Shown here piece after piece: positions 1-64,000 of a stretch of DNA of 64,000 nucleotides. The stretch's first letter is position 1; the number at the start of each line of letters is the position of its first letter. Under the pieces are notes generated by a model. That model was not told the DNA's origin. It saw only the letters and a list, made by a program, of their open reading frames with translations, and did not search any database. This DNA comes from Sphingomonas sp. Leaf242 (lineage in GTDB: Bacteria; Pseudomonadota; Alphaproteobacteria; Sphingomonadales; Sphingomonadaceae), in the NCBI RefSeq assembly GCF_001422045.1, contig NZ_LMLW01000012.1, forward strand, positions 1 to 64,000. Reading direction: 5' to 3'. The position numbers were made by a program, and so were the translations under genes.

Positions 1-328
1 CGACCGCTTCAGAAGCCGGTGAGGCACTCCGCTGCGGTGACACCCCTCTAGGCCCACCTCCCCACCCCGTCAAACACTATTTTACAGTTTTTGGTCGGCT
101 TTCCATTTTTCGGCTCGCGTGCCGCTCTACGGGCTCTCGTTGCTGCCCACCCCCGTGACGCTGCTCGCTGTAAGTCATTATGCGAACGTCGGTCTGGCCC
201 ACATCACCTCGAGATTTCGAATTCGCGGGTCTCGTCCGATGCGACGCAGGATTGCTGGCGGCCATCATGTCCCAAAGCTCAGAGCCGTATTGGTGAAGGT
301 ACACCTGACGTGATCGCGATTAACGACG
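1..328. other. Left edge, no supported gene
   Basis: I see no convincing gene here. A plus-strand reading frame open at the window edge ends in TAG at 49-51 and could be the last 16 codons of a gene lying to the left, but it is too short to judge. The rest has short overlapping frames on both strands without typical codon bias, and no tRNA-like cloverleaf was found. Confidence 0.4.
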
Positions 329-643
329 CTATGCCGGATGGTCCCGAATGAGCGCATCGAACGCTTCGATCGATAGCGGTCGGTGGAACTTGCAGCCGGC
401 GGTAAAATCGTCCGCCCACATGACTTCGGCGACTATCTGCCCGATCTGCGGCAGGTTGAGCCAGATGCTCGTCCCGCGCCTGAGCGCCGAATAGGTCTGG
501 AGCCGCGCGCCGTTGATCGAGATGTCGACGACCCTGCACAAGGTGCGGCGCGTCTTGCCGATGCTAACGTCCAACGCGACAGGGGCACGGGGCGAACCGC
601 GGCGGCTGGTGCGCTCTGCAGGTTCGAAATCGGCGGCGAACAT
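329..643 (-). CDS. PilZ domain protein
   Basis: This 104-residue protein is essentially a single PilZ domain, the small beta-barrel that binds cyclic di-GMP and passes the signal to motility, adhesion or polysaccharide machinery. The two ligand motifs are visible: RxxxR at about residues 15-19 (RGSPR) and DxSxxG (DISING) about 20 residues later. The frame extends upstream to 682, but I chose the internal ATG at 643 because GAGGAC lies just upstream of it. The gene stands alone before the rpmE terminator. The partner it controls cannot be told from the sequence. Confidence 0.8.
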   Translation of the reverse strand: MFAADFEPAERTSRRGSPRAPVALDVSIGKTRRTLCRVVDISINGARLQTYSALRRGTSIWLNLPQIGQIVAEVMWADDFTAGCKFHRPLSIEAFDALIRDHPA

Positions 644-725
644 GGCGTCCTCGTCCTTGCGAGTCCTAAGTCTGGCTTGCAATTACAAGCCTAGCCGCCG
701 GTGCCTAACGTGATCTTAATAAATG

Positions 726-761
726 CCCCCGGAACGAATGAGTATCGATCCGTTCCGGGGG
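726..761 (-). terminator. rpmE intrinsic terminator
   Basis: An 11-bp perfect stem (CCCCCGGAACG with CGTTCCGGGGG) has a 14-nt loop and is followed on the minus strand by an AT-rich run (ATTTATTAA). It lies directly after the rpmE stop codon. Confidence 0.75.
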
Positions 762-768
762 GTTACGT

Positions 769-999
769 TTACTTGCGGAGCGTGAGACCGCCACCGAAAC
801 GCTTGTTGAAGCGCGCGACCTGGCCACCGGTGTCGAGCATCGTGCCGCGGCCGCCGGTCCATGCCGGATGCGCGAGCGGATCGATCTCGAGCGTCATCAC
901 ATCGCCTTCCTTACCCCAGGTGGTGCGAGTCTGGTACTTGCTGCCATCGGTCATCTGGACGGTGATCATGTGATAATCGGGGTGCGTGTCGGCCTTCAT
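769..999 (-). CDS. rpmE: 50S ribosomal protein L31
   Basis: This 76-residue protein is ribosomal protein L31, a component of the large subunit near the inter-subunit bridge. It begins [10 protein letters not shown], as is typical. It has no cysteines, so it is the zinc-independent form. The open frame runs further upstream, but the ATG at 999 has GGAGAA seven bases before it and fits the family length. A small hairpin (ggctggt/accagcc) sits just upstream of the ribosome binding site at about 1017-1034. The gene appears to be its own transcription unit, with a terminator on each side. Confidence 0.95.
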
Positions 1000-1033
1000 G
1001 GGAATTCTCCGTAAGTGGCTGGTTCCGACCAGC

Positions 1034-1068
1034 CTGAAAAGGAAGGCGCGCCCGTACACGGACGCGCC
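1034..1068 (-). terminator. Terminator after fabZ
   Basis: A GC-rich stem at 1045-1068 (GGCGCGTCCGT pairing with ACGGGCGCGCC with one mismatch) is followed on the minus strand by TTCCTTTT. It lies between the fabZ stop and rpmE and probably ends the envelope/translation operon. Confidence 0.65.
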
Positions 1069-1103
1069 CGATTTTACAAGATCGCGCGGCTGGAGCCTTG
1101 TCG

Positions 1104-1586
1104 TCAGGCTTTCGGCGGGTCGGCGATCATCGCCGTGAAGTTCGCCTCGGCCACTAGCTGTCCGTCGACCGACGCGCGGCCGGCGAACTTGCACACAGAG
1201 CTGCGCTTCTGGACGAACGTCACGTCGAGTTTCAGCAACACGCCGGGCTCGACCGGCTTGCGGAACTTCGCACCGTCGATCGCCATGAAATAGACGAGCT
1301 TGCCCGATCCGGCGAGCCCCAGCGACTCGACCGCGAGGATCCCCGCCGCCTGCGCCATCGCCTCGACGATCAGCACGCCCGGCATGATCGGGCGCCCAGG
1401 GAAATGCCCCTGGAAGAACTGCTCGTTCATCGACACCGCTTTGATCGCGGTGATCGACGTGTCGAGGATCAGATCCTCGACACGATCGACCAGCAGCAAC
1501 GGATAGCGATGCGGCAACGCCGCCATCACCCGCCCGATATCGAGCGGGCCCATGCCGGTCTTCACGGCGTCAACCGAGTCGGTCAT
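1104..1586 (-). CDS. fabZ: 3-hydroxyacyl-ACP dehydratase FabZ
   Basis: FabZ dehydrates (3R)-hydroxyacyl-ACP to trans-2-enoyl-ACP in cytoplasmic fatty-acid elongation. The 160-residue product has the hot-dog fold signature, including [11 protein letters not shown] near residue 26 and [19 protein letters not shown] near residue 60. That second motif holds the catalytic His, and the catalytic Glu follows in the same helix (VEAMAQ). The frame is open to 1694, but the ATG at 1586 restores normal family length and lies 11 bases after the ompH stop. It is the last gene of the bamA-ompH-fabZ run, a common lipid and envelope linkage in proteobacteria. Confidence 0.93.
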
Positions 1587-1597
1587 CCTCGGCTCGC

Positions 1598-2260
1598 TCA
1601 ACGGCCCTGCGGCGTGGTGCGCTTGCCGGTCGCGGCTGCAGGTGCCGACGCCGGTGCTGCGCCCTGCTGCTGGCCGTTCTGGCTTGGCTGCCAATTGGCG
1701 GGGACAGCGGTACTTACGGTCGGCACCAGGCGGTCGAGTTCGGTGGTGATCGCCGACGTAATATCGGCAGTCGGCTGTGCGAACAGAGCGGCCTCAGGAC
1801 GCAGCAAAAGGCTGACGTTCTTTGCGCGAACCGCCGCCGTGACGGCATCGCTGAGCTTCGCCTGGATCTGTTCGATCGCGTATTGCTGCGCGCGCTGGGC
1901 GGGCTGCGTCAGGCGGGCGAGTTCCTGATTGGCGGCGTTTTCGCGCGTCTGGATCGCCTGAGCCTGCGGACGCAGCGATGCCTCCGAAGCGCCGGGCGCA
2001 CGCTGCGCGGCCTGGAACGCGGTCACGAGCGGCTGAAGCTCACGCGCGACAGCCTGGCGGCGGGTCTCGGCCTGGTCGAGCTGCGCCTTATAGGTCGTCT
2101 CGATCTGGGCGCGCGCGGCATTCCAGGCCTTCGAGTTGGCGATCGCACCCTGTGCGTCGGCGACGGCGATACCCGAAACCTGCGCATCGGCAGCGGTTGC
2201 GGTCATGGCGGCCGGCGCGACGAGCGCGGCAGCGAGGAGAAGCGTCTTGAACGTCGTCAT
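1598..2260 (-). CDS. OmpH/Skp family periplasmic chaperone
   Basis: This 220-residue exported protein belongs to the Skp/OmpH family, trimeric periplasmic chaperones that hold unfolded outer-membrane proteins on their way to the BAM complex. It has an N-terminal Sec signal (cut after about residue 26, ATAADA), then a long charged, Gln/Ala-rich helical segment matching the Skp tentacles. A proline/alanine-rich C-terminal tail of about 40 residues is longer than in enterobacterial Skp. Its ATG overlaps the bamA stop by one base (TAATG), so the chaperone and the insertase it feeds are probably translationally coupled. Confidence 0.85.
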
Positions 2261-5064
2261 TAGAACTGTGTCCCTACGTTGAAAGTGATGAGCTTGGGGT
2301 CGTCGCCCTTCTGCTTGAGCAGAGCACGAGCGAGATCGATACGAAGCGGACCGAATGGCGAGTTCCAGTTCACGCCGATGCCGATCGACAGACGCGGCTT
2401 GGCAGAATTGCCGAGGAACTGCTCCGAATACGGACCATAGGTCGACGAATACTGGCTGTTGACGCTGGTCCCGGTGCAGGCCCCGCCGAGCGTCGACGAA
2501 TAGCCGACGGCGCAGGTCGTGACGGCATTCGGGTTCGTCGTGTCGGTCGACGGCACGACATACTGCAGCTTGCCGTCGGCGGTCTTGATCGGAGTCTGCA
2601 ACGGCAGGATCGTGACGTTGCCGTTGGCATCGACCGTCCTGGGGTACGAGTTGGGGTCGACGGTCAGGTTGGGCTTCGTGATGCTGAACAGCGAGCCCGC
2701 CTGGACGTAGATCGAAGGACGCAGGCCCAGTTCGCGCGCACCCGAACCGAGCGGGATCTCCATCTCGATGCGGCCAAGATAATAGGCGTTACCGCCGAGC
2801 GCATCGTCGATGTACTGGTTGCGATCGGTCACCAGGATCTGCTTACCCGTCGCCGAGTCCGTCGTGTACGGAATGCGCAACACGCGTGGGCCTACGCCGC
2901 GAATGTCGAACCCGCGGAACTGCGGCTCGCCGAGATAGAAGCGGTCGGTGATGCGGACACCGTCGATGCCGGACCTTTTGCTGCCTTCGAGCGACTTGAT
3001 ATAGCCACCCTCGCCGATCGCCGACAGGATGAAGCCGCTACCCGCGTTCCAGTACTTGGCGCCCTCAGCGCGCGTACGGATGTATTTCACGTCGCCGCCG
3101 AGACCCGCAAAATCCTGGCTGAACGAGAAGCGCGAGCCTGCCGTCGGGCGCAACCGGCTGTTGAGCGTGTCGCGGATCAGCGAATAGCCGACCGACGAGG
3201 TCCAGCGGTTGCCGATCGCTTCGCAGAGATAACGGCCGGCCTTGAGGATGTCGCACTGCCCATCGGTGAAGTAGGTCGACTCGTTCAGTCCGACCTTGTC
3301 GTAGGACAGACCGTAGCGCGCCGACAGCGACCAGAATTCGGTCAGCGGCACACCGGCACGAAGCTGGAAGCCGGTCGAGACCTGCGAATAGGTGGTCTGA
3401 CGATCGTTGCCGATATAATTGAACGAGTTGTAGTCGCGGCGGAAGATGTCGCCGCCGACCGCGATGTTCTTGTCGAACAGATACGGCTCGGTGAAGCCCA
3501 GCTCGATCGACTTCGAATAGCTCGAATAGTTCACGCCGGCGCGCAGTTCCTGGCCCTTGCCGCGGAAGTTGCGCTGCGTGATGTTCGCCTGGATGATGAA
3601 GCGTTCGAGGCTCGAATAGCCCGCCGACAGCTGGAGTTCGCCGGTCGACTTTTCTTCGAGGTTGGTCTCCAAGATCACGCGGTCGGGCGCCGAACCCGGC
3701 AGCTGCTTGATCTCCATCTTGTCCTGGAAATACCCCAGCGAGTTGATGCGATCCTGCGAACGCTTCACCTGGAAGCTGTTGAACGCATCGCCCTCGGCCA
3801 GACGGATCTCGCGACGCACGACCTTGTCCTGCGTCTGCGTGTTGCCGTTGATGTCGATACGCTCGACATAGGTGCGCTTGGCTTCGGCGATGTTGAAATT
3901 AATCCCCATCGTCAGCGTGTCGGCGTCCTTGGCGAACTCCGGGTTCACCTCGGTGAACGCATAGCCGAACAGGCCCGCGGTCTGGCTGAGATTGTCGACC
4001 GAATCCTCGACAAGCTTGGCGTTGTACCAATCGCCCTTCTTCAGCGGCAGCGACGCCGCGAGCTTCTTGTTGTCGAAGTCGCGAATCTGGCTGTCGACGG
4101 TGACGTCGCCGAACTTGTAGCGCTTGCCCTCCTCCACCACGTACGTGATGATGAAGTCCTTCTTGTCCGGCGTCAGCTCGGCCACGGCCGAGGTCACGCG
4201 GAAATCGGCATAGCCCTGCGTCAGGTAGAACTGGCGGAGCTTCTGCTGATCGTACGAAAGGCGATCCTGATCATAGCTGGTCGCCGACGACAGCAGGCGG
4301 AAGAAGCGCGACTGCTTGGTCGCCATCTGGCCACGGATCTGGTCGTCGGAGAACACCTCGTTGCCGAGGATGTTGATCTGGCGGACCTTCGACTTCGGCC
4401 CTTCGCTGACCTCGAACACGACGTCGACGCGGTTCTGGTCGAGATTGACCATCTTCGGATCGATCACCGCGGCGAAGCGGCCCTGGCGACGATACAGCTC
4501 GATGATCCGCGCGATATCCTGGCGGACCGCGGTGCGCGTGAAGATCTGGCGCGGCGCGAGCTTGATCTCCTTGGTGATCTTGTCGGTCTTGAGCGCCTTG
4601 TTGCCCTCGATGATCACGCGGTTGATGATCGGGTTCTCGCGCACGCGGAGAACGATGTTGCCGTCCTCGACGCCGGCGATCGAGTAATCCGCGAACAGGT
4701 CGCTGGCCTGGAGGTCCTTCAGCGCCTGGTCGAGCGTTTCCGCGGTGTACGGGATGCCGACGCGCAGCTTCGTGTAGGACAGCACCGTCTCGGGCTCGAT
4801 GCGCTGAGATCCCTCGACGCGCAAAGTCTTTATCGTTTGCGCGGATACCGGCGCGGCTACGGGCGTTACACCAACAGCACCCTTTGCGGGGGCGGCCGTG
4901 GTCGGCGCCTGACGACCCGACGCGGGGCTCGACGAAGGCGTTGCCGCCGGAGTCGCGGATCCAGCCGGCACGGTCTGTGCCAGCGCGGGAACGCCCGACA
5001 GGATCGTACCTGCGAGCAGCAGGGCGCCCTTACGCGCGAAATCGTAACCGTTGATCGCTGTCAC
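2260..5064 (-). CDS. bamA: Outer membrane protein assembly factor BamA
   Basis: BamA is the Omp85 insertase that folds beta-barrels into the outer membrane. The product is about 934 residues: a signal peptide ending PALAQ near residue 30, a Pro/Ala/Thr-rich linker of about 45 residues, five POTRA repeats to about residue 500, then the barrel. The lid-loop motif appears as FRGFDIRG, and the chain ends in Phe (VGTQF), as expected of a beta-signal. I chose the GTG at 5064, with AAGG upstream, over a longer frame to 5232 that intrudes into rseP. Two Cys pairs fall in predicted extracellular loops. The low-complexity linker before POTRA1 makes it longer than E. coli BamA. Confidence 0.95.
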   Translation of the reverse strand: MTAINGYDFARKGALLLAGTILSGVPALAQTVPAGSATPAATPSSSPASGRQAPTTAAPAKGAVGVTPVAAPVSAQTIKTLRVEGSQRIEPETVLSYTKLRVGIPYTAETLDQALKDLQASDLFADYSIAGVEDGNIVLRVRENPIINRVIIEGNKALKTDKITKEIKLAPRQIFTRTAVRQDIARIIELYRRQGRFAAVIDPKMVNLDQNRVDVVFEVSEGPKSKVRQINILGNEVFSDDQIRGQMATKQSRFFRLLSSATSYDQDRLSYDQQKLRQFYLTQGYADFRVTSAVAELTPDKKDFIITYVVEEGKRYKFGDVTVDSQIRDFDNKKLAASLPLKKGDWYNAKLVEDSVDNLSQTAGLFGYAFTEVNPEFAKDADTLTMGINFNIAEAKRTYVERIDINGNTQTQDKVVRREIRLAEGDAFNSFQVKRSQDRINSLGYFQDKMEIKQLPGSAPDRVILETNLEEKSTGELQLSAGYSSLERFIIQANITQRNFRGKGQELRAGVNYSSYSKSIELGFTEPYLFDKNIAVGGDIFRRDYNSFNYIGNDRQTTYSQVSTGFQLRAGVPLTEFWSLSARYGLSYDKVGLNESTYFTDGQCDILKAGRYLCEAIGNRWTSSVGYSLIRDTLNSRLRPTAGSRFSFSQDFAGLGGDVKYIRTRAEGAKYWNAGSGFILSAIGEGGYIKSLEGSKRSGIDGVRITDRFYLGEPQFRGFDIRGVGPRVLRIPYTTDSATGKQILVTDRNQYIDDALGGNAYYLGRIEMEIPLGSGARELGLRPSIYVQAGSLFSITKPNLTVDPNSYPRTVDANGNVTILPLQTPIKTADGKLQYVVPSTDTTNPNAVTTCAVGYSSTLGGACTGTSVNSQYSSTYGPYSEQFLGNSAKPRLSIGIGVNWNSPFGPLRIDLARALLKQKGDDPKLITFNVGTQF

Positions 5065-5120
5065 CAAACCCACCTTCAAAACGTGCACATACAAGGCGCG
5101 CCCGCCCTGCCCTATCGTGA

Positions 5121-6254
5121 TCAGCCGATCAAGCCGGCCAGATTCTTCCAAAGCCCGAAATTGCCGAGATCGTTGAAGGTCACCAGCAGCATCAGCGCGA
5201 GAATTGCTGCGAGCCCGCCGCGAAATGCCCATTCCTGCACCTGCGGCTCGACCGGACGCCTGCGCACCGCTTCGATCGCGTAGAAGAACAGGTGCCCGCC
5301 ATCGAGCATCGGCACTGGCAGCAGATTGATGAACCCCAGATTGATCGAAACGAGGGCGATCAGGAACACATAGGCGTCAAGCCCGAGCGACATCTGCTCG
5401 CCCGAGACCTTGGCGATGCTGAGCGGTCCGCCGAGTTCCTTGACCGACCGACGCCCGGTGACGACCTGCCCCAGCGTCTCGACCATCATCGAGACGATCT
5501 CGCCGGTGCGCTTCACCGCGACGACGGGCGCCTCGATCAGGCTGACAGGAACGATGACGGGCTTGCTGCCGGCGATGCCGAGGCGGCCGATGCGGTATTC
5601 GTTGCCGAAGCGATCGCGCTGGAGTTCGGTACCGATCACGATGTCGCGCGATACCGTCTGCCCGTCGCGCTCCGCGTCGATCTGCGTGCGTTCGCCAGCG
5701 CGGATACGCGCATAGCGGGCGAGATCGTCGAACGTCTCGACCGAGCGGCCGCCGATCGCGGTGATCCGGTCGCCGGGCTGCAATCCGGCGGTCGCCGCGG
5801 CGCTGCCGGGTACCGTGCCCCCGACGATCGGTGGCATGCGAACATCGCCGTATGCGAACGCGAAACCGGCGAGAATCAGGATCGCGACGACGAAGTTCAC
5901 GACGGGTCCGGCGGCAACGACGATCGCACGCTGCCACACCGGCTTCGACTGGAAGGTGCGCTGACGCTCCTCGGCGGGTAGCAAAAGCCACTCGGCCGAG
6001 GGCTGGCTCGCCGGGTTCATGTCGCCGGCAAACTTCACATAGCCGCCGAGCGGCAACCATCCGAACTTCCACCGGGTGCCGCGGCTGTCGGTGAAGCCCG
6101 CGATCTCGCGGCCGAAACCGATCGCGAAGGCATCCGCCTTGATCCCGAAAAAGCGCCCGGCGAGGTAATGTCCCATCTCGTGCACGAACACGAGCGGTCC
6201 GATCACCAGCACGAACGACAGGATCGTCAGAAGGATACCGGGTGTTTCGATCAA
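5121..6254 (-). CDS. rseP: RIP metalloprotease RseP
   Basis: This site-2 intramembrane zinc protease cleaves anti-sigma factors and remnant signal peptides in the inner membrane. The 377-residue protein has the active-site HEMGH (HExxH) in the first transmembrane segment near residue 25, one PDZ domain in the middle (about residues 110-200), and the second-half LDGGHL motif supplying the third metal ligand. I chose the TTG at 6254, which overlaps the dxr stop as TTGA and has GAGG about nine bases upstream. Family length supports this over the longer open frame. Confidence 0.93.
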   Translation of the reverse strand: MIETPGILLTILSFVLVIGPLVFVHEMGHYLAGRFFGIKADAFAIGFGREIAGFTDSRGTRWKFGWLPLGGYVKFAGDMNPASQPSAEWLLLPAEERQRTFQSKPVWQRAIVVAAGPVVNFVVAILILAGFAFAYGDVRMPPIVGGTVPGSAAATAGLQPGDRITAIGGRSVETFDDLARYARIRAGERTQIDAERDGQTVSRDIVIGTELQRDRFGNEYRIGRLGIAGSKPVIVPVSLIEAPVVAVKRTGEIVSMMVETLGQVVTGRRSVKELGGPLSIAKVSGEQMSLGLDAYVFLIALVSINLGFINLLPVPMLDGGHLFFYAIEAVRRRPVEPQVQEWAFRGGLAAILALMLLVTFNDLGNFGLWKNLAGLIG

Positions 6255-7408
6255 ACCGCGCAATCCTCTACACGCTCGCCCGCCAAAACCCGCGCCTCGG
6301 CATCGATCGCCAGAACGGCGTCGACACTGTCCGGTGCGGCCGGATCGTAGCACGATAGCGTATGGTCGACGATTGCGGCAATTTCGAGGAAGCCGATGCG
6401 GCGCTTGAGGAAGGCCTCGACCGCTACTTCGTTGGCAGCGTTGAGAATTGCCGGCCGCGCGCCACCTGCGTCGAGCGCCTCGCGGGCGAGGCGCAATGCC
6501 GGGAAGCGGACTTGGTCGGGTGCCTCAAAGTCGAGTCGACCGATCGCGACCAGGTCGAGCGGGGCCATCGGCGTCGCCATCCGGTCCGGCCAGGCAAGCG
6601 TGTGCGCGATTGGCGTGCGCATGTCGGGGGGACCGAGCTGCGCCAGCACCGAGCCGTCGACGTAATCGACCAGGCTGTGGACCACCGACTGCGGATGGAT
6701 GACGATCTCGATCCGGTCGTGCGGAATCGGGAACAGCCGCGCGGCCTCGATCAGTTCGAGACCCTTGTTCATGCAGGTCGCCGAATCGACCGAAATCTTC
6801 GCGCCCATCGACCAGTTGGGATGCTTGACCGCCTGTTCGAGCGTGACGCCGCGCATCTGCTCGGTGGTCCAGTCGCGGAACGGTCCGCCGCTGCACGTCA
6901 GGATGATCCGCCGGACGCGCTCGGGTCGAGTCGCGTCGAAGCACTGGAAGATCGCGTTGTGCTCGGAGTCTGCGGGCAGCAATGTCGCGCCGGTCCGTTT
7001 GGCTGCGGCGAGGATGACATCGCCGGCGGAGACCAGCGGCTCCTTGTTGGCGATCACCACGGTCCCGCCCTGCTCGATCGCCGCCATCACCGGCTTGAGC
7101 CCCGCACACCCAACGATCGCGCCCATCGTCCAGTCCGCACCCGATGACGCCGCCTCGGCAATCGCTTCGGCACCGCCACCTGCGCGAATCCCCGAGCCGG
7201 CCAGTGCTTCGCGGAGTTCGGGAAGACAGCGCTCGTCTGCCACGACCGCGAACTCAGCCTTGGTCCGGATTGCCGCGGCGGCGAGCTTGGCCACGTCGCA
7301 ATTGGCGGTCAGCGCAACGACGCGGAAGCGGTCGGGCTCACGCTCGATCAGGTCGAGCGTCGAGGTGCCGACCGAGCCGGTCGCGCCTAAAATGGTAATG
7401 CTCTTCAT
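6251..7408 (-). CDS. dxr: 1-deoxy-D-xylulose-5-phosphate reductoisomerase
   Basis: Dxr converts DXP to 2-C-methyl-D-erythritol 4-phosphate with NADPH, the committed step of the MEP isoprenoid pathway. The 385-residue product starts with the NADPH-binding loop GATGSVG. It carries the metal and substrate motif around DSEHNAIFQ (about residue 145) and the conserved C-terminal helical domain. It overlaps cdsA at its start (ATGA) and rseP at its end (TTGA). Its product feeds the undecaprenyl chain made by UppS, encoded two genes upstream. Confidence 0.95.
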   Translation of the reverse strand: MKSITILGATGSVGTSTLDLIEREPDRFRVVALTANCDVAKLAAAAIRTKAEFAVVADERCLPELREALAGSGIRAGGGAEAIAEAASSGADWTMGAIVGCAGLKPVMAAIEQGGTVVIANKEPLVSAGDVILAAAKRTGATLLPADSEHNAIFQCFDATRPERVRRIILTCSGGPFRDWTTEQMRGVTLEQAVKHPNWSMGAKISVDSATCMNKGLELIEAARLFPIPHDRIEIVIHPQSVVHSLVDYVDGSVLAQLGPPDMRTPIAHTLAWPDRMATPMAPLDLVAIGRLDFEAPDQVRFPALRLAREALDAGGARPAILNAANEVAVEAFLKRRIGFLEIAAIVDHTLSCYDPAAPDSVDAVLAIDAEARVLAGERVEDCAV

Positions 7409-8229
7409 GCGTAGAAATGCGGCAACAGGACGAGGAATGCCGCGACCGGCGCGACCGGGACCAGGCCATCGAGGCGATCCATCACGCCGCCATGCCCTGG
7501 CAGGATGTTGCCGCTGTCCTTCACGCCTGCCACTCTCTTCAACCAGCTCTCATAAAGATCGCCCATCTGCGCGAGTACCGCGAGCACCGGCGTTGCCAGC
7601 GTCATCCGCATCGGCAGGCCGTATTGCATGTGCAGCACCGCCGCGACCGCGCTCGCCAGCACAACGCCACCGATCAGGCCCGACCACGTCTTGTTCGGGC
7701 TGATCACCGGCGCGAGCTTGGGCCCGCCCAGCGTCCGCCCGGTAAAGAACGCACCGATATCGCACGCCCACACCAGAGACAGCGCCCACAACGTGAAGAG
7801 GATGCCCTCGTCCTGCCGCCGGATGATCATCAGCGCGAGCACGGGGAGCCCGCAATAGAGGATGCCCAGCGCGAGCGGCGGTTTGCGTGTCGTGATGACG
7901 ACGAAGAACGCCGCCCCCACAAGCAGCCCCAGCGTGAAGAAATCGTGTATCACCAGGATGAGCGACGCCGGCGCCATCAGTGCGAGCGGCACCGACAGCG
8001 CGAACTGCGTCATCCGCTTGGTCTTGGCATCGGCGCCTTGCAGCATCGACCATTCCGCCATCATGAACAGCGCCGCGACCACGCCGAGCACCCAGAACGC
8101 GATCCCGCCGAGCGTCAGCGCAAGGCTCGCCACCGCGATCATGCCGACGCTGGCGATCATCCGGAGCTGGAGATTGGACGGCGTACGCAACGCCTGATCG
8201 GGCGCCTTTTCAGGGTCGGTAAGGTTCAC
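7405..8229 (-). CDS. cdsA: Phosphatidate cytidylyltransferase
   Basis: CdsA makes CDP-diacylglycerol from phosphatidic acid and CTP at the inner membrane, the precursor for all phospholipids. The 274-residue protein has about seven or eight hydrophobic segments and the C-terminal family signature SWLKRxxxxKDS followed by GHGGVMDRLDG. The GTG start at 8229 overlaps the uppS stop as GTGA, with GGTGG upstream. The longer open frame up to 8349 is antisense-like and unlikely. PssA and Psd, encoded about 5 kb away, use its product. Confidence 0.93.
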   Translation of the reverse strand: MNLTDPEKAPDQALRTPSNLQLRMIASVGMIAVASLALTLGGIAFWVLGVVAALFMMAEWSMLQGADAKTKRMTQFALSVPLALMAPASLILVIHDFFTLGLLVGAAFFVVITTRKPPLALGILYCGLPVLALMIIRRQDEGILFTLWALSLVWACDIGAFFTGRTLGGPKLAPVISPNKTWSGLIGGVVLASAVAAVLHMQYGLPMRMTLATPVLAVLAQMGDLYESWLKRVAGVKDSGNILPGHGGVMDRLDGLVPVAPVAAFLVLLPHFYA

Positions 8230-8993
8230 AGACCACCGTAGCGGCGCTGGCGCTGACCGAACGCGGCGACTGCGTCGGTGAGCGCGGCCGCGTCGAAATC
8301 GGGCCAGAGCGTGTCGACGAACAGGAGCTCCGCATACGCCGCCTGCCACAGCAGGAAGTTCGAAAGACGCTGCTCGCCCGAGGTGCGGATCATCAGATCC
8401 AGCGGCGGCAGGTCGTGCGTGTCGAGCTCAGCCTCGATCGTCGCCGCATCAATGTTCGCCGGATCCAGCGCGCCGTCACGCGCGCGCTCGGCAAGGCGAC
8501 GTGCCGCGCCCACCAGCTCGGCATGTGCGCCATAATTCAGCGCGATCGCCAAAATCGGACCGCTGTTCCCCGCGGTCCGCGCGATCGCATCGTCGACCAT
8601 CGCCACCAGATCGGGCGAAAAGCTGTGGTAATCGCCGATCACGCGAAGCCGGACGTTCTCGCGCGCGAGTTCGTCAAGATCGCTGCGGATGAAATGCCGG
8701 AGCAGCCCCATCAGGTCGCTGACCTCTTCGGCTGGGCGCCGCCAATTCTCCGACGAGAAAGCGTAGAGCGTCAGCGCCTCGATCCCCATCGCACGCGCCG
8801 CCCGCGCCACTTTCCGGACCGCCTCGACGCCGGCCTTGTGCCCGGCGAAGCGCGGCAGGAATCGCTTCTTCGCCCAGCGGCCATTGCCGTCCATGATGAT
8901 CGCGACATGACGCGGCACCGCGCCGCCCGCCGGAACCGCAGCAAGTGGCGCGGCCGAAGAGGCTCCCGCCTGTGCAGCGCCGAACGCCCTCAC
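8226..8993 (-). CDS. uppS: Undecaprenyl diphosphate synthase
   Basis: This cis-prenyltransferase elongates farnesyl diphosphate with isopentenyl units to C55-PP, the lipid carrier for peptidoglycan and polysaccharide. The 255-residue product has the catalytic [10 protein letters not shown] motif near residue 32, the SSENWRRP motif, and the C-terminal [21 protein letters not shown] region. The start is GTG at 8993, overlapping the frr stop as GTGA. The first 25 residues are an Ala/Gly-rich extension not needed for the fold. Confidence 0.95.
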
Positions 8994-9547
8994 TTGCCCA
9001 GGATTTCCTTTTCCTTGGCGGTCGCGGTCGCATCGAGCTCGGCGATGATGCTGTCGGTCAGCTTCTGCACTTCGGTCTCGTGACGCTTGCGCTCGTCCTC
9101 GCCGAACACGCCCTTCTTCTCGTCGACCTTGAGCGAATCCATGCCGTCGCGGCGGACGTTGCGGACCGCGATGCGCGCCTTCTCGGCGTACTGGCCGGCA
9201 AGCTTGGCGAGTTCCTTGCGGCGCTCCTCGGTCAGGTCGGGGATCGGCAGGCGCAGCGTCTGGCCGTCGACGATCGGGTTGAGCCCGAGGCCGGCCGAAC
9301 GGATCGCCTTGTCGGTCGGGCCGACGTTCGACTTGTCCCAGACCTGCACCGACAACATCCGCGGCTCGGGCGCCGAGACGGTCGCAACCTGGTTCAGCGG
9401 CATCGACGAGCCGTACACCGTCACCATCACCGGATCGAGCAACGCGGTCGACGCGCGACCCGTGCGCAGGCCGGCGAGATCGCTCTTCAGCGCTTCGACG
9501 GCACCCGCCATGCGGCGTTCGAGGTCGGTCTTGTCGTAGGCTGCCAT
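8990..9547 (-). CDS. frr: Ribosome recycling factor
   Basis: RRF splits post-termination ribosomes together with EF-G. The 185-residue product has normal length and the family pattern throughout: LRTGRAS near residue 28, [10 protein letters not shown], the PxxTEERR-like segment [13 protein letters not shown], and a C-terminal helix rich in Lys and Glu. The ATG at 9547 lies one base after the pyrH stop. The frame extends to 9811, but that stretch is the shadow of pyrH. It is coupled to uppS by a GTGA overlap. Confidence 0.96.
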
Positions 9548-9548
9548 C

Positions 9549-10277
9549 TTAAAGCTCCTGCTCGTTCTGGACGATCGTCGACACGCCATCACCCGCCAAG
9601 ACCGCAGCGAGATTGCCGGGTTCGCGGATGTTGAAGACGACGATCGGGATGTTGTTGTCGCGGCACAGCGCGATCGCGCTCGCGTCCATGACCTTGAGGT
9701 CGTCGGACAGCACGCGGCTGTACGACACCGTTTCGTAGCGCACCGCGTCGGGGTGCGTCTTCGGGTCGGCGTTGTAGACGCCGTCGACCGAAGTGCCCTT
9801 GAACAGCGCATCGCACTTCATCTCGGCAGCACGCAGCGCGGCGCCCGAATCAGTGGTGAAATAGGGGCTGCCGACGCCCGCCGCGAAGATCACGACGCGG
9901 CCCTTTTCGAGGTGACGCTCGGCGCGGCGGCGGATGAATGGCTCGCACACCGACGCCATCGGGATCGCCGACTGGACGCGCGTGTCGACGCCGATCTGCT
10001 CCAGCGCGTTCTGCACGGCGAGCGCGTTCATCACGGTCGCGAGCATGCCCATGTAATCGCCGGTCGCGCGGTCCATGCCGCGTGCCGCCCCCGCCATGCC
10101 GCGGAAGATGTTGCCACCACCGACGACGATGCAGATCTCGTAGCCTCGGGCCTTGATGTCGGCGATCTCCTGCGCGACGCGCGCGGTAACCTCGGTGTCG
10201 ATCGACAGGCCGGAGGTGCCCATCAGGACTTCGCCCGACAGTTTCAGCAGGATACGGTTGTAGCGCGGAGGCGTCAT
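9549..10277 (-). CDS. pyrH: UMP kinase
   Basis: PyrH phosphorylates UMP to UDP. It belongs to the bacterial amino-acid-kinase-fold type, usually activated by GTP and inhibited by UTP. The 242-residue product begins with the nucleotide-binding LKLSGEVL, then the [10 protein letters not shown] glycine-rich loop near residue 52, the ADPKTHPDA segment and the C-terminal [10 protein letters not shown]. It is immediately upstream of frr (one-base gap). About 410 bp of palindrome-rich sequence separates it from tsf. Confidence 0.96.
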
Positions 10278-10420
10278 AAATCTCGAATTGTGATTGGCGG
10301 GGCGGCGCGGACCTTAGGCGGCGAGGCCCGGGATGTGAAGCGCTGTGCGGCGCGTGCATCGAAACTGGGTGGAGATGAGACGGAAAATCCTCGTTCGCAG
10401 AAGCGCGCAACGGAGAACGA

Positions 10421-10517
10421 TCGTCATTCCCGCGGAGGCGGGAACCCATACTGGCTAGCGGCTCGATGGATCACCGGCGCCGGAGTTTATGGATCTCCGC
10501 CTACGCGGGGATGACGA
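10421..10517. repeat. Sphingomonad intergenic palindrome
   Basis: Inverted arms at 10421-10449 (tcgtcattcccgcggaggcg onward) and 10489-10517 (ending ctacgcggggatgacga) enclose about 40 bases. The unit belongs to the same broad family as the other 'cgaaggcggg' palindromes in this window. Confidence 0.75.
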
Positions 10518-10539
10518 AGCAGCACCAAGGCTGCCCCGC

Positions 10540-10683
10540 TATCCTTCTCCCCTCGGGGAGAAGGTGGCCCGGCAGGGCCGGATGAGGGGGCGTGAGGTTC
10601 GAGACCTAATCACTCCCCTCACCCTTCCCACTCGACAAGAGCCGAGCGGGCCCCTTCCCTCTCCCCGGAGGGGCGAGGGAGGA
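10540..10683. repeat. Second palindromic element, CCCCTCGGGG type
   Basis: The element contains 'cttctcccctcggggagaag', then 'ggcccggcagggccggatga', and after a spacer 'cccctcacccttcc' and 'ctctccccggaggggcgagg'. Parts of the same pattern recur at 18346-18420. Together with the preceding palindrome it fills the tsf-pyrH gap, and no gene is seen there. Confidence 0.6.
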
Positions 10684-10690
10684 AGTCAGC

Positions 10691-11623
10691 TTACGCCTGG
10701 GGCACGCCCGAAGCAGCAGCAACCTCGGCTGCGAAGTCGGACTGCTCCTTCTCGATGCCTTCGCCCAGCTGGAAGCGGACATAGTCCACCAGCTTGATCT
10801 CTGCGCCCGCGTCCTTGCCGGCCTTGGCGACGACGTCGGAGATCTTGGTCTTGCCGTCCATCACGAACAGCTGGCTGACCAGAGCATGCTCCTTGCGGTA
10901 CTTGGCGATGCCGCCCTCGACCATCTTGGCGATGATGTCGGCAGGCTTGCCCGACTCGGCAGCCTTCTCGGTCGCGATCGCGCGCTCGCGCTCGATCTCG
11001 GACTCGTCGAGGTCGGCCTCGTTCAGCGCCTTCGGGAAAGCGGCTGCGATGTGCATCGCGAGCTGCTTGCCGAGCGCCTGGAGAACCTCGTCCGAAGCCT
11101 CCGACTCGAGCGCGACGAGCACGCCGATCTTGCCGAGGCCGGGGGCCGCTGCATTATGGATGTACGGAACGACCGCACCCTTGCTGACTTCCAGCGTGCG
11201 CGAGCGGCGCAGCGACTGGTTCTCGCCGATCGTCGCGACGTTGTTCGTCAGGACTTCCTCGACGGTCTTGCCCGATGGCATCGCCTGCGACTTCAGCGCC
11301 TCGATGTCGCCACCGGTTGCGAGCGCGATCTGCGTGACGTCACGGACGAACGACTGGAACTGGTCGTTCTTCGCGACGAAATCGGTCTCCGAGTTCACTT
11401 CGACCGCTGCGCCCTTGGTGCCCGACACGGCGACGCCGACCAGACCCTCGGCCGCGGTACGGCTGGACTTCTTGGCGGCGGCTGCGAGCCCCTTGGTACG
11501 CAGCCAATCCATTGCCTGCTCCATGTCGCCGGCGTTCTCGCTCAGCGCCTTCTTGCAATCCATCATGCCCGCGCCGCTCTTCTCGCGCAGATCCTTGACC
11601 ATCGCTGCCGTGATATCGGCCAT
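10691..11623 (-). CDS. tsf: Translation elongation factor Ts
   Basis: EF-Ts is the nucleotide exchange factor that regenerates EF-Tu-GTP. The 310-residue product starts with the UBA-like N-terminal domain ([20 protein letters not shown]) and has the conserved [10 protein letters not shown] motif near residue 78, then the dimerization and core domains. Length and motifs are standard. It lies 89 bases downstream of rpsB, as in most bacteria, with a strong hairpin in between. Confidence 0.97.
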
Positions 11624-11655
11624 GTCTCTAATCCTTTTTAGGTCTGAATATGGTT

Positions 11656-11691
11656 GCGGGCGAGGCAGAGCTTTCGCCCTACCCCGCCCGC
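11656..11691 (-). promoter_or_regulatory. rpsB-tsf intergenic hairpin
   Basis: On the minus strand GCGGGCG and GGTAGGGC pair with GCTCTGCC and CGCCCGC around a GAAA tetraloop, giving about 15 pairs including wobbles. There is no T-tract after it. It may be an attenuator or processing signal that sets tsf expression relative to rpsB, or an RNA-stabilizing stem. Confidence 0.55.
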
Positions 11692-11712
11692 ATGACGGTT
11701 CGGCGACGACGC

Positions 11713-12567
11713 TTATGCGTCGATCTGGCGCTCACCCTCGGCTGCGAATTCTGCAGCGGTATCGGCATTCGCGGTTGCCTGTGCCGTGTCGGCTGTTGCC
11801 TCGACGACGGGCTCTGCGCTCAGTGCCTCTTCCTTCGGCGGCTCGATCATCGCGCCGATGTCGGCACCGGTGCGGCGCTGCTGCTCCTGGCCGCCGCGCG
11901 TCGCTGCGATCGCGATCGCCTCGCAGTACAGGCGGATGGCGCGGGCTGCGTCGTCGTTCGCGGGAACCGGGAAGGCGATGCCGTCCGGCGACACGTTCGA
12001 ATCGAGGATCGCGACAACGGGAATACCCAGCGTGTTCGCTTCCTTGATCGCCAGCTCTTCCTTGTTCGCGTCGATCACGAACATCACGTCGGGAATGCCG
12101 CCCATGTCGCGGATGCCGCCGAGCGAAAGCTCGAGTTTGTCCTTCTCGCGGGTGAGCTGAAGGACTTCCTTCTTGGTCAGGCCGACGGTGTCGCCCGACA
12201 GCATTTCCTCAAGCGTCTTGAGACGCTTGATCGAACCCGAGATGGTCTTCCAGTTGGTGAGCATGCCGCCCAACCAGCGATGGTTGACGAAATGCTGGCC
12301 CGAACGACGCGCTGCGTCCGCGACGGGCTCCTGCGCCTGGCGCTTGGTGCCGACGAACAGGACCTTGCCGCCACCGGCAACAGCCGACGAGACGAATTCG
12401 AGCGCGCGCGCGAACAGCGGCACGGTCTGCGAAAGGTCGAGGATGTGGACGCCGTTACGATCACCGAAGATGTAAGGCTTCATCTTGGGGTTCCACCGAT
12501 GAGTCTGGTGGCCGAAATGCGCGCCCGTTTCGATGAGCTGCTGCATGGAGACGACTGGAGCCGCCAT
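11713..12567 (-). CDS. rpsB: 30S ribosomal protein S2
   Basis: S2 is a small-subunit protein needed for mRNA positioning. The 284-residue product shows the family start [22 protein letters not shown] near residue 8, [10 protein letters not shown] near residue 70 and the [19 protein letters not shown] region. After about residue 235 it has an acidic, Ala/Glu-rich tail that is longer than in E. coli. It is the first gene of the rpsB-tsf unit. Confidence 0.97.
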
Positions 12568-12890
12568 AGGGATATATCCTTCCGGTTGTGCCTCTGGGAA
12601 GCGGATGACGTCGTGGCCAAATGACCGTGACGCACCGGGCTATGATGCCTCCCATGCGGGGTTAGGCGCGGCCCTTAACCGGGCGCTCGTTGAAAAGCAA
12701 TCCTCAACGCGCCGCTTGACTCATGGAACGCAATGAGAACATAAAGGGCTCAGAGGGGAACAGATGTTCGACTCGGCGCAGAATCACCCCGGCAGGACGG
12801 GATTCGAAATGCGACGAGTGGAACGATGTTTCTGACCAAGTGTTTGCGGATATTAAGAAATTGTTCGCAACTCATAGGAAGGCGGACGTG
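12568..12890. other. rpsB upstream region
   Basis: This gap holds the rpsB leader and promoter on the minus strand and the promoter of the small plus-strand gene. No further gene is supported. In-frame codons upstream of 12891 could extend that small gene to a GTG at about 12840, but without a recognizable ribosome binding site. Confidence 0.4.
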
Positions 12891-13124
12891 ATGTTGGTTC
12901 TGAGCTTCATGGTTTTTGCTGGTGCATTCGCGGTCGCGGGCATGATGATCGTCTCGTCGATCGCGCCGCAGTGGGACCGTATCGTCCGTCTCGCGATGGG
13001 CAACGTCGAACCCGCGTTCCAGCCGCTCCGTACGTTGGCCGTTGCGGAGCGCCGGATTGCGGTCAGGCGCTGGGCTTCGACGTCGGCTCCGGTGCCCGCC
13101 CGCCGCTGGAACGCTGCCGCCTGA
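12891..13124 (+). CDS. Small single-span membrane protein, unknown
   Basis: I do not recognise this gene. The predicted 77 residues comprise one transmembrane segment (about residues 1-22, Ala/Val/Met-rich) followed by a basic tail. The ATG at 12891 is preceded by AGGAAGG at a suitable distance. The reading frame continues upstream with plausible coding sequence, so the true start may be earlier. Its 3' end overlaps the end of convergent pssA by 62 bases, which is unusual and lowers confidence in the C-terminus. Confidence 0.5.
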   Translation: MLVLSFMVFAGAFAVAGMMIVSSIAPQWDRIVRLAMGNVEPAFQPLRTLAVAERRIAVRRWASTSAPVPARRWNAAA

Positions 13125-13914
13125 TCTTGGCGTAACTCGCGATGCTGAACGGCATCGAGAGCAGGTACAGCACGCAGATGATGCTGAGCGTATGCCATGG
13201 CGCGCTCACGATGGCAGCGCCAAGCAATACGACAAGCGCGATGGCTTCGAACCGGATGTTGCTGCGGAGTTTGACCGAACTCCACGAGTAGGTGGCGATA
13301 CTCGACACCATCAGCAACGCGACGAACGCGACCCAAGGTGCCACGAAATACGGCGACGCAAATTTGGGCTCGTCGGTCCAGAACCAGAAGAACATCGGCA
13401 TCAGCGCGAGTCCTGCGCCGGCCGGAGCCGGGACACCGGTGAGGAAACCCGCCGACTTGTGCGGCTGATGGCTCTCGTCGATCTTGGCGTTGAAGCGCGC
13501 GAGACGCAGCGCGCAGAACACGGCGAGGATCAACGAGCAGATCCAGCCGACGCGCGGCAAAGCCGTCAATGACCAGAGATAGACGATCAGCGCAGGCGCG
13601 ACGCCGAACGAGATAGCGTCGGACAGCGAATCGAGTTCGGCACCGAACCGGCTTTCGCCGTGCAGCATCCGGGCGATGCGACCATCCAGGCCGTCGAGCA
13701 CGCCCGCGACCATGATCATCGCGACGGCACTTTCCCACTGCCCACCGATCGCGAATCGCACGCCACTCAGACCTGAACACAGGGCTAGCGCGGTAACCGC
13801 GTTGGGGGCGACGGCGCGCAGGGGGAGTCCGCGCGGAGCACGCCGCGTGCGACCAAACCGCCCCTGGACCCGCTCTTCAATCGAGTCGCCGTCGATCCCG
13901 TCGCGATCAATCAC
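13063..13914 (-). CDS. pssA: CDP-diacylglycerol-serine O-phosphatidyltransferase
   Basis: PssA condenses CDP-diacylglycerol and serine to phosphatidylserine at the inner membrane, the precursor of phosphatidylethanolamine. The 283-residue protein has the CDP-alcohol phosphotransferase signature: DGxxGR then AR, eight residues to G, and the two metal Asp residues in [12 protein letters not shown] (about residues 74-105). About eight hydrophobic helices follow. It starts with GTG and overlaps psd as GTGA, so decarboxylase and synthase are made together. The C-terminus is basic and Ser/Pro-rich. Confidence 0.93.
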
Positions 13915-14639
13915 TGGGCGATGCCGCCAACCGGCACGCCGCCGACGCGACCAAGCACGGTCTCGCCCGCGATACTGCGCTGGCCGAGGCAGACCTGCGG
14001 CACGACATGATCGGGCAGGTACACGTCGACTCGGCTACCGAACCGGATCAGGCCGATTCGCTGTCCGACCGCCACCATGTCACCGGCCTTCACGAAGCCC
14101 AGGATACGGCGCGCGACCAAGCCGGCGATCTGCGTGAAGCCGATCCGCATGCCGTTGCGGTCCTCGACCACGAAATGCTGGCGCTCGTTCTCGTCGCTCG
14201 CCTTGTCGAGGTCGGCGTTGAGAAACTTGCCCGAAATGTAGACCACCTGGCGGATAGTCCCGGCGATCGGGGTGCGATTAATGTGCACGTCGAACACCGA
14301 CATGAAGATCGACACGCGCACAAGCGGTGCATCGCCGAGGCCGTTCTCGCCGGCGAGTTCGCGCGGGATCGGCACGCGCTGGATCATCGTGATCAGCCCG
14401 TCTGCGGGGGCGACGATCAGGCCCTCGCCTTGTGGGGTGGTGCGGATCGGATCGCGGAAGAACGTCGCGACCCAGATCACGACGCCGACCATCGGCCAGA
14501 ACAGCACGTGGCTGAGAATCGTCAGCAGCAGCGTGATGCCGGTCGCGATCGCGACGTATTTGTGGCCCTCCGGATGGACTGCGGGAAATCGCCATTTGAC
14601 CGTGGAGGTCGTGACGGGCGGCTTGTCGAGCGATGCCAT
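13911..14639 (-). CDS. psd: Phosphatidylserine decarboxylase proenzyme
   Basis: Psd decarboxylates phosphatidylserine to phosphatidylethanolamine using a pyruvoyl group made by self-cleavage. The 242-residue product is the short alphaproteobacterial form. It has a membrane anchor near residues 25-60, [16 protein letters not shown] and the cleavage site RFGSRVD near residue 204, where Ser becomes the pyruvoyl group. The ATG at 14639 gives family length; the frame to 14891 runs into the divergent icd leader. It is directly coupled to pssA. Confidence 0.94.
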
Positions 14640-14781
14640 AACCCGCGGGTCTATCCGTGCACGACGCGCGATACAACGATGAACCGGCTTTTCCTTACAG
14701 CACCAACAGTTGGCCAGCGGTTGATCGCCGCGGCATGCTCCCCTAGACGCTCCCCAAACCCCTCCCCCGAAGGACCCGGAT

Positions 14782-16002
14782 ATGGCGAAGATCAAGGTAA
14801 AGAATCCGATCGTGGAGATCGATGGCGACGAGATGACCCGGATCATCTGGGAATGGATCCGCGAGCGCCTGATCAAGCCGTATCTCGACATCCAGCTCGA
14901 TTATTACGATCTCGGCGTCGAGCATCGCGACGCGACCGACGACCAGGTCACGATCGACAGCGCGCTCGCCACGCAGAAGCACGGCGTCGCGGTGAAGTGC
15001 GCGACGATCACGCCCGACGAGCAGCGCGTGACCGAGTTCGGTCTGAAGAAGATGTGGAAGTCGCCTAACGGCACGATCCGCAACATCCTCGGCGGCACCA
15101 TCTTCCGGGAGCCGATCGTGATCAAGAACGTCCCCCGCCTTATCCCGGGCTGGACGCACCCGATCGTCGTCGGCCGTCATGCATTCGGCGATCAGTACCG
15201 CGCGACCGACTATCTGGTCCCGGGTCCGGGCAAGCTGCGTCTCGTCTTCGAAGGCGACGACGGCACGGTCATCGACCGCGAAGTGTTCCAGTTCCCGTCG
15301 GCGGGCGTCGCGATGGCGATGTACAACCTCGACGATTCGATCCGCGATTTCGCCCGCGCGTCGATGCACTACGGCCTCAACCTGAAGTGGCCGGTGTACC
15401 TGTCGACCAAGAACACCATCCTGAAGGCCTATGACGGCCGCTTCAAGGACCTGTTCGCCGAGGTGTTCGAGGCCGAGTTCAAGGACAAGTTCAAGGAAGC
15501 CGGCATCGTCTACGAGCATCGCCTGATCGACGACATGGTCGCATCGGCGCTCAAGTGGAACGGCGAGTTCGTCTGGGCCTGCAAGAACTATGACGGCGAC
15601 GTCCAGTCGGACCAGGTCGCACAGGGCTTCGGCTCGCTCGGCCTGATGACCTCGATCCTGCTGACCCCGGACGGCAAGACGGTCGAGGCCGAGGCGGCGC
15701 ACGGCACCGTCACGCGTCACTTCCGCATGCACGAGCAGGGCAAGGCGACCTCGACCAACCCGATCGCATCGATCTTCGCATGGACCGGTGGCCTCAAGTA
15801 TCGCGGCAAGTTCGACGATACGCCCGACGTCACGAAGTTCGCCGAGACGCTCGAGCGCGTCTGCGTCCAGACGGTCGAGAACGGCCACATGACCAAGGAT
15901 CTCGCGATCCTGATCGGCCCCGACCAGCCCTGGATGACGACCGAGCAGTTCTTCGAGCAGGTGCGGTCCAACCTCGAGACGGAAATGGCCAACTGGGCCT
16001 GA
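14782..16002 (+). CDS. icd: Isocitrate dehydrogenase (NADP+)
   Basis: This enzyme oxidatively decarboxylates isocitrate to 2-oxoglutarate in the TCA cycle. The 406-residue product is the homodimeric type resembling mitochondrial and cytosolic IDHs, not the E. coli type. It has [14 protein letters not shown] at the N-terminus, [19 protein letters not shown] near residue 95, metal Asp residues in the YDGDVQSD region and [11 protein letters not shown] near residue 306. It is transcribed divergently from psd, and a strong hairpin follows the stop. Confidence 0.96.
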
Positions 16003-16008
16003 CCTGGC

Positions 16009-16036
16009 GCCCCGTTCCCGGAAACGGGAGCGGGGC
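16009..16036 (+). terminator. Hairpin after icd
   Basis: A 12-bp stem (gccccgttcccg with cgggagcggggc, one G-T pair) around a GAAA loop starts six bases after the icd stop. No T-tract follows, so it may be a Rho-assisted or RNA-stabilizing stem. Confidence 0.6.
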
Positions 16037-16086
16037 TACCTAATCGAGCATGCGCCTTCGGGTTTGTGCTTGGCCATCCTGCGCAC

Positions 16087-16188
16087 CTCCCCGGCGAAGG
16101 CCGGGGTCCAGTTGGGCAACGTCGCTGATCGCCGCCGCGCTTCGTTACCGCGACCTCACCAACTTGACCCCGGCCTTCGCCGGGGAGG
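16087..16188. repeat. Intergenic palindrome, 'ccggcgaaggccgggg' type
   Basis: The arms 'ctccccggcgaaggccgggg' (start 16087) and 'ccccggccttcgccggggag' (end 16188) enclose about 60 bases. The same pair of arms appears at 18201-18305 and 27676-27777. Confidence 0.8.
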
Positions 16189-16288
16189 CGCATCGTCCGA
16201 AGCGATAATAGCTACCGGCGCCCTCCCCTCTCGATCACGCAGTATTTCTTCCTGACAAATCCGTCATGCGTCCCCTAAGGTCGCATGC

Positions 16289-18067
16289 ATGGCATTACGG
16301 CTCGACAATCAAGGTTTCAGCGACGCGCTCGTCATTCTTGGCGCGGCCGGGCTCGTCATCCCCGCATTCGCGCGGTTCCGGGTCAGCCCGGTCATCGGTT
16401 TCATCCTGGTCGGCCTGCTGGTTGGGCCCGCCGGGCTAGGCTCGCTCACCGGCTCCGCGCCTTGGCTCTATTACCTGACGATCTCGAACCCGGAGTCGAT
16501 CGAGCCGTTTGCCGAGTTCGGGATCATCCTGCTGCTGTTCTCGATCGGCCTCGAACTCTCGTTCAAGCGACTGTGGTCGATGAAGCAGCTCGTGTTCGGC
16601 ACCGGCGCCGCCGAACTGATCGGCTCGGCGCTCATCATTGGCGTGGCGTTGCACTTCATCGGCCAGGAATGGGCGGGCGCGATCGGACTGGGGTTTGCGC
16701 TCGCGTTGTCGTCCACCGCGTTGGTCCTGCCGCTCGTCGGCACCACCGGCGCGGTCGGGCGTGGTGCGTTCGCGATGCTGCTGTTCGAGGATCTGGCGCT
16801 CGTCCCGATCATCTTCGTGCTCGGTGCGCTGGCGCCGACAGCAAGTGCGGACGGCTGGTCGAACATCGCCGGTGTCGCGCTGCGCGGCGGGTTGACGGTG
16901 GTCGCGATGTATATCGGCGGGCGGGTCGTCCTGCCCCGGCTGTTCGGGCAGGCCGCACGGACCAAGAGCCCTGAGCTGTTCCTCGCCGCGTCGCTGCTGG
17001 TGGTGATCGTCGCGAGCGTCGCGACAACGGCCGCCGGGCTGTCGCCGATCGTCGGTGCGCTGCTGGCCGGGCTGCTGATCGCCGAGACCGAATATCACAG
17101 CGAGGTCGAGGTCATCACCGCGCCGTTCAAGGGCCTCGCGCTTGGCGTGTTCCTGATCACGGTCGGCATGAGTCTCGACCTCCGGCTCATTGCGCAGAAC
17201 TGGCCGTCGTTGCTGCTGGCGGTGACGGGCGTGGTGGCGACCAAGGCGATCGTCACCTTCCTGTTCCTGCGCGTCGCCAATTCGCGGCGCGGGGTTGCGG
17301 CGGAGACGGGCTTGCTGATGGGCAGCCCTTCCGAGACGACGCTGATCGTGCTTGCGACGGCCGCGCAGGCGCAGTTGATCATGCCGTCGACCGCCGCTTT
17401 CTGGCAGACCGTCACTGCGATCGGGCTGACGATCACGCCGCTGCTGGCAAAGCTCGGCCGCACCGTCTCGCGTCAACTCGAAAGCCGGTCGGGTGCCGAT
17501 GCCGGGGATATCGAGATCGACGACGATGGGCCGGGAACGGTCGTGATCGGCTTTGGTCGCGTGGGCCGGATGGTGGCGGACATGCTGGCGGTCCACGGGC
17601 AGAAGTACGTTGCCGTGGAGGCGGATATCGATTCCGTCGAGGCCGCGCGGGCCCAGGGGCATCCGGTGTTGTTCGGGGACGTGGCACGCCCGGAGTTGGT
17701 GGATCGGCTGAAGCTGCATACCGCCAAGGCGCTGATCCTGACGATGGACGATCCGGTGTTGACGGTGCGGCTGGCGCGACGGGTTCGGGCTTTGGCGCCG
17801 GACTTGCCGATCGTGGCGCGCGCACGGGATACGGCGCATGCGGCGGAGCTGTATCGGGCGGGCGTGACGGATGCGGTGCCGGAGACGCTGGAGAGTTCGC
17901 TGCAGCTGGCGGAGGCTGTGCTGGTCGATCTTGGGGTGGCGATGGGGCCGGTGATTGCTTCGATCCATGAGAAGCGGGATGAATTGCGGCAGGAGATCAA
18001 GAAGGCGGCGGACATGATTGCCGAGCCTCGGATCAGGAAGGCGAAGCGGACTCCTCGGGCGGTTTGA
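16289..18067 (+). CDS. CPA2 monovalent cation/H+ antiporter with RCK domain
   Basis: This 592-residue protein is a KefB/KefC-type potassium or sodium proton antiporter of the inner membrane. Residues 1 to about 385 form the Na_H_Exchanger membrane domain with about 12 spans. Residues about 415-530 are a TrkA-N (RCK) domain with the nucleotide-binding GFGRVG loop, followed by a charged tail. It lacks a TrkA-C domain. The ATG at 16289 has TAAGGT upstream. Whether glutathione adducts gate it, as in E. coli Kef, cannot be judged here, and no KefF/KefG ancillary gene is adjacent. Confidence 0.88.
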   Translation: MALRLDNQGFSDALVILGAAGLVIPAFARFRVSPVIGFILVGLLVGPAGLGSLTGSAPWLYYLTISNPESIEPFAEFGIILLLFSIGLELSFKRLWSMKQLVFGTGAAELIGSALIIGVALHFIGQEWAGAIGLGFALALSSTALVLPLVGTTGAVGRGAFAMLLFEDLALVPIIFVLGALAPTASADGWSNIAGVALRGGLTVVAMYIGGRVVLPRLFGQAARTKSPELFLAASLLVVIVASVATTAAGLSPIVGALLAGLLIAETEYHSEVEVITAPFKGLALGVFLITVGMSLDLRLIAQNWPSLLLAVTGVVATKAIVTFLFLRVANSRRGVAAETGLLMGSPSETTLIVLATAAQAQLIMPSTAAFWQTVTAIGLTITPLLAKLGRTVSRQLESRSGADAGDIEIDDDGPGTVVIGFGRVGRMVADMLAVHGQKYVAVEADIDSVEAARAQGHPVLFGDVARPELVDRLKLHTAKALILTMDDPVLTVRLARRVRALAPDLPIVARARDTAHAAELYRAGVTDAVPETLESSLQLAEAVLVDLGVAMGPVIASIHEKRDELRQEIKKAADMIAEPRIRKAKRTPRAV

Positions 18068-18090
18068 CGCTTACCGGTTCGTAAACAGGC

Positions 18091-18144
18091 TGTTCTCCCG
18101 CGAAGGCGGGAGTCCAGTCTGGGCCCCCGCCTTCGCGGGGGAAC
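18091..18144. repeat. Intergenic palindrome, 'tgttctcccgcgaaggcggg' type
   Basis: Arms 'tgttctcccgcgaaggcggg' and 'cccgccttcgcgggggaaca' flank 'agtccagtctgggcc'. A nearly identical copy lies at 27587-27645, and relatives lie at 20731, 21628 and 38404. Confidence 0.85.
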
Positions 18145-18200
18145 AAGCTTTGGTAGGTTCCTTGAGAGGTGGCATCCTCAGATGGAGGCAGGGCTTCGTA

Positions 18201-18305
18201 ACCTCCCCGGCGGAGGCCGGGGTCCAAGTGGAAAGGTGGTCGTAACGGAGCGCTGCCCTCCATTATCTTCGTTCCCCGATTGGGCCCCGGCCTTCGCCGG
18301 GGTGG
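18201..18305. repeat. Intergenic palindrome, 'ccggcggaggccgggg' type
   Basis: Arms near 18201-18222 (acctccccggcggaggccgg) and 18283-18305 (ggccccggccttcgccgggg) enclose about 60 bases. It is the same family as 16087-16188 and 27676-27777. Confidence 0.8.
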
Positions 18306-18345
18306 TGTTGCGCGGTGATCGCTTCGTCACGCGCGCCCTCCTCTT

Positions 18346-18420
18346 GCCCTCACCCTTTCCACGGCGGAGATGCCGCTGGCCCTTCCCTCTCTCAACGGGA
18401 GAGGGCGAGGCAAAAGAAGG
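18346..18420. repeat. Repeat of the CCCCTC/GAGAGGG type
   Basis: The stretch 'ccctcaccctttcc' and 'ccctctctcaacgggagagg' resembles the second element in the tsf-pyrH gap. With the two palindromes before it, it fills the gap between the antiporter gene and rutA; no gene is seen. Confidence 0.5.
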
Positions 18421-18451
18421 TTGGGGCGGGTTAGGCCAGCAAGCCGCTACT

Positions 18452-19525
18452 TCAGCCCGGGACCTCGCCCGCGCGGCTCTTCATCAGCGGCTGGATACGC
18501 GTCCCAAATGCCTCCACGCCTTCGAGAAAGTCGTCGAAGGTCAGGAGGACCCCGCCGGTGTTGGGGACGGCGGCCATCTCGTCGAGCATCCGCGCGATGC
18601 TTTCGTACGAGCCGACCAATGTGCCCATGTTGATGTTGACCGCACCTTCGGGGGCGGCAAGCTGGCGGACGTTGGTGTCGGTGTTGTGCGTGTCCTTGGC
18701 GCCCTGATCGATCAGCCAGGCGATCGCGTCGACGTCCACGCCAGCGTTATAGTGTTTCCACTTCGCCATCGCCTCGTCGTCGGTTTCGGCGGCAATGATC
18801 ATGATCAGGACGAATATCTGAACGTCGCGGCCGGTTTTCGCGGTCGCTACGGCCAGCCGCTCGTTGTTGAACGCAAAAGCGGTCGGGGTGTTGACGCCCT
18901 TCCCCAGGCAGAACGCGTAGTCGGCCCATTTCGCCGAGAACGCCAAGCCGTCGTCGGAGGAGCCGGCGCAGATGATCTTCATGTCGCCGGTCGGCTTGGG
19001 CCAGACGCGGCAGTCGGTCATCTGGTAATAGTCGCCCTTGAAGTCGGACGTCCCCTCTTCCCACAGCTCGCGGAGGATGTGTGCGTATTCGTCGAGCATC
19101 GTGTAGCGATTGCGGAAATGCTCGTCGCCGGGCCACATGCCCATCTGCGTATATTCGGGCGGCTGCCAGCCGGTGATGAGGTTGAGGCCGAACCGCCCGT
19201 GGCTGATCGAATCGATCGTGTTGCACATCCGTGCGGCGTAGGCGGGCGGCACGAGCAGCGTGGCGCAGGTCGCGTAGATCTTGATCTTCTCGGTGACGGC
19301 GGCGAGCCCGGCCATCAGCGTGAAGCTCTCCAGCCCGTATTCCCAGAATTCGGTCTTGCCGCCGAACCCGCGCAGCTTGATCATCGACAGCAGGAAATCG
19401 AGGCCGTGCTTCTCGGCCGCCTGCGCGATCGCCTTGTTGAGGTCGAAGCTTGGTTTGTACTGCGGCGCGTTTTCGCTGATCAGCCAGCCATTGTTGTTGA
19501 TGGGAACGAAGACGCCGACCTGCAT
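18452..19525 (-). CDS. rutA: Pyrimidine monooxygenase RutA
   Basis: RutA opens the uracil ring between N3 and C4 with reduced FMN and O2, giving ureidoacrylate peracid or ureidoacrylate. The 357-residue product has the flavin-dependent luciferase-like TIM barrel from residue 1 ([15 protein letters not shown]) and reads like E. coli RutA throughout. The ATG at 19525 has GGAGC upstream and follows rutD by nine bases. Here rutA is last in the cluster, whereas in E. coli it is first. It needs a flavin reductase (RutF), which is not encoded in this window. Confidence 0.95.
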
Positions 19526-19534
19526 ATGCCGCTC

Positions 19535-20323
19535 CTATTCGCCGTCGAGCCAGTCGAGCAGCCACATGTTGAAATGCTCCGCGCGCGTCACGTTGCAGGC
19601 GTGCGCGCCCGCCGCCATCCGCGCAAGCTGCGCGCCGGGGATGCCGGCGGCAAGTTTCTCGGACGCGGACGGGGGGACGAGCATGTCGTCGTCCGAGGCT
19701 ACCAGCAACGTCGGGACGCGGATCTCGTCGAGGCGGCCGGCGATGTTGAACCGGCGGACCGCCGCGACGCGTCGCTGGATCATCTCCGCGCCGGGGAAAT
19801 GCGCGAGCATCGCCTCCTCCTCGTCCTGGATCCGGTCGTGATGGTCCGAAATCCATTGCGGCGGGTAGAGGAACAGCGGTTGCGCGTGGAGATACGCGCG
19901 GGGGCCGCTGTCGCTCAGCAGCGCGAGGCGCGTGTCGAAACAGCGCGCGGTGTGCGGGTCGAGCTTGGCCCAGCCGTTGATGACGACGAGACGGTCTAGC
20001 CGTTCGGGTGCGGACAGGGCGAGCGCGAGGCCGATATGGCCGCCGAGCGCGTGGCCGATGAAGGTGCAGCTCCCGAGCCCGATCGCGTCCATGAGCGCGA
20101 CGACGTCGGCGGCCATTGCGTCGACGGTCAGGTCGCCGGGGACGTGGGCGTCGGAGCGGCCGGTGCCGCGGTGGTCGTAGGTGATGACGCGGTGACCGGC
20201 GCCGAGGGCCGCGAGGTTCGGCTGCCAGTAGCTTCCCGAGCCGCCGAGGCCGCTCGACAAGAGGATCGCGGGGCCGTCGGGCTGGCCGTGTTCCTCCCAA
20301 TGGATGCCGCCTGCGATCCCCAT
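19535..20323 (-). CDS. rutD: RutD alpha/beta-hydrolase family protein
   Basis: RutD is assigned to handling the aminoacrylate formed during uracil degradation. The 262-residue protein has the alpha/beta-hydrolase fold with the oxyanion region SSGLGGSGSYW and the acid and His regions near the end (DDDMLVPP, GAHACNV). The nucleophile elbow reads GHALGG, so Ala stands where most hydrolases have Ser. From memory, E. coli RutD reads GHALG too, so this looks like a family trait and not decay. The ATG at 20323 shares one base with the rutC stop (TGATG). Confidence 0.92.
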   Translation of the reverse strand: MGIAGGIHWEEHGQPDGPAILLSSGLGGSGSYWQPNLAALGAGHRVITYDHRGTGRSDAHVPGDLTVDAMAADVVALMDAIGLGSCTFIGHALGGHIGLALALSAPERLDRLVVINGWAKLDPHTARCFDTRLALLSDSGPRAYLHAQPLFLYPPQWISDHHDRIQDEEEAMLAHFPGAEMIQRRVAAVRRFNIAGRLDEIRVPTLLVASDDDMLVPPSASEKLAAGIPGAQLARMAAGAHACNVTRAEHFNMWLLDWLDGE

Positions 20324-20706
20324 CAGGCGAGGTGGGCGGTGCTGGCGATCTCGACGAGGCACTCGGGCTTCACGAGGTCTGTCTTGATGCAGTAGCGCGC
20401 GGGCTTGGGGCCGGGGAAATACTCGGCGTAGACCGTGTTGAAGGCGGCGTAGTCGGCGAGGTCCTTCAGGAAGATGTGGTTGAAGGCGACGTCCGCCAGC
20501 GTCGCGCCGGCGGCCTCGAGCGTGGTCTTGATGGTATCGAGGACGGCGCGGGTTTGGGCTGCGGCGTCGCCGACGTGGAGGACCGTGCCGCCCTCGCCTA
20601 GTGCCAGCACGCCCGAGACGTAGACCGTGTTGCCCGCCTTCGCGGCGGCCGAATAGGGTGCGATGGGGGTCGGGAACTGGGGCGGGTTGATGGCTTCGAA
20701 CGGCAT
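20323..20706 (-). CDS. rutC: RutC, RidA-family protein
   Basis: RutC belongs to the RidA (YjgF/UK114) family of small trimeric enamine/imine deaminases and acts on the 3-aminoacrylate produced from uracil. The 127-residue product closely follows E. coli RutC: VYVSGxLA near residue 28, [24 protein letters not shown] and [11 protein letters not shown]. The frame is open to 20811 through a palindrome, but the ATG at 20706 has GGAAAG upstream and fits the family. It is coupled to rutD. Confidence 0.95.
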
Positions 20707-20730
20707 CTGCTTTCCTTTCAAGTCATCGCC

Positions 20731-20812
20731 GTTCCCCCGCGGAGGCGGGGGTCCAGGGTTGCGGGCGGTAGCGTTCGTGATTCCTGGCCCCCCGCGTTCG
20801 CGAGGGAACAAG
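20731..20812. repeat. Palindrome between rutB and rutC
   Basis: Arms 'gttcccccgcggaggcgggg' and 'ccccccgcgttcgcgaggga' flank about 35 bases, splitting the rut genes. The transcript must read through or restart here. Confidence 0.75.
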
Positions 20813-20818
20813 GAAGGG

Positions 20819-21547
<729 letters not shown>

Positions 21548-21627
21548 TGTGACAAGCTCGCTGCATCTTCGGAATTGTGCAAGTGCGAAATGAATTGGGC
21601 GGTTGGGGAGCGTCGGGGGGCAGAGAA

Positions 21628-21686
21628 CTTGTTTCCCCGCGAAGGCGGGGACCCAGACCGGGCTCCCGCCTTCGCGGGAGAACAAG
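21628..21686. repeat. Intergenic palindrome, 'cttgtttccccgcgaaggcg' type
   Basis: Arms 'cttgtttccccgcgaaggcg' and 'cgccttcgcgggagaacaag' flank 'gggacccagaccgggctcc'. Nearly the same element is at 38404-38463. Confidence 0.85.
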
Positions 21687-21772
21687 GAACGGCGAACTGA
21701 CCGCGCAGCGTCTCCTATGCTCGCAAGTTCGTAGCGGTGGATGCCAGAACGAGCCCGGCATGACGGGGGAGG

Positions 21773-23365
21773 CTAAGCCGTCGCCAACACGAAGTCCCTG
21801 AAGCGTTCGCGTAGGGCGGTCTTCAGCAGCTTGCCCGTCGCGGTGTGCGGCAGGTCCTCGACGAACACGATCGCGTCGGGGAGCCACCATTTGGCGACGT
21901 GCTTTGCCAGGTGGTCGCGGATCTCGGCTTCTCCCACGTCGCTGCCGGGTTTACGGACTACCAGCAACAGCGGGCGCTCGTCCCATTTCGGATGGTGAAT
22001 GCCGATCGCCGCCGCCTCCGCCACGCCCGGACAGCCGACCGCGGCGTTCTCCAGGTCGACCGAACTGATCCATTCTCCGCCGGATTTGATGACGTCTTTC
22101 GAACGATCGGTGATTTGCATCGTGCCGTCGGCATGCAGCATCGCGACATCGCCGGTATCGAACCAGCCGTCCGCGTCGACCGCATCCTCGTCGGCGCCGA
22201 AATAGCGCTGGACGACCCAAGGACCGCGGACCTGCAACCGGCCGGCGACCTTGCCGTCGCGGGCTAGCACCGTGCCCTCGTCGTCGATGATGCGGAGTTC
22301 TATGCCGAAGGGGACGCTGCCCTGCTTGCCGACGAGATCCAGCTTCTCCTCGTGCGTCATGTCATCCCAGTGCGGGGGCGCGAAGCCGGCGGTGCCGATC
22401 GGCGAGGTCTCGGTCATACCCCAGAGGTGCTTGACGGTTGCACCCATGCCCATGATCCGCTCGATCATCGCGCGCGGCGCTGCCGAACCGCCGATGGTGA
22501 CGAGCTTAAGGTGCGCGGGCGCATCGCCGGTCGCGTCCATGTGACCGAACATCGCCAGCCAGACGGTCGGCACGCCGGCGGAGTGCGTCACCTTCTCGTC
22601 GTTCATCAGGCGGCACAGCACGGCCGGATCGTTGACCGCGGAATAGACGACCTTGGCCCCCGACAATGCACAGGCGAACGGCAGGCCCCAGGCGGCAGCG
22701 TGGAACATCGGCACGACCGGGAGCACGACGGCGTTGGGGGAGAGATCGAACACCCACGGCGCGACCTCGGCCATCGCGTGGATCAGCGTCGAGCGGTGCG
22801 TGTAAAGCACGCCCTTCGGATTGCCGGTGGTGCCGCTGGTGTAGCAGAGCATGCAAGGCTCGCGCTCGGGGCCTTCGACCCATTCATAATCGCCGTCCTC
22901 GGCGTCGAGCAGCGCCTGGAAGCCGTCGGGTCCCAGGTCATCGAAGCACACGTAATGGCGGATACTGGTCCACTGCGTGCGAAGGCGATCGACCAGCGGC
23001 TGGAATGCCTTGTCGTAGAGCATCACGCGGTCTTCGGCGTGGTTGGCGATGTAGACGAGCTGTTCGTCGAACAGGCGCGGGTTGATGGTGTGGATGACGC
23101 AGCCCATGCCGATCGTGCCGTACCAGGCGACCAAGTGATGCGCGTGGTTCATCGCCAGCGTCGCTACCCGGTCACCGGGCGCTACGCCTAGTTTTTCGAG
23201 CGCTTGGGCCAGTTTGCGAGCGTCGCGGGAGATGCCGGCCCAATTCGTGCGGGTTTCGCGACCATCGGCCCAGTAACTGACGACTTCCCGGCGCCCGTGT
23301 TCGCGGGCCGCGTGGTCGATCAGGCGGGGAACACGAAGCTCGAAATCCTGCATTCCACCCAGCAT
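21773..23365 (-). CDS. Acyl-CoA synthetase (AMP-binding)
   Basis: This 530-residue adenylate-forming enzyme probably activates a medium- or long-chain fatty acid to its CoA thioester. It has the AMP/ATP loop [12 protein letters not shown] near residue 175, the WGMTETSP motif near residue 320, the GWFDTGDVA aspartate near residue 405, and the C-terminal Lys in [12 protein letters not shown] near residue 515. The ATG at 23365 is preceded by GGGAGAG, a better start than the upstream TTG. The substrate is not determinable from sequence. It is separate from rutB by about 230 bp including a palindrome. Confidence 0.88.
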
Positions 23366-23384
23366 TTTGCGCTCTCCCAAGCAG

Positions 23385-26885
<3,501 letters not shown>

Positions 26886-26991
26886 CGACAGGAGGTAGGC
26901 GCTGCGGCGTGATTCGACCAGCCGGGATGAGTCCGATCGGAACTGCGGACACGACGAGCCGTTGCGGCGGGGACTTCTGGGAGCATTTCTG

Positions 26992-27579
26992 ATGACCGAT
27001 CCACGCGGGCGCTTTGCCGATACCGAAACTACGGCGGCTGGGACGCCTCGTGCGGGCGCCGGTTGGGGGTGGATCCTGGCGTACGGCGTGCTGTCGGTGG
27101 CGCTCGGGATCATGGCGTTCGCGTCGCCGTTTTCCGCGACCTATGCCGCGACTCTGGTGATCGGCGCGTTCTTCATTGCGGCCGGGATCGTGTCGATCGT
27201 GTCGGGGTTTGCCGGCAAGGGGCATGAGGGGCGCGGCTATGCGATCGGGTTCGGGCTGGTGTCGCTGGTGATCGGGTTGATCATGGCGTTCGAGCCGGCG
27301 ACGGGCGCGATCTCGCTGACGTTGCTGATTGCGGTTTGGCTGGGTGTGCGTGGGGCGTTGGAGATCGGGCTGGGGGCGCGGTTTCGGCGGGGTAAGGGGC
27401 TGATGATCGCGCTGGGGGTGGTGAACATCGTGCTGGCGGTGATCGTGTTGGCCACGCTGCCTTGGTCGGCGTTGACGTTGCCGGGGTATGTGCTGGGGAT
27501 CAGTTTCTTGTTTGGTGGGGTTACTTCGGTGGCTTCGGCGCTTGCGCATAAGAAGGGGGCGCCGGCGTTTTCGGTGTGA
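26992..27579 (+). CDS. HdeD-like DUF308 membrane protein
   Basis: This 195-residue protein has six hydrophobic segments arranged as three repeats of the DUF308 pair, like HdeD of E. coli, which is linked to acid tolerance at high cell density. A hydrophilic N-terminus of about 28 residues precedes the first span. The ATG at 26992 has GGGAGC upstream. It is divergent from dnaE with about 106 bases between starts. The role here is unproven, and HdeA/HdeB partners are not present. Confidence 0.8.
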   Translation: MTDPRGRFADTETTAAGTPRAGAGWGWILAYGVLSVALGIMAFASPFSATYAATLVIGAFFIAAGIVSIVSGFAGKGHEGRGYAIGFGLVSLVIGLIMAFEPATGAISLTLLIAVWLGVRGALEIGLGARFRRGKGLMIALGVVNIVLAVIVLATLPWSALTLPGYVLGISFLFGGVTSVASALAHKKGAPAFSV

Positions 27580-27586
27580 GCGCGAT

Positions 27587-27645
27587 GTTCTCCCGCGAAG
27601 GCGGGAGTCCAGTCTGGGCCCCCGCCTTCGCGGGGGAACAAGCTT
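27587..27645. repeat. Intergenic palindrome, copy of 18091 type
   Basis: Arms 'tgttctcccgcgaaggcggg' and 'cccgccttcgcgggggaaca' flank 'agtccagtctgggcc'; the unit continues 'agctt'. It matches 18091-18144 almost base for base. Confidence 0.85.
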
Positions 27646-27675
27646 AGTTTGCGATCGCGCTCCACAACATAAACG

Positions 27676-27777
27676 CCACCCCGGCGGAGGTCGGGGCCCA
27701 ATTGGAGAGGTTGCAGTAACGAAGCGCTGTGGTTCACCGCCGTCCCCCAATTGGGCCCCGGCCTTCGCCGGGGTGGT
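27676..27777. repeat. Intergenic palindrome, copy of 16087/18201 type
   Basis: Arms 'caccccggcggaggtcgggg' and 'ccccggccttcgccggggtg' flank about 60 bases. Together with the preceding element it fills the space between two convergent genes and may act as a bidirectional terminator. Confidence 0.8.
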
Positions 27778-27807
27778 GATGAAAGTGCGGGGTGGTAGGT
27801 CGAGGCT

Positions 27808-28287
27808 CTAGAGCAGCTTTTCGATGTCCTTGCGGATGTCCTCAGGCTTGGTCGTTGGGGCGTAGCGATCCACGACCTCCCCATCGCGCCCGACTAGGAA
27901 CTTGGTAAAGTTCCACTTGATCGCTTTCGACCCGAGCACCCCCGGCGCATCCGACTTCAACCGCTCGAACAGCGGGTCCGCCCCTGCCCCGTTGACGTCG
28001 ATCTTCGCGAAGACCGGGAACGTCACGTCGTAGGTCAGCGTGCAGAAGTTCGCGATCTCCGCTGCGTCCCCCGGCTCCTGCCCGCCGAACTGGTTGCACG
28101 GGAACGCGAGCACTTCGAAATCCCGATCGGCATAGTCACGATGGAGTGCTTCGAGTCCGTCATATTGCGGGGTAAAGCCGCATTTCGAGGCGGTGTTGAC
28201 GATCAACAGCACCTTGCCACGATAGGGTTCGAGCGACGCCGCGCTGCCATCGGCGCTCTTTACGGTGAAGTCGGTGATCGCGGTCAT
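27808..28287 (-). CDS. Glutathione peroxidase
   Basis: This 159-residue cytoplasmic thiol peroxidase reduces hydroperoxides; the bacterial non-selenium members often use thioredoxin. The peroxidatic Cys36 lies in NTASKCGFTP, with the expected Gln in CNQFGGQEPG near residue 71 and Trp-Asn in KWNFTKFLV near residue 126. The codon is a normal Cys, not Sec. The ATG at 28287 overlaps the acetyltransferase stop as ATGA, with GAGGA upstream. Confidence 0.93.
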   Translation of the reverse strand: MTAITDFTVKSADGSAASLEPYRGKVLLIVNTASKCGFTPQYDGLEALHRDYADRDFEVLAFPCNQFGGQEPGDAAEIANFCTLTYDVTFPVFAKIDVNGAGADPLFERLKSDAPGVLGSKAIKWNFTKFLVGRDGEVVDRYAPTTKPEDIRKDIEKLL

Positions 28288-28880
28288 GGCCGGTCCTCGT
28301 TGCGGGCGAGCAGATACGCCAGGTTCTGACGCACGCCCGGCCACTCGTGGCGGAGGATGCTGTAGACGACGGTGTCGCGCAAGCGGCCGTCGGCCATCAC
28401 CTGATGCCCGCGCAGCACGCCATCGCGCTTGGCGCCGAGGCGTTCGATCGCGCGCTGGGAATTCTTGTTGAGTGAGTCGGTGCGGATCTGAACGCATTCG
28501 CAGCCGAGTGCGTCGAAAGCGTGCGTCAGCAGCATGAGCTTGGCTTCGGTGTTGACGCCGGTGCGCTGGACAGACTTGGCGTAGAAGGTGCCGCCGATTT
28601 CGAGTCGCTTGTGCGCCGCGTTCATCCGCATGAATCGCGTGGTGCCGACGACAATCCCGGCGGCCTCTACCGCAAACAGTCGCGCCCGCCCGAAGTCCTG
28701 TTCGTGTAACGCGGCGGCGAGCCAGCGGTCCGGCGCCTTCATCATCGCGACGTTGGCGTAGAACGTGTCCCACAACTTGTCCGCCGACGCCGCCGCGACC
28801 AGCGCGTCCATGTCTTCGGCGACCAGCGGGCGGAGCGTGACGTGACGCCCGGTGAGCGTCGGCGTCTCGCCCCAGGTCAC
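28284..28880 (-). CDS. GNAT family N-acetyltransferase (RimJ/RimL-like)
   Basis: This 198-residue protein resembles the RimJ/RimL and YjdJ-like branch of the GNAT superfamily, which uses acetyl-CoA to acetylate protein N-termini or small amines. It starts [20 protein letters not shown], has the beta4 region [16 protein letters not shown] in place of the classical Q/RxxGxG/A loop, and a late [17 protein letters not shown] motif typical of this branch. The start is GTG at 28880, coupled to lolD by GTGA. The acceptor is unknown. Confidence 0.82.
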
Positions 28881-29590
28881 GCCAGCCGTCCCTCGTGCAG
28901 TCGCAGCACGCGGTCCATGCGGGCCGCGAGCCGCTCGTTGTGCGTCGCGACCACCGCCGCTGTGCCCTGTTCGCGGACCAGTCGGATGAACTCGGCGAAA
29001 ACGATGTCCGCGGTGTGTTCGTCAAGGTTGCCGGTCGGCTCGTCCGCGAGGACCAGGGCTGGCTTGTTGGCGAGCGCGCGGGCGACTGCGACGCGCTGTT
29101 GCTCCCCGCCGGACAGCTGGCTCGGGCGGTGCGTCAGGCGGTGGCCGAGGCCGAGTTGCGTCAGCAATTCCGCTGCCCGCCGGTCCGCCTCGACCCGCGT
29201 GGCGCCGTGGACGAGCTGCGGGAGGACGACGTTCTCGGTCGCGTTGAAGTCCGGCAGGAGGTGATGGAACTGGTAGACGAAGCCGAGGCTGTCGCGGCGC
29301 ACCACGGTACGCTCATGCGCGTTGAGCTTGGCCGCCTCGGTACCGGCGATCCTGATCGATCCCTGGAAGCCACCCTCGAGCAGGCCCACGGCTTGCAACA
29401 AGGTCGACTTGCCCGAGCCCGACGGCCCGAGCAGCGCGACGATCTCGCCCGGCGCGATCGCGAGGTCGACACCGCGCAGCACGTCGATGGTCGCGCCGCC
29501 CTGCGTGAAGCTCTTGGTCAGACCGCTCGTCTGGAGGACGTAATCGTCGAACTTCTCGATCTTGCGGTCGATACGAAGGCCTTCATTCAT
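28877..29590 (-). CDS. lolD: Lipoprotein-releasing ABC transporter ATPase LolD
   Basis: LolD powers extraction of outer-membrane lipoproteins from the inner membrane. The 237-residue product has Walker [10 protein letters not shown] near residue 56, the signature LSGGEQQR near residue 158, Walker [13 protein letters not shown] and the H-loop ATHNE. About 20 extra residues precede the usual start. It overlaps the permease gene by eight bases. The MacB/FtsE-like family is broad, and the permease neighbour supports the Lol assignment. Confidence 0.9.
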
Positions 29591-30833
29591 AACGCAGCAC
29601 CTGCACGGGGTCGGTACTCGCCGCTTTCCAGGCCGGATAGAGCGTTGCGAGGAAGCTGAAGACGAGCGCCATCAGCGCGATGACGACGATCTCGACGGGG
29701 TCGGTCTTCGACGGGAGTTCGGTCAGGTAGCGGATCGACGGATCCCACAAATTCTGGCCGGTGACGAGCTGGACGAAGTTCACCACGCCCTGTCGGTAGA
29801 ACAGGAAGATGAAGCCGAGCATGAGGCCCGCGACCGTGCCGAGCGCCCCGATGGTGGTGCCGACGACGATGAAGATCCGCATCATCGAGCCCCGCGTCGC
29901 GCCCATCGTTCGCAGGATCGCGATGTCGCGCGTCTTGGCGCGGACCAGCATGATCAGCGACGAGAGGATGTTGAACACCGCGACCAGGATGATGATCGAC
30001 AGCACGGTGAACATCGCGACGCGCTCGACCGCGAGCGCCTCGAACAGCTGCGCGTTCATCGTCCGCCAATCGGCGATCACCGCGTTGCCGCCGATCTTGT
30101 CGGCGAGCGGCTTCAGGATCTCGCCGACGCGGTCCGCATCGACCGTCTTCAGCTCGACCATGCCGGCGGCGTCGCCCATCAGGAGCAGCGTCTGCGCATC
30201 CTCGATCGGCATGATGATGTACGCCTTGTCGTAATCATAGACGCCGATCTCGAAGATCGCGCCGACCGTATAGCTGACGATCCGTGGCACGGTGCCGAAC
30301 GGCGTGGTCTGGCCTTGCGGACTGAACAGCGAAATCTCCGAGCCGACCTGCGCGCCGAGCGATTCGGCGAGCCGCGAACCGATCGCGATGCGGCCGGAGC
30401 CTTGCGTGATCGACTGGAGCGACCCCATCACGACCTTGTTGCTGATCGTCGAATTGCGACGGATGTCGTCGACGCGCATCCCGCGCACCAGCACCGCCTC
30501 GGCGCGGCCGTTATAAGTGGCGGCGAGCGGCTGTTCGATCAGCGGCAGCGCGCTGGTGACGCCCGGCGTCTTCTGCGCCTGCGCAACGATCTCGCGCCAG
30601 TCGGGAAGCCGGCCGCCGACGCCCTGCACCACCGCATGGCCGTTGAGCCCGACGATCTTGTCGAACAACTCGGCGCGGAAGCCGTTCATCACGCTCATCA
30701 CGATCACCAGCGCGGCGACGCCGAGCATGACCGCGACCAGGCTGATCGAGGCGACGAGGAAGATGAACGCCTCGCCCTTGCCCGGCAGCAGATAGCGGCG
30801 GGCTATCATCCGTTCGTAGCGGGACAGGATCAT
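29583..30833 (-). CDS. lolC: Lipoprotein-releasing permease LolC/LolE family
   Basis: This 416-residue inner-membrane protein is the single Lol permease typical of alphaproteobacteria, probably acting as a homodimer with LolD. It has an N-terminal span (about residues 25-50), a large periplasmic domain with [12 protein letters not shown], and three C-terminal FtsX spans (about residues 270-400). I chose the ATG at 30833 ([15 protein letters not shown]), which matches the family start. It is the first gene of lolC-lolD-GNAT-gpx. Confidence 0.9.
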
Positions 30834-31049
30834 GGGCGGCCAGGTTCGATCGTTAGGGATACAGTGCAGCGGCTCTAGGACGCGGCCCGTTGCGAGGCAA
30901 CCGTCGGGCCTGCTTGGGACGGTGCGGCGGAGCGTACGGCGGACCATACGGCGCGTCCCGCGTTAGTCCCGGTTCGGGAGTGTCTAGATTGGTCTGTTGC
31001 GAAACCGCCACAGCCGCAGTCCAATCGTGAAACGGCTTGCGCAAAGACC

Positions 31050-31228
31050 GTGACAAAATCCATCGACATAACTAGCAACAAACTCGCTGAGACACAGGCA
31101 ACGGCCGTGGTTCGGGGACTGCTTTTACGCCGCGCCGCAAGGTGCAGAGCGGAAGCGAAAAAATGGGGGCTGACGAGCGATCGTCACGCAGGCGCCCGGA
31201 TCGGCAACGGTCCGGGCGTTTGCTTGTT
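31050..31228 (+). ncRNA. Possible small RNA with intrinsic terminator
   Basis: No convincing protein is encoded between 30834 and 31440, yet a strong plus-strand terminator sits at 31194-31228. The nearest plus-strand sequence before it is a 200-bp AT-richer stretch. A short GTG-started frame at 31050 crosses the terminator, so a coding explanation is unlikely. I infer a small RNA ending at about 31228; its 5' end is a guess. Confidence 0.25.
31194..31228 (+). terminator. Intrinsic terminator without assigned gene
   Basis: An 11-bp stem (cgcccggatcg with cggtccgggcg, one T-G pair) around a GCAA tetraloop is followed by tttgcttgtt. The T-tract is on the plus strand only, so it terminates rightward transcription. 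Confidence 0.65.
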
Positions 31229-31277
31229 CGGTGCAGTTTTCCGCGCGGGCTATACTTCGAGACATCTTCGGCAGTAG

Positions 31278-32584
<1,307 letters not shown>

Positions 32585-32630
32585 TCTCCGGGAACGCGCT
32601 CGATCCGGAAGACCCTGCACAGGCTCCCCT

Positions 32631-33056
32631 TCAGATCCGCACCATCTGCGCAGGCTCGCTCGCCGCGAAGCCGAGACCGGCATGCCCCGGTCCCGGATGG
32701 CGAAGCGGCACGGAGCGTCCCTCGCGGCGCATCCGCTCGATCGACTCCGGCCAGGACGGAAGGTCGGCGCTGTCCTGAACCCAGCGAACGGTGCTGGCCT
32801 CGTCGCCCCACTCGCTCATCTTGGGCATCGCGTTGCGGTGGGCGCCGCCGGTGACATACGCCAGCAGTGCGGCCTCGTCGCGCCATACGCTCATCGTCCA
32901 ATAGGCGCGGTCGCGATCGTGGCGCAGCGCTCCGGCGATGTAACCGTCGCTTCGCCTGATCCGCGCGAGGCAGCGCTGCGCATGGATCAGGAAGAAGGGC
33001 AGGAACCGCAGGCTGCGAACGCGGAAGCGAGTGACGCTGACGACGAAGCCGCTCAC
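32631..33056 (-). CDS. ABM/DUF3291-like small protein
   Basis: This 141-residue protein resembles small dimeric alpha-beta-barrel proteins of the antibiotic-biosynthesis-monooxygenase superfamily: beta strand FVVSVTRFRV, helix, YWTMSVWRDEAALLAYVTGG and HRNAMPKMSEWGDEAST. The GTG at 33056 overlaps the stop of the oxidoreductase gene as GTGA, so the two are probably coupled. Codon use after residue 110 is less typical. No substrate can be assigned. Confidence 0.6.
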   Translation of the reverse strand: MSGFVVSVTRFRVRSLRFLPFFLIHAQRCLARIRRSDGYIAGALRHDRDRAYWTMSVWRDEAALLAYVTGGAHRNAMPKMSEWGDEASTVRWVQDSADLPSWPESIERMRREGRSVPLRHPGPGHAGLGFAASEPAQMVRI

Positions 33057-34171
33057 AACGTCACCACCAGCTTGGTCGCCGAGACACCGCGGCATTGCCG
33101 CTCGAGTGCCACCGGGATCGCCGCCAGCCCGTGTCCTGCGATTTCGACTGCAGGCGCTGCCACGTAGCGGCCGTCGGCCAGCGCTTCGGGCAGGAATGTC
33201 TCGAAGATCATCGGCCCGACCTCGTTGCTGATCAACGTGCTGCCCCAGATCATTTTCAGGGTCACCTTCTTGCGGCGTGCGCTCAGCGCGAGTGCGATAT
33301 TGCCGGCGACCGTGCCGGCCATCGCGGCAATCAACTTGCGCCAATGACCGCGTCCCACCGGGACCGCGTCGAAGGACGCGGGCGGCGTGGCCATCGCGAT
33401 GAAGCGATTGCCTTTGCACAATCCAAGAATGTCGATGCACGGCTGCACCGATCCCGCACCGATCGCGACCGCGCCTGCGACCGTTTTCCCACGCAACGCC
33501 GCGCCTATGTCGGCAACGACGGTCGGGCTGCGATAGTCGAATACAGCGGTGGCGCCGAGCCGCTTGAGGAGGTCGAAGTTGCGCGGCGAGGCCGTGGCGA
33601 TCACCTCGTAGCCAGCGGCGACGGCCAGTTGCACCGCATTGACGCCGACGCTGGTCGACCCACCCCATACCAGGACGATCCGACCGGTCGCCCGTGCTCC
33701 CTTGGCGGGCGTGTTCAACGCGAGGAAATCGCGCTGGAAAAGCGCACAGGCTGCCGTCGAGATACCGAGCGGCAGCGCGGAAGCATCCTCGAAGGCGAGC
33801 GCATCCGGGATCGCGGCGGTCATATGCTCAAGCAGGACGACGTAGGTCTGGAAAGCACCCTCCGCGGCGCGGTTACGTGTCTTGTCGGTGCTCCCGGCAA
33901 AACCCACGACCCGGTCACCGACCTGAAACCGCGTAACATTCGCGCCAACGGCGACGACCTCGCCGGCGACGTCGGAGCCGACGATCGCCGGGTAATGAAG
34001 ATAGGGAGTCATCAGGTCGCCCGAGGTCTGCACCAGCCGGTCCATCGGGTTCACCGCGATCGCACGGGTGCGGATGACGATTTCGCCCGACTGCGCGGTT
34101 GGAAACGGCGCTGCTCCCACGGTTAAGGCAGCACGCTTGGAGGAAAGCCAGAGGGCGGTGTTGTCGGTCAT
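33053..34171 (-). CDS. Zinc-type alcohol dehydrogenase-like quinone oxidoreductase (MDR family)
   Basis: This 372-residue protein is a medium-chain dehydrogenase/reductase of the quinone-oxidoreductase branch, an NADPH-dependent enzyme. It has the GroES-like N-terminal domain with HYPAIVGSDVAGEVVAVG near residue 60, GDRVVGFAG, and the nucleotide-binding WGGSTSVGVNAVQLA near residue 170. Catalytic zinc ligands are not evident, which fits the zinc-free branch. The ATG at 34171 has GGGAGAC upstream. It is divergent from an AraC regulator with 121 bases between, the usual arrangement for local control. Confidence 0.88.
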   Translation of the reverse strand: MTDNTALWLSSKRAALTVGAAPFPTAQSGEIVIRTRAIAVNPMDRLVQTSGDLMTPYLHYPAIVGSDVAGEVVAVGANVTRFQVGDRVVGFAGSTDKTRNRAAEGAFQTYVVLLEHMTAAIPDALAFEDASALPLGISTAACALFQRDFLALNTPAKGARATGRIVLVWGGSTSVGVNAVQLAVAAGYEVIATASPRNFDLLKRLGATAVFDYRSPTVVADIGAALRGKTVAGAVAIGAGSVQPCIDILGLCKGNRFIAMATPPASFDAVPVGRGHWRKLIAAMAGTVAGNIALALSARRKKVTLKMIWGSTLISNEVGPMIFETFLPEALADGRYVAAPAVEIAGHGLAAIPVALERQCRGVSATKLVVTL

Positions 34172-34292
34172 GATCTGTCTCCCGCGGTGCCAGGTGAAGA
34201 TGCATCGCTGGGATCCGGGATAGTCCCGTGACACTGGACGGCCCATGCTGCAAAGTCCGCCAATTCATCGCCAGCGTCCAGGAATTGTCGCA

Positions 34293-35204
34293 ATGGATCC
34301 CTTGTCGGACGTACTCGCCCTGCTGAAGCCCAGCAGCTACGGATTTCGAGGCCTGGACGCCGGCGAGGACTGGGCGCTTGCCTACCCGCCGGCCGAAGGA
34401 GTCAAATGCTTCGCGATTCACACCGGGACATGCTGGATTGCACTGGAGGGCGGAAGCGAGCCGATGGCGCTTTACGCGGGCGACTTCATCCTGCTGCCCG
34501 GCCGCGTCGCGTTCAGCCTCTACAGCGCGATCGGCGCGCCGGTGACCGACGCCTTTGCATTCTTCCCGTCGTTCCCCGCCGGCGAGACCGGTGTGCTGGG
34601 CGGCGGCGGCAGTTGCTCGGGCGTGGGCGGCTTCTTCGACTTCACCGGGCTCCACGCCGACCTTTTGCTCGGCATCCTGCCCCCGATCGTCCACATCCGG
34701 GCAGAGGCGACCAAGGCGGCACTCGGCTGGCTGATCGAGCGGTTGATGCGCGAGCTGCGAGACCCGCAACCGGGCGGCACGCTGATGGCGGGGCATCTGG
34801 CGCAGACGCTGCTGATCGAGGCGCTGCGACTCCACCTCGCCGAACGCTCGCCGCATAGCGCTGGCTGGCTGTTCGCGCTGGCCGACACGCAGATGCGCGC
34901 CGTGATCTCGGCAATGCATGCAGACCCCGCCCGGCGCTGGACGCTCGCCGACCTCGCCCGAACAGGCGGCATGTCGCGGTCCAGCTTTGCCGTGCGGTTC
35001 AAGCAAACGGTCGGCGAGCCGGCAATGGACTATTTGACCCGCTGGCGGATGATGCTGGCGGCCGATCGGCTGGCAAGCGGGCGTGTCTCGATCGCGACCG
35101 TAGCCCCCGCCGTCGGCTACGAGTCTGAAAGCGCGTTCAGTGCCGCGTTCAAGCGGACGTTCGGCCACTCGCCGAGCGAGTTCACCAAGGCGGTGGCCGT
35201 GTAG
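34293..35204 (+). CDS. AraC family transcriptional regulator, cupin type
   Basis: This 303-residue regulator has an N-terminal AraC-type cupin (cupin_6-like) ligand domain (about residues 1-190) with a glycine-rich GGGGS loop near residue 108. The C-terminal tandem helix-turn-helix domain (about residues 200-300) has RWTLADLARTGGMSRSSFAVRFK and VGYESESAFSAAFKRTFG. The ATG at 34293 has AGGAATT upstream. It is divergent from the MDR oxidoreductase gene, which it likely controls. Confidence 0.9.
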   Translation: MDPLSDVLALLKPSSYGFRGLDAGEDWALAYPPAEGVKCFAIHTGTCWIALEGGSEPMALYAGDFILLPGRVAFSLYSAIGAPVTDAFAFFPSFPAGETGVLGGGGSCSGVGGFFDFTGLHADLLLGILPPIVHIRAEATKAALGWLIERLMRELRDPQPGGTLMAGHLAQTLLIEALRLHLAERSPHSAGWLFALADTQMRAVISAMHADPARRWTLADLARTGGMSRSSFAVRFKQTVGEPAMDYLTRWRMMLAADRLASGRVSIATVAPAVGYESESAFSAAFKRTFGHSPSEFTKAVAV

Positions 35205-35280
35205 CCGGCCTTATTGCCGCACGCGGCGATCGCGCAGACGTCCTTTTCAGCGTACAACAACGAGCGCGTGCGATCGATAA

Positions 35281-35295
35281 TGAGAGTTATTCGCA
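35281..35295 (+). promoter_or_regulatory. Candidate Fur box
   Basis: TGAGAGT-T-ATTCGCA matches the 7-1-7 Fur pattern TGAtAAT-n-ATTaTCA at 10 of 14 positions. It lies about 40 bases upstream of the PepSY gene, in an AT-rich pocket. Iron repression of the operon is inferred. Confidence 0.5.
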
Positions 35296-35335
35296 TTATT
35301 CTTGATGCGCGTTTCGACAGGCGTTAGGCGGGGAT

Positions 35336-35995
35336 GTGACATCGCAATCTCCCTCTTCACCTGGCCGCACATCAGTCAGCCGCAACCGGAAAAAATGGCG
35401 TAGCTGGTGGTTGAAGCAGCTCCATAGCTGGCATTGGATCAGCGCGGCTTTGTCGCTAGTCGGCATGCTGTTGTTCGCGATCACCGGCATCACACTCAAT
35501 CATGCGGCATCGATCGGTGCCAAGCCGGTGGTCATCGAGAAAAGCGGCATGCTGCTCCCCTCGCTGCGTCGCATGCTGACCGCACCGCACACGCCGGACA
35601 CCCCTCTGCCCGCGCCCGTCGCGAAAAGCGTCGCGGCCACGGTCGGCCTCGATCCCGCCGGCAAGTCGGTCGAGTGGTCCGACACCGACGCCTATATCGC
35701 GCTGCCACGCCCCGGTGGCGACGCCTGGGTCAGCATCGAGCGCGCGACCGGACGCATCACCGCGGAAACGACCGATCGCGGCTGGATCTCGTATTTGAAC
35801 GATCTCCACAAGGGGCGGAATGCGGGCGAAGGCTGGGCGTGGTTCATCGACATCTTCGCCGGCGCCTGCATCCTGTTCACGCTGACCGGACTGCTCCTGT
35901 TGCAGCTCCATGCGCGCCATCGGCCGACGACCTGGCCGATCGTCGCCGCCGGGCTCGCCATTCCCGTCCTGCTTGCCATCCTGTTCGTCCATTGA
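35336..35995 (+). CDS. PepSY-associated transmembrane protein
   Basis: This 219-residue inner-membrane protein has a basic cytoplasmic N-terminus and a first span starting LHSWHWISAALSLVG (about residues 29-55) with closely spaced His residues. A periplasmic PepSY-like domain (about 60-160) follows, then two C-terminal spans. Proteins of this family bind b-haem through membrane His residues and pass electrons across the membrane; ferric-siderophore reductases belong here. The start is GTG at 35336 with a GGCGGGG purine run upstream. It opens the operon with DUF2271, DUF4198 and ApbE genes, and sits behind a Fur-like site. Confidence 0.85.
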   Translation: MTSQSPSSPGRTSVSRNRKKWRSWWLKQLHSWHWISAALSLVGMLLFAITGITLNHAASIGAKPVVIEKSGMLLPSLRRMLTAPHTPDTPLPAPVAKSVAATVGLDPAGKSVEWSDTDAYIALPRPGGDAWVSIERATGRITAETTDRGWISYLNDLHKGRNAGEGWAWFIDIFAGACILFTLTGLLLLQLHARHRPTTWPIVAAGLAIPVLLAILFVH

Positions 35996-36006
35996 GGGGT
36001 TCTGCC

Positions 36007-36501
36007 ATGCGTCCTACCGCGTTGCTTTTGTTTGGCGGGGCGATCACCGCGCCTGCGCTGTCGTTGCCCGCCAGCGCCGCGCCCGCGGGCACCGTCACGA
36101 TCACCATCCCCCAGCTGAGCGTCGCGGAATATCACAAGCCCTATGTCGCGGTCTGGCTGGAGCCGGTCGGTGGCGGCGCACCGCGCACGCTCGCGGTCTG
36201 GTATGATTTGAAGAAGCGCGGCAACGATCCCGGTACCAAATGGCTGGCGGACCTGCGCGCCTGGTGGCGCAAGGGTGGCCGCAGCATGACGATGCCCGCA
36301 GACGGTATCAGCGGCGCGACGCGTGCGCCGGGCCAGTACACCATTCCCCTGCCCGCCGACATCAAGCCCGGCCAATACGTCCTGAACGTTGAGGCTGCGC
36401 GCGAGACCGGCGGCCGCGAGCTCGTGTCCGTACCGCTTACCGCCGGAGCCCGCACAACGGGCAAGACCGAGCTCGGCGCCGTCGCCATCTCCGCCCGCTA
36501 A
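36007..36501 (+). CDS. DUF2271 protein with covalent FMN acceptor motif
   Basis: This 164-residue periplasmic protein has a Sec signal (cut near residue 25, ASAAP) and a DUF2271 domain (YVAVWLEPVGGG, LAVWYDLKK, TKWLADLRAWW). Residues 99-105 read DGISGAT, the D-x-x-(S/T)-G-A-T signature modified by ApbE in NqrC and RnfG; Thr105 would carry FMN through a phosphoester. The ATG has GAGGGG upstream, 11 bases after the PepSY stop. I infer that this is the flavoprotein partner of the PepSY membrane protein and the substrate of the ApbE encoded two genes on. Confidence 0.88.
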   Translation: MRPTALLLFGGAITAPALSLPASAAPAGTVTITIPQLSVAEYHKPYVAVWLEPVGGGAPRTLAVWYDLKKRGNDPGTKWLADLRAWWRKGGRSMTMPADGISGATRAPGQYTIPLPADIKPGQYVLNVEAARETGGRELVSVPLTAGARTTGKTELGAVAISAR

Positions 36502-36511
36502 GGATCACAGC

Positions 36512-37351
36512 ATGAAGCCTTTTGTTGCACGCCTGATGGCCGCCGCTGCGCTGCTGTCGATCCCCGCCGCGCTGTCGGCGCACCGCATGTGGCTGTTGCC
36601 ATCCGCCACCGTGTTCTCGGGCACCGACGGCTGGGTGACGGTCGACGCCGCCGTCTCGAACGACCTGTTCTTCTTCGACCACCAGCCGCTCAGGCTCGAC
36701 GGCATGAAGGTCTGGCAGCCCGACGGCAGCGAAGGCGCATTGCAGAACGGCGCGACCGGCCGCTATCGCTCGGTGTTCGACGTCAAGCTCGACAAGCCCG
36801 GCACGTGGAAGATCGGCACGCAGATGTCCGCGGTCATGGGCAGCTTCAAGGTCGATGGCGTCGAGAAGCGCCTCGGCGGTCGTCGCGGTCCGCCACAGCC
36901 GAACGCGCCTGCCCCGCTGACCGTCGCCGACATCCCCGCCAACGCGACCGACGTGAAGGTCACGGAGGTGTCGGGCCGCAACGAGATCTTCGTGACCGCG
37001 GGCGCACCGACCACCACTGTGTTCAAGACGACCGGCAAGGGCCTCGAGTTCGCGCCGCTCACGCACCCCGACGAGCTGGTCGCGGGCGAGACCGCGAAGT
37101 TTCGCTTCCTGGTCGACGGCAAGCCCGCGTCCGGCTTGAAGGTCACGGTGATCCCCGGCGGCAAGCGCTATCGCAACGACGAGGGCGCACGCGAGCTGAC
37201 CACCGGCGCGGACGGCGTGTTGAGCGTCTCATGGCCGACCGCCGGGATGTACTGGCTCAACGCGACGCTCACCGACGCCAAGGCAACGAGCCCGCGCGCG
37301 ACCGAGCGCCGGATGAGCTATGTCACGACGCTCGAAGTCCTCACGCCCTGA
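36512..37351 (+). CDS. DUF4198 periplasmic protein
   Basis: This 279-residue exported protein has a signal peptide (to about residue 22, AALSA) followed by HRMWLLPSATVFSG, the typical start of DUF4198 (NikM-like) domains. Two Ig-like beta-sandwich halves are suggested, the second covering FLVDGKPASGLKVTVIPGGKRYR and MYWLNATL. Such proteins often accompany metal or haem uptake and are thought to bind a ligand. A second, more distant DUF4198 gene lies about 1.3 kb downstream on the other strand. Confidence 0.82.
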   Translation: MKPFVARLMAAAALLSIPAALSAHRMWLLPSATVFSGTDGWVTVDAAVSNDLFFFDHQPLRLDGMKVWQPDGSEGALQNGATGRYRSVFDVKLDKPGTWKIGTQMSAVMGSFKVDGVEKRLGGRRGPPQPNAPAPLTVADIPANATDVKVTEVSGRNEIFVTAGAPTTTVFKTTGKGLEFAPLTHPDELVAGETAKFRFLVDGKPASGLKVTVIPGGKRYRNDEGARELTTGADGVLSVSWPTAGMYWLNATLTDAKATSPRATERRMSYVTTLEVLTP

Positions 37352-37376
37352 GGCGTCCGGGTGTGAGTTTGGCGGC

Positions 37377-38348
37377 ATGAGGATCGCGCTGCCACCGACG
37401 ATCGACGCCACGGCGTTCGCGGCGCGCGATCCGTCGGCGGTAGTGCTCGATCTGCACGGCGCGACCATGGGGACGTCGTGGAGCATGCGCTTCGCTGCGC
37501 CCGCCGGCACCGACCCGTCGCCGATCCGCGCAGCGATCGTCGCGCGGCTGGCCAGGCTCGTCGCCGAGATGAGCCACTGGGCACCGGATTCGCTGCTGTC
37601 CCGCTTCAACCGGTCGGCGCCCGGCACCTGGACGACGCTCCCGTCCGACTTCGCGCATGTCATGACGCGCGGCTTGGCGATCGCCGAGCTGACCGGCGGC
37701 GCGTTCGATCCGACGATCGGCAAGCTCGTCGATGCCTGGGGTTTCGGCTCCGTCCCCGTCGCCTGCCCCCCAAGCACACCCGAAATCGAGAGGGCCCGCG
37801 CGACATCGGGCTGGCGTCGGCTGTCGTTCGCCCCCGACGGCGCGCATCTTCGTCAGCCCGGCGGCACCGCGCTCGACCTGTCGGGAATCGCCAAGGGCCA
37901 CGCGGTCGACGCCGTCGCCGACCTGCTGCACGATGTCGGCATCCCGAACGCACTGGTCGAGATCGGCGGCGAACTCGTCGGTCGTGGTATCAAGCCGGAC
38001 GGTGATCCCTGGTGGGTCGACCTCGAAAGTCCGCCTGGAATGGCGCTCCCCTCATTGCGCTTTGCGCTGCACGGGATGGCAGTAGCGACCTCCGGCGACT
38101 ACTGCCGCGGCGCGCACACGCTCGATCCACGCACCGGACGTCCGATCGAAACGCACGTCGTCTCCGCCAGCGCGGTCCACCAGACCGCGCTCGACGCCGA
38201 CGCCTGGGCGACCGCGTTGACCGTGCTCGGCCCGGACGGCCTTAACCTTGCGGACGACCAAAGGATCGCCGCTCGGCTCGTCACGGAGATCGGCGGCACC
38301 GTACGAGAATACCTCACTCCCGGTCTATCCGCGATGCTGATCGACTGA
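37377..38348 (+). CDS. apbE: FAD:protein FMN transferase ApbE
   Basis: ApbE transfers FMN from FAD to a Thr or Ser of an exported target protein. The 323-residue product has HGATMGTSWSMR near residue 29, the SRFNRS and GGAFDPTIGKLVDAWGF regions, LDLSGIAKGHAVDAVADLL near residue 168 and VEIGGELVGRG, all family hallmarks. There is no obvious signal peptide or lipobox, so it may act in the cytoplasm or be anchored through a partner. I chose the ATG at 37377 over one at 37320 that overlaps DUF4198. Its likely target is the DUF2271 protein of this operon. Confidence 0.93.
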   Translation: MRIALPPTIDATAFAARDPSAVVLDLHGATMGTSWSMRFAAPAGTDPSPIRAAIVARLARLVAEMSHWAPDSLLSRFNRSAPGTWTTLPSDFAHVMTRGLAIAELTGGAFDPTIGKLVDAWGFGSVPVACPPSTPEIERARATSGWRRLSFAPDGAHLRQPGGTALDLSGIAKGHAVDAVADLLHDVGIPNALVEIGGELVGRGIKPDGDPWWVDLESPPGMALPSLRFALHGMAVATSGDYCRGAHTLDPRTGRPIETHVVSASAVHQTALDADAWATALTVLGPDGLNLADDQRIAARLVTEIGGTVREYLTPGLSAMLID

Positions 38349-38403
38349 TCGCCGCCACTCGATACATCCGACCGAACAGGTGGCATCCTAAACCCGGCAA
38401 GAT

Positions 38404-38463
38404 CTTGTTTCCCCGCGAAGGCGGGGACCCAGACTGGACTCCCGCCTTCGCGGGAGAACAAGG
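38404..38463. repeat. Intergenic palindrome, copy of 21628 type
   Basis: Arms 'cttgtttccccgcgaaggcg' and 'cgccttcgcgggagaacaag' flank 'gggacccagactggactcc'. It separates convergent apbE and the DUF4198 gene. No gene is seen in the remaining 170 bases of this gap. Confidence 0.85.
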
Positions 38464-38634
38464 AGGCGTAAGATGACGTCGGATACAGCCCGATCAAATC
38501 GGGTCCGTTCCCAACCCCTTGCAGCGGACCAAGGCCAAGACGCTGCAGAACCGGGTGATGTCGATCACCGACGAGAATTAGCAGCACGCTGTAATCCTCC
38601 GCCAGGGGGAGGATACGGAGACAGCGACGTCGCC

Positions 38635-39456
38635 TCAGATTGCCTCGAACGCCAGCGTCACGGTGAAGCTCGAGTACGCATCCGCCGCGCCCGGCGTAGC
38701 TGCGCGGTGCCGCACCAGGATCAGATACCGCCCGGCATCGGACGGGATCAGCGTCACCTTCCCGGCCTTGTCGCTGTTCACCACCGCGACCTGCTTGCGG
38801 CCGTCATAGAACCCCGCCTCGCGGAACAGCGTCACGGGTTCGCCGGCGAGCGGCTTGCCCTCGTACAGGATTTCGAACGCGGCCGCCGCACCCGGCGCGT
38901 AGCTGCTCGGATCGCCGAGCGGGTGGATTTCCAGCGCCTTGCCGCGCGCCGCGAGAGCACCCGACGCGCCCGGCCTGCCCCGCACCACATACGCGTCGGC
39001 CAGCGTCGTGCTGCGCACGTCGACCAATGTCGCGCCGGGCGGTGGCGATTTGCCTTCGCGGACGATCGTCCAGGTATCGCCGGTCCGGTACATCTTGCTC
39101 AACCGCCCTATCCGCTGCCCGGACGAAAGCCGGTACACACCGTCCGCCGGTAGCACAGCCTCGACGATCGCCTGGTCGGTGGTCAGCGTCGGCGTGGCTA
39201 GCTTGACGGTCTTTCCGTCGGGGCCGGTGATCTCGAACGGTGCATCCTTCATCGCGATCTCGGGCCGGAATGCGTCCTCGGTGAACGACGCCTGGAACGT
39301 GACGCGATCACGCCCTGCCGCGTCGAACACGCTCGGCAGCACATACGGCATGTGCGCCGCCGAAGGCCCCGACACGAGGGCAAGCACGGTGGCTATGGCG
39401 GGGGCGAGCGCCCCGGTCGCTCGCGCCGTGCGCCAATTTCCCCTGATCTTCGTCAT
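38635..39456 (-). CDS. DUF4198 periplasmic protein, second copy
   Basis: This 273-residue exported protein has a longer signal region (to about residue 34, GPSAA), then HMPYVLPSVFDAAGRD, as in DUF4198 proteins. It has a beta-rich C-terminal domain with YEGKPLAGEPVTLFR and a GRYLILVRHR strand. It is divergent from the haem-type TonB receptor, sharing an intergenic Fur-like site. The ATG at 39456 has AAGGAG upstream. It is only weakly similar to the copy at 36512, so it is not a recent duplicate. Confidence 0.82.
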   Translation of the reverse strand: MTKIRGNWRTARATGALAPAIATVLALVSGPSAAHMPYVLPSVFDAAGRDRVTFQASFTEDAFRPEIAMKDAPFEITGPDGKTVKLATPTLTTDQAIVEAVLPADGVYRLSSGQRIGRLSKMYRTGDTWTIVREGKSPPPGATLVDVRSTTLADAYVVRGRPGASGALAARGKALEIHPLGDPSSYAPGAAAAFEILYEGKPLAGEPVTLFREAGFYDGRKQVAVVNSDKAGKVTLIPSDAGRYLILVRHRAATPGAADAYSSFTVTLAFEAI

Positions 39457-39487
39457 CGCGATGCTCCTTTTCGATGCCACTTGATAA

Positions 39488-39502
39488 CGAGAATGATTCG
39501 CA
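39488..39502 (+). promoter_or_regulatory. Candidate Fur box between divergent genes
   Basis: CGAGAAT-G-ATTCGCA matches the 7-1-7 Fur pattern at 10 of 14 positions. It sits 33 bases before the TonB receptor start and 31 bases from the DUF4198 start, so it could control both. Confidence 0.55.
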
Positions 39503-39535
39503 CTAGCAAGCTTTCAGACTGTGGGGATAACGAAC

Positions 39536-41812
39536 ATGACATTGATCAAATTGCTGGCCGGCATCTCGCCGGTCGCGCTGATGATCGGCACCGCCGGCCT
39601 TGCCCATGCAGAGCCCATTCTGGCGGAAGCGGCGCGCGCTTCGGCGACCGACATGTCGGCCACGACCGCGCCAGCCGCCGATCCGGAGGGTCAGGACAAG
39701 ACGATCACCGTCACCGCGACGCGTACTGAAAAGGCGGTCGAGGACGTTCCCGCGACCGTGTCGGTGATCGACGCGAAGACGATCCAGGATCGCTTCATCT
39801 CCGACATCAAAGATCTGGTGCGCTACGAGCCGGGCGTCACCGTCCGCCGCGCGCCGTCGCGCTTCACCGCCGCCGGATCCTCGACCGGACGCGACCGCGA
39901 CAGTGGGTTCAACATCCGCGGACTCGAAGGCAACCGCGTCCTCATCACCGTCGATGGCGTCCGCGTCCCGGACGCGTTCAGCTTCGGCGCGCAATCGGTC
40001 GGCCGCGGCGATTACGTCGATCTCGACCTGCTCAAATCGGTCGAGATCCTGCGCGGCCCCGCCTCCGCGCTCTATGGCAGCGACGGTGTCGCGGGCGCGG
40101 TCAGTTTCATCACCAAGGACCCGCGCGATTTCCTCGCCGATGGCAAGCTCGTGGGCGGCGGGCTTCGCTCCAGCTACGATTCCTCGGACGACAGCTGGAC
40201 CAACGGCTTCGTCGTTGCCGGCAAGACGGGAGATATCGAGGCGATGGTCGCCTATACCCGTCGCGACGGACACGAGACCGAGACCAAGGGCAGCAACGAC
40301 AGCGCGACCACCGATCGCACGACGGCGAACCCGCAGGACATCGAGTCCAACGCGCTGCTCGGCCGCCTCGTCTGGGCGCCGAACGATGCCAACCGGTTGC
40401 GGCTGACCTATGAGCATTTCTCGTCCGTGGTCGACACCGACGTCCTCAGCGCGATCGCCAAGCCCCCGCTCGCGGCGACATCGGTGATCGGCCTCAGCGC
40501 GCACGACACGACCGAGCGCAATCGCGGTACGCTCGACTATCGCTATATCGGCGACGGGATCGTCAGCGGTATCCGCGCGGCGGGCTATTACCAGAAGAGC
40601 CTCACGCTTCAGGCTGCGGCGGAGGACCGCAACACCGCCGCCGACCGCACGCGCATCAACCGCTTCGACAACGAAGTGTACGGCGGCACGCTGCAACTCG
40701 AGAGCCGCGCCGCGACCGGGGCGTTGACGCACCTGTTCGCCTATGGCGCCGACTACTCGCACACCCGCCAGACGGGTGTGCGAGACGGCACCGTCGCGCC
40801 TGCGGGCGAGGTCTATCCGACCCGCGCCTTCCCGACTACCGACTACACGCTGGTCGGCGTGTTCGCGCAGGACGAGATTGCCATCGCAGACGGGCTACTG
40901 ACGCTGTTCCCGTCGATCCGCTACGATCACTACAAGCTTAACCCGCAGAACGATCCGCTGTTCACCACCTTCGTCCCGCGCGAGCAGAGCGGATCGAAGG
41001 TGACGCCGCGGATCGGTGCGGTCGCCAAGCTGACCGAGGGCGTCCGGCTGTTCGCCAACTACGCGCAAGGCTTCAAGCCGCCCGAGCCGAACCAGATCAA
41101 CAACGGCTTCGCCAATATCACGCAGAATTACCGCTCGGTTCCCAATCCCGATCTGAAGCCCGAGACGAGCAGCAGCGTCGAGGGCGGCATCCGCTTGAGC
41201 GGTACCGGCTGGTCGCTGAGCGGAACCGCGTTCAGCAGCCGCTTCCGCAACTTCATCGACCAGGTTCAGGTGAGTGGCGCTTTCACTGCGGCCGACCCGG
41301 CGGTGTACCAGTACATCAATCGTGGCCGCGTCAAGATCGAGGGCCTCGAAGCACGTGGCGAGGCACGCCTGCCGATCGGCGTCGGCGTCCGCGCCGCTGC
41401 GTCCTACGCCAAGGGCACGATGCGGACGCCCGGTGTCGCCGGCACGCAGCCGCTCGACAGCATCGAACCCGTCAAGCTCGTCGCAGGCATCTTTTACCAG
41501 CCCGATGCCGGGCCGTTTCGCGCCGAGGTCATCGCGACGCATTCGGCGGGCAAGAAGGTTGGCGATACCAACAACAGCTGCAACACCGCAGCCACCAGTT
41601 GCTTCACGCCATCGGGGTTCTGGATCCTCGACGCCACCGCGTCGCTGCGCGTGATGGATCATGCGACGCTGCGCGCGGGGATCTTCAACATCACCGACAA
41701 GAAGTATTTCTGGTGGAGCGACGTCCGCGGACTGACCTCGACCTCGGTCGTGCGCGACGCCTATTCGCAACCCGGCCGCAACGCCGGGCTCTCCTTCTCG
41801 CTCAATCTGTGA
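39536..41812 (+). CDS. TonB-dependent haem/hemoglobin-type receptor
   Basis: This 758-residue outer-membrane receptor has a signal peptide ending AGLAHA near residue 25, a TonB box-like ITVTATRTEKAVEDVPATVSV, a plug domain (about 60-200) with NIRGLEGNRVLITVDGVR and VEILRGPASALYGSDGVAG, and a 22-strand barrel. It contains FKPPEPNQ and NPDLKPETS, resembling the FRAP and NPNL motifs of haem receptors, and ends in an aromatic-poor SFSLNL. It most resembles the hemoglobin/transferrin receptor family; the exact ligand is inferred. GGGGATA precedes the ATG. Confidence 0.87.
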   Translation: MTLIKLLAGISPVALMIGTAGLAHAEPILAEAARASATDMSATTAPAADPEGQDKTITVTATRTEKAVEDVPATVSVIDAKTIQDRFISDIKDLVRYEPGVTVRRAPSRFTAAGSSTGRDRDSGFNIRGLEGNRVLITVDGVRVPDAFSFGAQSVGRGDYVDLDLLKSVEILRGPASALYGSDGVAGAVSFITKDPRDFLADGKLVGGGLRSSYDSSDDSWTNGFVVAGKTGDIEAMVAYTRRDGHETETKGSNDSATTDRTTANPQDIESNALLGRLVWAPNDANRLRLTYEHFSSVVDTDVLSAIAKPPLAATSVIGLSAHDTTERNRGTLDYRYIGDGIVSGIRAAGYYQKSLTLQAAAEDRNTAADRTRINRFDNEVYGGTLQLESRAATGALTHLFAYGADYSHTRQTGVRDGTVAPAGEVYPTRAFPTTDYTLVGVFAQDEIAIADGLLTLFPSIRYDHYKLNPQNDPLFTTFVPREQSGSKVTPRIGAVAKLTEGVRLFANYAQGFKPPEPNQINNGFANITQNYRSVPNPDLKPETSSSVEGGIRLSGTGWSLSGTAFSSRFRNFIDQVQVSGAFTAADPAVYQYINRGRVKIEGLEARGEARLPIGVGVRAAASYAKGTMRTPGVAGTQPLDSIEPVKLVAGIFYQPDAGPFRAEVIATHSAGKKVGDTNNSCNTAATSCFTPSGFWILDATASLRVMDHATLRAGIFNITDKKYFWWSDVRGLTSTSVVRDAYSQPGRNAGLSFSLNL

Positions 41813-41820
41813 GGCTTTTG

Positions 41821-42789
41821 ATGTTCCGCTCCCTTCTTCTCGCGACCGGGCTGACGCTGGCTGCGCTCCCCCTCGCGCCGACGATCGCGTCGGCGCAAAC
41901 GCAGGCCGTCTATGGCGACCAGGCCCGCGATCACGCATCGATCCTGGCGATGGCCGGCACCTTCAAAGTGACGTTCGACATGCGAGAGACGACGCCGCTG
42001 GTCGCGGGCTACAAGCCCTACCCCGCCAAGCTCAGCGGCGGGCACGAGGTCGTCCGCGCGATCGTCGATACGCCCGACCACGTCGTCCTCCAGCATCTGC
42101 TGGTCGTCACGGACGGCAACGCCAAGACGATGGTGATCAAGCACTGGCGGCAGGACTGGACGTGGCAGCCCGAGAGCGTGCTCGTCTATACCGCGGCAGG
42201 CCGCTGGACCCTGCGTCCGCTCGCCGAGGCGGAACGACGTGGCGCATGGTCGCAGACGGTGTGGCAGACCGACGATTCCCCGCGATACGGCGGGATCGGT
42301 CGCTGGCGCTACGACGACGGCGCCTCTCGCTGGACCAGCGACGAGACGCGCCGGCCGCTCGCGCGCCGCGATGCGACCCGGAATCCGCCTTATGACCATT
42401 ACGTCGGCAGCAATCGCCACGTGCTCACCCCCGCCGGCTGGGTCCACGAACAGGACAACGCCAAGATCGGCCTCAAGGACGGCAGACCCGCCACGTACGT
42501 CCACGAATACGTCATCAACACCTACACCCCCGCGACCGACTTCGCGGTAGCGGCTGCGGACGCGTATTGGGCGAAGACGAAGGACTATTGGGCCGCGGTC
42601 CGCACCGACTGGGACCGCGCGATCGCGAAAGGCTCAGGCCTGCGGGTTGCGGAAGATGCGTCGAATGGGTCGACCACCGGCCACCAGTTGATGTTACTCG
42701 CCGACGATATCGCGGCGCGTGAAACCGATCAGAAGTCGGGAGAGGCCGAAGCCGCCAATCTGATCCGGCGCGAGAGCGGGACATCATGA
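41821..42789 (+). CDS. DUF6607 family exported protein
   Basis: This 322-residue protein has a signal peptide ending ASAQT near residue 26 and a DUF6607-type body: GTFKVTFDMRET, VLQHLLVV, HWRQDWTWQPESVLVY and repeated Trp-rich segments ending WVHEQDNAK. The ATG lies eight bases after the TonB receptor stop, so the two are co-transcribed. Members commonly sit beside TonB receptors and PepSY/DUF2271 genes, but no activity is known to me. Confidence 0.8.
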   Translation: MFRSLLLATGLTLAALPLAPTIASAQTQAVYGDQARDHASILAMAGTFKVTFDMRETTPLVAGYKPYPAKLSGGHEVVRAIVDTPDHVVLQHLLVVTDGNAKTMVIKHWRQDWTWQPESVLVYTAAGRWTLRPLAEAERRGAWSQTVWQTDDSPRYGGIGRWRYDDGASRWTSDETRRPLARRDATRNPPYDHYVGSNRHVLTPAGWVHEQDNAKIGLKDGRPATYVHEYVINTYTPATDFAVAAADAYWAKTKDYWAAVRTDWDRAIAKGSGLRVAEDASNGSTTGHQLMLLADDIAARETDQKSGEAEAANLIRRESGTS

Positions 42790-43070
42790 ATGTCTCGCGT
42801 CGATCTGGCCGGTTCCCGCAATCTGATCGACAAAGCGACATTCGGGCCGGGCCCGCCTCTCACCGAAGCCAGCCGTTCATTCGTGTTCCGATTGCGCGAT
42901 CGAGCCCACTTTTCCGGCGCGGAGATCGCCGCCCCGCGTTGAAATTGGACCTCGGGCAAGCGTCCGGGCCGGTGATCAGCAAGAACTTCTGAGCGTGTAC
43001 GCAGCGTATACCGGACGGCGATCCGCCGGAGCATGGCTGCACCGCGATCGTCTATAAACTCCGGCAGTGC
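42790..43070. other. Gap between convergent genes
   Basis: No gene is supported here. A 68-codon frame starting in an ATGA overlap with DUF6607 exists at 42786-42992, but its codon use lacks the strong third-position GC of the neighbours. No clear terminator was found. Confidence 0.4.
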
Positions 43071-43888
43071 CTATCGTTGGCCATGATCGAGGGGTGCAGG
43101 CCGAAGTCGCTCGAGCAGATAGCGGCTTGGTGGCTTGCCGACCATCTTTCGAAACATGGTCACGAAGCTGCTGGCGCTTTCATAGCCTAGATCCATTGCG
43201 ACGGCCTGGACCGTCTGACCGGCACTCAGATGCCGCAAGGCAAGGACGATATGCAACTGTCGCCGCCAGCGGCCGAAACTCATGCCTACCTCTTCCGCCA
43301 GCATACGGCTCAGACTGCGCTCGCTGAGTGCGATCCGCGAGGCCCATTGTGCGACGGAGGCATGATCCGCCGGCGCCGCGATCAACAGATCGGTGAGTTT
43401 CCTCAGGCGCGGATCGCTGGGAATCGGGAGGCGGAGGTCCTCGACCGGGGCGGCAGCCCATCGAGAATAACCGACACGATCCGGCCGTCTGGACCATCGA
43501 CATCATAGCGCTCGGCCAGTTCATTCGCCCGCATCAGCAAATGACGCAGCAACGGCGATACGGTGATCGTGCAGCATTTGCTCGGCAGGGCCAGAGCGGC
43601 AGGTGGCTCGATGAAAAGGGATATGCACTCCACTTCGCCCGAGCCGAAAGCAGTGTGGGGCAGCCCGCCGGGAATCCACACGGCGCATTGTGGTGGCACG
43701 ATCCAGACGGCGTCTTCCACCTCGCAATTGATGACGCCCCTAACAGTCAGGAGCAGCTGCGCTTTCTGATGCTGGTGCCGGGACGATTGCTCAAGGGCAT
43801 CGAGACTGGTGACGGTGTTGGCCGCGACAAGGGCCCGAGGAACCTGATCGACATAGGAAAGCCAGTCACTGCGGACATCGATATGCAT
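43071..43888 (-). pseudogene. AraC family regulator broken by one-base deletion
   Basis: The two halves of one AraC regulator lie in different frames. Part one (to 43403) has a cupin-type sensor domain, with PPQCAVWIPGGLPHTAFG. It ends in an out-of-frame tail, while the other frame gives VEDLRLPIPSDPRLRKLTDL across the same bases. It continues into part two, a complete tandem HTH (SVAQWASRIALSERSLSRMLAEE). Adding one base near 43440, in a CCCCGG run, rejoins them into about 270 residues. I took the ATG at 43888; the frame is open to 44038. It is either a recent mutation or a sequencing error. Confidence 0.85.
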
Positions 43889-44077
43889 CAAGAGACTCGG
43901 CAATCTGAGGGTTCGGCCGGATCGAAACATATCATGGCCGGATTGCGCAATGACGCCATCTGTTAATCGCCATATGCCGTTCGAACGGACGGGAGAAGCG
44001 GCGATCACGATCGCGCTCCTCTTCGAGAAGGGCAACATTCAGCAGCCCACCAAATGCCTCCGGATGGGAATGTCGAC

Positions 44078-44476
44078 GTGATCAGAAAGCAGCCAGTTGA
44101 ACTCGCACTTGCGTGGCTCGTCCCGGCGGTCGGCGCCGCACTCTTCGTCACGATCCAATGCTTCTCCTACCTGAACGGCTATGTCGGCAGCGGCGGAACG
44201 ATGAAGGCCATCACGTTCGGCCCCACCGCATTGTGGGCAGTATCCATTTTCTACGGTGCCTGGGTCGTCCCTCCAGTGCTGGCGCTTGCCGGAAAGCGCG
44301 GAACCGACTGGGCGATGCTCGTCATCGGTGGTGGTGTTTCCGCCATGAGTACGCTTGGCGGCGTATCGGATGGCCTCCGCGACGGCGGCCATCTCGTTGC
44401 CTTGGAACTGCTCGCCGTCACGCTCCCCGCCGCAGTCGCGCTGGTCATGTCGTGGCGGCACATCCGCCTACATTGA
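44078..44476 (+). CDS. Small four-span membrane protein, unknown
   Basis: This 132-residue protein has four hydrophobic helices (about residues 8-28, 45-68, 78-98 and 106-125) separated by short loops, one with GGTMKAITFGPTALW. I do not recognise a named family. The start is probably GTG at 44078 with ATGGGAA upstream; an ATG at 44054 lacks a ribosome binding site. It is divergent from the broken AraC gene and 22 bases before the next gene. Confidence 0.65.
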   Translation: MIRKQPVELALAWLVPAVGAALFVTIQCFSYLNGYVGSGGTMKAITFGPTALWAVSIFYGAWVVPPVLALAGKRGTDWAMLVIGGGVSAMSTLGGVSDGLRDGGHLVALELLAVTLPAAVALVMSWRHIRLH

Positions 44477-44498
44477 AAGCATTGCAAGGAGACGAAAC

Positions 44499-44903
44499 AT
44501 GCCTTTCGACAGCACGAAATTCCCGCTCGTCTGGATAAGTTACGACGAAGGCCCCGATCACGACCACGACAAGGACTTCGAGGCGTTCGAGGCGAATCTG
44601 AAGCGCGGCACGCCGTTCGTGATCCTGACCGACTCGGCTCCAAACGAGGAGCATGAACATAGTCAGGAAGAGAAGAAACGCACCTCGCTGTGGATGAAGA
44701 AGCACAAGGCGGAGCTTCGTTCGCTCGTGCTGGCGATGATCGTGATCGAGCCCAGTGCCATCAAGCGATTGGCCTTCAAACCCTTCGGCGTGGCCTTCGC
44801 CAAGTTCTGGGGCTATCCTTTGAAGCTGGTGTCGTCACACGAGGAAGCATCCCAGGTCGCTGCGGAAATGATTTCAGAGCGCGGCGGGTCGGCAGCAGCC
44901 TGA
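44499..44903 (+). CDS. Conserved hypothetical, possibly STAS-like
   Basis: This 134-residue soluble protein has no signal peptide. It starts with a beta strand (KFPLVWISYDE), then an acidic His/Asp-rich loop (PDHDHDKDFE), a strand FVILTDS, a long basic helix, a strand SLVLAMIVIE and an amphipathic helix. The order of strands and helices recalls SpoIIAA/STAS-like domains, but no motif proves it. The ATG has AAGGAGA upstream. It is probably in an operon with its two neighbours. Confidence 0.6.
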   Translation: MPFDSTKFPLVWISYDEGPDHDHDKDFEAFEANLKRGTPFVILTDSAPNEEHEHSQEEKKRTSLWMKKHKAELRSLVLAMIVIEPSAIKRLAFKPFGVAFAKFWGYPLKLVSSHEEASQVAAEMISERGGSAAA

Positions 44904-44942
44904 GCATCGACTAAATCGACGACGCTGGTACGACGCGATCCC

Positions 44943-45233
44943 ATGGCGTGGTTCGTCGGTGGCTTCGAGGTCGATGACATCGATGCCTGCCGCACGGTTC
45001 TCGACGATTTAGCGCTCCATGGTTTCGAGCTGATCACGCGCGAACCCGATGACGGTCATATCACCCGTATCGAGCAAGGCCTGCCCGCGCTCGCAGCGGA
45101 ATGCACATTCGCTCTGGCCGGCAAAGCCAGCACCGTGCAGCGCTTGCGGCACAGGCTCGCCTCCCTGGGCGTGCCTTCGAACAGGATCGTCGCGCGAAAT
45201 TACTGGACGCCGGACAAGGCCGGCCTCGACTGA
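44943..45233 (+). CDS. Small protein like the C-terminus of siderophore-interacting reductases
   Basis: The 96-residue product ends FALAGKASTVQRLRHRL and RIVARNYWTPDKAGLD, closely resembling the NAD(P)-binding tail of siderophore-interacting flavin reductases. Those enzymes have about 250 residues with an FAD-binding barrel in front, which is absent here. The first half (VDDIDACRTVLDDLALHGFELIT) is of unknown origin. It may be a gene remnant or a genuine small protein. Start and family are both tentative. Confidence 0.4.
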   Translation: MAWFVGGFEVDDIDACRTVLDDLALHGFELITREPDDGHITRIEQGLPALAAECTFALAGKASTVQRLRHRLASLGVPSNRIVARNYWTPDKAGLD

Positions 45234-45377
45234 ATACGCCTTCTCCGTCGATCACGCTGACGGTCGATCACGCTGACGACTGGTGCGACACCAACCCAAG
45301 CGTCCGGTTATGGCGGACGCACCCTGCCCTACGGCTTACGGCCGGCCCCAGTCCGCGTAGCCTTTCGCACGGTCGAC

Positions 45378-46313
45378 TCAGATCGGCACGTCCTGTCGAT
45401 CGACACTGGTGAAGCCATAGGTCCTGTACCGGCTCTCCACCTTGCGGCCGGCAATCGTGATTTCGGTATAGCCCTCCGGTGTGCCGAGAAACGATCCGTG
45501 CCAGTCGGCGCCGGCAACCGCGCCGGTCGTGATGAACGAGATCCCGTCGAGCTCGATCCGCTCGCAGACATGACTATGTGCCTGGAGCACCGCCAATACA
45601 TCATAGTCGCGCATGATGCGCAGCACTTCCCGGCCGTTGACGACGAACGTCCAGTTGTGCGGGGTGTCGAGCCAGGATTCGGGCTCGTAGCATCGCATCG
45701 CGGTGACGAGCGGGATGTGCGTTACCACGATCATCCGCGTGCCTTTGGGTTGCGCGGCGAGATCGGCGCGCAGCCATGCCAACTGAGGGGCGTCGACGCG
45801 GCCTTCGTAATTGCGGTCGGCGGTCAGGCCGATCGAGTCCAGCACGACGAAATGCACGCCCTTGTGATCGAACGCGTAATAGCGCGGCCCGAACCGATCG
45901 ATGTAGAATTGCTTGCCGTAATCGGGCGCCGACGGATCGACACCGCTCTTGGGGAAGACACCCAAGCAGTCGTGGTTGCCGATGACGTGATGCACGGGCT
46001 TGCGCAGATGCGCGCGTTCGGTGCGCTGATAGATATCCATCAGCAGCGTTGCACGCTCCCGCCCGGTTTTGAGCGCATCCTCGACATGGTCGCCGCCCTG
46101 GATCACGAAATCGACGGGCGACGCGGAGATCTGTTCGAAGCACCGCGCGCAGGCGCGATCCGCGCCCAGTTCCGGCCGGATGTGACAATCGCCCACGAAC
46201 GCGAAGCTGAAGCTGTCGCCGCCGCCGCGTACCGGCTCGGTCGCTGCGGCCCGCGCTGCCAAGGGGACGAGCGGCGCGCCAAGCGCGAGCTTCAGGAGAT
46301 TGCGGCGTTCCAT
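45378..46313 (-). CDS. Tat-exported metallophosphoesterase
   Basis: This 311-residue calcineurin-like phosphoesterase has a twin-arginine signal (MERRNLLKLALGAPL). It carries the two-metal motifs in order: GDCH near residue 40, GGDHVEDAL near 73, GNHDC near 112, THIP near 197 and QAHSHVCER near 244. Its substrate is a phosphomonoester or diester in the periplasm. It is immediately downstream of the STN-type TonB receptor, 52 bases away, and is probably co-expressed with it. Confidence 0.88.
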   Translation of the reverse strand: MERRNLLKLALGAPLVPLAARAAATEPVRGGGDSFSFAFVGDCHIRPELGADRACARCFEQISASPVDFVIQGGDHVEDALKTGRERATLLMDIYQRTERAHLRKPVHHVIGNHDCLGVFPKSGVDPSAPDYGKQFYIDRFGPRYYAFDHKGVHFVVLDSIGLTADRNYEGRVDAPQLAWLRADLAAQPKGTRMIVVTHIPLVTAMRCYEPESWLDTPHNWTFVVNGREVLRIMRDYDVLAVLQAHSHVCERIELDGISFITTGAVAGADWHGSFLGTPEGYTEITIAGRKVESRYRTYGFTSVDRQDVPI

Positions 46314-46365
46314 GGGGCACCTGTCGACAGGAGGAAGAGGGGGAATTCCCGATACGCGGCGACGT

Positions 46366-48864
46366 TCAAAAGTGGACGCGAACGGTGCCGAACACTTGGC
46401 GCGGGGCGGCGGTTTGCAGCGTCGTGTAGGTGCCGTTCGGATCCGAGGTGACGAAGCCGGCGGTCCCGGTCGAGGCGATGTATTTCTTGTCGAACACGTT
46501 CGTCAGGTTGAATTGGACGTCGAACATGCGGCTGAACCGATAGCCTGCCGAAAGGTTGACGTTGACCGCGCCGGGCAGCTTTGCGTCATTGAGATAGCTG
46601 TAATAGCGGGCGCTGCGATAATGCGCGCTGACCCCGCCCCAGATCGTGCCGTCGTCGTAGTTGAGCTCGGCAGTGCCGACATTTTTGGGTGAAGCCACGA
46701 CCTGCTTGCCCTTGGTGGCGACCACCGCGCCGCCTAGCGGCTGGACATCGTCGTCATAGGTCGCGTCGTTATAGGCGTAGCTGCCGTAGAGCGACCAGCC
46801 GCGCGCGAACTTCCAGTTGGCGGCCGCTTCAGCGCCCCTCGACGAGACGCCGCCGACGTTCTGGAGCACGTTCTGGTTGCCGACGATGGTCGCGCTGATT
46901 GACGAGGCGAGCAGGCGGTTGGAGAACTTCACGTAATAGCCGGTCAGTGAGAGCTGCAGGTCGCGATCGTGGAAACGATAACCGGCCTCTAACGTGTTGG
47001 TCATCTCGGGCTTCAGGTCGCTTCGGATGAAATCGAACCCGGCCTGCGAACTGCTTGAGAACGGGCCGCTCGAGGTCGACGCGACGAACGCCGCCATGTT
47101 GCGGGTATAATCCGCGAACAGCTCGTTGTTGCCGTCCAGCGTATACAGCGCGCCGACGGTGGGCAGGAACCAGTTCTTCGCCTGGATCGAGCCGTTGATC
47201 GGCTTGGTGCTGACGACGCTGTGCGCGCGGTTGGTCGAGACCACGCCCTTCACGCCCGCGTTGAGCCGCAGCGCGTCGGTCGCCTGCCACGTGTCGCTGA
47301 TGTCGAGCTGGACGGTGTTCGTGACGTATTCGTTGTAGAAATTGGTCTTGAACGGATTGGTGTAGAATTGCTGGAACTCGCTCGGCGCGACGCCCTTTTG
47401 CAGGCCGTAGAGATACGAACCCTGATCGAAGGCATTGCGCTCGTACCAGATGCCCCCCTCGATCTTGTGATCGCCGGCGGCGAATTTGAGCCGCGAGATC
47501 ACGCCTTTCCGATTGATCGCGTAGCGGAGCGCGGACACCGAGACGGGCGAGCCGCCGAACGCGGCGGGTGTCGGGTCATAGGGGCTCGCATAGGTGCCGA
47601 TACCCTTGTCGAGATGGATGTAGCCGGTCGTGAAACCGCTCAGCTGGGCCCCGAGCGCATAGTCGAGCTTCTCGTACGCCAGCAGATCGCGCCGCACGCC
47701 GCCGCCCTGGTAGATCGTGTCGTCGGCGGCCGCGAACGGGGCCGGCGGGGTGCCGCCATTCTGGACGATCGTGGCGAGCTGCTCGGCCAGTGCGAAATCG
47801 CGAATGTTGTCGAACTTGTAGCCATAGGTCCGGAGGCGGGCGAGCGAGACGTCGTTGTAATCGTCCTCGCGCCGGTCGATCAGGTTGAGGAACGTGGTCG
47901 ACTTGACCGCGTCGCCGAGCGGCTGGACGTATTTCGCATTGATCTGGTCCTGTACCTGCTTGCCCCAGCCACGCCATTTGCCCTGACGGTCATGCGCGTA
48001 GGACACCGCCAGCCGCCCGCCCCAGGGCAGCTCGCCGCTGTTGACGCGAGCAAACGAGCGCCACGAATTGGCGCTGCCGTAGCTTTGCTCGAGATCGATG
48101 CCGAGTTTGTCGGTGGGGTCGATCGAGGTGAAATCGACGGTGCCGCCGATGTTGCTGGTCGAGGCTGTGCCAAGCGCGCCGCTGCCTTGCGAGAGCGTCG
48201 CGGCGCCGTTGTTCTCGCTGAGCAGCGCACGGTTGATCGAAAGGCCGTTGTTGTTGCGGTACTGCATGTTGCCGAGCGGCACGCCGTCGAGCGTGAAGCC
48301 CATCTGGTCGGTGAGGAAGCCGCGGATCGAGAGCTGGGTCGCCGCCTCATACGTGCCGTGCGCGTCGGACGAGTCGAAGTTCACACCGGGCAACCTGCCG
48401 AGCGAGCGCAACGGCGACGAGCCGCCGGTCAGCTTCGCCATCGCCTTGGCCGAAACCGTCTGGACCTGGCGGGACTGACCTTGGCCGAGCACGACGATAT
48501 CCTGCCCGGGCGCACTGGTGATCGCAGCATCGGTGGAGTCCCGCGGCGTTTCGACCGGGGTGACCTTCAGCGATATCATCGAGGGGGTTTCCTCGGCGAT
48601 CGTCAGCCCCTGCCCCGCGATCAGACGGCGCAGCGCCTCGCCGCGCGTAAACCGACCGCGCAGCGCTGCCGCACGCCGATTGGCGACGGCATCGTAGGGA
48701 AAGCTGACATGCACGCCGGCCTGCCGGGCGAACGCGTTGAGCGCGGTCGCGGTGTCGGAGGCCTTGATGTCGAACGCGACGCTTGCCGCCTGCGTTTGCG
48801 CACTGGCGGCAACGGGAATCGCCACCACCGCCATGATGGCCGTCGTCGTCAGAAACTTGAACAT
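46366..48864 (-). CDS. FecA-like TonB-dependent receptor with STN signalling domain
   Basis: This 832-residue outer-membrane receptor has a signal peptide (to about residue 23, ASAQT), an STN domain (about 30-105, IKASDTATALNAFARQAGVHVSF) for contact with FecR, and a plug starting near 120 with SPLRSLGRLPGVNF and SIRGFLTDQMGFTLDGVPLG. A long barrel follows, ending in Phe (VRVHF). The ATG at 48864 has GGGGAT upstream. The STN domain and the adjacent fecR/fecI genes show surface-signalled regulation. The substrate is not clear; the phosphoesterase downstream hints at a phosphorylated ligand. Confidence 0.9.
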   Translation of the reverse strand: MFKFLTTTAIMAVVAIPVAASAQTQAASVAFDIKASDTATALNAFARQAGVHVSFPYDAVANRRAAALRGRFTRGEALRRLIAGQGLTIAEETPSMISLKVTPVETPRDSTDAAITSAPGQDIVVLGQGQSRQVQTVSAKAMAKLTGGSSPLRSLGRLPGVNFDSSDAHGTYEAATQLSIRGFLTDQMGFTLDGVPLGNMQYRNNNGLSINRALLSENNGAATLSQGSGALGTASTSNIGGTVDFTSIDPTDKLGIDLEQSYGSANSWRSFARVNSGELPWGGRLAVSYAHDRQGKWRGWGKQVQDQINAKYVQPLGDAVKSTTFLNLIDRREDDYNDVSLARLRTYGYKFDNIRDFALAEQLATIVQNGGTPPAPFAAADDTIYQGGGVRRDLLAYEKLDYALGAQLSGFTTGYIHLDKGIGTYASPYDPTPAAFGGSPVSVSALRYAINRKGVISRLKFAAGDHKIEGGIWYERNAFDQGSYLYGLQKGVAPSEFQQFYTNPFKTNFYNEYVTNTVQLDISDTWQATDALRLNAGVKGVVSTNRAHSVVSTKPINGSIQAKNWFLPTVGALYTLDGNNELFADYTRNMAAFVASTSSGPFSSSSQAGFDFIRSDLKPEMTNTLEAGYRFHDRDLQLSLTGYYVKFSNRLLASSISATIVGNQNVLQNVGGVSSRGAEAAANWKFARGWSLYGSYAYNDATYDDDVQPLGGAVVATKGKQVVASPKNVGTAELNYDDGTIWGGVSAHYRSARYYSYLNDAKLPGAVNVNLSAGYRFSRMFDVQFNLTNVFDKKYIASTGTAGFVTSDPNGTYTTLQTAAPRQVFGTVRVHF

Positions 48865-48943
48865 GAAATCCCCGCATCGCACCGTGTGTCGGAGCAGGGA
48901 TGGATGAGCGCGGACAAACCGCCATCGACCGCGACAATAAACT

Positions 48944-49891
48944 TTACGCGCGGGTCAGGACTATCCCTCCGGCCCGGCCTGCGGTCGCGCGGATGCCGAA
49001 CGAACTACGCAGCGCGCGCAGGAATTCTGCCGGCCTGGTGGTCGCGAAACTGCCGCCCACCCGGAGGCGCGACAACGCGGGGTCGCCGATCACGATCTTG
49101 TTCGGCAGGTACCGGTTCATTTCCGCGACCGCATAGTCGAGGCTTTCGCCGTTGAGCACCAGCGTGTCGTGCTGCCACGCGGTGACCCCGCCGATATCCT
49201 CACGCGCCTGGACACTGACCTGCCCCGCCGTGACGAGCGCGACTTCGCCCGAACCGATGCGCAGCGTCGATCCATCGGCAATACCGCCCGCCAGCACCGC
49301 CAGCTCGCACCCCGCACCGCGCAGCCGGACGTTGTACGCACCGGGATCGAGCTGGAACTGCCCCCCCGGCGTCAGCAACTGCAGGCGGTGGTCGGCTGCC
49401 AGCCGCAGTGCGATCTCACCGCGATCGAGCCAGAGCCGTGCAGGCGTTCCGTCGCGCCAGTAGACGCGGCTATCGGTGTTCAGGTCGAGCGAGATGCCGG
49501 GCGTCACCGCGACCGCCATCCGCTGACCGACCCGCGTCTCCGCCATGTCGCGCGCCGCAGCGCGGTAGGCGATGCCCCCGCCGACCGCCGCGACACCGAC
49601 GATCGAGCTGGCAGCACGCAGGAGCTGGCGCCGGTTCGGCCGCGCGACGGTTTTCGGCAGGGGCTGCGCTTCAGGCGAAGCCCTCGTCTCGCCCCGTGTG
49701 CCGCGCAGGCCATCGAGATCGCGCCACGTCCCGGCGACCTCCGCAAAAGCCACGGCATGGCGGATATCGGCGTCGCGCCACGCCTCGAATGCCGCGAAAT
49801 CCGCCGATCCCGCGTCGAGCGCGGCCAGCCAGCCGGCAGCCTCGTCGGTCAGGTCGGCATGACGCTGCGGAATGTCGGAACGGCCTGGCAC
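48944..49891 (-). CDS. FecR-type anti-sigma factor
   Basis: This 315-residue inner-membrane regulator has the DUF4880 N-terminal domain (DLTDEAAGWLAALDAGSADFAAFEAWRDAD-like start, about 14-60), a single span near residues 92-112, the FecR domain (about 125-220, DLNTDSRVYWRDGTPARLWLDRGE) and a C-terminal STN-binding region. It holds the sigma factor until the receptor signals. The GTG at 49891 has GGAGGA upstream and overlaps the sigma gene by 43 bases. Confidence 0.9.
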   Translation of the reverse strand: MPGRSDIPQRHADLTDEAAGWLAALDAGSADFAAFEAWRDADIRHAVAFAEVAGTWRDLDGLRGTRGETRASPEAQPLPKTVARPNRRQLLRAASSIVGVAAVGGGIAYRAAARDMAETRVGQRMAVAVTPGISLDLNTDSRVYWRDGTPARLWLDRGEIALRLAADHRLQLLTPGGQFQLDPGAYNVRLRGAGCELAVLAGGIADGSTLRIGSGEVALVTAGQVSVQAREDIGGVTAWQHDTLVLNGESLDYAVAEMNRYLPNKIVIGDPALSRLRVGGSFATTRPAEFLRALRSSFGIRATAGRAGGIVLTRA

Positions 49892-50421
49892 GCTTCCTCC
49901 GCCTGCGCTTCTCTATCGCGCCGGGCTCTCGTGATGAGCGCCAGCCCCTTAGCGATATGCTTTTCCACGGTCGAGACCGATATGCAAAGCGCTTCGGCGA
50001 TGTCACCCGGCGGCATCCCCTCGACCTTCCGCATGCGCAGGACGCGCGAGCATTGCGCGGGCAGCGCGTCGATCAGGTCGAGCAGGCGTTGCAACTCGGA
50101 TCGTCCCGACGCGACGGCAAACGCATCGGGTGCCGGGTCCGCGACTCCCAGGAGATCGAGCGAAGCGAACGCGTCGATCCGCACCACGTTCGCCCGTCGC
50201 AACCGTTCGAGCGCAAGATTATGCACGATCGTCAGGACGAAGCCGCGCGGCGTGACGATCGCGCGATAATCCGGCGTCTTCAGTATCCGCGCATAGGCAT
50301 CCTGGACCAGATCCTCGGCGTTGTCGCGGCCGCACAGATACGCCGCCTTCGCGCGATAGGCCGCCGCATGCGGCAGCACCTCGGCGAGAAACCAGCGATC
50401 GATGTCACGCAGCCAGCTCAA
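49849..50421 (-). CDS. FecI-type ECF sigma factor
   Basis: This roughly 190-residue ECF sigma factor has region 2 (LCGRDNAEDLVQDAYARIL near residue 30) and region 4 (DALPAQCSRVLRMRKVEGMPPGDIAEALCISVSTVEKHIAKGLALI). It should direct RNA polymerase to the promoter of the TonB receptor gene. The frame is open to 50571. I chose the TTG at 50421 because GGAG lies six bases upstream; a GTG at 50424 is too close to that GGAG. The start is uncertain. Confidence 0.85.
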   Translation of the reverse strand: MSWLRDIDRWFLAEVLPHAAAYRAKAAYLCGRDNAEDLVQDAYARILKTPDYRAIVTPRGFVLTIVHNLALERLRRANVVRIDAFASLDLLGVADPAPDAFAVASGRSELQRLLDLIDALPAQCSRVLRMRKVEGMPPGDIAEALCISVSTVEKHIAKGLALITRARRDREAQAEEACQAVPTFRSVMPT

Positions 50422-50687
50422 CACATGCTCCAGAAGCCATGTTGCGCCGCCTAGCCCGGTATTCTTACACGACGGGGACAGCGTCGTTGCACCATGGCAT
50501 TCGAACATAGCCCTCTGCTGATGCCGTGCGGCTGTACGCTCGCCCCCGTTAAACGCCCGATACCCGGCCATTCGAGCACCCTTCGCCGCTCCCCAGCTTC
50601 AGCCGTTTGTGCATTTGGGTGGACGAAAGCTTTCAGCGGCCGGATCAACGACCTGACGGGCTTAAAACGAGGAAATACCCCGTCTGT

Positions 50688-51017
50688 TCAATGGCTCGAA
50701 GCGTTCGAGAACACGTTCATGACAATGACGCCGGCAATGATCAGGCCCATGCCAAATACAGCAGCAGCATCGAGCTTTTGACCCTGGAATGCCCATGCAG
50801 CCGCCGAAATCAGGACGATGCCGGCACCTGACCAGATAGCGTATGCAATGCCTGTCGGTATCGTTCGAAGGGTCAGCGACAGGCAGTAGAAGGCAATACC
50901 GTAGCCGATGACGGTGACAACCGTCCAAGGCATGCGGGTAAAACCATTCGACTGCTTCATTGCCGTCGTGGCACAAACCTCGGAGACGATCGCGATCGCT
51001 AGCATGAGATAGTTCAT
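50688..51017 (-). CDS. SMR family multidrug efflux transporter
   Basis: This 109-residue protein has four membrane helices and the essential SMR glutamate in IAIVSEVCATTAMKQSNGF (Glu13 by my start), plus GIAYAIWSGAGIVLI near residue 57. It exports cationic drugs by proton antiport as a dual-topology dimer. The ATG at 51017 gives the standard length; upstream codons in the frame have no support. It is divergent from the oxidase operon. Confidence 0.92.
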   Translation of the reverse strand: MNYLMLAIAIVSEVCATTAMKQSNGFTRMPWTVVTVIGYGIAFYCLSLTLRTIPTGIAYAIWSGAGIVLISAAAWAFQGQKLDAAAVFGMGLIIAGVIVMNVFSNASSH

Positions 51018-51130
51018 GCACGATCCGCTAGCACACCGAATGCGGCCAATCCCCAATCGATCTCCAGCTCGGTTCCTCCAGCGGTACGAGCCGAACGTAG
51101 GAATTAGACCTGCCTACGCGCCTGTTATGG

Positions 51131-51159
51131 TTGACAGGCCTACATGAAATTTCTGTCAT
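51131..51159 (+). promoter_or_regulatory. Candidate sigma-70 promoter for oxidase operon
   Basis: A perfect -35 TTGACA and a -10-like TGTCAT are 17 bases apart, about 60 bases before the subunit II start, in the most AT-rich part of the divergent gap. Confidence 0.45.
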
Positions 51160-51220
51160 TTTGGGTTTACGCGCCCCCGCCAGCCGGGTTAGGGACGCGC
51201 TTCGCAAGGGTGGCAAGGTG

Positions 51221-52192
51221 ATGATGCGGAAGGCTATTTTTCTTTCCGTGGGCGCGTGCCTTCCGCTGTTGGCGGCGTGCAACCGGCACCAGTCGACGCT
51301 CGCGCCGTTCGGCGAGGAGGCGGACAAGGTCCTCTCGATCACCATCGTTCTGGTCATCGGCGCGATCATTCTCGCTGGCGGGCTCGCGTTGCTGATGCGC
51401 CACGCGATGCGCGCGCCAGAAGGTCGGCTGACGCACAAGGGCGGGATGAAGCTGGTGCTGTGGCTCGGCGGCATCGGGCCTTCGATCCTGCTGCTGGGCC
51501 TGCTGCTTTACGCCCTTCCTGCGATGCGGCCGCGCGAGGTGGCCAACGGCGACCTGCGCATGCGGGTCGAGGGCGAGCAATTTTGGTGGCGCGTCCGCTA
51601 TGCGCCGCCGGGCGGTTCGGTGGTCGAGACCGCGAACGAACTTCGCCTCCCCGTCGGTCGCACGGTCGAACTGTCGCTGCGCAGCCCCGACGTCATCCAC
51701 AGCTTCTGGGTGCCGGGACTCGCCGGCAAGATGGACATGATCCCCGGCCGCACCAACCGCCTAGTCGTCCGCGCAACCAAGGCGGGGACGTACCGCGGCG
51801 TCTGCGCGGAGTTCTGTGGGCTCGGCCACGCGCTGATGGCGTTCGACGTGATCGCGATGGAGCCCGCTGCATTCGAGCGCTGGCTCGCCGAGCAGCGCAA
51901 GCCCGCTGTCGTAACCGCCTCGCCGGGCGCACGTCTGTTCGCGAGTTACGGTTGTAGCGGTTGCCACAGCGTCCGCGGCGTCGGTCCGGTCGCAAAGATC
52001 GGCCCCGACCTGACGCACTTCGGCTCGCGCCCGACGCTCGCCGCGGGCGTGCTGCCGATGACCCACGCCAATATCGCCGGCTTCGTCCGCGACCCGGGCA
52101 AGACCAAGCCCGGCGTGCGGATGCCCGCTTTCCCGCAGATGTCGGCCGCCGAAGCCGACCAGATCGCAAGCTACCTTCAGGGGCTCAAATGA
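51221..52192 (+). CDS. ctaC: Cytochrome c oxidase subunit II fused to cytochrome c
   Basis: This 323-residue lipoprotein-type subunit II (lipobox LAAC, Cys20) has two spans (about residues 38-60 and 78-100). The CuA domain has His160, Cys195, Cys199, His203 and Met206 (CAEFCGLGHALM) and FWWRVRY for electron transfer. A C-terminal cytochrome c domain has CSGCH at 245-249 and a distal Met near residue 300. This layout is caa3-like: the fused cytochrome delivers electrons to CuA. Two adjacent ATGs (51221 and 51224) are possible. It overlaps the next gene as ATGA. Confidence 0.93.
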   Translation: MMRKAIFLSVGACLPLLAACNRHQSTLAPFGEEADKVLSITIVLVIGAIILAGGLALLMRHAMRAPEGRLTHKGGMKLVLWLGGIGPSILLLGLLLYALPAMRPREVANGDLRMRVEGEQFWWRVRYAPPGGSVVETANELRLPVGRTVELSLRSPDVIHSFWVPGLAGKMDMIPGRTNRLVVRATKAGTYRGVCAEFCGLGHALMAFDVIAMEPAAFERWLAEQRKPAVVTASPGARLFASYGCSGCHSVRGVGPVAKIGPDLTHFGSRPTLAAGVLPMTHANIAGFVRDPGKTKPGVRMPAFPQMSAAEADQIASYLQGLK

Positions 52193-54735
52193 CCACCGAG
52201 AGCACCCAATATATCGCGCCCGACCAGAACGATCCCGCGGTCCGCAAGGGCCAAGAGGATCGGCTGCGCGAAGTGTGGAAGCCGCCCTCGGGCTGGTTCT
52301 TCCGCTGGACCGACGTCAACAACAACCGGATCGGCGTGTGGTACACGCTGACCGCGTTCGGCTTCATGCTGTTCGCGGGCGTGCTGGCGCTGATCATGCG
52401 CACGCAACTCGCGGTACCGAACAACGACCTCGTCACGGCGAACACGTTCAACCAGCTGTTCACGCTGCACGGTTCGATGATGATGTTCCTGTTCGCGGTG
52501 CCGATGTTCGAGGCGGTGTCGATCATCCTGTTGCCGCAGCTGCTCGGCGCGCGCGACCTGCCGTTTCCGCGGCTGTCGGGATTCGGATATTGGAGCTTCC
52601 TGATCGGCGGCGTGTTCGTGTCGGGCTCGATCTTCTTCGACGCGGCGCCCGATGGCGGCTGGTTCATGTACCCGCCGCTGACGACGCGGACCGATTTGAG
52701 CGGACTCGGCGCCGACATATGGATGCTGGGGCTGAGCTTCATTGAGGTGTCGTCGGTGGCGGCGGCGGTAGAGCTGATCGTCGGCGTGCTGAAATGCCGC
52801 CCGCCCGGCATGCGGCTTAACCTCATGCCGCTCTATGCCTGGTACATCCTGGTCGTCGCGGTGATGATCCTGTTCGCGTTCCCGCCGCTGATCGCGGGCG
52901 ACGTGCTGTTTGAGATGGAGCGGCTGCTGAACTGGCCGTTCTTCAACGCGGAGAAGGGCGGCGATCCGCTCCTCTGGCAGCACCTGTTCTGGATCTTCGG
53001 CCACCCGGAAGTCTACATCGTCTTCCTGCCGTCGATCGCGCTGTTCGCGATGCTGATCCCGACGTTCGCGCAACGCCATCTGCTCGGCTATCCGTGGATC
53101 GTGCTGGCCGCGGTCGGGACGGCGTTCCTGAGCTTCGGGCTGTGGGTCCACCACATGTTCACGACCGGGCTCCCAAAGATCAGCCTCGCCTTCTTCGCGG
53201 CGGCGTCGGAAGCGGTGGCGATTCCGACCGGCGTCCAGATCTTCGTGTTCATCGCGACGCTCTGGGCGGGCAACGTCAAGAAATCGACGCCGCTTCTGTA
53301 CGCGAGCGGGAGCCTCGCGGTGTTCGTGATCGGCGGGCTGACCGGCGTGATGGTCGCGGTCGCGCCGTTCGACTGGCAGGCGCACGACACCTATTTCATC
53401 GTCGCGCATCTCCACTACGTGCTGATCGGTGGCACGCTGCTGCCGCTGTTCGCGGGGCTCTATTATTACTGGCCGTTGGTGACGGGCAAGAAGCTGAGTG
53501 ACAAGCTCGGGCGGATCGCGTTCTGGATCATGTTCGTGGGCATGAACCTGACGTTCTTCCCGATGCACCTGTCGGGCCTGCTCGGGATGCCGCGGCGCGT
53601 GTTCACCTATCCGGAGGAACTCGGCATCGGCGGACTCAACCTCGCCTCGACCGCAGGGTCGTACATGTTTGCGCTTGGCGTGCTGATCGTCTGCATCGAC
53701 CTCGCTTTGTCGCCGCGTCGCCCGAAGGCGCCGCGCAACCCGTGGAACGCCGGCACGCTCGAATGGCTCGCGCTGCCCGACGACGAGGATTGGGGTATCC
53801 GCTCGGTGCCGCTGATCGAGAGCCGCTATCCGATCTGGGACCAGAAGAACTTCGTCCAGAAGGTCGACGAGGGGCGCTTCTTCCTGCCCGACGCGGAGGA
53901 GATGCGGCGCGAGTCGATCATCACGACCGTGCTCGACGCGCGTCCGGTGCAGGTGATCCGCCTCGGTACGCCGAGCGTGAAGCCGATGATGACCGCGGTC
54001 GCGCTCGCGGGCGTATTCATCCTGACGACCTACCACCTCTACATCTGGTCGGCGGTCAGCGGCGTGGCGACGCTCGCCTGCGTGCTGTGGTGGCTGTGGA
54101 CCGGCACCGCCGAGATCCCCGAAAAGCCGACCAAGCATATCGGCCACGGGATCGAAGTGCCGCTCTATACGTCGGGGCCATCGGCGCCGGGCTGGTGGGC
54201 GATGTTCATCACGATGATGGCGGACGCCACCGCGTTCTCCGGCCTCGTGTTCGGCTATTTCTTCTTCTGGACGATCCACAACGACTTCCCGCCGAGCGGA
54301 GGCGGGCTGAACGGACCGGGCGTGTTCTGGCCGATGGTCGCGCTGGCGCTGACGCTGACCGGCTGGGCCGCGACCGTCGGTGCGCGCGAGGTGCATCGTC
54401 GCGGCAACGTCGGTGCCGGCCGTGCGCTACTGGTGGTCGGGATCGTCGCGACGCTGGCGAGCCTCTTCGCCGGGCTTGCCGGGCCGTGGTATTCGGGGCT
54501 CGATCCCGAACTCCACGTCTATCCCGCGATCGTCTGGACGCTGGCGATCTGGACCGCGGTCCACGCCGCGATCGGGGTGATCATGCAGGCCTACACGCTC
54601 GCGCGCAGCCTCGCAGGCAAGATTACGCCGGTCTATGACGCCGACCTGCGCAACATCACCGTGTACCATCACTTCCTCGCGCTGACGGGCATCGTGACGT
54701 TCTGCACGATCGGCCTGTTCCCGGGTGTCGCATGA
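52189..54735 (+). CDS. Cytochrome c oxidase subunit I fused to subunit III
   Basis: This 848-residue inner-membrane protein has subunit I (about residues 40-600) with haem a ligands His94 and His409, haem a3 ligand His407, CuB ligands His272, His321 and His322, and the active-site Tyr276 in GHPEVYI. It continues without a stop into a subunit III domain (about 660-848, PGWWAMFITMMADATAFSGLVFGYFFFW). Against a canonical A-type oxidase, the K-channel Lys is Gln349 (PTGVQIF), and Asn residues of the D-channel entrance are replaced (PRLSGFGYW), while Asp123 and Glu274 remain. Reduction of O2 with proton transfer is expected; pumping is uncertain. Confidence 0.93.
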   Translation: MTTESTQYIAPDQNDPAVRKGQEDRLREVWKPPSGWFFRWTDVNNNRIGVWYTLTAFGFMLFAGVLALIMRTQLAVPNNDLVTANTFNQLFTLHGSMMMFLFAVPMFEAVSIILLPQLLGARDLPFPRLSGFGYWSFLIGGVFVSGSIFFDAAPDGGWFMYPPLTTRTDLSGLGADIWMLGLSFIEVSSVAAAVELIVGVLKCRPPGMRLNLMPLYAWYILVVAVMILFAFPPLIAGDVLFEMERLLNWPFFNAEKGGDPLLWQHLFWIFGHPEVYIVFLPSIALFAMLIPTFAQRHLLGYPWIVLAAVGTAFLSFGLWVHHMFTTGLPKISLAFFAAASEAVAIPTGVQIFVFIATLWAGNVKKSTPLLYASGSLAVFVIGGLTGVMVAVAPFDWQAHDTYFIVAHLHYVLIGGTLLPLFAGLYYYWPLVTGKKLSDKLGRIAFWIMFVGMNLTFFPMHLSGLLGMPRRVFTYPEELGIGGLNLASTAGSYMFALGVLIVCIDLALSPRRPKAPRNPWNAGTLEWLALPDDEDWGIRSVPLIESRYPIWDQKNFVQKVDEGRFFLPDAEEMRRESIITTVLDARPVQVIRLGTPSVKPMMTAVALAGVFILTTYHLYIWSAVSGVATLACVLWWLWTGTAEIPEKPTKHIGHGIEVPLYTSGPSAPGWWAMFITMMADATAFSGLVFGYFFFWTIHNDFPPSGGGLNGPGVFWPMVALALTLTGWAATVGAREVHRRGNVGAGRALLVVGIVATLASLFAGLAGPWYSGLDPELHVYPAIVWTLAIWTAVHAAIGVIMQAYTLARSLAGKITPVYDADLRNITVYHHFLALTGIVTFCTIGLFPGVA

Positions 54736-55115
54736 AGAAACATTGGGTCCGCGACCTGAAGGTGACGCTGTGGACGCTGATCGTCCCGCCGACGATCTGG
54801 GCCGTGCATTTCCTGTTCTGTTACCTGTGGGTGGCAGTGACCTGCGCGAAATCCTCGACCCCGGGGACGGCGTTGACCGGCTTCCCGCTGGCGACGCTGA
54901 TCGCGACGATCGTCGCGCTGCTGGGGATCGTCGCGGCGGGCTATATCGCGCGCGTCCAGTCGGAGACACCGGGCGATCCGGCACCGCACGAACAGGGCAC
55001 CGCGATCGACCGCCTCCGCTTCCTCGCGCTGTCGACGCGGTTGCTGGCAGGGTTGAGCTTCGTCGCGGTGATCTTCACGGCCTTGCCCGTCATCATGTTC
55101 GGCGATTGCCGATGA
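54732..55115 (+). CDS. Oxidase-cluster membrane protein, unknown
   Basis: This 127-residue protein has three hydrophobic helices (about residues 13-36, 50-72 and 102-121) with two Cys residues. It lies in the place where small accessory subunits are often found, coupled by ATGA overlaps to the subunit I/III gene before it and the assembly gene after it. I cannot match it to subunit IV. It probably belongs to the oxidase or its assembly. Confidence 0.65.
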   Translation: MKKHWVRDLKVTLWTLIVPPTIWAVHFLFCYLWVAVTCAKSSTPGTALTGFPLATLIATIVALLGIVAAGYIARVQSETPGDPAPHEQGTAIDRLRFLALSTRLLAGLSFVAVIFTALPVIMFGDCR

Positions 55116-55732
55116 GACGCGCGAGCCTCGCACTGGGCGCCGTGCTAGTCCCGCTCGGCTGGGCCTTCGCCGCAGCACCGCTAGGGATGGTCGGCCACAT
55201 GGCGGGTCACATGATAGCGGTCGCCGTCGCCGCGCCGTTCCTCGCCTACGGGGTCGCCGGGAGCCGCTTCGACCCAGCCGAACGCTGGCCCGCAGTCGTC
55301 ACCCCGCTCGCAATGTCGCTCGTCGAACTCGTTATCGTCTGGCTCTGGCACCTCCCCGCGCTGAGGCTCCGCGTCGACATGCAGCCGCTCGCGCTGCTCA
55401 TCGAACAAGCGAGCTTCCTCATCGCCGGCGTCCTTCTCTGGAGCGCGGTGCTTGGCACACGCATCGGCGGCGCAACCGACCGCCGCGCCTCGGGCGTTGC
55501 GGCGTTACTACTCACCTCGATGCACATGACATTGCTCGGCGCGCTGATCGGCCTCGCGCCGCGCCCCCTTTACACAATGATGGCGATGCACCCGGCAGCA
55601 CACGGCTTCGACGCACTCGAAGACCAGCAAATCGGCGGCGTCGTCATGCTGATGGTCGGCGCGGCGAGCTATTTCATCGGCGGGCTCGCGATGCTCGGCG
55701 GACTGTTGAAGACACGGAGCGCGACCGCATGA
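55112..55732 (+). CDS. ctaG: Cytochrome c oxidase assembly factor CtaG (caa3 type)
   Basis: This 206-residue membrane protein has about six helices and the caa3_CtaG/DUF1404-like features: conserved His residues in GHMAGHM near residue 28, WLWHLP near 78 and SMHMTLLGALI near 135. The caa3-type CtaG acts in copper assembly of the oxidase in Gram-positive and some proteobacterial systems. It overlaps both neighbours by ATGA, so it is made with the oxidase. Confidence 0.85.
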   Translation: MRRASLALGAVLVPLGWAFAAAPLGMVGHMAGHMIAVAVAAPFLAYGVAGSRFDPAERWPAVVTPLAMSLVELVIVWLWHLPALRLRVDMQPLALLIEQASFLIAGVLLWSAVLGTRIGGATDRRASGVAALLLTSMHMTLLGALIGLAPRPLYTMMAMHPAAHGFDALEDQQIGGVVMLMVGAASYFIGGLAMLGGLLKTRSATA

Positions 55733-56757
55733 CGATCCGGATTACCTGGGCGCGCGCCGCCGCCGCCATTGTCGGACTGGCATTGGCCGGGCTGTTGTTT
55801 GCCTGGTCCGGCGTGTTCAACATCGCCGCATCGTCGGGCCATTGGAAGATCACCGACTGGTTCCTCCACTGGACGATGCGCAACTCGGTCCGCACCTACG
55901 CTGCCTTCACAGCGCCCGACGATCCCAAGGCGAACGAGGGGCTCATCAGCGCCGCCGGCCTGTTCAAGGCTAGCTGTGCCTCGTGCCACGGCGCGCCTGG
56001 CGTCCGCCCGCTCCCCGTCATGCAGGCCGCGACGCCGCCCGCCCCGAACCTGTCGATCAACGCACGCGAGTGGACCGACAAGCAGATCTTCTGGATCCTC
56101 AAGCACGGCGTCAAATACACCGGCATGCCCGGCTGGGCCGCCAAGGACCGCGACGACGAAGTCCGCCGCATGGTCGCCTTCGTCCGCCTGCTGCCGGAGA
56201 TGTCGCCCGCGACCTATCGCTCGCTGACCGAAGTGCCGGGCGTCACCGATGCCAAGATCGCCACCTGCGCAGGCTGTCACGGTGCCGACGGCCGGGGGCT
56301 CGGCCAGCCCGACATGCCCGTGCTCGGCGGCCAGAGTCCCGCGTATCTCCGCGCGGCGCTGGAGGCCTATGCGACTGGAAAGCGGCAGAGCGCGGTGATG
56401 GCGAACGCCGCTGCGACGCTGACGCCGGAAGAAATGAGCCGGCTGGCCAACCACTTCGCCGCCATGCCGGGTATCGGCGGCGTCACACCGTTGGGATCTA
56501 CCGCGGCTCACAGGATCGATCGCGAGGGTTTGCCGAAGGTCCAGCTTCCCGCCTGCGCGAGCTGCCACGCTCCCGGCAAGCCCTACCCCGTACTCGCCGG
56601 CCAGCGCGCTAGCTACATCGCGCAACGCCTCCGCAACTGGCGCGGCGACGAGACGGTGGTGGATGCGCGGAAGTCGCAATCGACGATGCCGGTCATCGCC
56701 CGCCGCATTCCCGAGGACATGATCGACCCGCTCGCGCGGTATTTTGCGGGTCGCTGA
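55729..56757 (+). CDS. Triheme cytochrome c
   Basis: This 342-residue membrane-anchored periplasmic protein has one N-terminal span (about residues 11-30), then three c-type haem motifs: CASCH at 83-87, CAGCH at 180-184 and CASCH at 276-280. Each sits in its own domain of about 90 residues, and the second and third resemble the cytochrome c4 style. It closes the oxidase operon (ATGA coupling to ctaG) and would shuttle electrons to the caa3-like subunit II. A dehydrogenase-linked role is an alternative. Confidence 0.9.
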   Translation: MTIRITWARAAAAIVGLALAGLLFAWSGVFNIAASSGHWKITDWFLHWTMRNSVRTYAAFTAPDDPKANEGLISAAGLFKASCASCHGAPGVRPLPVMQAATPPAPNLSINAREWTDKQIFWILKHGVKYTGMPGWAAKDRDDEVRRMVAFVRLLPEMSPATYRSLTEVPGVTDAKIATCAGCHGADGRGLGQPDMPVLGGQSPAYLRAALEAYATGKRQSAVMANAAATLTPEEMSRLANHFAAMPGIGGVTPLGSTAAHRIDREGLPKVQLPACASCHAPGKPYPVLAGQRASYIAQRLRNWRGDETVVDARKSQSTMPVIARRIPEDMIDPLARYFAGR

Positions 56758-56765
56758 ATTACCGC

Positions 56766-56786
56766 AGAGGCGATTCCGTCGCCTCT
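56766..56786 (+). terminator. Hairpin after oxidase operon
   Basis: An 8-bp perfect stem (agaggcga with tcgcctct) around a 5-nt loop begins nine bases after the cytochrome stop. The following T-run is weak (ttgcac, then gcttttg). Confidence 0.5.
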
Positions 56787-57399
56787 TGCACGCAAGGCTT
56801 TTGCCTCGTGCCCACGGGTGCCCGCGATCATAGTTTCAGCGCTCGATCCTTAGCGGCAGTCTCAATGCGGCCCCACTTCCAGACATTCGGGGCGGCAGCA
56901 CCCTTCCCACCTCTGGACGTTCATTCAGCCTTAGCATGAATAGCTCTTGCCCTCCCGTTTGGGAGGCAACGGTGTACTATGCCTGATCCGAGATAGGCTG
57001 TGAGCTTTGTGGTACCCGGGCAGACGTTGGTGGTGCGCACCGACGTCTCGCCCATATCTCTTCTGGCGGCGGTGCCCCCCTTATCGTCGCCGGCTGATCT
57101 ACTACTTCCGCGCACCGAGACCCACTCGCAGACACTTAAACCGCCCTTCCCTGCATCCCACCTTCGGCAACTCGTTCATCCAGTTGGGCGGCAGCGCGCG
57201 GCAGCCGATCAGCTGCATGGACGGCCTGAAAGGCGAGGATAGCAATCGGCCAGCTTCGACCGGATCAACACCGAACTGCTGAACGTCATCGAGACCTGAT
57301 CCGCGCCGCCGATGGCGAACGGCATCGACACGTCGGAACCGAGCGAGCATCGTCCCGAGCATCATGCAGATCGACAGCAAAGACCGGACAATGCCTGCC
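56787..57399. other. Non-coding or decayed stretch
   Basis: Several short frames on both strands break up quickly, and no gene can be supported. A plus-strand fragment reading SFDRINTELLNVIET then stop (about 57255-57300) looks like the end of a lost gene of unknown family. Base composition is less GC-rich than the oxidase operon. Confidence 0.4.
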
Positions 57400-57963
57400 A
57401 TGACTCGCGCCGAGCTATCCCGCTGCCGATGAGCGCAGAGCGACCCGTTGCTTGCGGCGTATCACGACGCCGAATGGGGCGTGCCCGAACGCGACCCGCG
57501 CGCGCTGTGGGAAAAGCTGATGCTCGACGGATTTCAGGCCGGGCTGGCCTGGATCACGATCCTGCGCAAACGCGACGCATTCCGGGCTGCTTTCGCAGAC
57601 TTCGATCCGGACATCGTCGCGCGGTTCGGCGAGCCGGACATCGCGACGATGCTCGGCAACGCCGGTATCGTCCGCTCCCGCGCCAAGATCGCGGCGACGA
57701 TCGGCAATGCCCGCGCCTATCTCGCGATGCGCGACACCGGCGAGGATTTCGGTGGCTTCGTCTGGAGTTTCGTCGATGGTACGCCGGTGATCGGCGACGG
57801 TGCCAAGGCGCTGACCCGCTCGCCTGCCTCCGAAGCCCTATCCGCGGCGCTCAAGCAGCGCGGGTTCAAGTTCGTCGGCCCCGTCATCGTCTACGCCTCG
57901 ATGCAGCCCTGCGGTCTCGTGAACGACCACGAGACATGCTGTTTCCGTCGAGCCGGATCATGA
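57400..57963 (+). pseudogene. tag: DNA-3-methyladenine glycosylase I with in-frame stop
   Basis: Tag removes 3-methyladenine from alkylated DNA. The full reading frame from the ATG at 57400 begins MTRAELSRCR, then TGA at 57430-57432 where the family has Trp (the CGW motif), and continues AQSDPLLAAYHDAEWGVPERDP to a normal end. The Zn site residues are all present: the early Cys, the His of AYHDAEWG, and NDHETCCF at the end. A TTG at 57448 could start a short form of 171 residues, but it would lack the first zinc Cys. A single TGG-to-TGA change explains it, so it is probably inactive. Confidence 0.85.
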
Positions 57964-58090
57964 ATGCACCACTGCCGGGATCTGGCGACCACTCTCATTC
58001 AGGGACCCTACGGACCATAGCTGTTCGCTATCCCGGCAGGGCGATCGCCGCGACGATGGTGGCATCCAGAACCACCGTTTAGGCGACAGC

Positions 58091-58465
58091 GCGATGATGC
58101 CGCTGACGCTGTTCGCGTCACGCCGCTCGTCTGGCCGACCTTGCTGACGCTGCTGCTGTACGGCGCGCTGGGCGGATTGCTGGTGTTGCTGCCGTATCGG
58201 TTGATCGTCGGCGGCGGATACACACCGACCCAGGCGGGTTTCGCGTTGCTCCCCTTCTCGATCGTGATCGGCACCGCATCGGGGTTCAACAGCGCTATCC
58301 CACGAACCCGCGGCTTGATCGCAACGGTGCTGGCGCGTGCCGTTGTCGCCGCATCGGTAGTACAGTTGACTAGTGCGTTCCATACCGCAGCCCTGCTGAC
58401 AGAACGTTCGCGGTAACGGCAGGCATCATTGCATTTGCGACACTCGGTCAAGAGCATGGCAGGCG
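58091..58465 (+). pseudogene. Degraded MFS (DHA2-like) transporter remnant
   Basis: Fragments of an EmrB/DHA2-type drug transporter can be read in different frames. They are MPLTLFASR near 58097; then LLTLLLYGALGGLLVLLPYRLIVGG and YTPTQAGFALLPFSIVIGTASG from 58141; then SAFHTAALL; and then FAVTAGIIAFATLG after a shift near 58405. Intact family members have about 14 spans and over 450 residues. Deletions and at least two frameshifts have destroyed it. It follows the broken tag gene in the same stretch. Confidence 0.6.
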
Positions 58466-58650
58466 ATAGCCTTACGTTTGGACCTAGAAGCGGATATTCA
58501 CGTCACTATCCCCGCTGCCCAACTTCGGACGCTGGTTCACCTTTGCGATACGACCAACTTTGACGCCCGGCTATCCACTCTAGAATGTCTTGACGGGAAG
58601 CAAAGCGGACTGGCCGGTTTTCGCGGAGTTCCCGCAGAAATAACCGCCGC

Positions 58651-59133
58651 CTATCTGCGTTCGGTCCCACGCGGAAAGTGCGGTCCTTCGACGACCCGCG
58701 CCTGCATGTCCGCCCAGAGCGCCGACTTGCCTTGCTCAATCATTCTGCAGGCCTTGGACAGCCCGGCATCGGTCATGCCGTGTGTCGCTGTAATCACGTT
58801 GCGAGCCGCGGGCTGATCGAAGCGGAAGCTATGGTCACGGGAGGCAAGCGCAATAGAAATTGCCCTATCGTAACCTTCTTTGGTCAGCGGTATGCGGTTC
58901 TCTAGCATGATTGCATGGATCAACTCGTCGCTGAGCACGCAGCGGATAGAACCGGAGCCGCCTTGTGTATCGAATAGCCGTATCCGGACGACTGGCGGTG
59001 ACGTTGAACCGGCTCCCGTTTCCATCGCCCAAGCGAACTGATCTTCTCGCTGCAAGCCCTTGGATCCGCACGATGTGATAACAAGGGCGCATGCGGCAAA
59101 GGTCCACCGCAACTGCGCTAACCTGATTCTCAT
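58651..59133 (-). CDS. Putative lipoprotein, unknown
   Basis: This 160-residue protein has a lipoprotein signal (lipobox ITSC, Cys22) and a mature part with VRIRLFDTQGGSGSIRCVLSDELIHAIMLENR and a late Cys. I do not recognise a family. The sequence has lower GC and less typical codon use than the neighbours, suggesting recent acquisition. The start at 59133 is the only one that yields the signal peptide. Confidence 0.6.
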   Translation of the reverse strand: MRIRLAQLRWTFAACALVITSCGSKGLQREDQFAWAMETGAGSTSPPVVRIRLFDTQGGSGSIRCVLSDELIHAIMLENRIPLTKEGYDRAISIALASRDHSFRFDQPAARNVITATHGMTDAGLSKACRMIEQGKSALWADMQARVVEGPHFPRGTERR

Positions 59134-59403
59134 CCTATAACGATGTCAGGCTTTGCGCACGAAAGCTACGCCAGTTCTCAATCCGCAAATTTGATGCGTC
59201 AGCGTCCGCAGTTGGGCCGCTGTGGGGAGGAAAACGGCCCGTCCGCTATTGGGAAGGCAGATGGCGTTAGCAGACGTCGCATGACGCTGCGGCCTTTCTT
59301 AAAAGGGATCAAACTTCGGGAAACGTAACGGGCACAGAATAGTCCCACGCGCACGGCCTCAAACCGCCGGGGCAGCGATAATCTTACGCGACGAAGTACA
59401 TCC

Positions 59404-59664
59404 TCAGCTGGACTGTCGCATTCCCCTCAGCGTCGCCTTACGGCGGAACAATAAGCCACCAACTATGAGGACAATCACGATACCTACCGGCATCTTTACC
59501 AACCAGAACCTGTCATCGCTGCCAAGATCCCAAGGCCAAGCATGACAGCTTGAGGCACCTGGCGAATATCCACATGCCAAATTTGACAGGTAAACGTAGA
59601 ACAGGATCGCACAGCCGCTGACAAAGGCCGACAAGGCAAAAAGGAGATTGGACAGGAGTCGCAT
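59404..59664 (-). CDS. Small two-span membrane protein, unknown
   Basis: The 86-residue product has two transmembrane helices (about residues 5-28 and 56-74) connected by a loop with two Cys (ACGYSPGASSC), and a basic C-terminus. No family is recognised. It sits just downstream of the MFS gene on the same strand, with lower GC than its neighbour. Coding potential is plausible but not strong. Confidence 0.5.
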   Translation of the reverse strand: MRLLSNLLFALSAFVSGCAILFYVYLSNLACGYSPGASSCHAWPWDLGSDDRFWLVKMPVGIVIVLIVGGLLFRRKATLRGMRQSS

Positions 59665-59690
59665 GTCGATGGTCTGCTACAGCGTGACCA

Positions 59691-60851
59691 CTACGGCAAG
59701 GGCGTGCTGTCTTGATGGGGCTGCAGGGCAGTTACCCGCGCCACCGCAAGCAACAGCAACGCTGCCCATGGCAATGCGCCCGCGCCAAACCCGTCTAGCA
59801 AATACCCGCCGACAACCGCACCGCCGGCGATCGCTAGGTTCCAGGCGGTGACGATCATGGCTTGCGCGATATCCGCCGACGCGCCCGCTGCGCGTGCGGA
59901 AGCGGTCTGCAACACGGTCGCTGCGCCACCGAAGCCCAGCCCCCAGGCTGCAGCCGCCACGTAGACGCCGATAGGTCCGACGGACGCCGCCAACAGCATC
60001 GCGGCGCTGGCGAACAGCACGATGCCGACGCCGGTCAGCAGGCGGAGATGGCGGTCGACCAGCATCCCCGTCAGCACGATGCTCACCAGCCCGGCCACAC
60101 CGAAGGCGAGCAACACGCGGTCGATCTGCGCAGGCATGCCGGCCCGTGCCAGCAGCGGTGCGATATATGTGTAAAGGATGTTGTGCGCGAGGACGAAGGC
60201 AAGCGTCAGAAGCAACACCGGACGCACGCCGGGTAGCACGAAGACACGCCCCAGCGAGGGGCGGTCCACCGCGTCCTCGCCCGGAAAATCCGGCAGTCGC
60301 AGCGCCATCCAGCCTGCCAGCATTACGGCAATCGCGCTCAGCAGCACGAACGCCGTACGCCACCCCGCCAGAGTGCCGAGCATCGTTCCGGCGGGGATTC
60401 CGATCGACAATGCCAGCGGCGTGCCGGCCATCGCCACCGCCATAGCGCGTCCGGCCATGCGATCGGGCGCCATGCGGAGGGCATACCCAGCCAGCAACGC
60501 CCACAGCAAACCCGCCGATACCCCGCCGACGAAGCGTGCGACGAGCGACACGACGAAGCTGCCCGTCATCGCCGTCAGCAGATTGGCGACGGCGAACCCG
60601 GCTATCGCACCGATCAGCAGCGGGCGTCGTCGCCATTGTCGAGTCGCGGCCGTCAGCGGTATCGCGGCGAGCAGCGACCCGAGCGCGAAAACGCTGACCC
60701 ACTGCCCGGCCAGCGCCTCGCTCACGCTGAAGCTGCGCCCGATCTGCGGCAGCAGACCGGCGGGAAGCGCCTCTGTCAGGATGGTGACGAACCCCGCGGC
60801 GGCCAAGGCAAGCAGCCCTGACAACGGCAGTCGATCGGATGCGGATGTCAT
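59691..60851 (-). CDS. MFS transporter, DHA1 family
   Basis: This 386-residue protein has 12 predicted spans and reads like the YdhP/AraJ-type proton-coupled exporters of the DHA1 family: GFVTILTEALPAGLLPQI in helix 1, FALGSLLAAIP in helix 2, GRAMAVAMAGTPLALSIGIPAGT around helix 5 (motif C-like), and a repeat half after a central loop near residue 195. Drug or sugar export is likely but not defined. It overlaps the upstream monooxygenase-like gene as ATGA, and both are divergent from lysR. Confidence 0.87.
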   Translation of the reverse strand: MTSASDRLPLSGLLALAAAGFVTILTEALPAGLLPQIGRSFSVSEALAGQWVSVFALGSLLAAIPLTAATRQWRRRPLLIGAIAGFAVANLLTAMTGSFVVSLVARFVGGVSAGLLWALLAGYALRMAPDRMAGRAMAVAMAGTPLALSIGIPAGTMLGTLAGWRTAFVLLSAIAVMLAGWMALRLPDFPGEDAVDRPSLGRVFVLPGVRPVLLLTLAFVLAHNILYTYIAPLLARAGMPAQIDRVLLAFGVAGLVSIVLTGMLVDRHLRLLTGVGIVLFASAAMLLAASVGPIGVYVAAAAWGLGFGGAATVLQTASARAAGASADIAQAMIVTAWNLAIAGGAVVGGYLLDGFGAGALPWAALLLLAVARVTALQPHQDSTPLP

Positions 60852-61186
60852 GCGGCGACCGGCGGCAGCACGAGGTCGCCGACGGTATAGGTATGAAATT
60901 CACTGCTCGAGACGGCGTTCAGCTGCTCGAACTTCTCGACGAAGACGGAGTCCGAGAAAAACAGCGCGACATCGCCGGGGTCGGAAATGGCTTCGACGTT
61001 CACGACGGTCAGGCCATCGGTGCTTTTGGCAAGGTTGCTCCAGAGAAGCCCAGGCTTCCGCTCGGCAACATCGTGGACGACGTCCTGGATGATACGGAAC
61101 GCCTCGTCCGGCTTGCCGCGATGGGTGTGGATGACATTGACGATGAACGTCGTCGGCGTGGGTGAATGTGTAAACGTGGCGGCCAT
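60848..61186 (-). CDS. Antibiotic biosynthesis monooxygenase-like (ABM) protein
   Basis: This 112-residue protein is a dimeric alpha-beta-barrel (ABM) domain: strand FIVNVIHTHRG, helix DEAFRIIQDVVHDVAERKPGLL, strand LTVVNVEAI and helix VFVEKFEQL. Such enzymes act on quinones, haem or polyketides, or as stress-linked quinone monooxygenases. It leads the two-gene ABM-MFS unit and is divergent from lysR with 109 bases between. A GAGC-type ribosome binding site precedes the ATG. Confidence 0.82.
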   Translation of the reverse strand: MAATFTHSPTPTTFIVNVIHTHRGKPDEAFRIIQDVVHDVAERKPGLLWSNLAKSTDGLTVVNVEAISDPGDVALFFSDSVFVEKFEQLNAVSSSEFHTYTVGDLVLPPVAA

Positions 61187-61253
61187 TTCGCGCTCCTGAT
61201 CGTGCCTGGAGAGCCGGAGTTAGGCCAGTCGGCGAGGGGGAAAAACGGGCCGC

Positions 61254-61282
61254 TGTTCCGATGACTGCGGAACATCGTTCCG
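61254..61282. promoter_or_regulatory. Palindromic LysR operator
   Basis: TGTTCCG-N7-CGGAACA (61254-61274) is followed directly by a second GTTCCG (61277-61282), so CGGAAC-N3-GTTCCG also forms a palindrome. Three half-sites in the divergent gap are typical of a LysR-type recognition and activation site pair. Confidence 0.65.
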
Positions 61283-61295
61283 ATATGTCGGCTCG

Positions 61296-62192
61296 ATGGA
61301 TCAGTTCGTTGCACTTACCGCATTCGTCCAAGCTGCCGAGACCGGCAGCTTCGTCGCCGCCGGCCGTCAATTGGGACTGACCGCATCTGCCGTCGGCAAG
61401 GCGGTCGTGCGGCTGGAGGAGCAATTGCAGACGCGCCTGTTCCACCGGAATACCCGCAAGATGGCGCTGACCGAGGAAGGGCGCATGTTCCTCGAGCGAT
61501 GCCGCCGCATCCTGGCCGAGATGGAAGCGGCACGCGCGGAATTGGGCCAGACTCATCCTACACCGCGGGGCAGGCTCCGCGTCAGCCTGCCGCTGGTTGC
61601 GATGTTCCTTGCGCCGGTATTGGCCGACTTCATGGCCGCATATCCCGAGGTCCAGCTCGATCTGGACTTCAGCGATCGGCTGGTCGACGTAATCGATGAA
61701 GGCTTCGACGCCGTAGTGCGGACGGGATACCCCACGGATAGCCGGCTGATGAGCCGCAACGCCGGGCGCTTCCGGCTACTGCTAGTTGCCGCCCCCGCCT
61801 ATCTGGCCGAGTACGGCAGCCCGGCGTCGCCGCAGGATCTGGCAGCCCACCGCTGTCTGCGACAACGCTCACCCAGTACAGGCAAGCTCCGCCCCTGGCC
61901 CCTCGCCGGGGCTGCATCGGTCATACCGGAAACGATGAGCGCCAACGTGGTCGATCCCCTGATCCACTTGGCGATCGCTGGACACGGCATCGCCTGCCTG
62001 CCGCCGTTCTCGATACGGCAGGAAATCTTCGACGGTCGGCTCGTGTCGTTGCTGGAACAGCATATCCACGCGTTCGATCAGTTCAGCGTATTGTGGCCAG
62101 CCAGTCGCCAGGTCACAGCGCGGTTGCGGGCGTTCATCGACTTCATGACGTCCCGCCTGACACTGGAGCAACCGTCGAACCGATGTCAGTGA
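61296..62192 (+). CDS. LysR family transcriptional regulator
   Basis: This 298-residue regulator has the LysR winged helix-turn-helix at residues 1-60 (FVQAAETGSFVAAGRQLGLTASAVGKAVVRLEEQL), then the LTEEG-linked dimer helix and a LysR substrate-binding domain (about 90-290, PRGRLRVSLPLVAMFLAPVLADF). The ATG at 61296 follows the palindromic operator by 13 bases. Divergence from the ABM/MFS pair implies that it controls them in response to an aromatic or quinone-like inducer, a role inferred from the family. Confidence 0.92.
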   Translation: MDQFVALTAFVQAAETGSFVAAGRQLGLTASAVGKAVVRLEEQLQTRLFHRNTRKMALTEEGRMFLERCRRILAEMEAARAELGQTHPTPRGRLRVSLPLVAMFLAPVLADFMAAYPEVQLDLDFSDRLVDVIDEGFDAVVRTGYPTDSRLMSRNAGRFRLLLVAAPAYLAEYGSPASPQDLAAHRCLRQRSPSTGKLRPWPLAGAASVIPETMSANVVDPLIHLAIAGHGIACLPPFSIRQEIFDGRLVSLLEQHIHAFDQFSVLWPASRQVTARLRAFIDFMTSRLTLEQPSNRCQ

Positions 62193-62226
62193 CGGCACGT
62201 TTACCGACGCAGTCCCTCGACATCAT

Positions 62227-62913
62227 CTATGGGGCCGTAGCGAAGTCGCGCCTGACCGCGTCGAGCGAGATCGGCGAGGCAGGCAACACGAAGCGCGACG
62301 CCGGTATGCGCGCGTGGTCGATCGTGTCGAGCGTCATGCCGAGGAAGACGAGCGGCGCGCCCTTGTCCAGCATACCCTCCATGAAGGCCCACGGGTTTTC
62401 GGTGCCGAAAATGCCGTGCATCGTGCCGATCGACGCGGCGAACTGCTTGCGCATCACCGCGGCAAGCGGCACCAGGGTCGGATCGTCGCTGACGACCAGA
62501 TAGGGTTCGTCGTCGCCCCCGCTCTTGCCGTCGAAGATCAGGCCATAGGCCACCCCCTTGCGCCCCCGGATGCTGACCGGGCCGCGTGCCACGAGACGCG
62601 CGTCGGCCTCGCTCTTGTGCGGCGACGATCGCACATTGGGCTTCACCTGTTCGATCATCGCGGTGGCGACGTCCTCCTGCCGCATGACCGTCGGCCCGGC
62701 AGCATTGGTCTCTACGAGATAGTCTCGCCCCGCCCTGGTGAGGAAATAATGGGAAGCGTCGCCGATCGTCACCCGGAAATCGCCCTTGGTGGCGATCTCT
62801 ATCGTCATCATTCTGTTGTCGTCGGAACCGACATAGTGCGCCGTCATGTCGGCAAAGGCAGGACCAGCCCATGCCACCGCAATGACGGCCAGAAACGCAA
62901 ACCCAAGCTTCAT
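62227..62913 (-). CDS. Exported protein of unknown function
   Basis: This 228-residue protein has a signal peptide (to about residue 21, GPAFA) and a soluble beta-rich body: HYVGSDDNRMMTIEIATKGDFRVTIGD, YFLTRAGRDYLVET and VSIRGRKGVAYGLIFD. There is a His in HGIFGTENPW and no cysteines in the body. I do not recognise a family. The ATG at 62913 has GGACGAG upstream. It is divergent from the siderophore-type receptor, sharing a possible Fur site, so an iron-linked role is suggested. Confidence 0.6.
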   Translation of the reverse strand: MKLGFAFLAVIAVAWAGPAFADMTAHYVGSDDNRMMTIEIATKGDFRVTIGDASHYFLTRAGRDYLVETNAAGPTVMRQEDVATAMIEQVKPNVRSSPHKSEADARLVARGPVSIRGRKGVAYGLIFDGKSGGDDEPYLVVSDDPTLVPLAAVMRKQFAASIGTMHGIFGTENPWAFMEGMLDKGAPLVFLGMTLDTIDHARIPASRFVLPASPISLDAVRRDFATAP

Positions 62914-63005
62914 GTCTCGTCCGTTGGTAAAAGGGGAACCGGGTGCACCCCGTAGCACAAGCCGGACCTCTACGCTGGTCACCGCTACCTATCCGAAACA
63001 ATATA

Positions 63006-63020
63006 TGCAACTCATTCGCA
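63006..63020 (+). promoter_or_regulatory. Possible Fur box, weak
   Basis: TGCAACT-C-ATTCGCA matches the 7-1-7 Fur pattern at about 9 of 14 positions. It lies 40 bases before the TonB receptor start, in an AT-rich stretch. The ATTCGCA half-site is shared with the sites at 35289 and 39496. Confidence 0.4.
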
Positions 63021-63059
63021 TTAGCTTAATTGCCGCCGCATCAAAAGGGGTACGCAAGC

Positions 63060-64000
63060 ATGAGGCTTCAAACGACGCGCCGATTTTCGCGCAACGCCGC
63101 ATTAGGGGGACTGACCCTAGCGATACTGGCGCCGCTCCCGGCCCTCGCGCAGGCGATCGAGCAGGCCACCGTTCCGACGGGCGACACCACCGGCGCCGAG
63201 ATCATCGTCCAGGCCAGCCGGTCCGCGGACGGGTATCGGCCGACGGATTCCTACGTCGCATCCGGGGTTGCAGCCGATGTCCTCAACACGCCCCGTTCGA
63301 TCAGCATGGCCAGCCAGCAGGTCCTGCAGGACCGCGGCGTCGTCAATCTCGAACAGGCGATCAAGACGTTGCCGGGCGTCAGCCAGGACAACAGCTTTGG
63401 GGGCACGCAGGACAGCTTCAACATCCGCGGCTTTCGTGTCTATTCCTCGGTCGCCTCGACCAACCCGGGCATCCTGATCGACGGCGTGCGCGGCGCGATG
63501 GCGAGAGGCTTCCAGGCCAATACCGACCGGGTCGAACTGCTCTCCGGCCCCTCGGCGATGCTCTATGGCCGCACCGAGCCCGGCGGCGTCATCAACATCG
63601 TCCGCAAGCAGCCGCTCTATACCGCGTATCGGGCGTTCGAGGGCAATATCGGCAGCTATGGCCAGTACCGCGCGGTCGGCGATCTGTCGGGACCGATCGG
63701 CCAGCTTGCCGGTGGCGAAACCGCCTACCGCCTCGTCGTCGCCGGTGAGAAGCAGGATTATTGGCGCAACGTCGGCCACGACATGCGTAACCTGCTGATC
63801 GCGCCGTCGCTCGGCTGGCGCGGCGACAAGGCGCAGCTGGTGCTCGCCTACGAGTATAACGACAGCACCGCGCCGATGGATCGCGGCACGATCCTGCAGA
63901 ACGGCAAGCCCGTCGCGGTGCCGGCGAAGCGCAGCTTTTCGGAGGATTTCTCGCGCTATCACAGCGTCAGCCATTTCGTCCGCGGCAATCTCGATTACGA
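63060..64000 (+). CDS. TonB-dependent siderophore receptor, cut by window edge
   Basis: This gene is open at the right edge; 313 residues are visible. It has a signal peptide (to about residue 28, LPALAQ), then ADGYRPTDSYVASGVAADVLNTPRSISM at about 55-82, as in ferrichrome and pyoverdine receptors. The plug domain follows with QAIKTLPGVSQD, FNIRGFRVYSS, ILIDGVRGAM, VELLSGPSAMLYGRTEPGGVINIVRKQP, then the first barrel strands. No STN domain precedes the plug, so it is a transport-only type. The ATG at 63060 has AAAAGGGG about 10 bases upstream. Confidence 0.9.
   Translation, partial: MRLQTTRRFSRNAALGGLTLAILAPLPALAQAIEQATVPTGDTTGAEIIVQASRSADGYRPTDSYVASGVAADVLNTPRSISMASQQVLQDRGVVNLEQAIKTLPGVSQDNSFGGTQDSFNIRGFRVYSSVASTNPGILIDGVRGAMARGFQANTDRVELLSGPSAMLYGRTEPGGVINIVRKQPLYTAYRAFEGNIGSYGQYRAVGDLSGPIGQLAGGETAYRLVVAGEKQDYWRNVGHDMRNLLIAPSLGWRGDKAQLVLAYEYNDSTAPMDRGTILQNGKPVAVPAKRSFSEDFSRYHSVSHFVRGNLDY

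Follow-up and report, generated by a model that had tools for sequence, protein, structure and literature searches.

In which compartment does the DUF2271 protein of a PepSY-type operon receive its flavin when the ApbE encoded beside it lacks a recognisable signal peptide? The question arises from the window, a 64,000-nucleotide stretch of Sphingomonas sp. Leaf242. Four genes follow one another there on the plus strand, separated by 11, 10 and 25 bp. They encode a PepSY_TM_like_2 membrane protein that is likely a b-haem protein (35336..35995; PF16357, E 5e-76, 255.6 bits; PF03929, 42.7 bits), a DUF2271 protein of 164 aa with a Sec-type signal-like N-terminus (36007..36501; PF10029, E 1.4e-38), a DUF4198 protein with a predicted mature N-terminus at His24 (36512..37351; PF10670, E 4.4e-54) and the FAD:protein FMN transferase ApbE (37377..38348; PF02424, E 3.2e-71, 240 bits). 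The Pfam matches bear out the order PepSY, DUF2271, DUF4198, ApbE on one strand that an earlier note on this DNA had read from the letters. That note gave the locus as 36007-38348; the genes sit where it placed them, but the operon starts upstream: its PepSY gene begins at 35336 and is preceded by a Fur-like box (35276).

Beyond the ApbE gene, a second DUF4198 protein (38635..39480, minus strand; PF10670, E 2e-31) is encoded divergently from a TonB-dependent receptor of the haem/haemoglobin family (39536..41812, plus strand; TIGR01786, 418 bits with a cut-off of 323.75; TIGR01785, 384 bits with a cut-off of 316.85), and a DUF6607 protein is encoded directly 3' of the receptor (41821-42789, plus strand; E 4e-63). 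This second DUF4198 paralogue also has Ala-His at its likely signal cleavage site, and a Fur-like box separates it from the receptor. Elsewhere in the window we noted a 45-bp paired palindromic element with CCCGCCTTCGCGGG arms, presumably resembling a REP/BIME-type repeat, at 18096-18140, 21635-21679, 27591-27635 and 38411-38455 (also 10428-10443). Its arms match nine times in the window, with 0.21 matches expected, and the copy at 38411-38455 lies just 3' of the ApbE gene.

The association of PepSY, DUF2271, DUF4198 and ApbE is already published. The survey of Meheust 2021 put the number of PepSY-like flavinylation clusters at 3220, of which 2833 contain DUF2271 and 1500 DUF4198, and proposed a role in iron reduction (PMC8238504). 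These clusters resemble the window's operon in gene content and in their [ST]GA[ST]-type acceptor. Their definition places PF03929 or PF16357 beside flavinylation genes, and the window's PepSY gene, which matches both profiles, has DUF2271 and ApbE adjoining it. The definition also asks that one or more target genes encode a signal peptide, for which the window offers the signal-like N-terminus that our home-made rule finds on DUF2271; signal-less ApbEs go undiscussed in the accessible text. Within that survey, the Amantichitinum ursilacus DUF2271 protein was flavinylated by its cognate ApbE in E. coli, and a Thr-to-Ala exchange abolished the modification (PMC8238504). Structural context for flavinylation and PepSY haem is also available (PMC11334425).

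The A. ursilacus pair, including its Thr-to-Ala variant, lends good support to the proposal in the earlier note that ApbE flavinylates DUF2271, an interpretation that was right in its core, already in print and, taken as a whole, partly supported here. The pairing is further backed by the genome, which encodes one ApbE and in which profile searches returned no match for FMN_bind or NqrB/RnfD. Among 147 genomes drawn from the order, those of the window's family with DUF2271 are the 15 that also carry ApbE, and none of the 20 family members listed without ApbE is among the DUF2271 matches. The enzyme itself looks intact, judging by its PF02424 fold and active-site residues. Its fold is best matched by V. 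cholerae ApbE (6nxi, E 2e-30), and an alignment of 32 sequences has 34 invariant columns, including Ser239, His247 and Asp275, which by their place in the motifs are taken to be the triad named in a review of ApbE (PMC12052999).

The predicted acceptor is Thr105, the last residue of DGISGAT. Counting on the translation placed this motif exactly where the earlier note had it, at residues 99-105 of DUF2271 (codons 36301-36321, plus strand), and it conforms to the pattern of ApbE substrates, D-x-x-[ST]-G-A-[ST]. We compared it across 144 stand-alone DUF2271 homologues drawn from two sets. The first began with 88 loci; removing 8 ApbE-DUF2271 fusions, 15 short-type loci and 2 without a profile match left 44 with ApbE near and 19 free of ApbE, and the window brought the former to 45 and the set to 64 rows. 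The second comprised the best 80 of at least 523 relatives, with Cupriavidus, Stutzerimonas and Herbaspirillum abundant; 57 of its loci have ApbE near and 23 do not, 4 of these 23 having less than 3 kb of contig downstream. The 144 proteins include 142 distinct sequences, one of them common to both sets (L087/L201).

Loss of the motif among homologues is what the earlier note had named as counting against the pairing. The acceptor position held, with Thr or Ser as the last motif residue in 144/144 homologues (the second set being the best 80 of at least 523), but the strict [ST]GA[ST] form is present in only 93/144 and absent in 51. It occurs in 23/45 first-set loci with ApbE near and 9/19 without, and in 47/57 and 14/23, respectively, of the loci among the best 80 of at least 523. 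The usual deviations are Ala to Pro at position 6 and Gly to Ser or Ala at position 5. We regard the motif as more than chance because the acceptor is kept throughout and because, in the window's family, the 15 genomes with DUF2271 are also those with ApbE.

A link between Pro at position 6 and an in-operon ApbE was considered and dropped, as it had no support beyond kinship (independent-pairs median p 1). The raw counts were 18/45 first-set loci with an in-operon ApbE vs 0/19 without, and 5/57 vs 1/23 in the second set (best 80 of at least 523), where the contig of the sole ApbE-free Pro locus, L231, ends 716 bp downstream. A 101-row tree shows only two changes in the ApbE-near label as against 12 in Pro; this tree took 37 of the 80 second-set rows, namely every second one minus L171, L179, L193, L226 and L231.

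We found no close solved structure for DUF2271. An AA9-like or LPMO reading was rejected, with a match at E 4e-4 that fell below the cut-off and no PDB match for the DUF2271 model (AF2, mean pLDDT 84) at E <= 0.001. A similarity to FlgD (E 0.002) covers part of the domain only, and we drew nothing from it. Two variants of the family stand apart. The short subfamily (L044, L081-L083, L126-L132, L135-L137, L139) carries motifs such as INGITGAS (L044, L081, L082) and DAITGAS (L083); ApbE lies about 2 kb downstream in the loci measured, L083 excepted, and the profiles used gave no PepSY or DUF4198 match at these loci. The ApbE-DUF2271 fusions (L035, L037, L039-L041, L080, L123, L125) have signal-like N-termini by eye and a degenerate motif, for example DGVSRPT, with a PepSY match at the locus of four (L039, L040, L080, L125).

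We asked which products of the operon look exported. Signal peptides were assessed by two home-made tests: a hydrophobicity score with cuts at 1.6 and 1.8, and a composite rule combining charge, core and cleavage site, with all ATG, GTG and TTG starts 10-75 aa before the ApbE domain tried. The 102 in-operon ApbEs comprise 45 from the first set, the window included, and 57 from the second (best 80 of at least 523). By the composite rule, signal-like N-termini were found on 99/102 DUF2271 and 99/99 DUF4198 proteins, as against 19/102 ApbEs; the remaining 83 in-operon ApbEs showed no signal peptide. The hydrophobicity score gave 6/45 ApbEs, 61/63 DUF2271 and 70/73 DUF4198 proteins at >=1.6, and 3/45, just 44/63 for the DUF2271 control, and 70/73 at >=1.8; five ApbEs without a start codon in the scored range were counted as negative. 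At the 1.6 cut, 0/15 short-type ApbEs were signal-like. From their N-termini, then, DUF2271 and DUF4198 look exported and the operon's ApbE does not.

ApbEs are typically, though not universally, periplasmic by virtue of a signal peptide or lipid anchor. By both rules the window's ApbE departs from this pattern: its N-terminus, MRIALPPTIDATAFAARD, shows no recognisable signal peptide, and neither rule flagged an alternative start. Among the 19 flagged ApbEs, L100 and L246 were judged genuine by eye. The other 17, including L222 and L235 from Andreprevotia, which we take to be a genus near A. ursilacus, were set aside by eye, the flagged stretch overlapping an R-V-L-V-P-like segment or directly following it. 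A loose pattern for this segment matches 26/45 first-set and 48/57 second-set in-operon ApbEs (second set, best 80 of at least 523). Its counterpart in the window, MRIALP (37377..37394, plus strand; block pLDDT 93), forms the start of a folded strand in the AF2 model (residues 2-4; pLDDT 95.8), at the site where one would look for a signal peptide. Tat export of the window's DUF2271 was rejected, there being no RR near its N-terminus; RR does occur near the start in 14 of the 99 signal-like DUF2271 N-termini, and Tat is possible for those 14.

Control genomes speak to the sensitivity of the test. All 18 genomes that contain the 19 ApbE-free loci of the first set hold ApbE elsewhere, and in 18/18 at least one such ApbE has a signal-like N-terminus (with a lipobox in 16); the score therefore detects ApbE signal peptides where they are present. 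Conversely, no second PF02424 match exists in 37 of the 45 genomes whose operon includes ApbE (first set plus window), a figure made up of 14/15 in the window's family and 23/30 others, and these 37 thus have no second known ApbE for work outside the cytosol.

The signal-less enzymes were placed on an ApbE tree of 113 domains, built by a quick method with SH-aLRT support only. Its rows are the 45 first-set and 32 of the 57 second-set in-operon ApbEs (the latter from the best 80 of at least 523), 22 of 28 from elsewhere, 6 of the 8 fusions and 8 of the 15 short-type ApbEs. With SH-aLRT 99, a single group gathers 85 of these rows: 75 in-operon ApbEs taken as signal-less, the 8 short-type rows and two signal-bearing exceptions, L100 and L246; L238, close to these two, has no signal peptide. 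Outside this group fall the fusions and all 22 rows from elsewhere, 19 of them taken as signal-bearing and three as signal-less (L162, L163, L167). A two-state count of signal peptides across the whole tree needs four changes, the simplest account being a single loss at the 85-row group followed by a regain in the lineage of L100 and L246. The clade of the operon's ApbE thus appears, on this phylogeny, to have lost its signal peptide.

How could an apparently cytosolic enzyme serve an exported protein? Our preferred reading, which we hold to be as probable as its denial, is a Fur-controlled PepSY-type operon for extracytosolic electron transfer in iron acquisition, in which the signal-less ApbE flavinylates DUF2271 in the cytosol before Sec export. 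With FAD and Mg available in the cytosol, ApbE would attach FMN there to Thr105 of the DUF2271 precursor, and Sec would then carry the protein across the membrane with its FMN already attached. According to the review, ApbE needs no more than a seven-residue motif (PMC12052999), and an unfolded chain could therefore be its substrate. The wider proposition, that the whole ApbE clade moved to the cytosol, flavinylates the unfolded precursor of the exported DUF2271 and leaves Sec to translocate a chain with covalent flavin, we place a shade under an even chance. One precedent counts against the cytosolic reading: in Salmonella, a cytosolic ApbE was no substitute for the periplasmic one (PMC12052999). 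The same review describes cytosolic ApbEs whose targets are soluble or fused, among them that of Klebsiella pneumoniae, which acts with a soluble fumarate reductase and, like the window's enzyme, has no signal peptide; unlike the window's DUF2271 with its signal-like N-terminus, however, that substrate is soluble and cytosolic. Moving a chain with a covalent cofactor is usually considered a task for Tat. We know of no ApbE substrate for which Sec passage of the FMN-bearing chain has been described.

Two accounts keep ApbE outside the cytosol, and we consider both unlikely. ApbE might be exported without a classical signal peptide, being leaderless or using an unusual start, and flavinylate folded DUF2271 in the periplasm as for NqrC and RnfG. 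Periplasmic flavinylation is the rule (PMC12052999), and it can apparently work in the DUF2271 family, since signal-like N-termini occur on the fusions and in the L100/L246 group. Yet the search across every start 10-75 aa before the domain left 83/102 enzymes with nothing, the relatives L088 and L094 begin directly at the ApbE domain, and no export route is known for ApbE. The locus might instead be a standard PepSY flavinylation operon with an exported ApbE, the missing signal peptide reflecting a limit of our test, an account that we think similarly improbable. Meheust 2021 describes its apbE construct from A. ursilacus as signal peptide-truncated (PMC8238504), and the Andreprevotia enzymes L222 and L235 are among the 19/102 that the composite rule flags. 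However, the same rule recognises nearly all of the DUF2271 proteins and every DUF4198 protein, a similar score sees a signal-like ApbE in each of the 18 control genomes, and the flagged Andreprevotia N-termini, MMRRVLIPPTLAALPP and MRHVLIPPALAALSPRR, contain R-V-L-I-P, which places a Pro within the core.

Less probable still is that the cytosolic ApbE acts on another target and that the DUF2271 proteins of this clade are unflavinylated or partly flavinylated. The loss of the strict motif in 51/144 homologues, including 22/45 first-set loci that adjoin ApbE, would fit such a decoupling. Against it stand the unbroken retention of the acceptor Thr/Ser, the absence of FMN_bind and NqrB/RnfD matches from the genome, the shared presence of DUF2271 and ApbE in the same 15 family genomes and the cognate pair that worked in E. 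coli (PMC8238504).

The other parts of the preferred reading, cytosolic flavinylation before Sec export within an iron-acquisition operon, concern regulation and electron flow. Fur-like boxes were scored over 19 positions against a Fur consensus, with shuffles of the upstream region as control. A site at 35276..35294 (plus strand), 41 bp 5' of the PepSY start, matches at 14/19 positions, and 0/100 shuffles scored as well; a second site between the second DUF4198 gene and the TonB receptor (39483..39501, plus strand) also matches at 14/19. Of 130 loci that include PepSY, 61 had a best upstream site equalled by at most 1/100 shuffles. A regulated counterpart is the orthologous Caulobacter crescentus CC_3059-3063 (CCNA_03155-03159), where DUF2271, DUF4198 and ApbE occur in the same order in an operon that is iron-responsive, bound by Fur and under its repression (PMC3751524). 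A transporter-annotated gene precedes them, the locus has been termed PepSY-like and insertions in it reduce fitness under EDTA (PMC11870441). The two loci differ in what follows, a gene with a sulfite reductase flavoprotein annotation in Caulobacter and a divergent DUF4198 gene and TonB receptor in the window. In Alteromonas, DUF2271/DUF4198 pairs go up under iron limitation (PMC7190382).

The earlier note proposed a chain from a cytoplasmic reductant through membrane haem to FMN. Its haem step is consistent with five near-invariant PepSY histidines (His33, 56, 158, 192 and 219, each in 119 to 130 of 131 sequences), but a scan of eight proteins from 34245-42789 turned up no reductase, and quinol as the electron donor is our guess. 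The PepSY protein ends in His219 (128/131), a possible haem ligand or docking point; an inside N-terminus would put this residue where the third helix reaches the periplasm. In the periplasm, electrons would pass from the PepSY membrane haem to the FMN on Thr105 and from this flavin to ferric iron or a ferric complex, reducing it. With its N-terminal His, DUF4198 may then bind the metal so released, in line with the Ala23-His24 pair found in 134/134 aligned sequences. DUF4198 proteins with an N-terminal His after signal cleavage, as predicted in the window, bind nickel (PMC12537917); the window's DUF4198 differs from them in its neighbours, Fur-like boxes and a TonB receptor of the haem type.

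What is new and testable in this account is the compartment where the flavin is attached. We found no description of the compartment mismatch in the mostly open-access literature searched, which is weak evidence of novelty. Extracytosolic flavinylation has been taken as a process outside the cytosol, needing exported ApbE and exported FAD. If flavinylation precedes export, DUF2271 would be a cofactor-loaded Sec substrate and export of FAD to the periplasm would not be needed. If one large clade of ApbEs works inside the cell, part of the published PepSY systems would need no FAD exporter.
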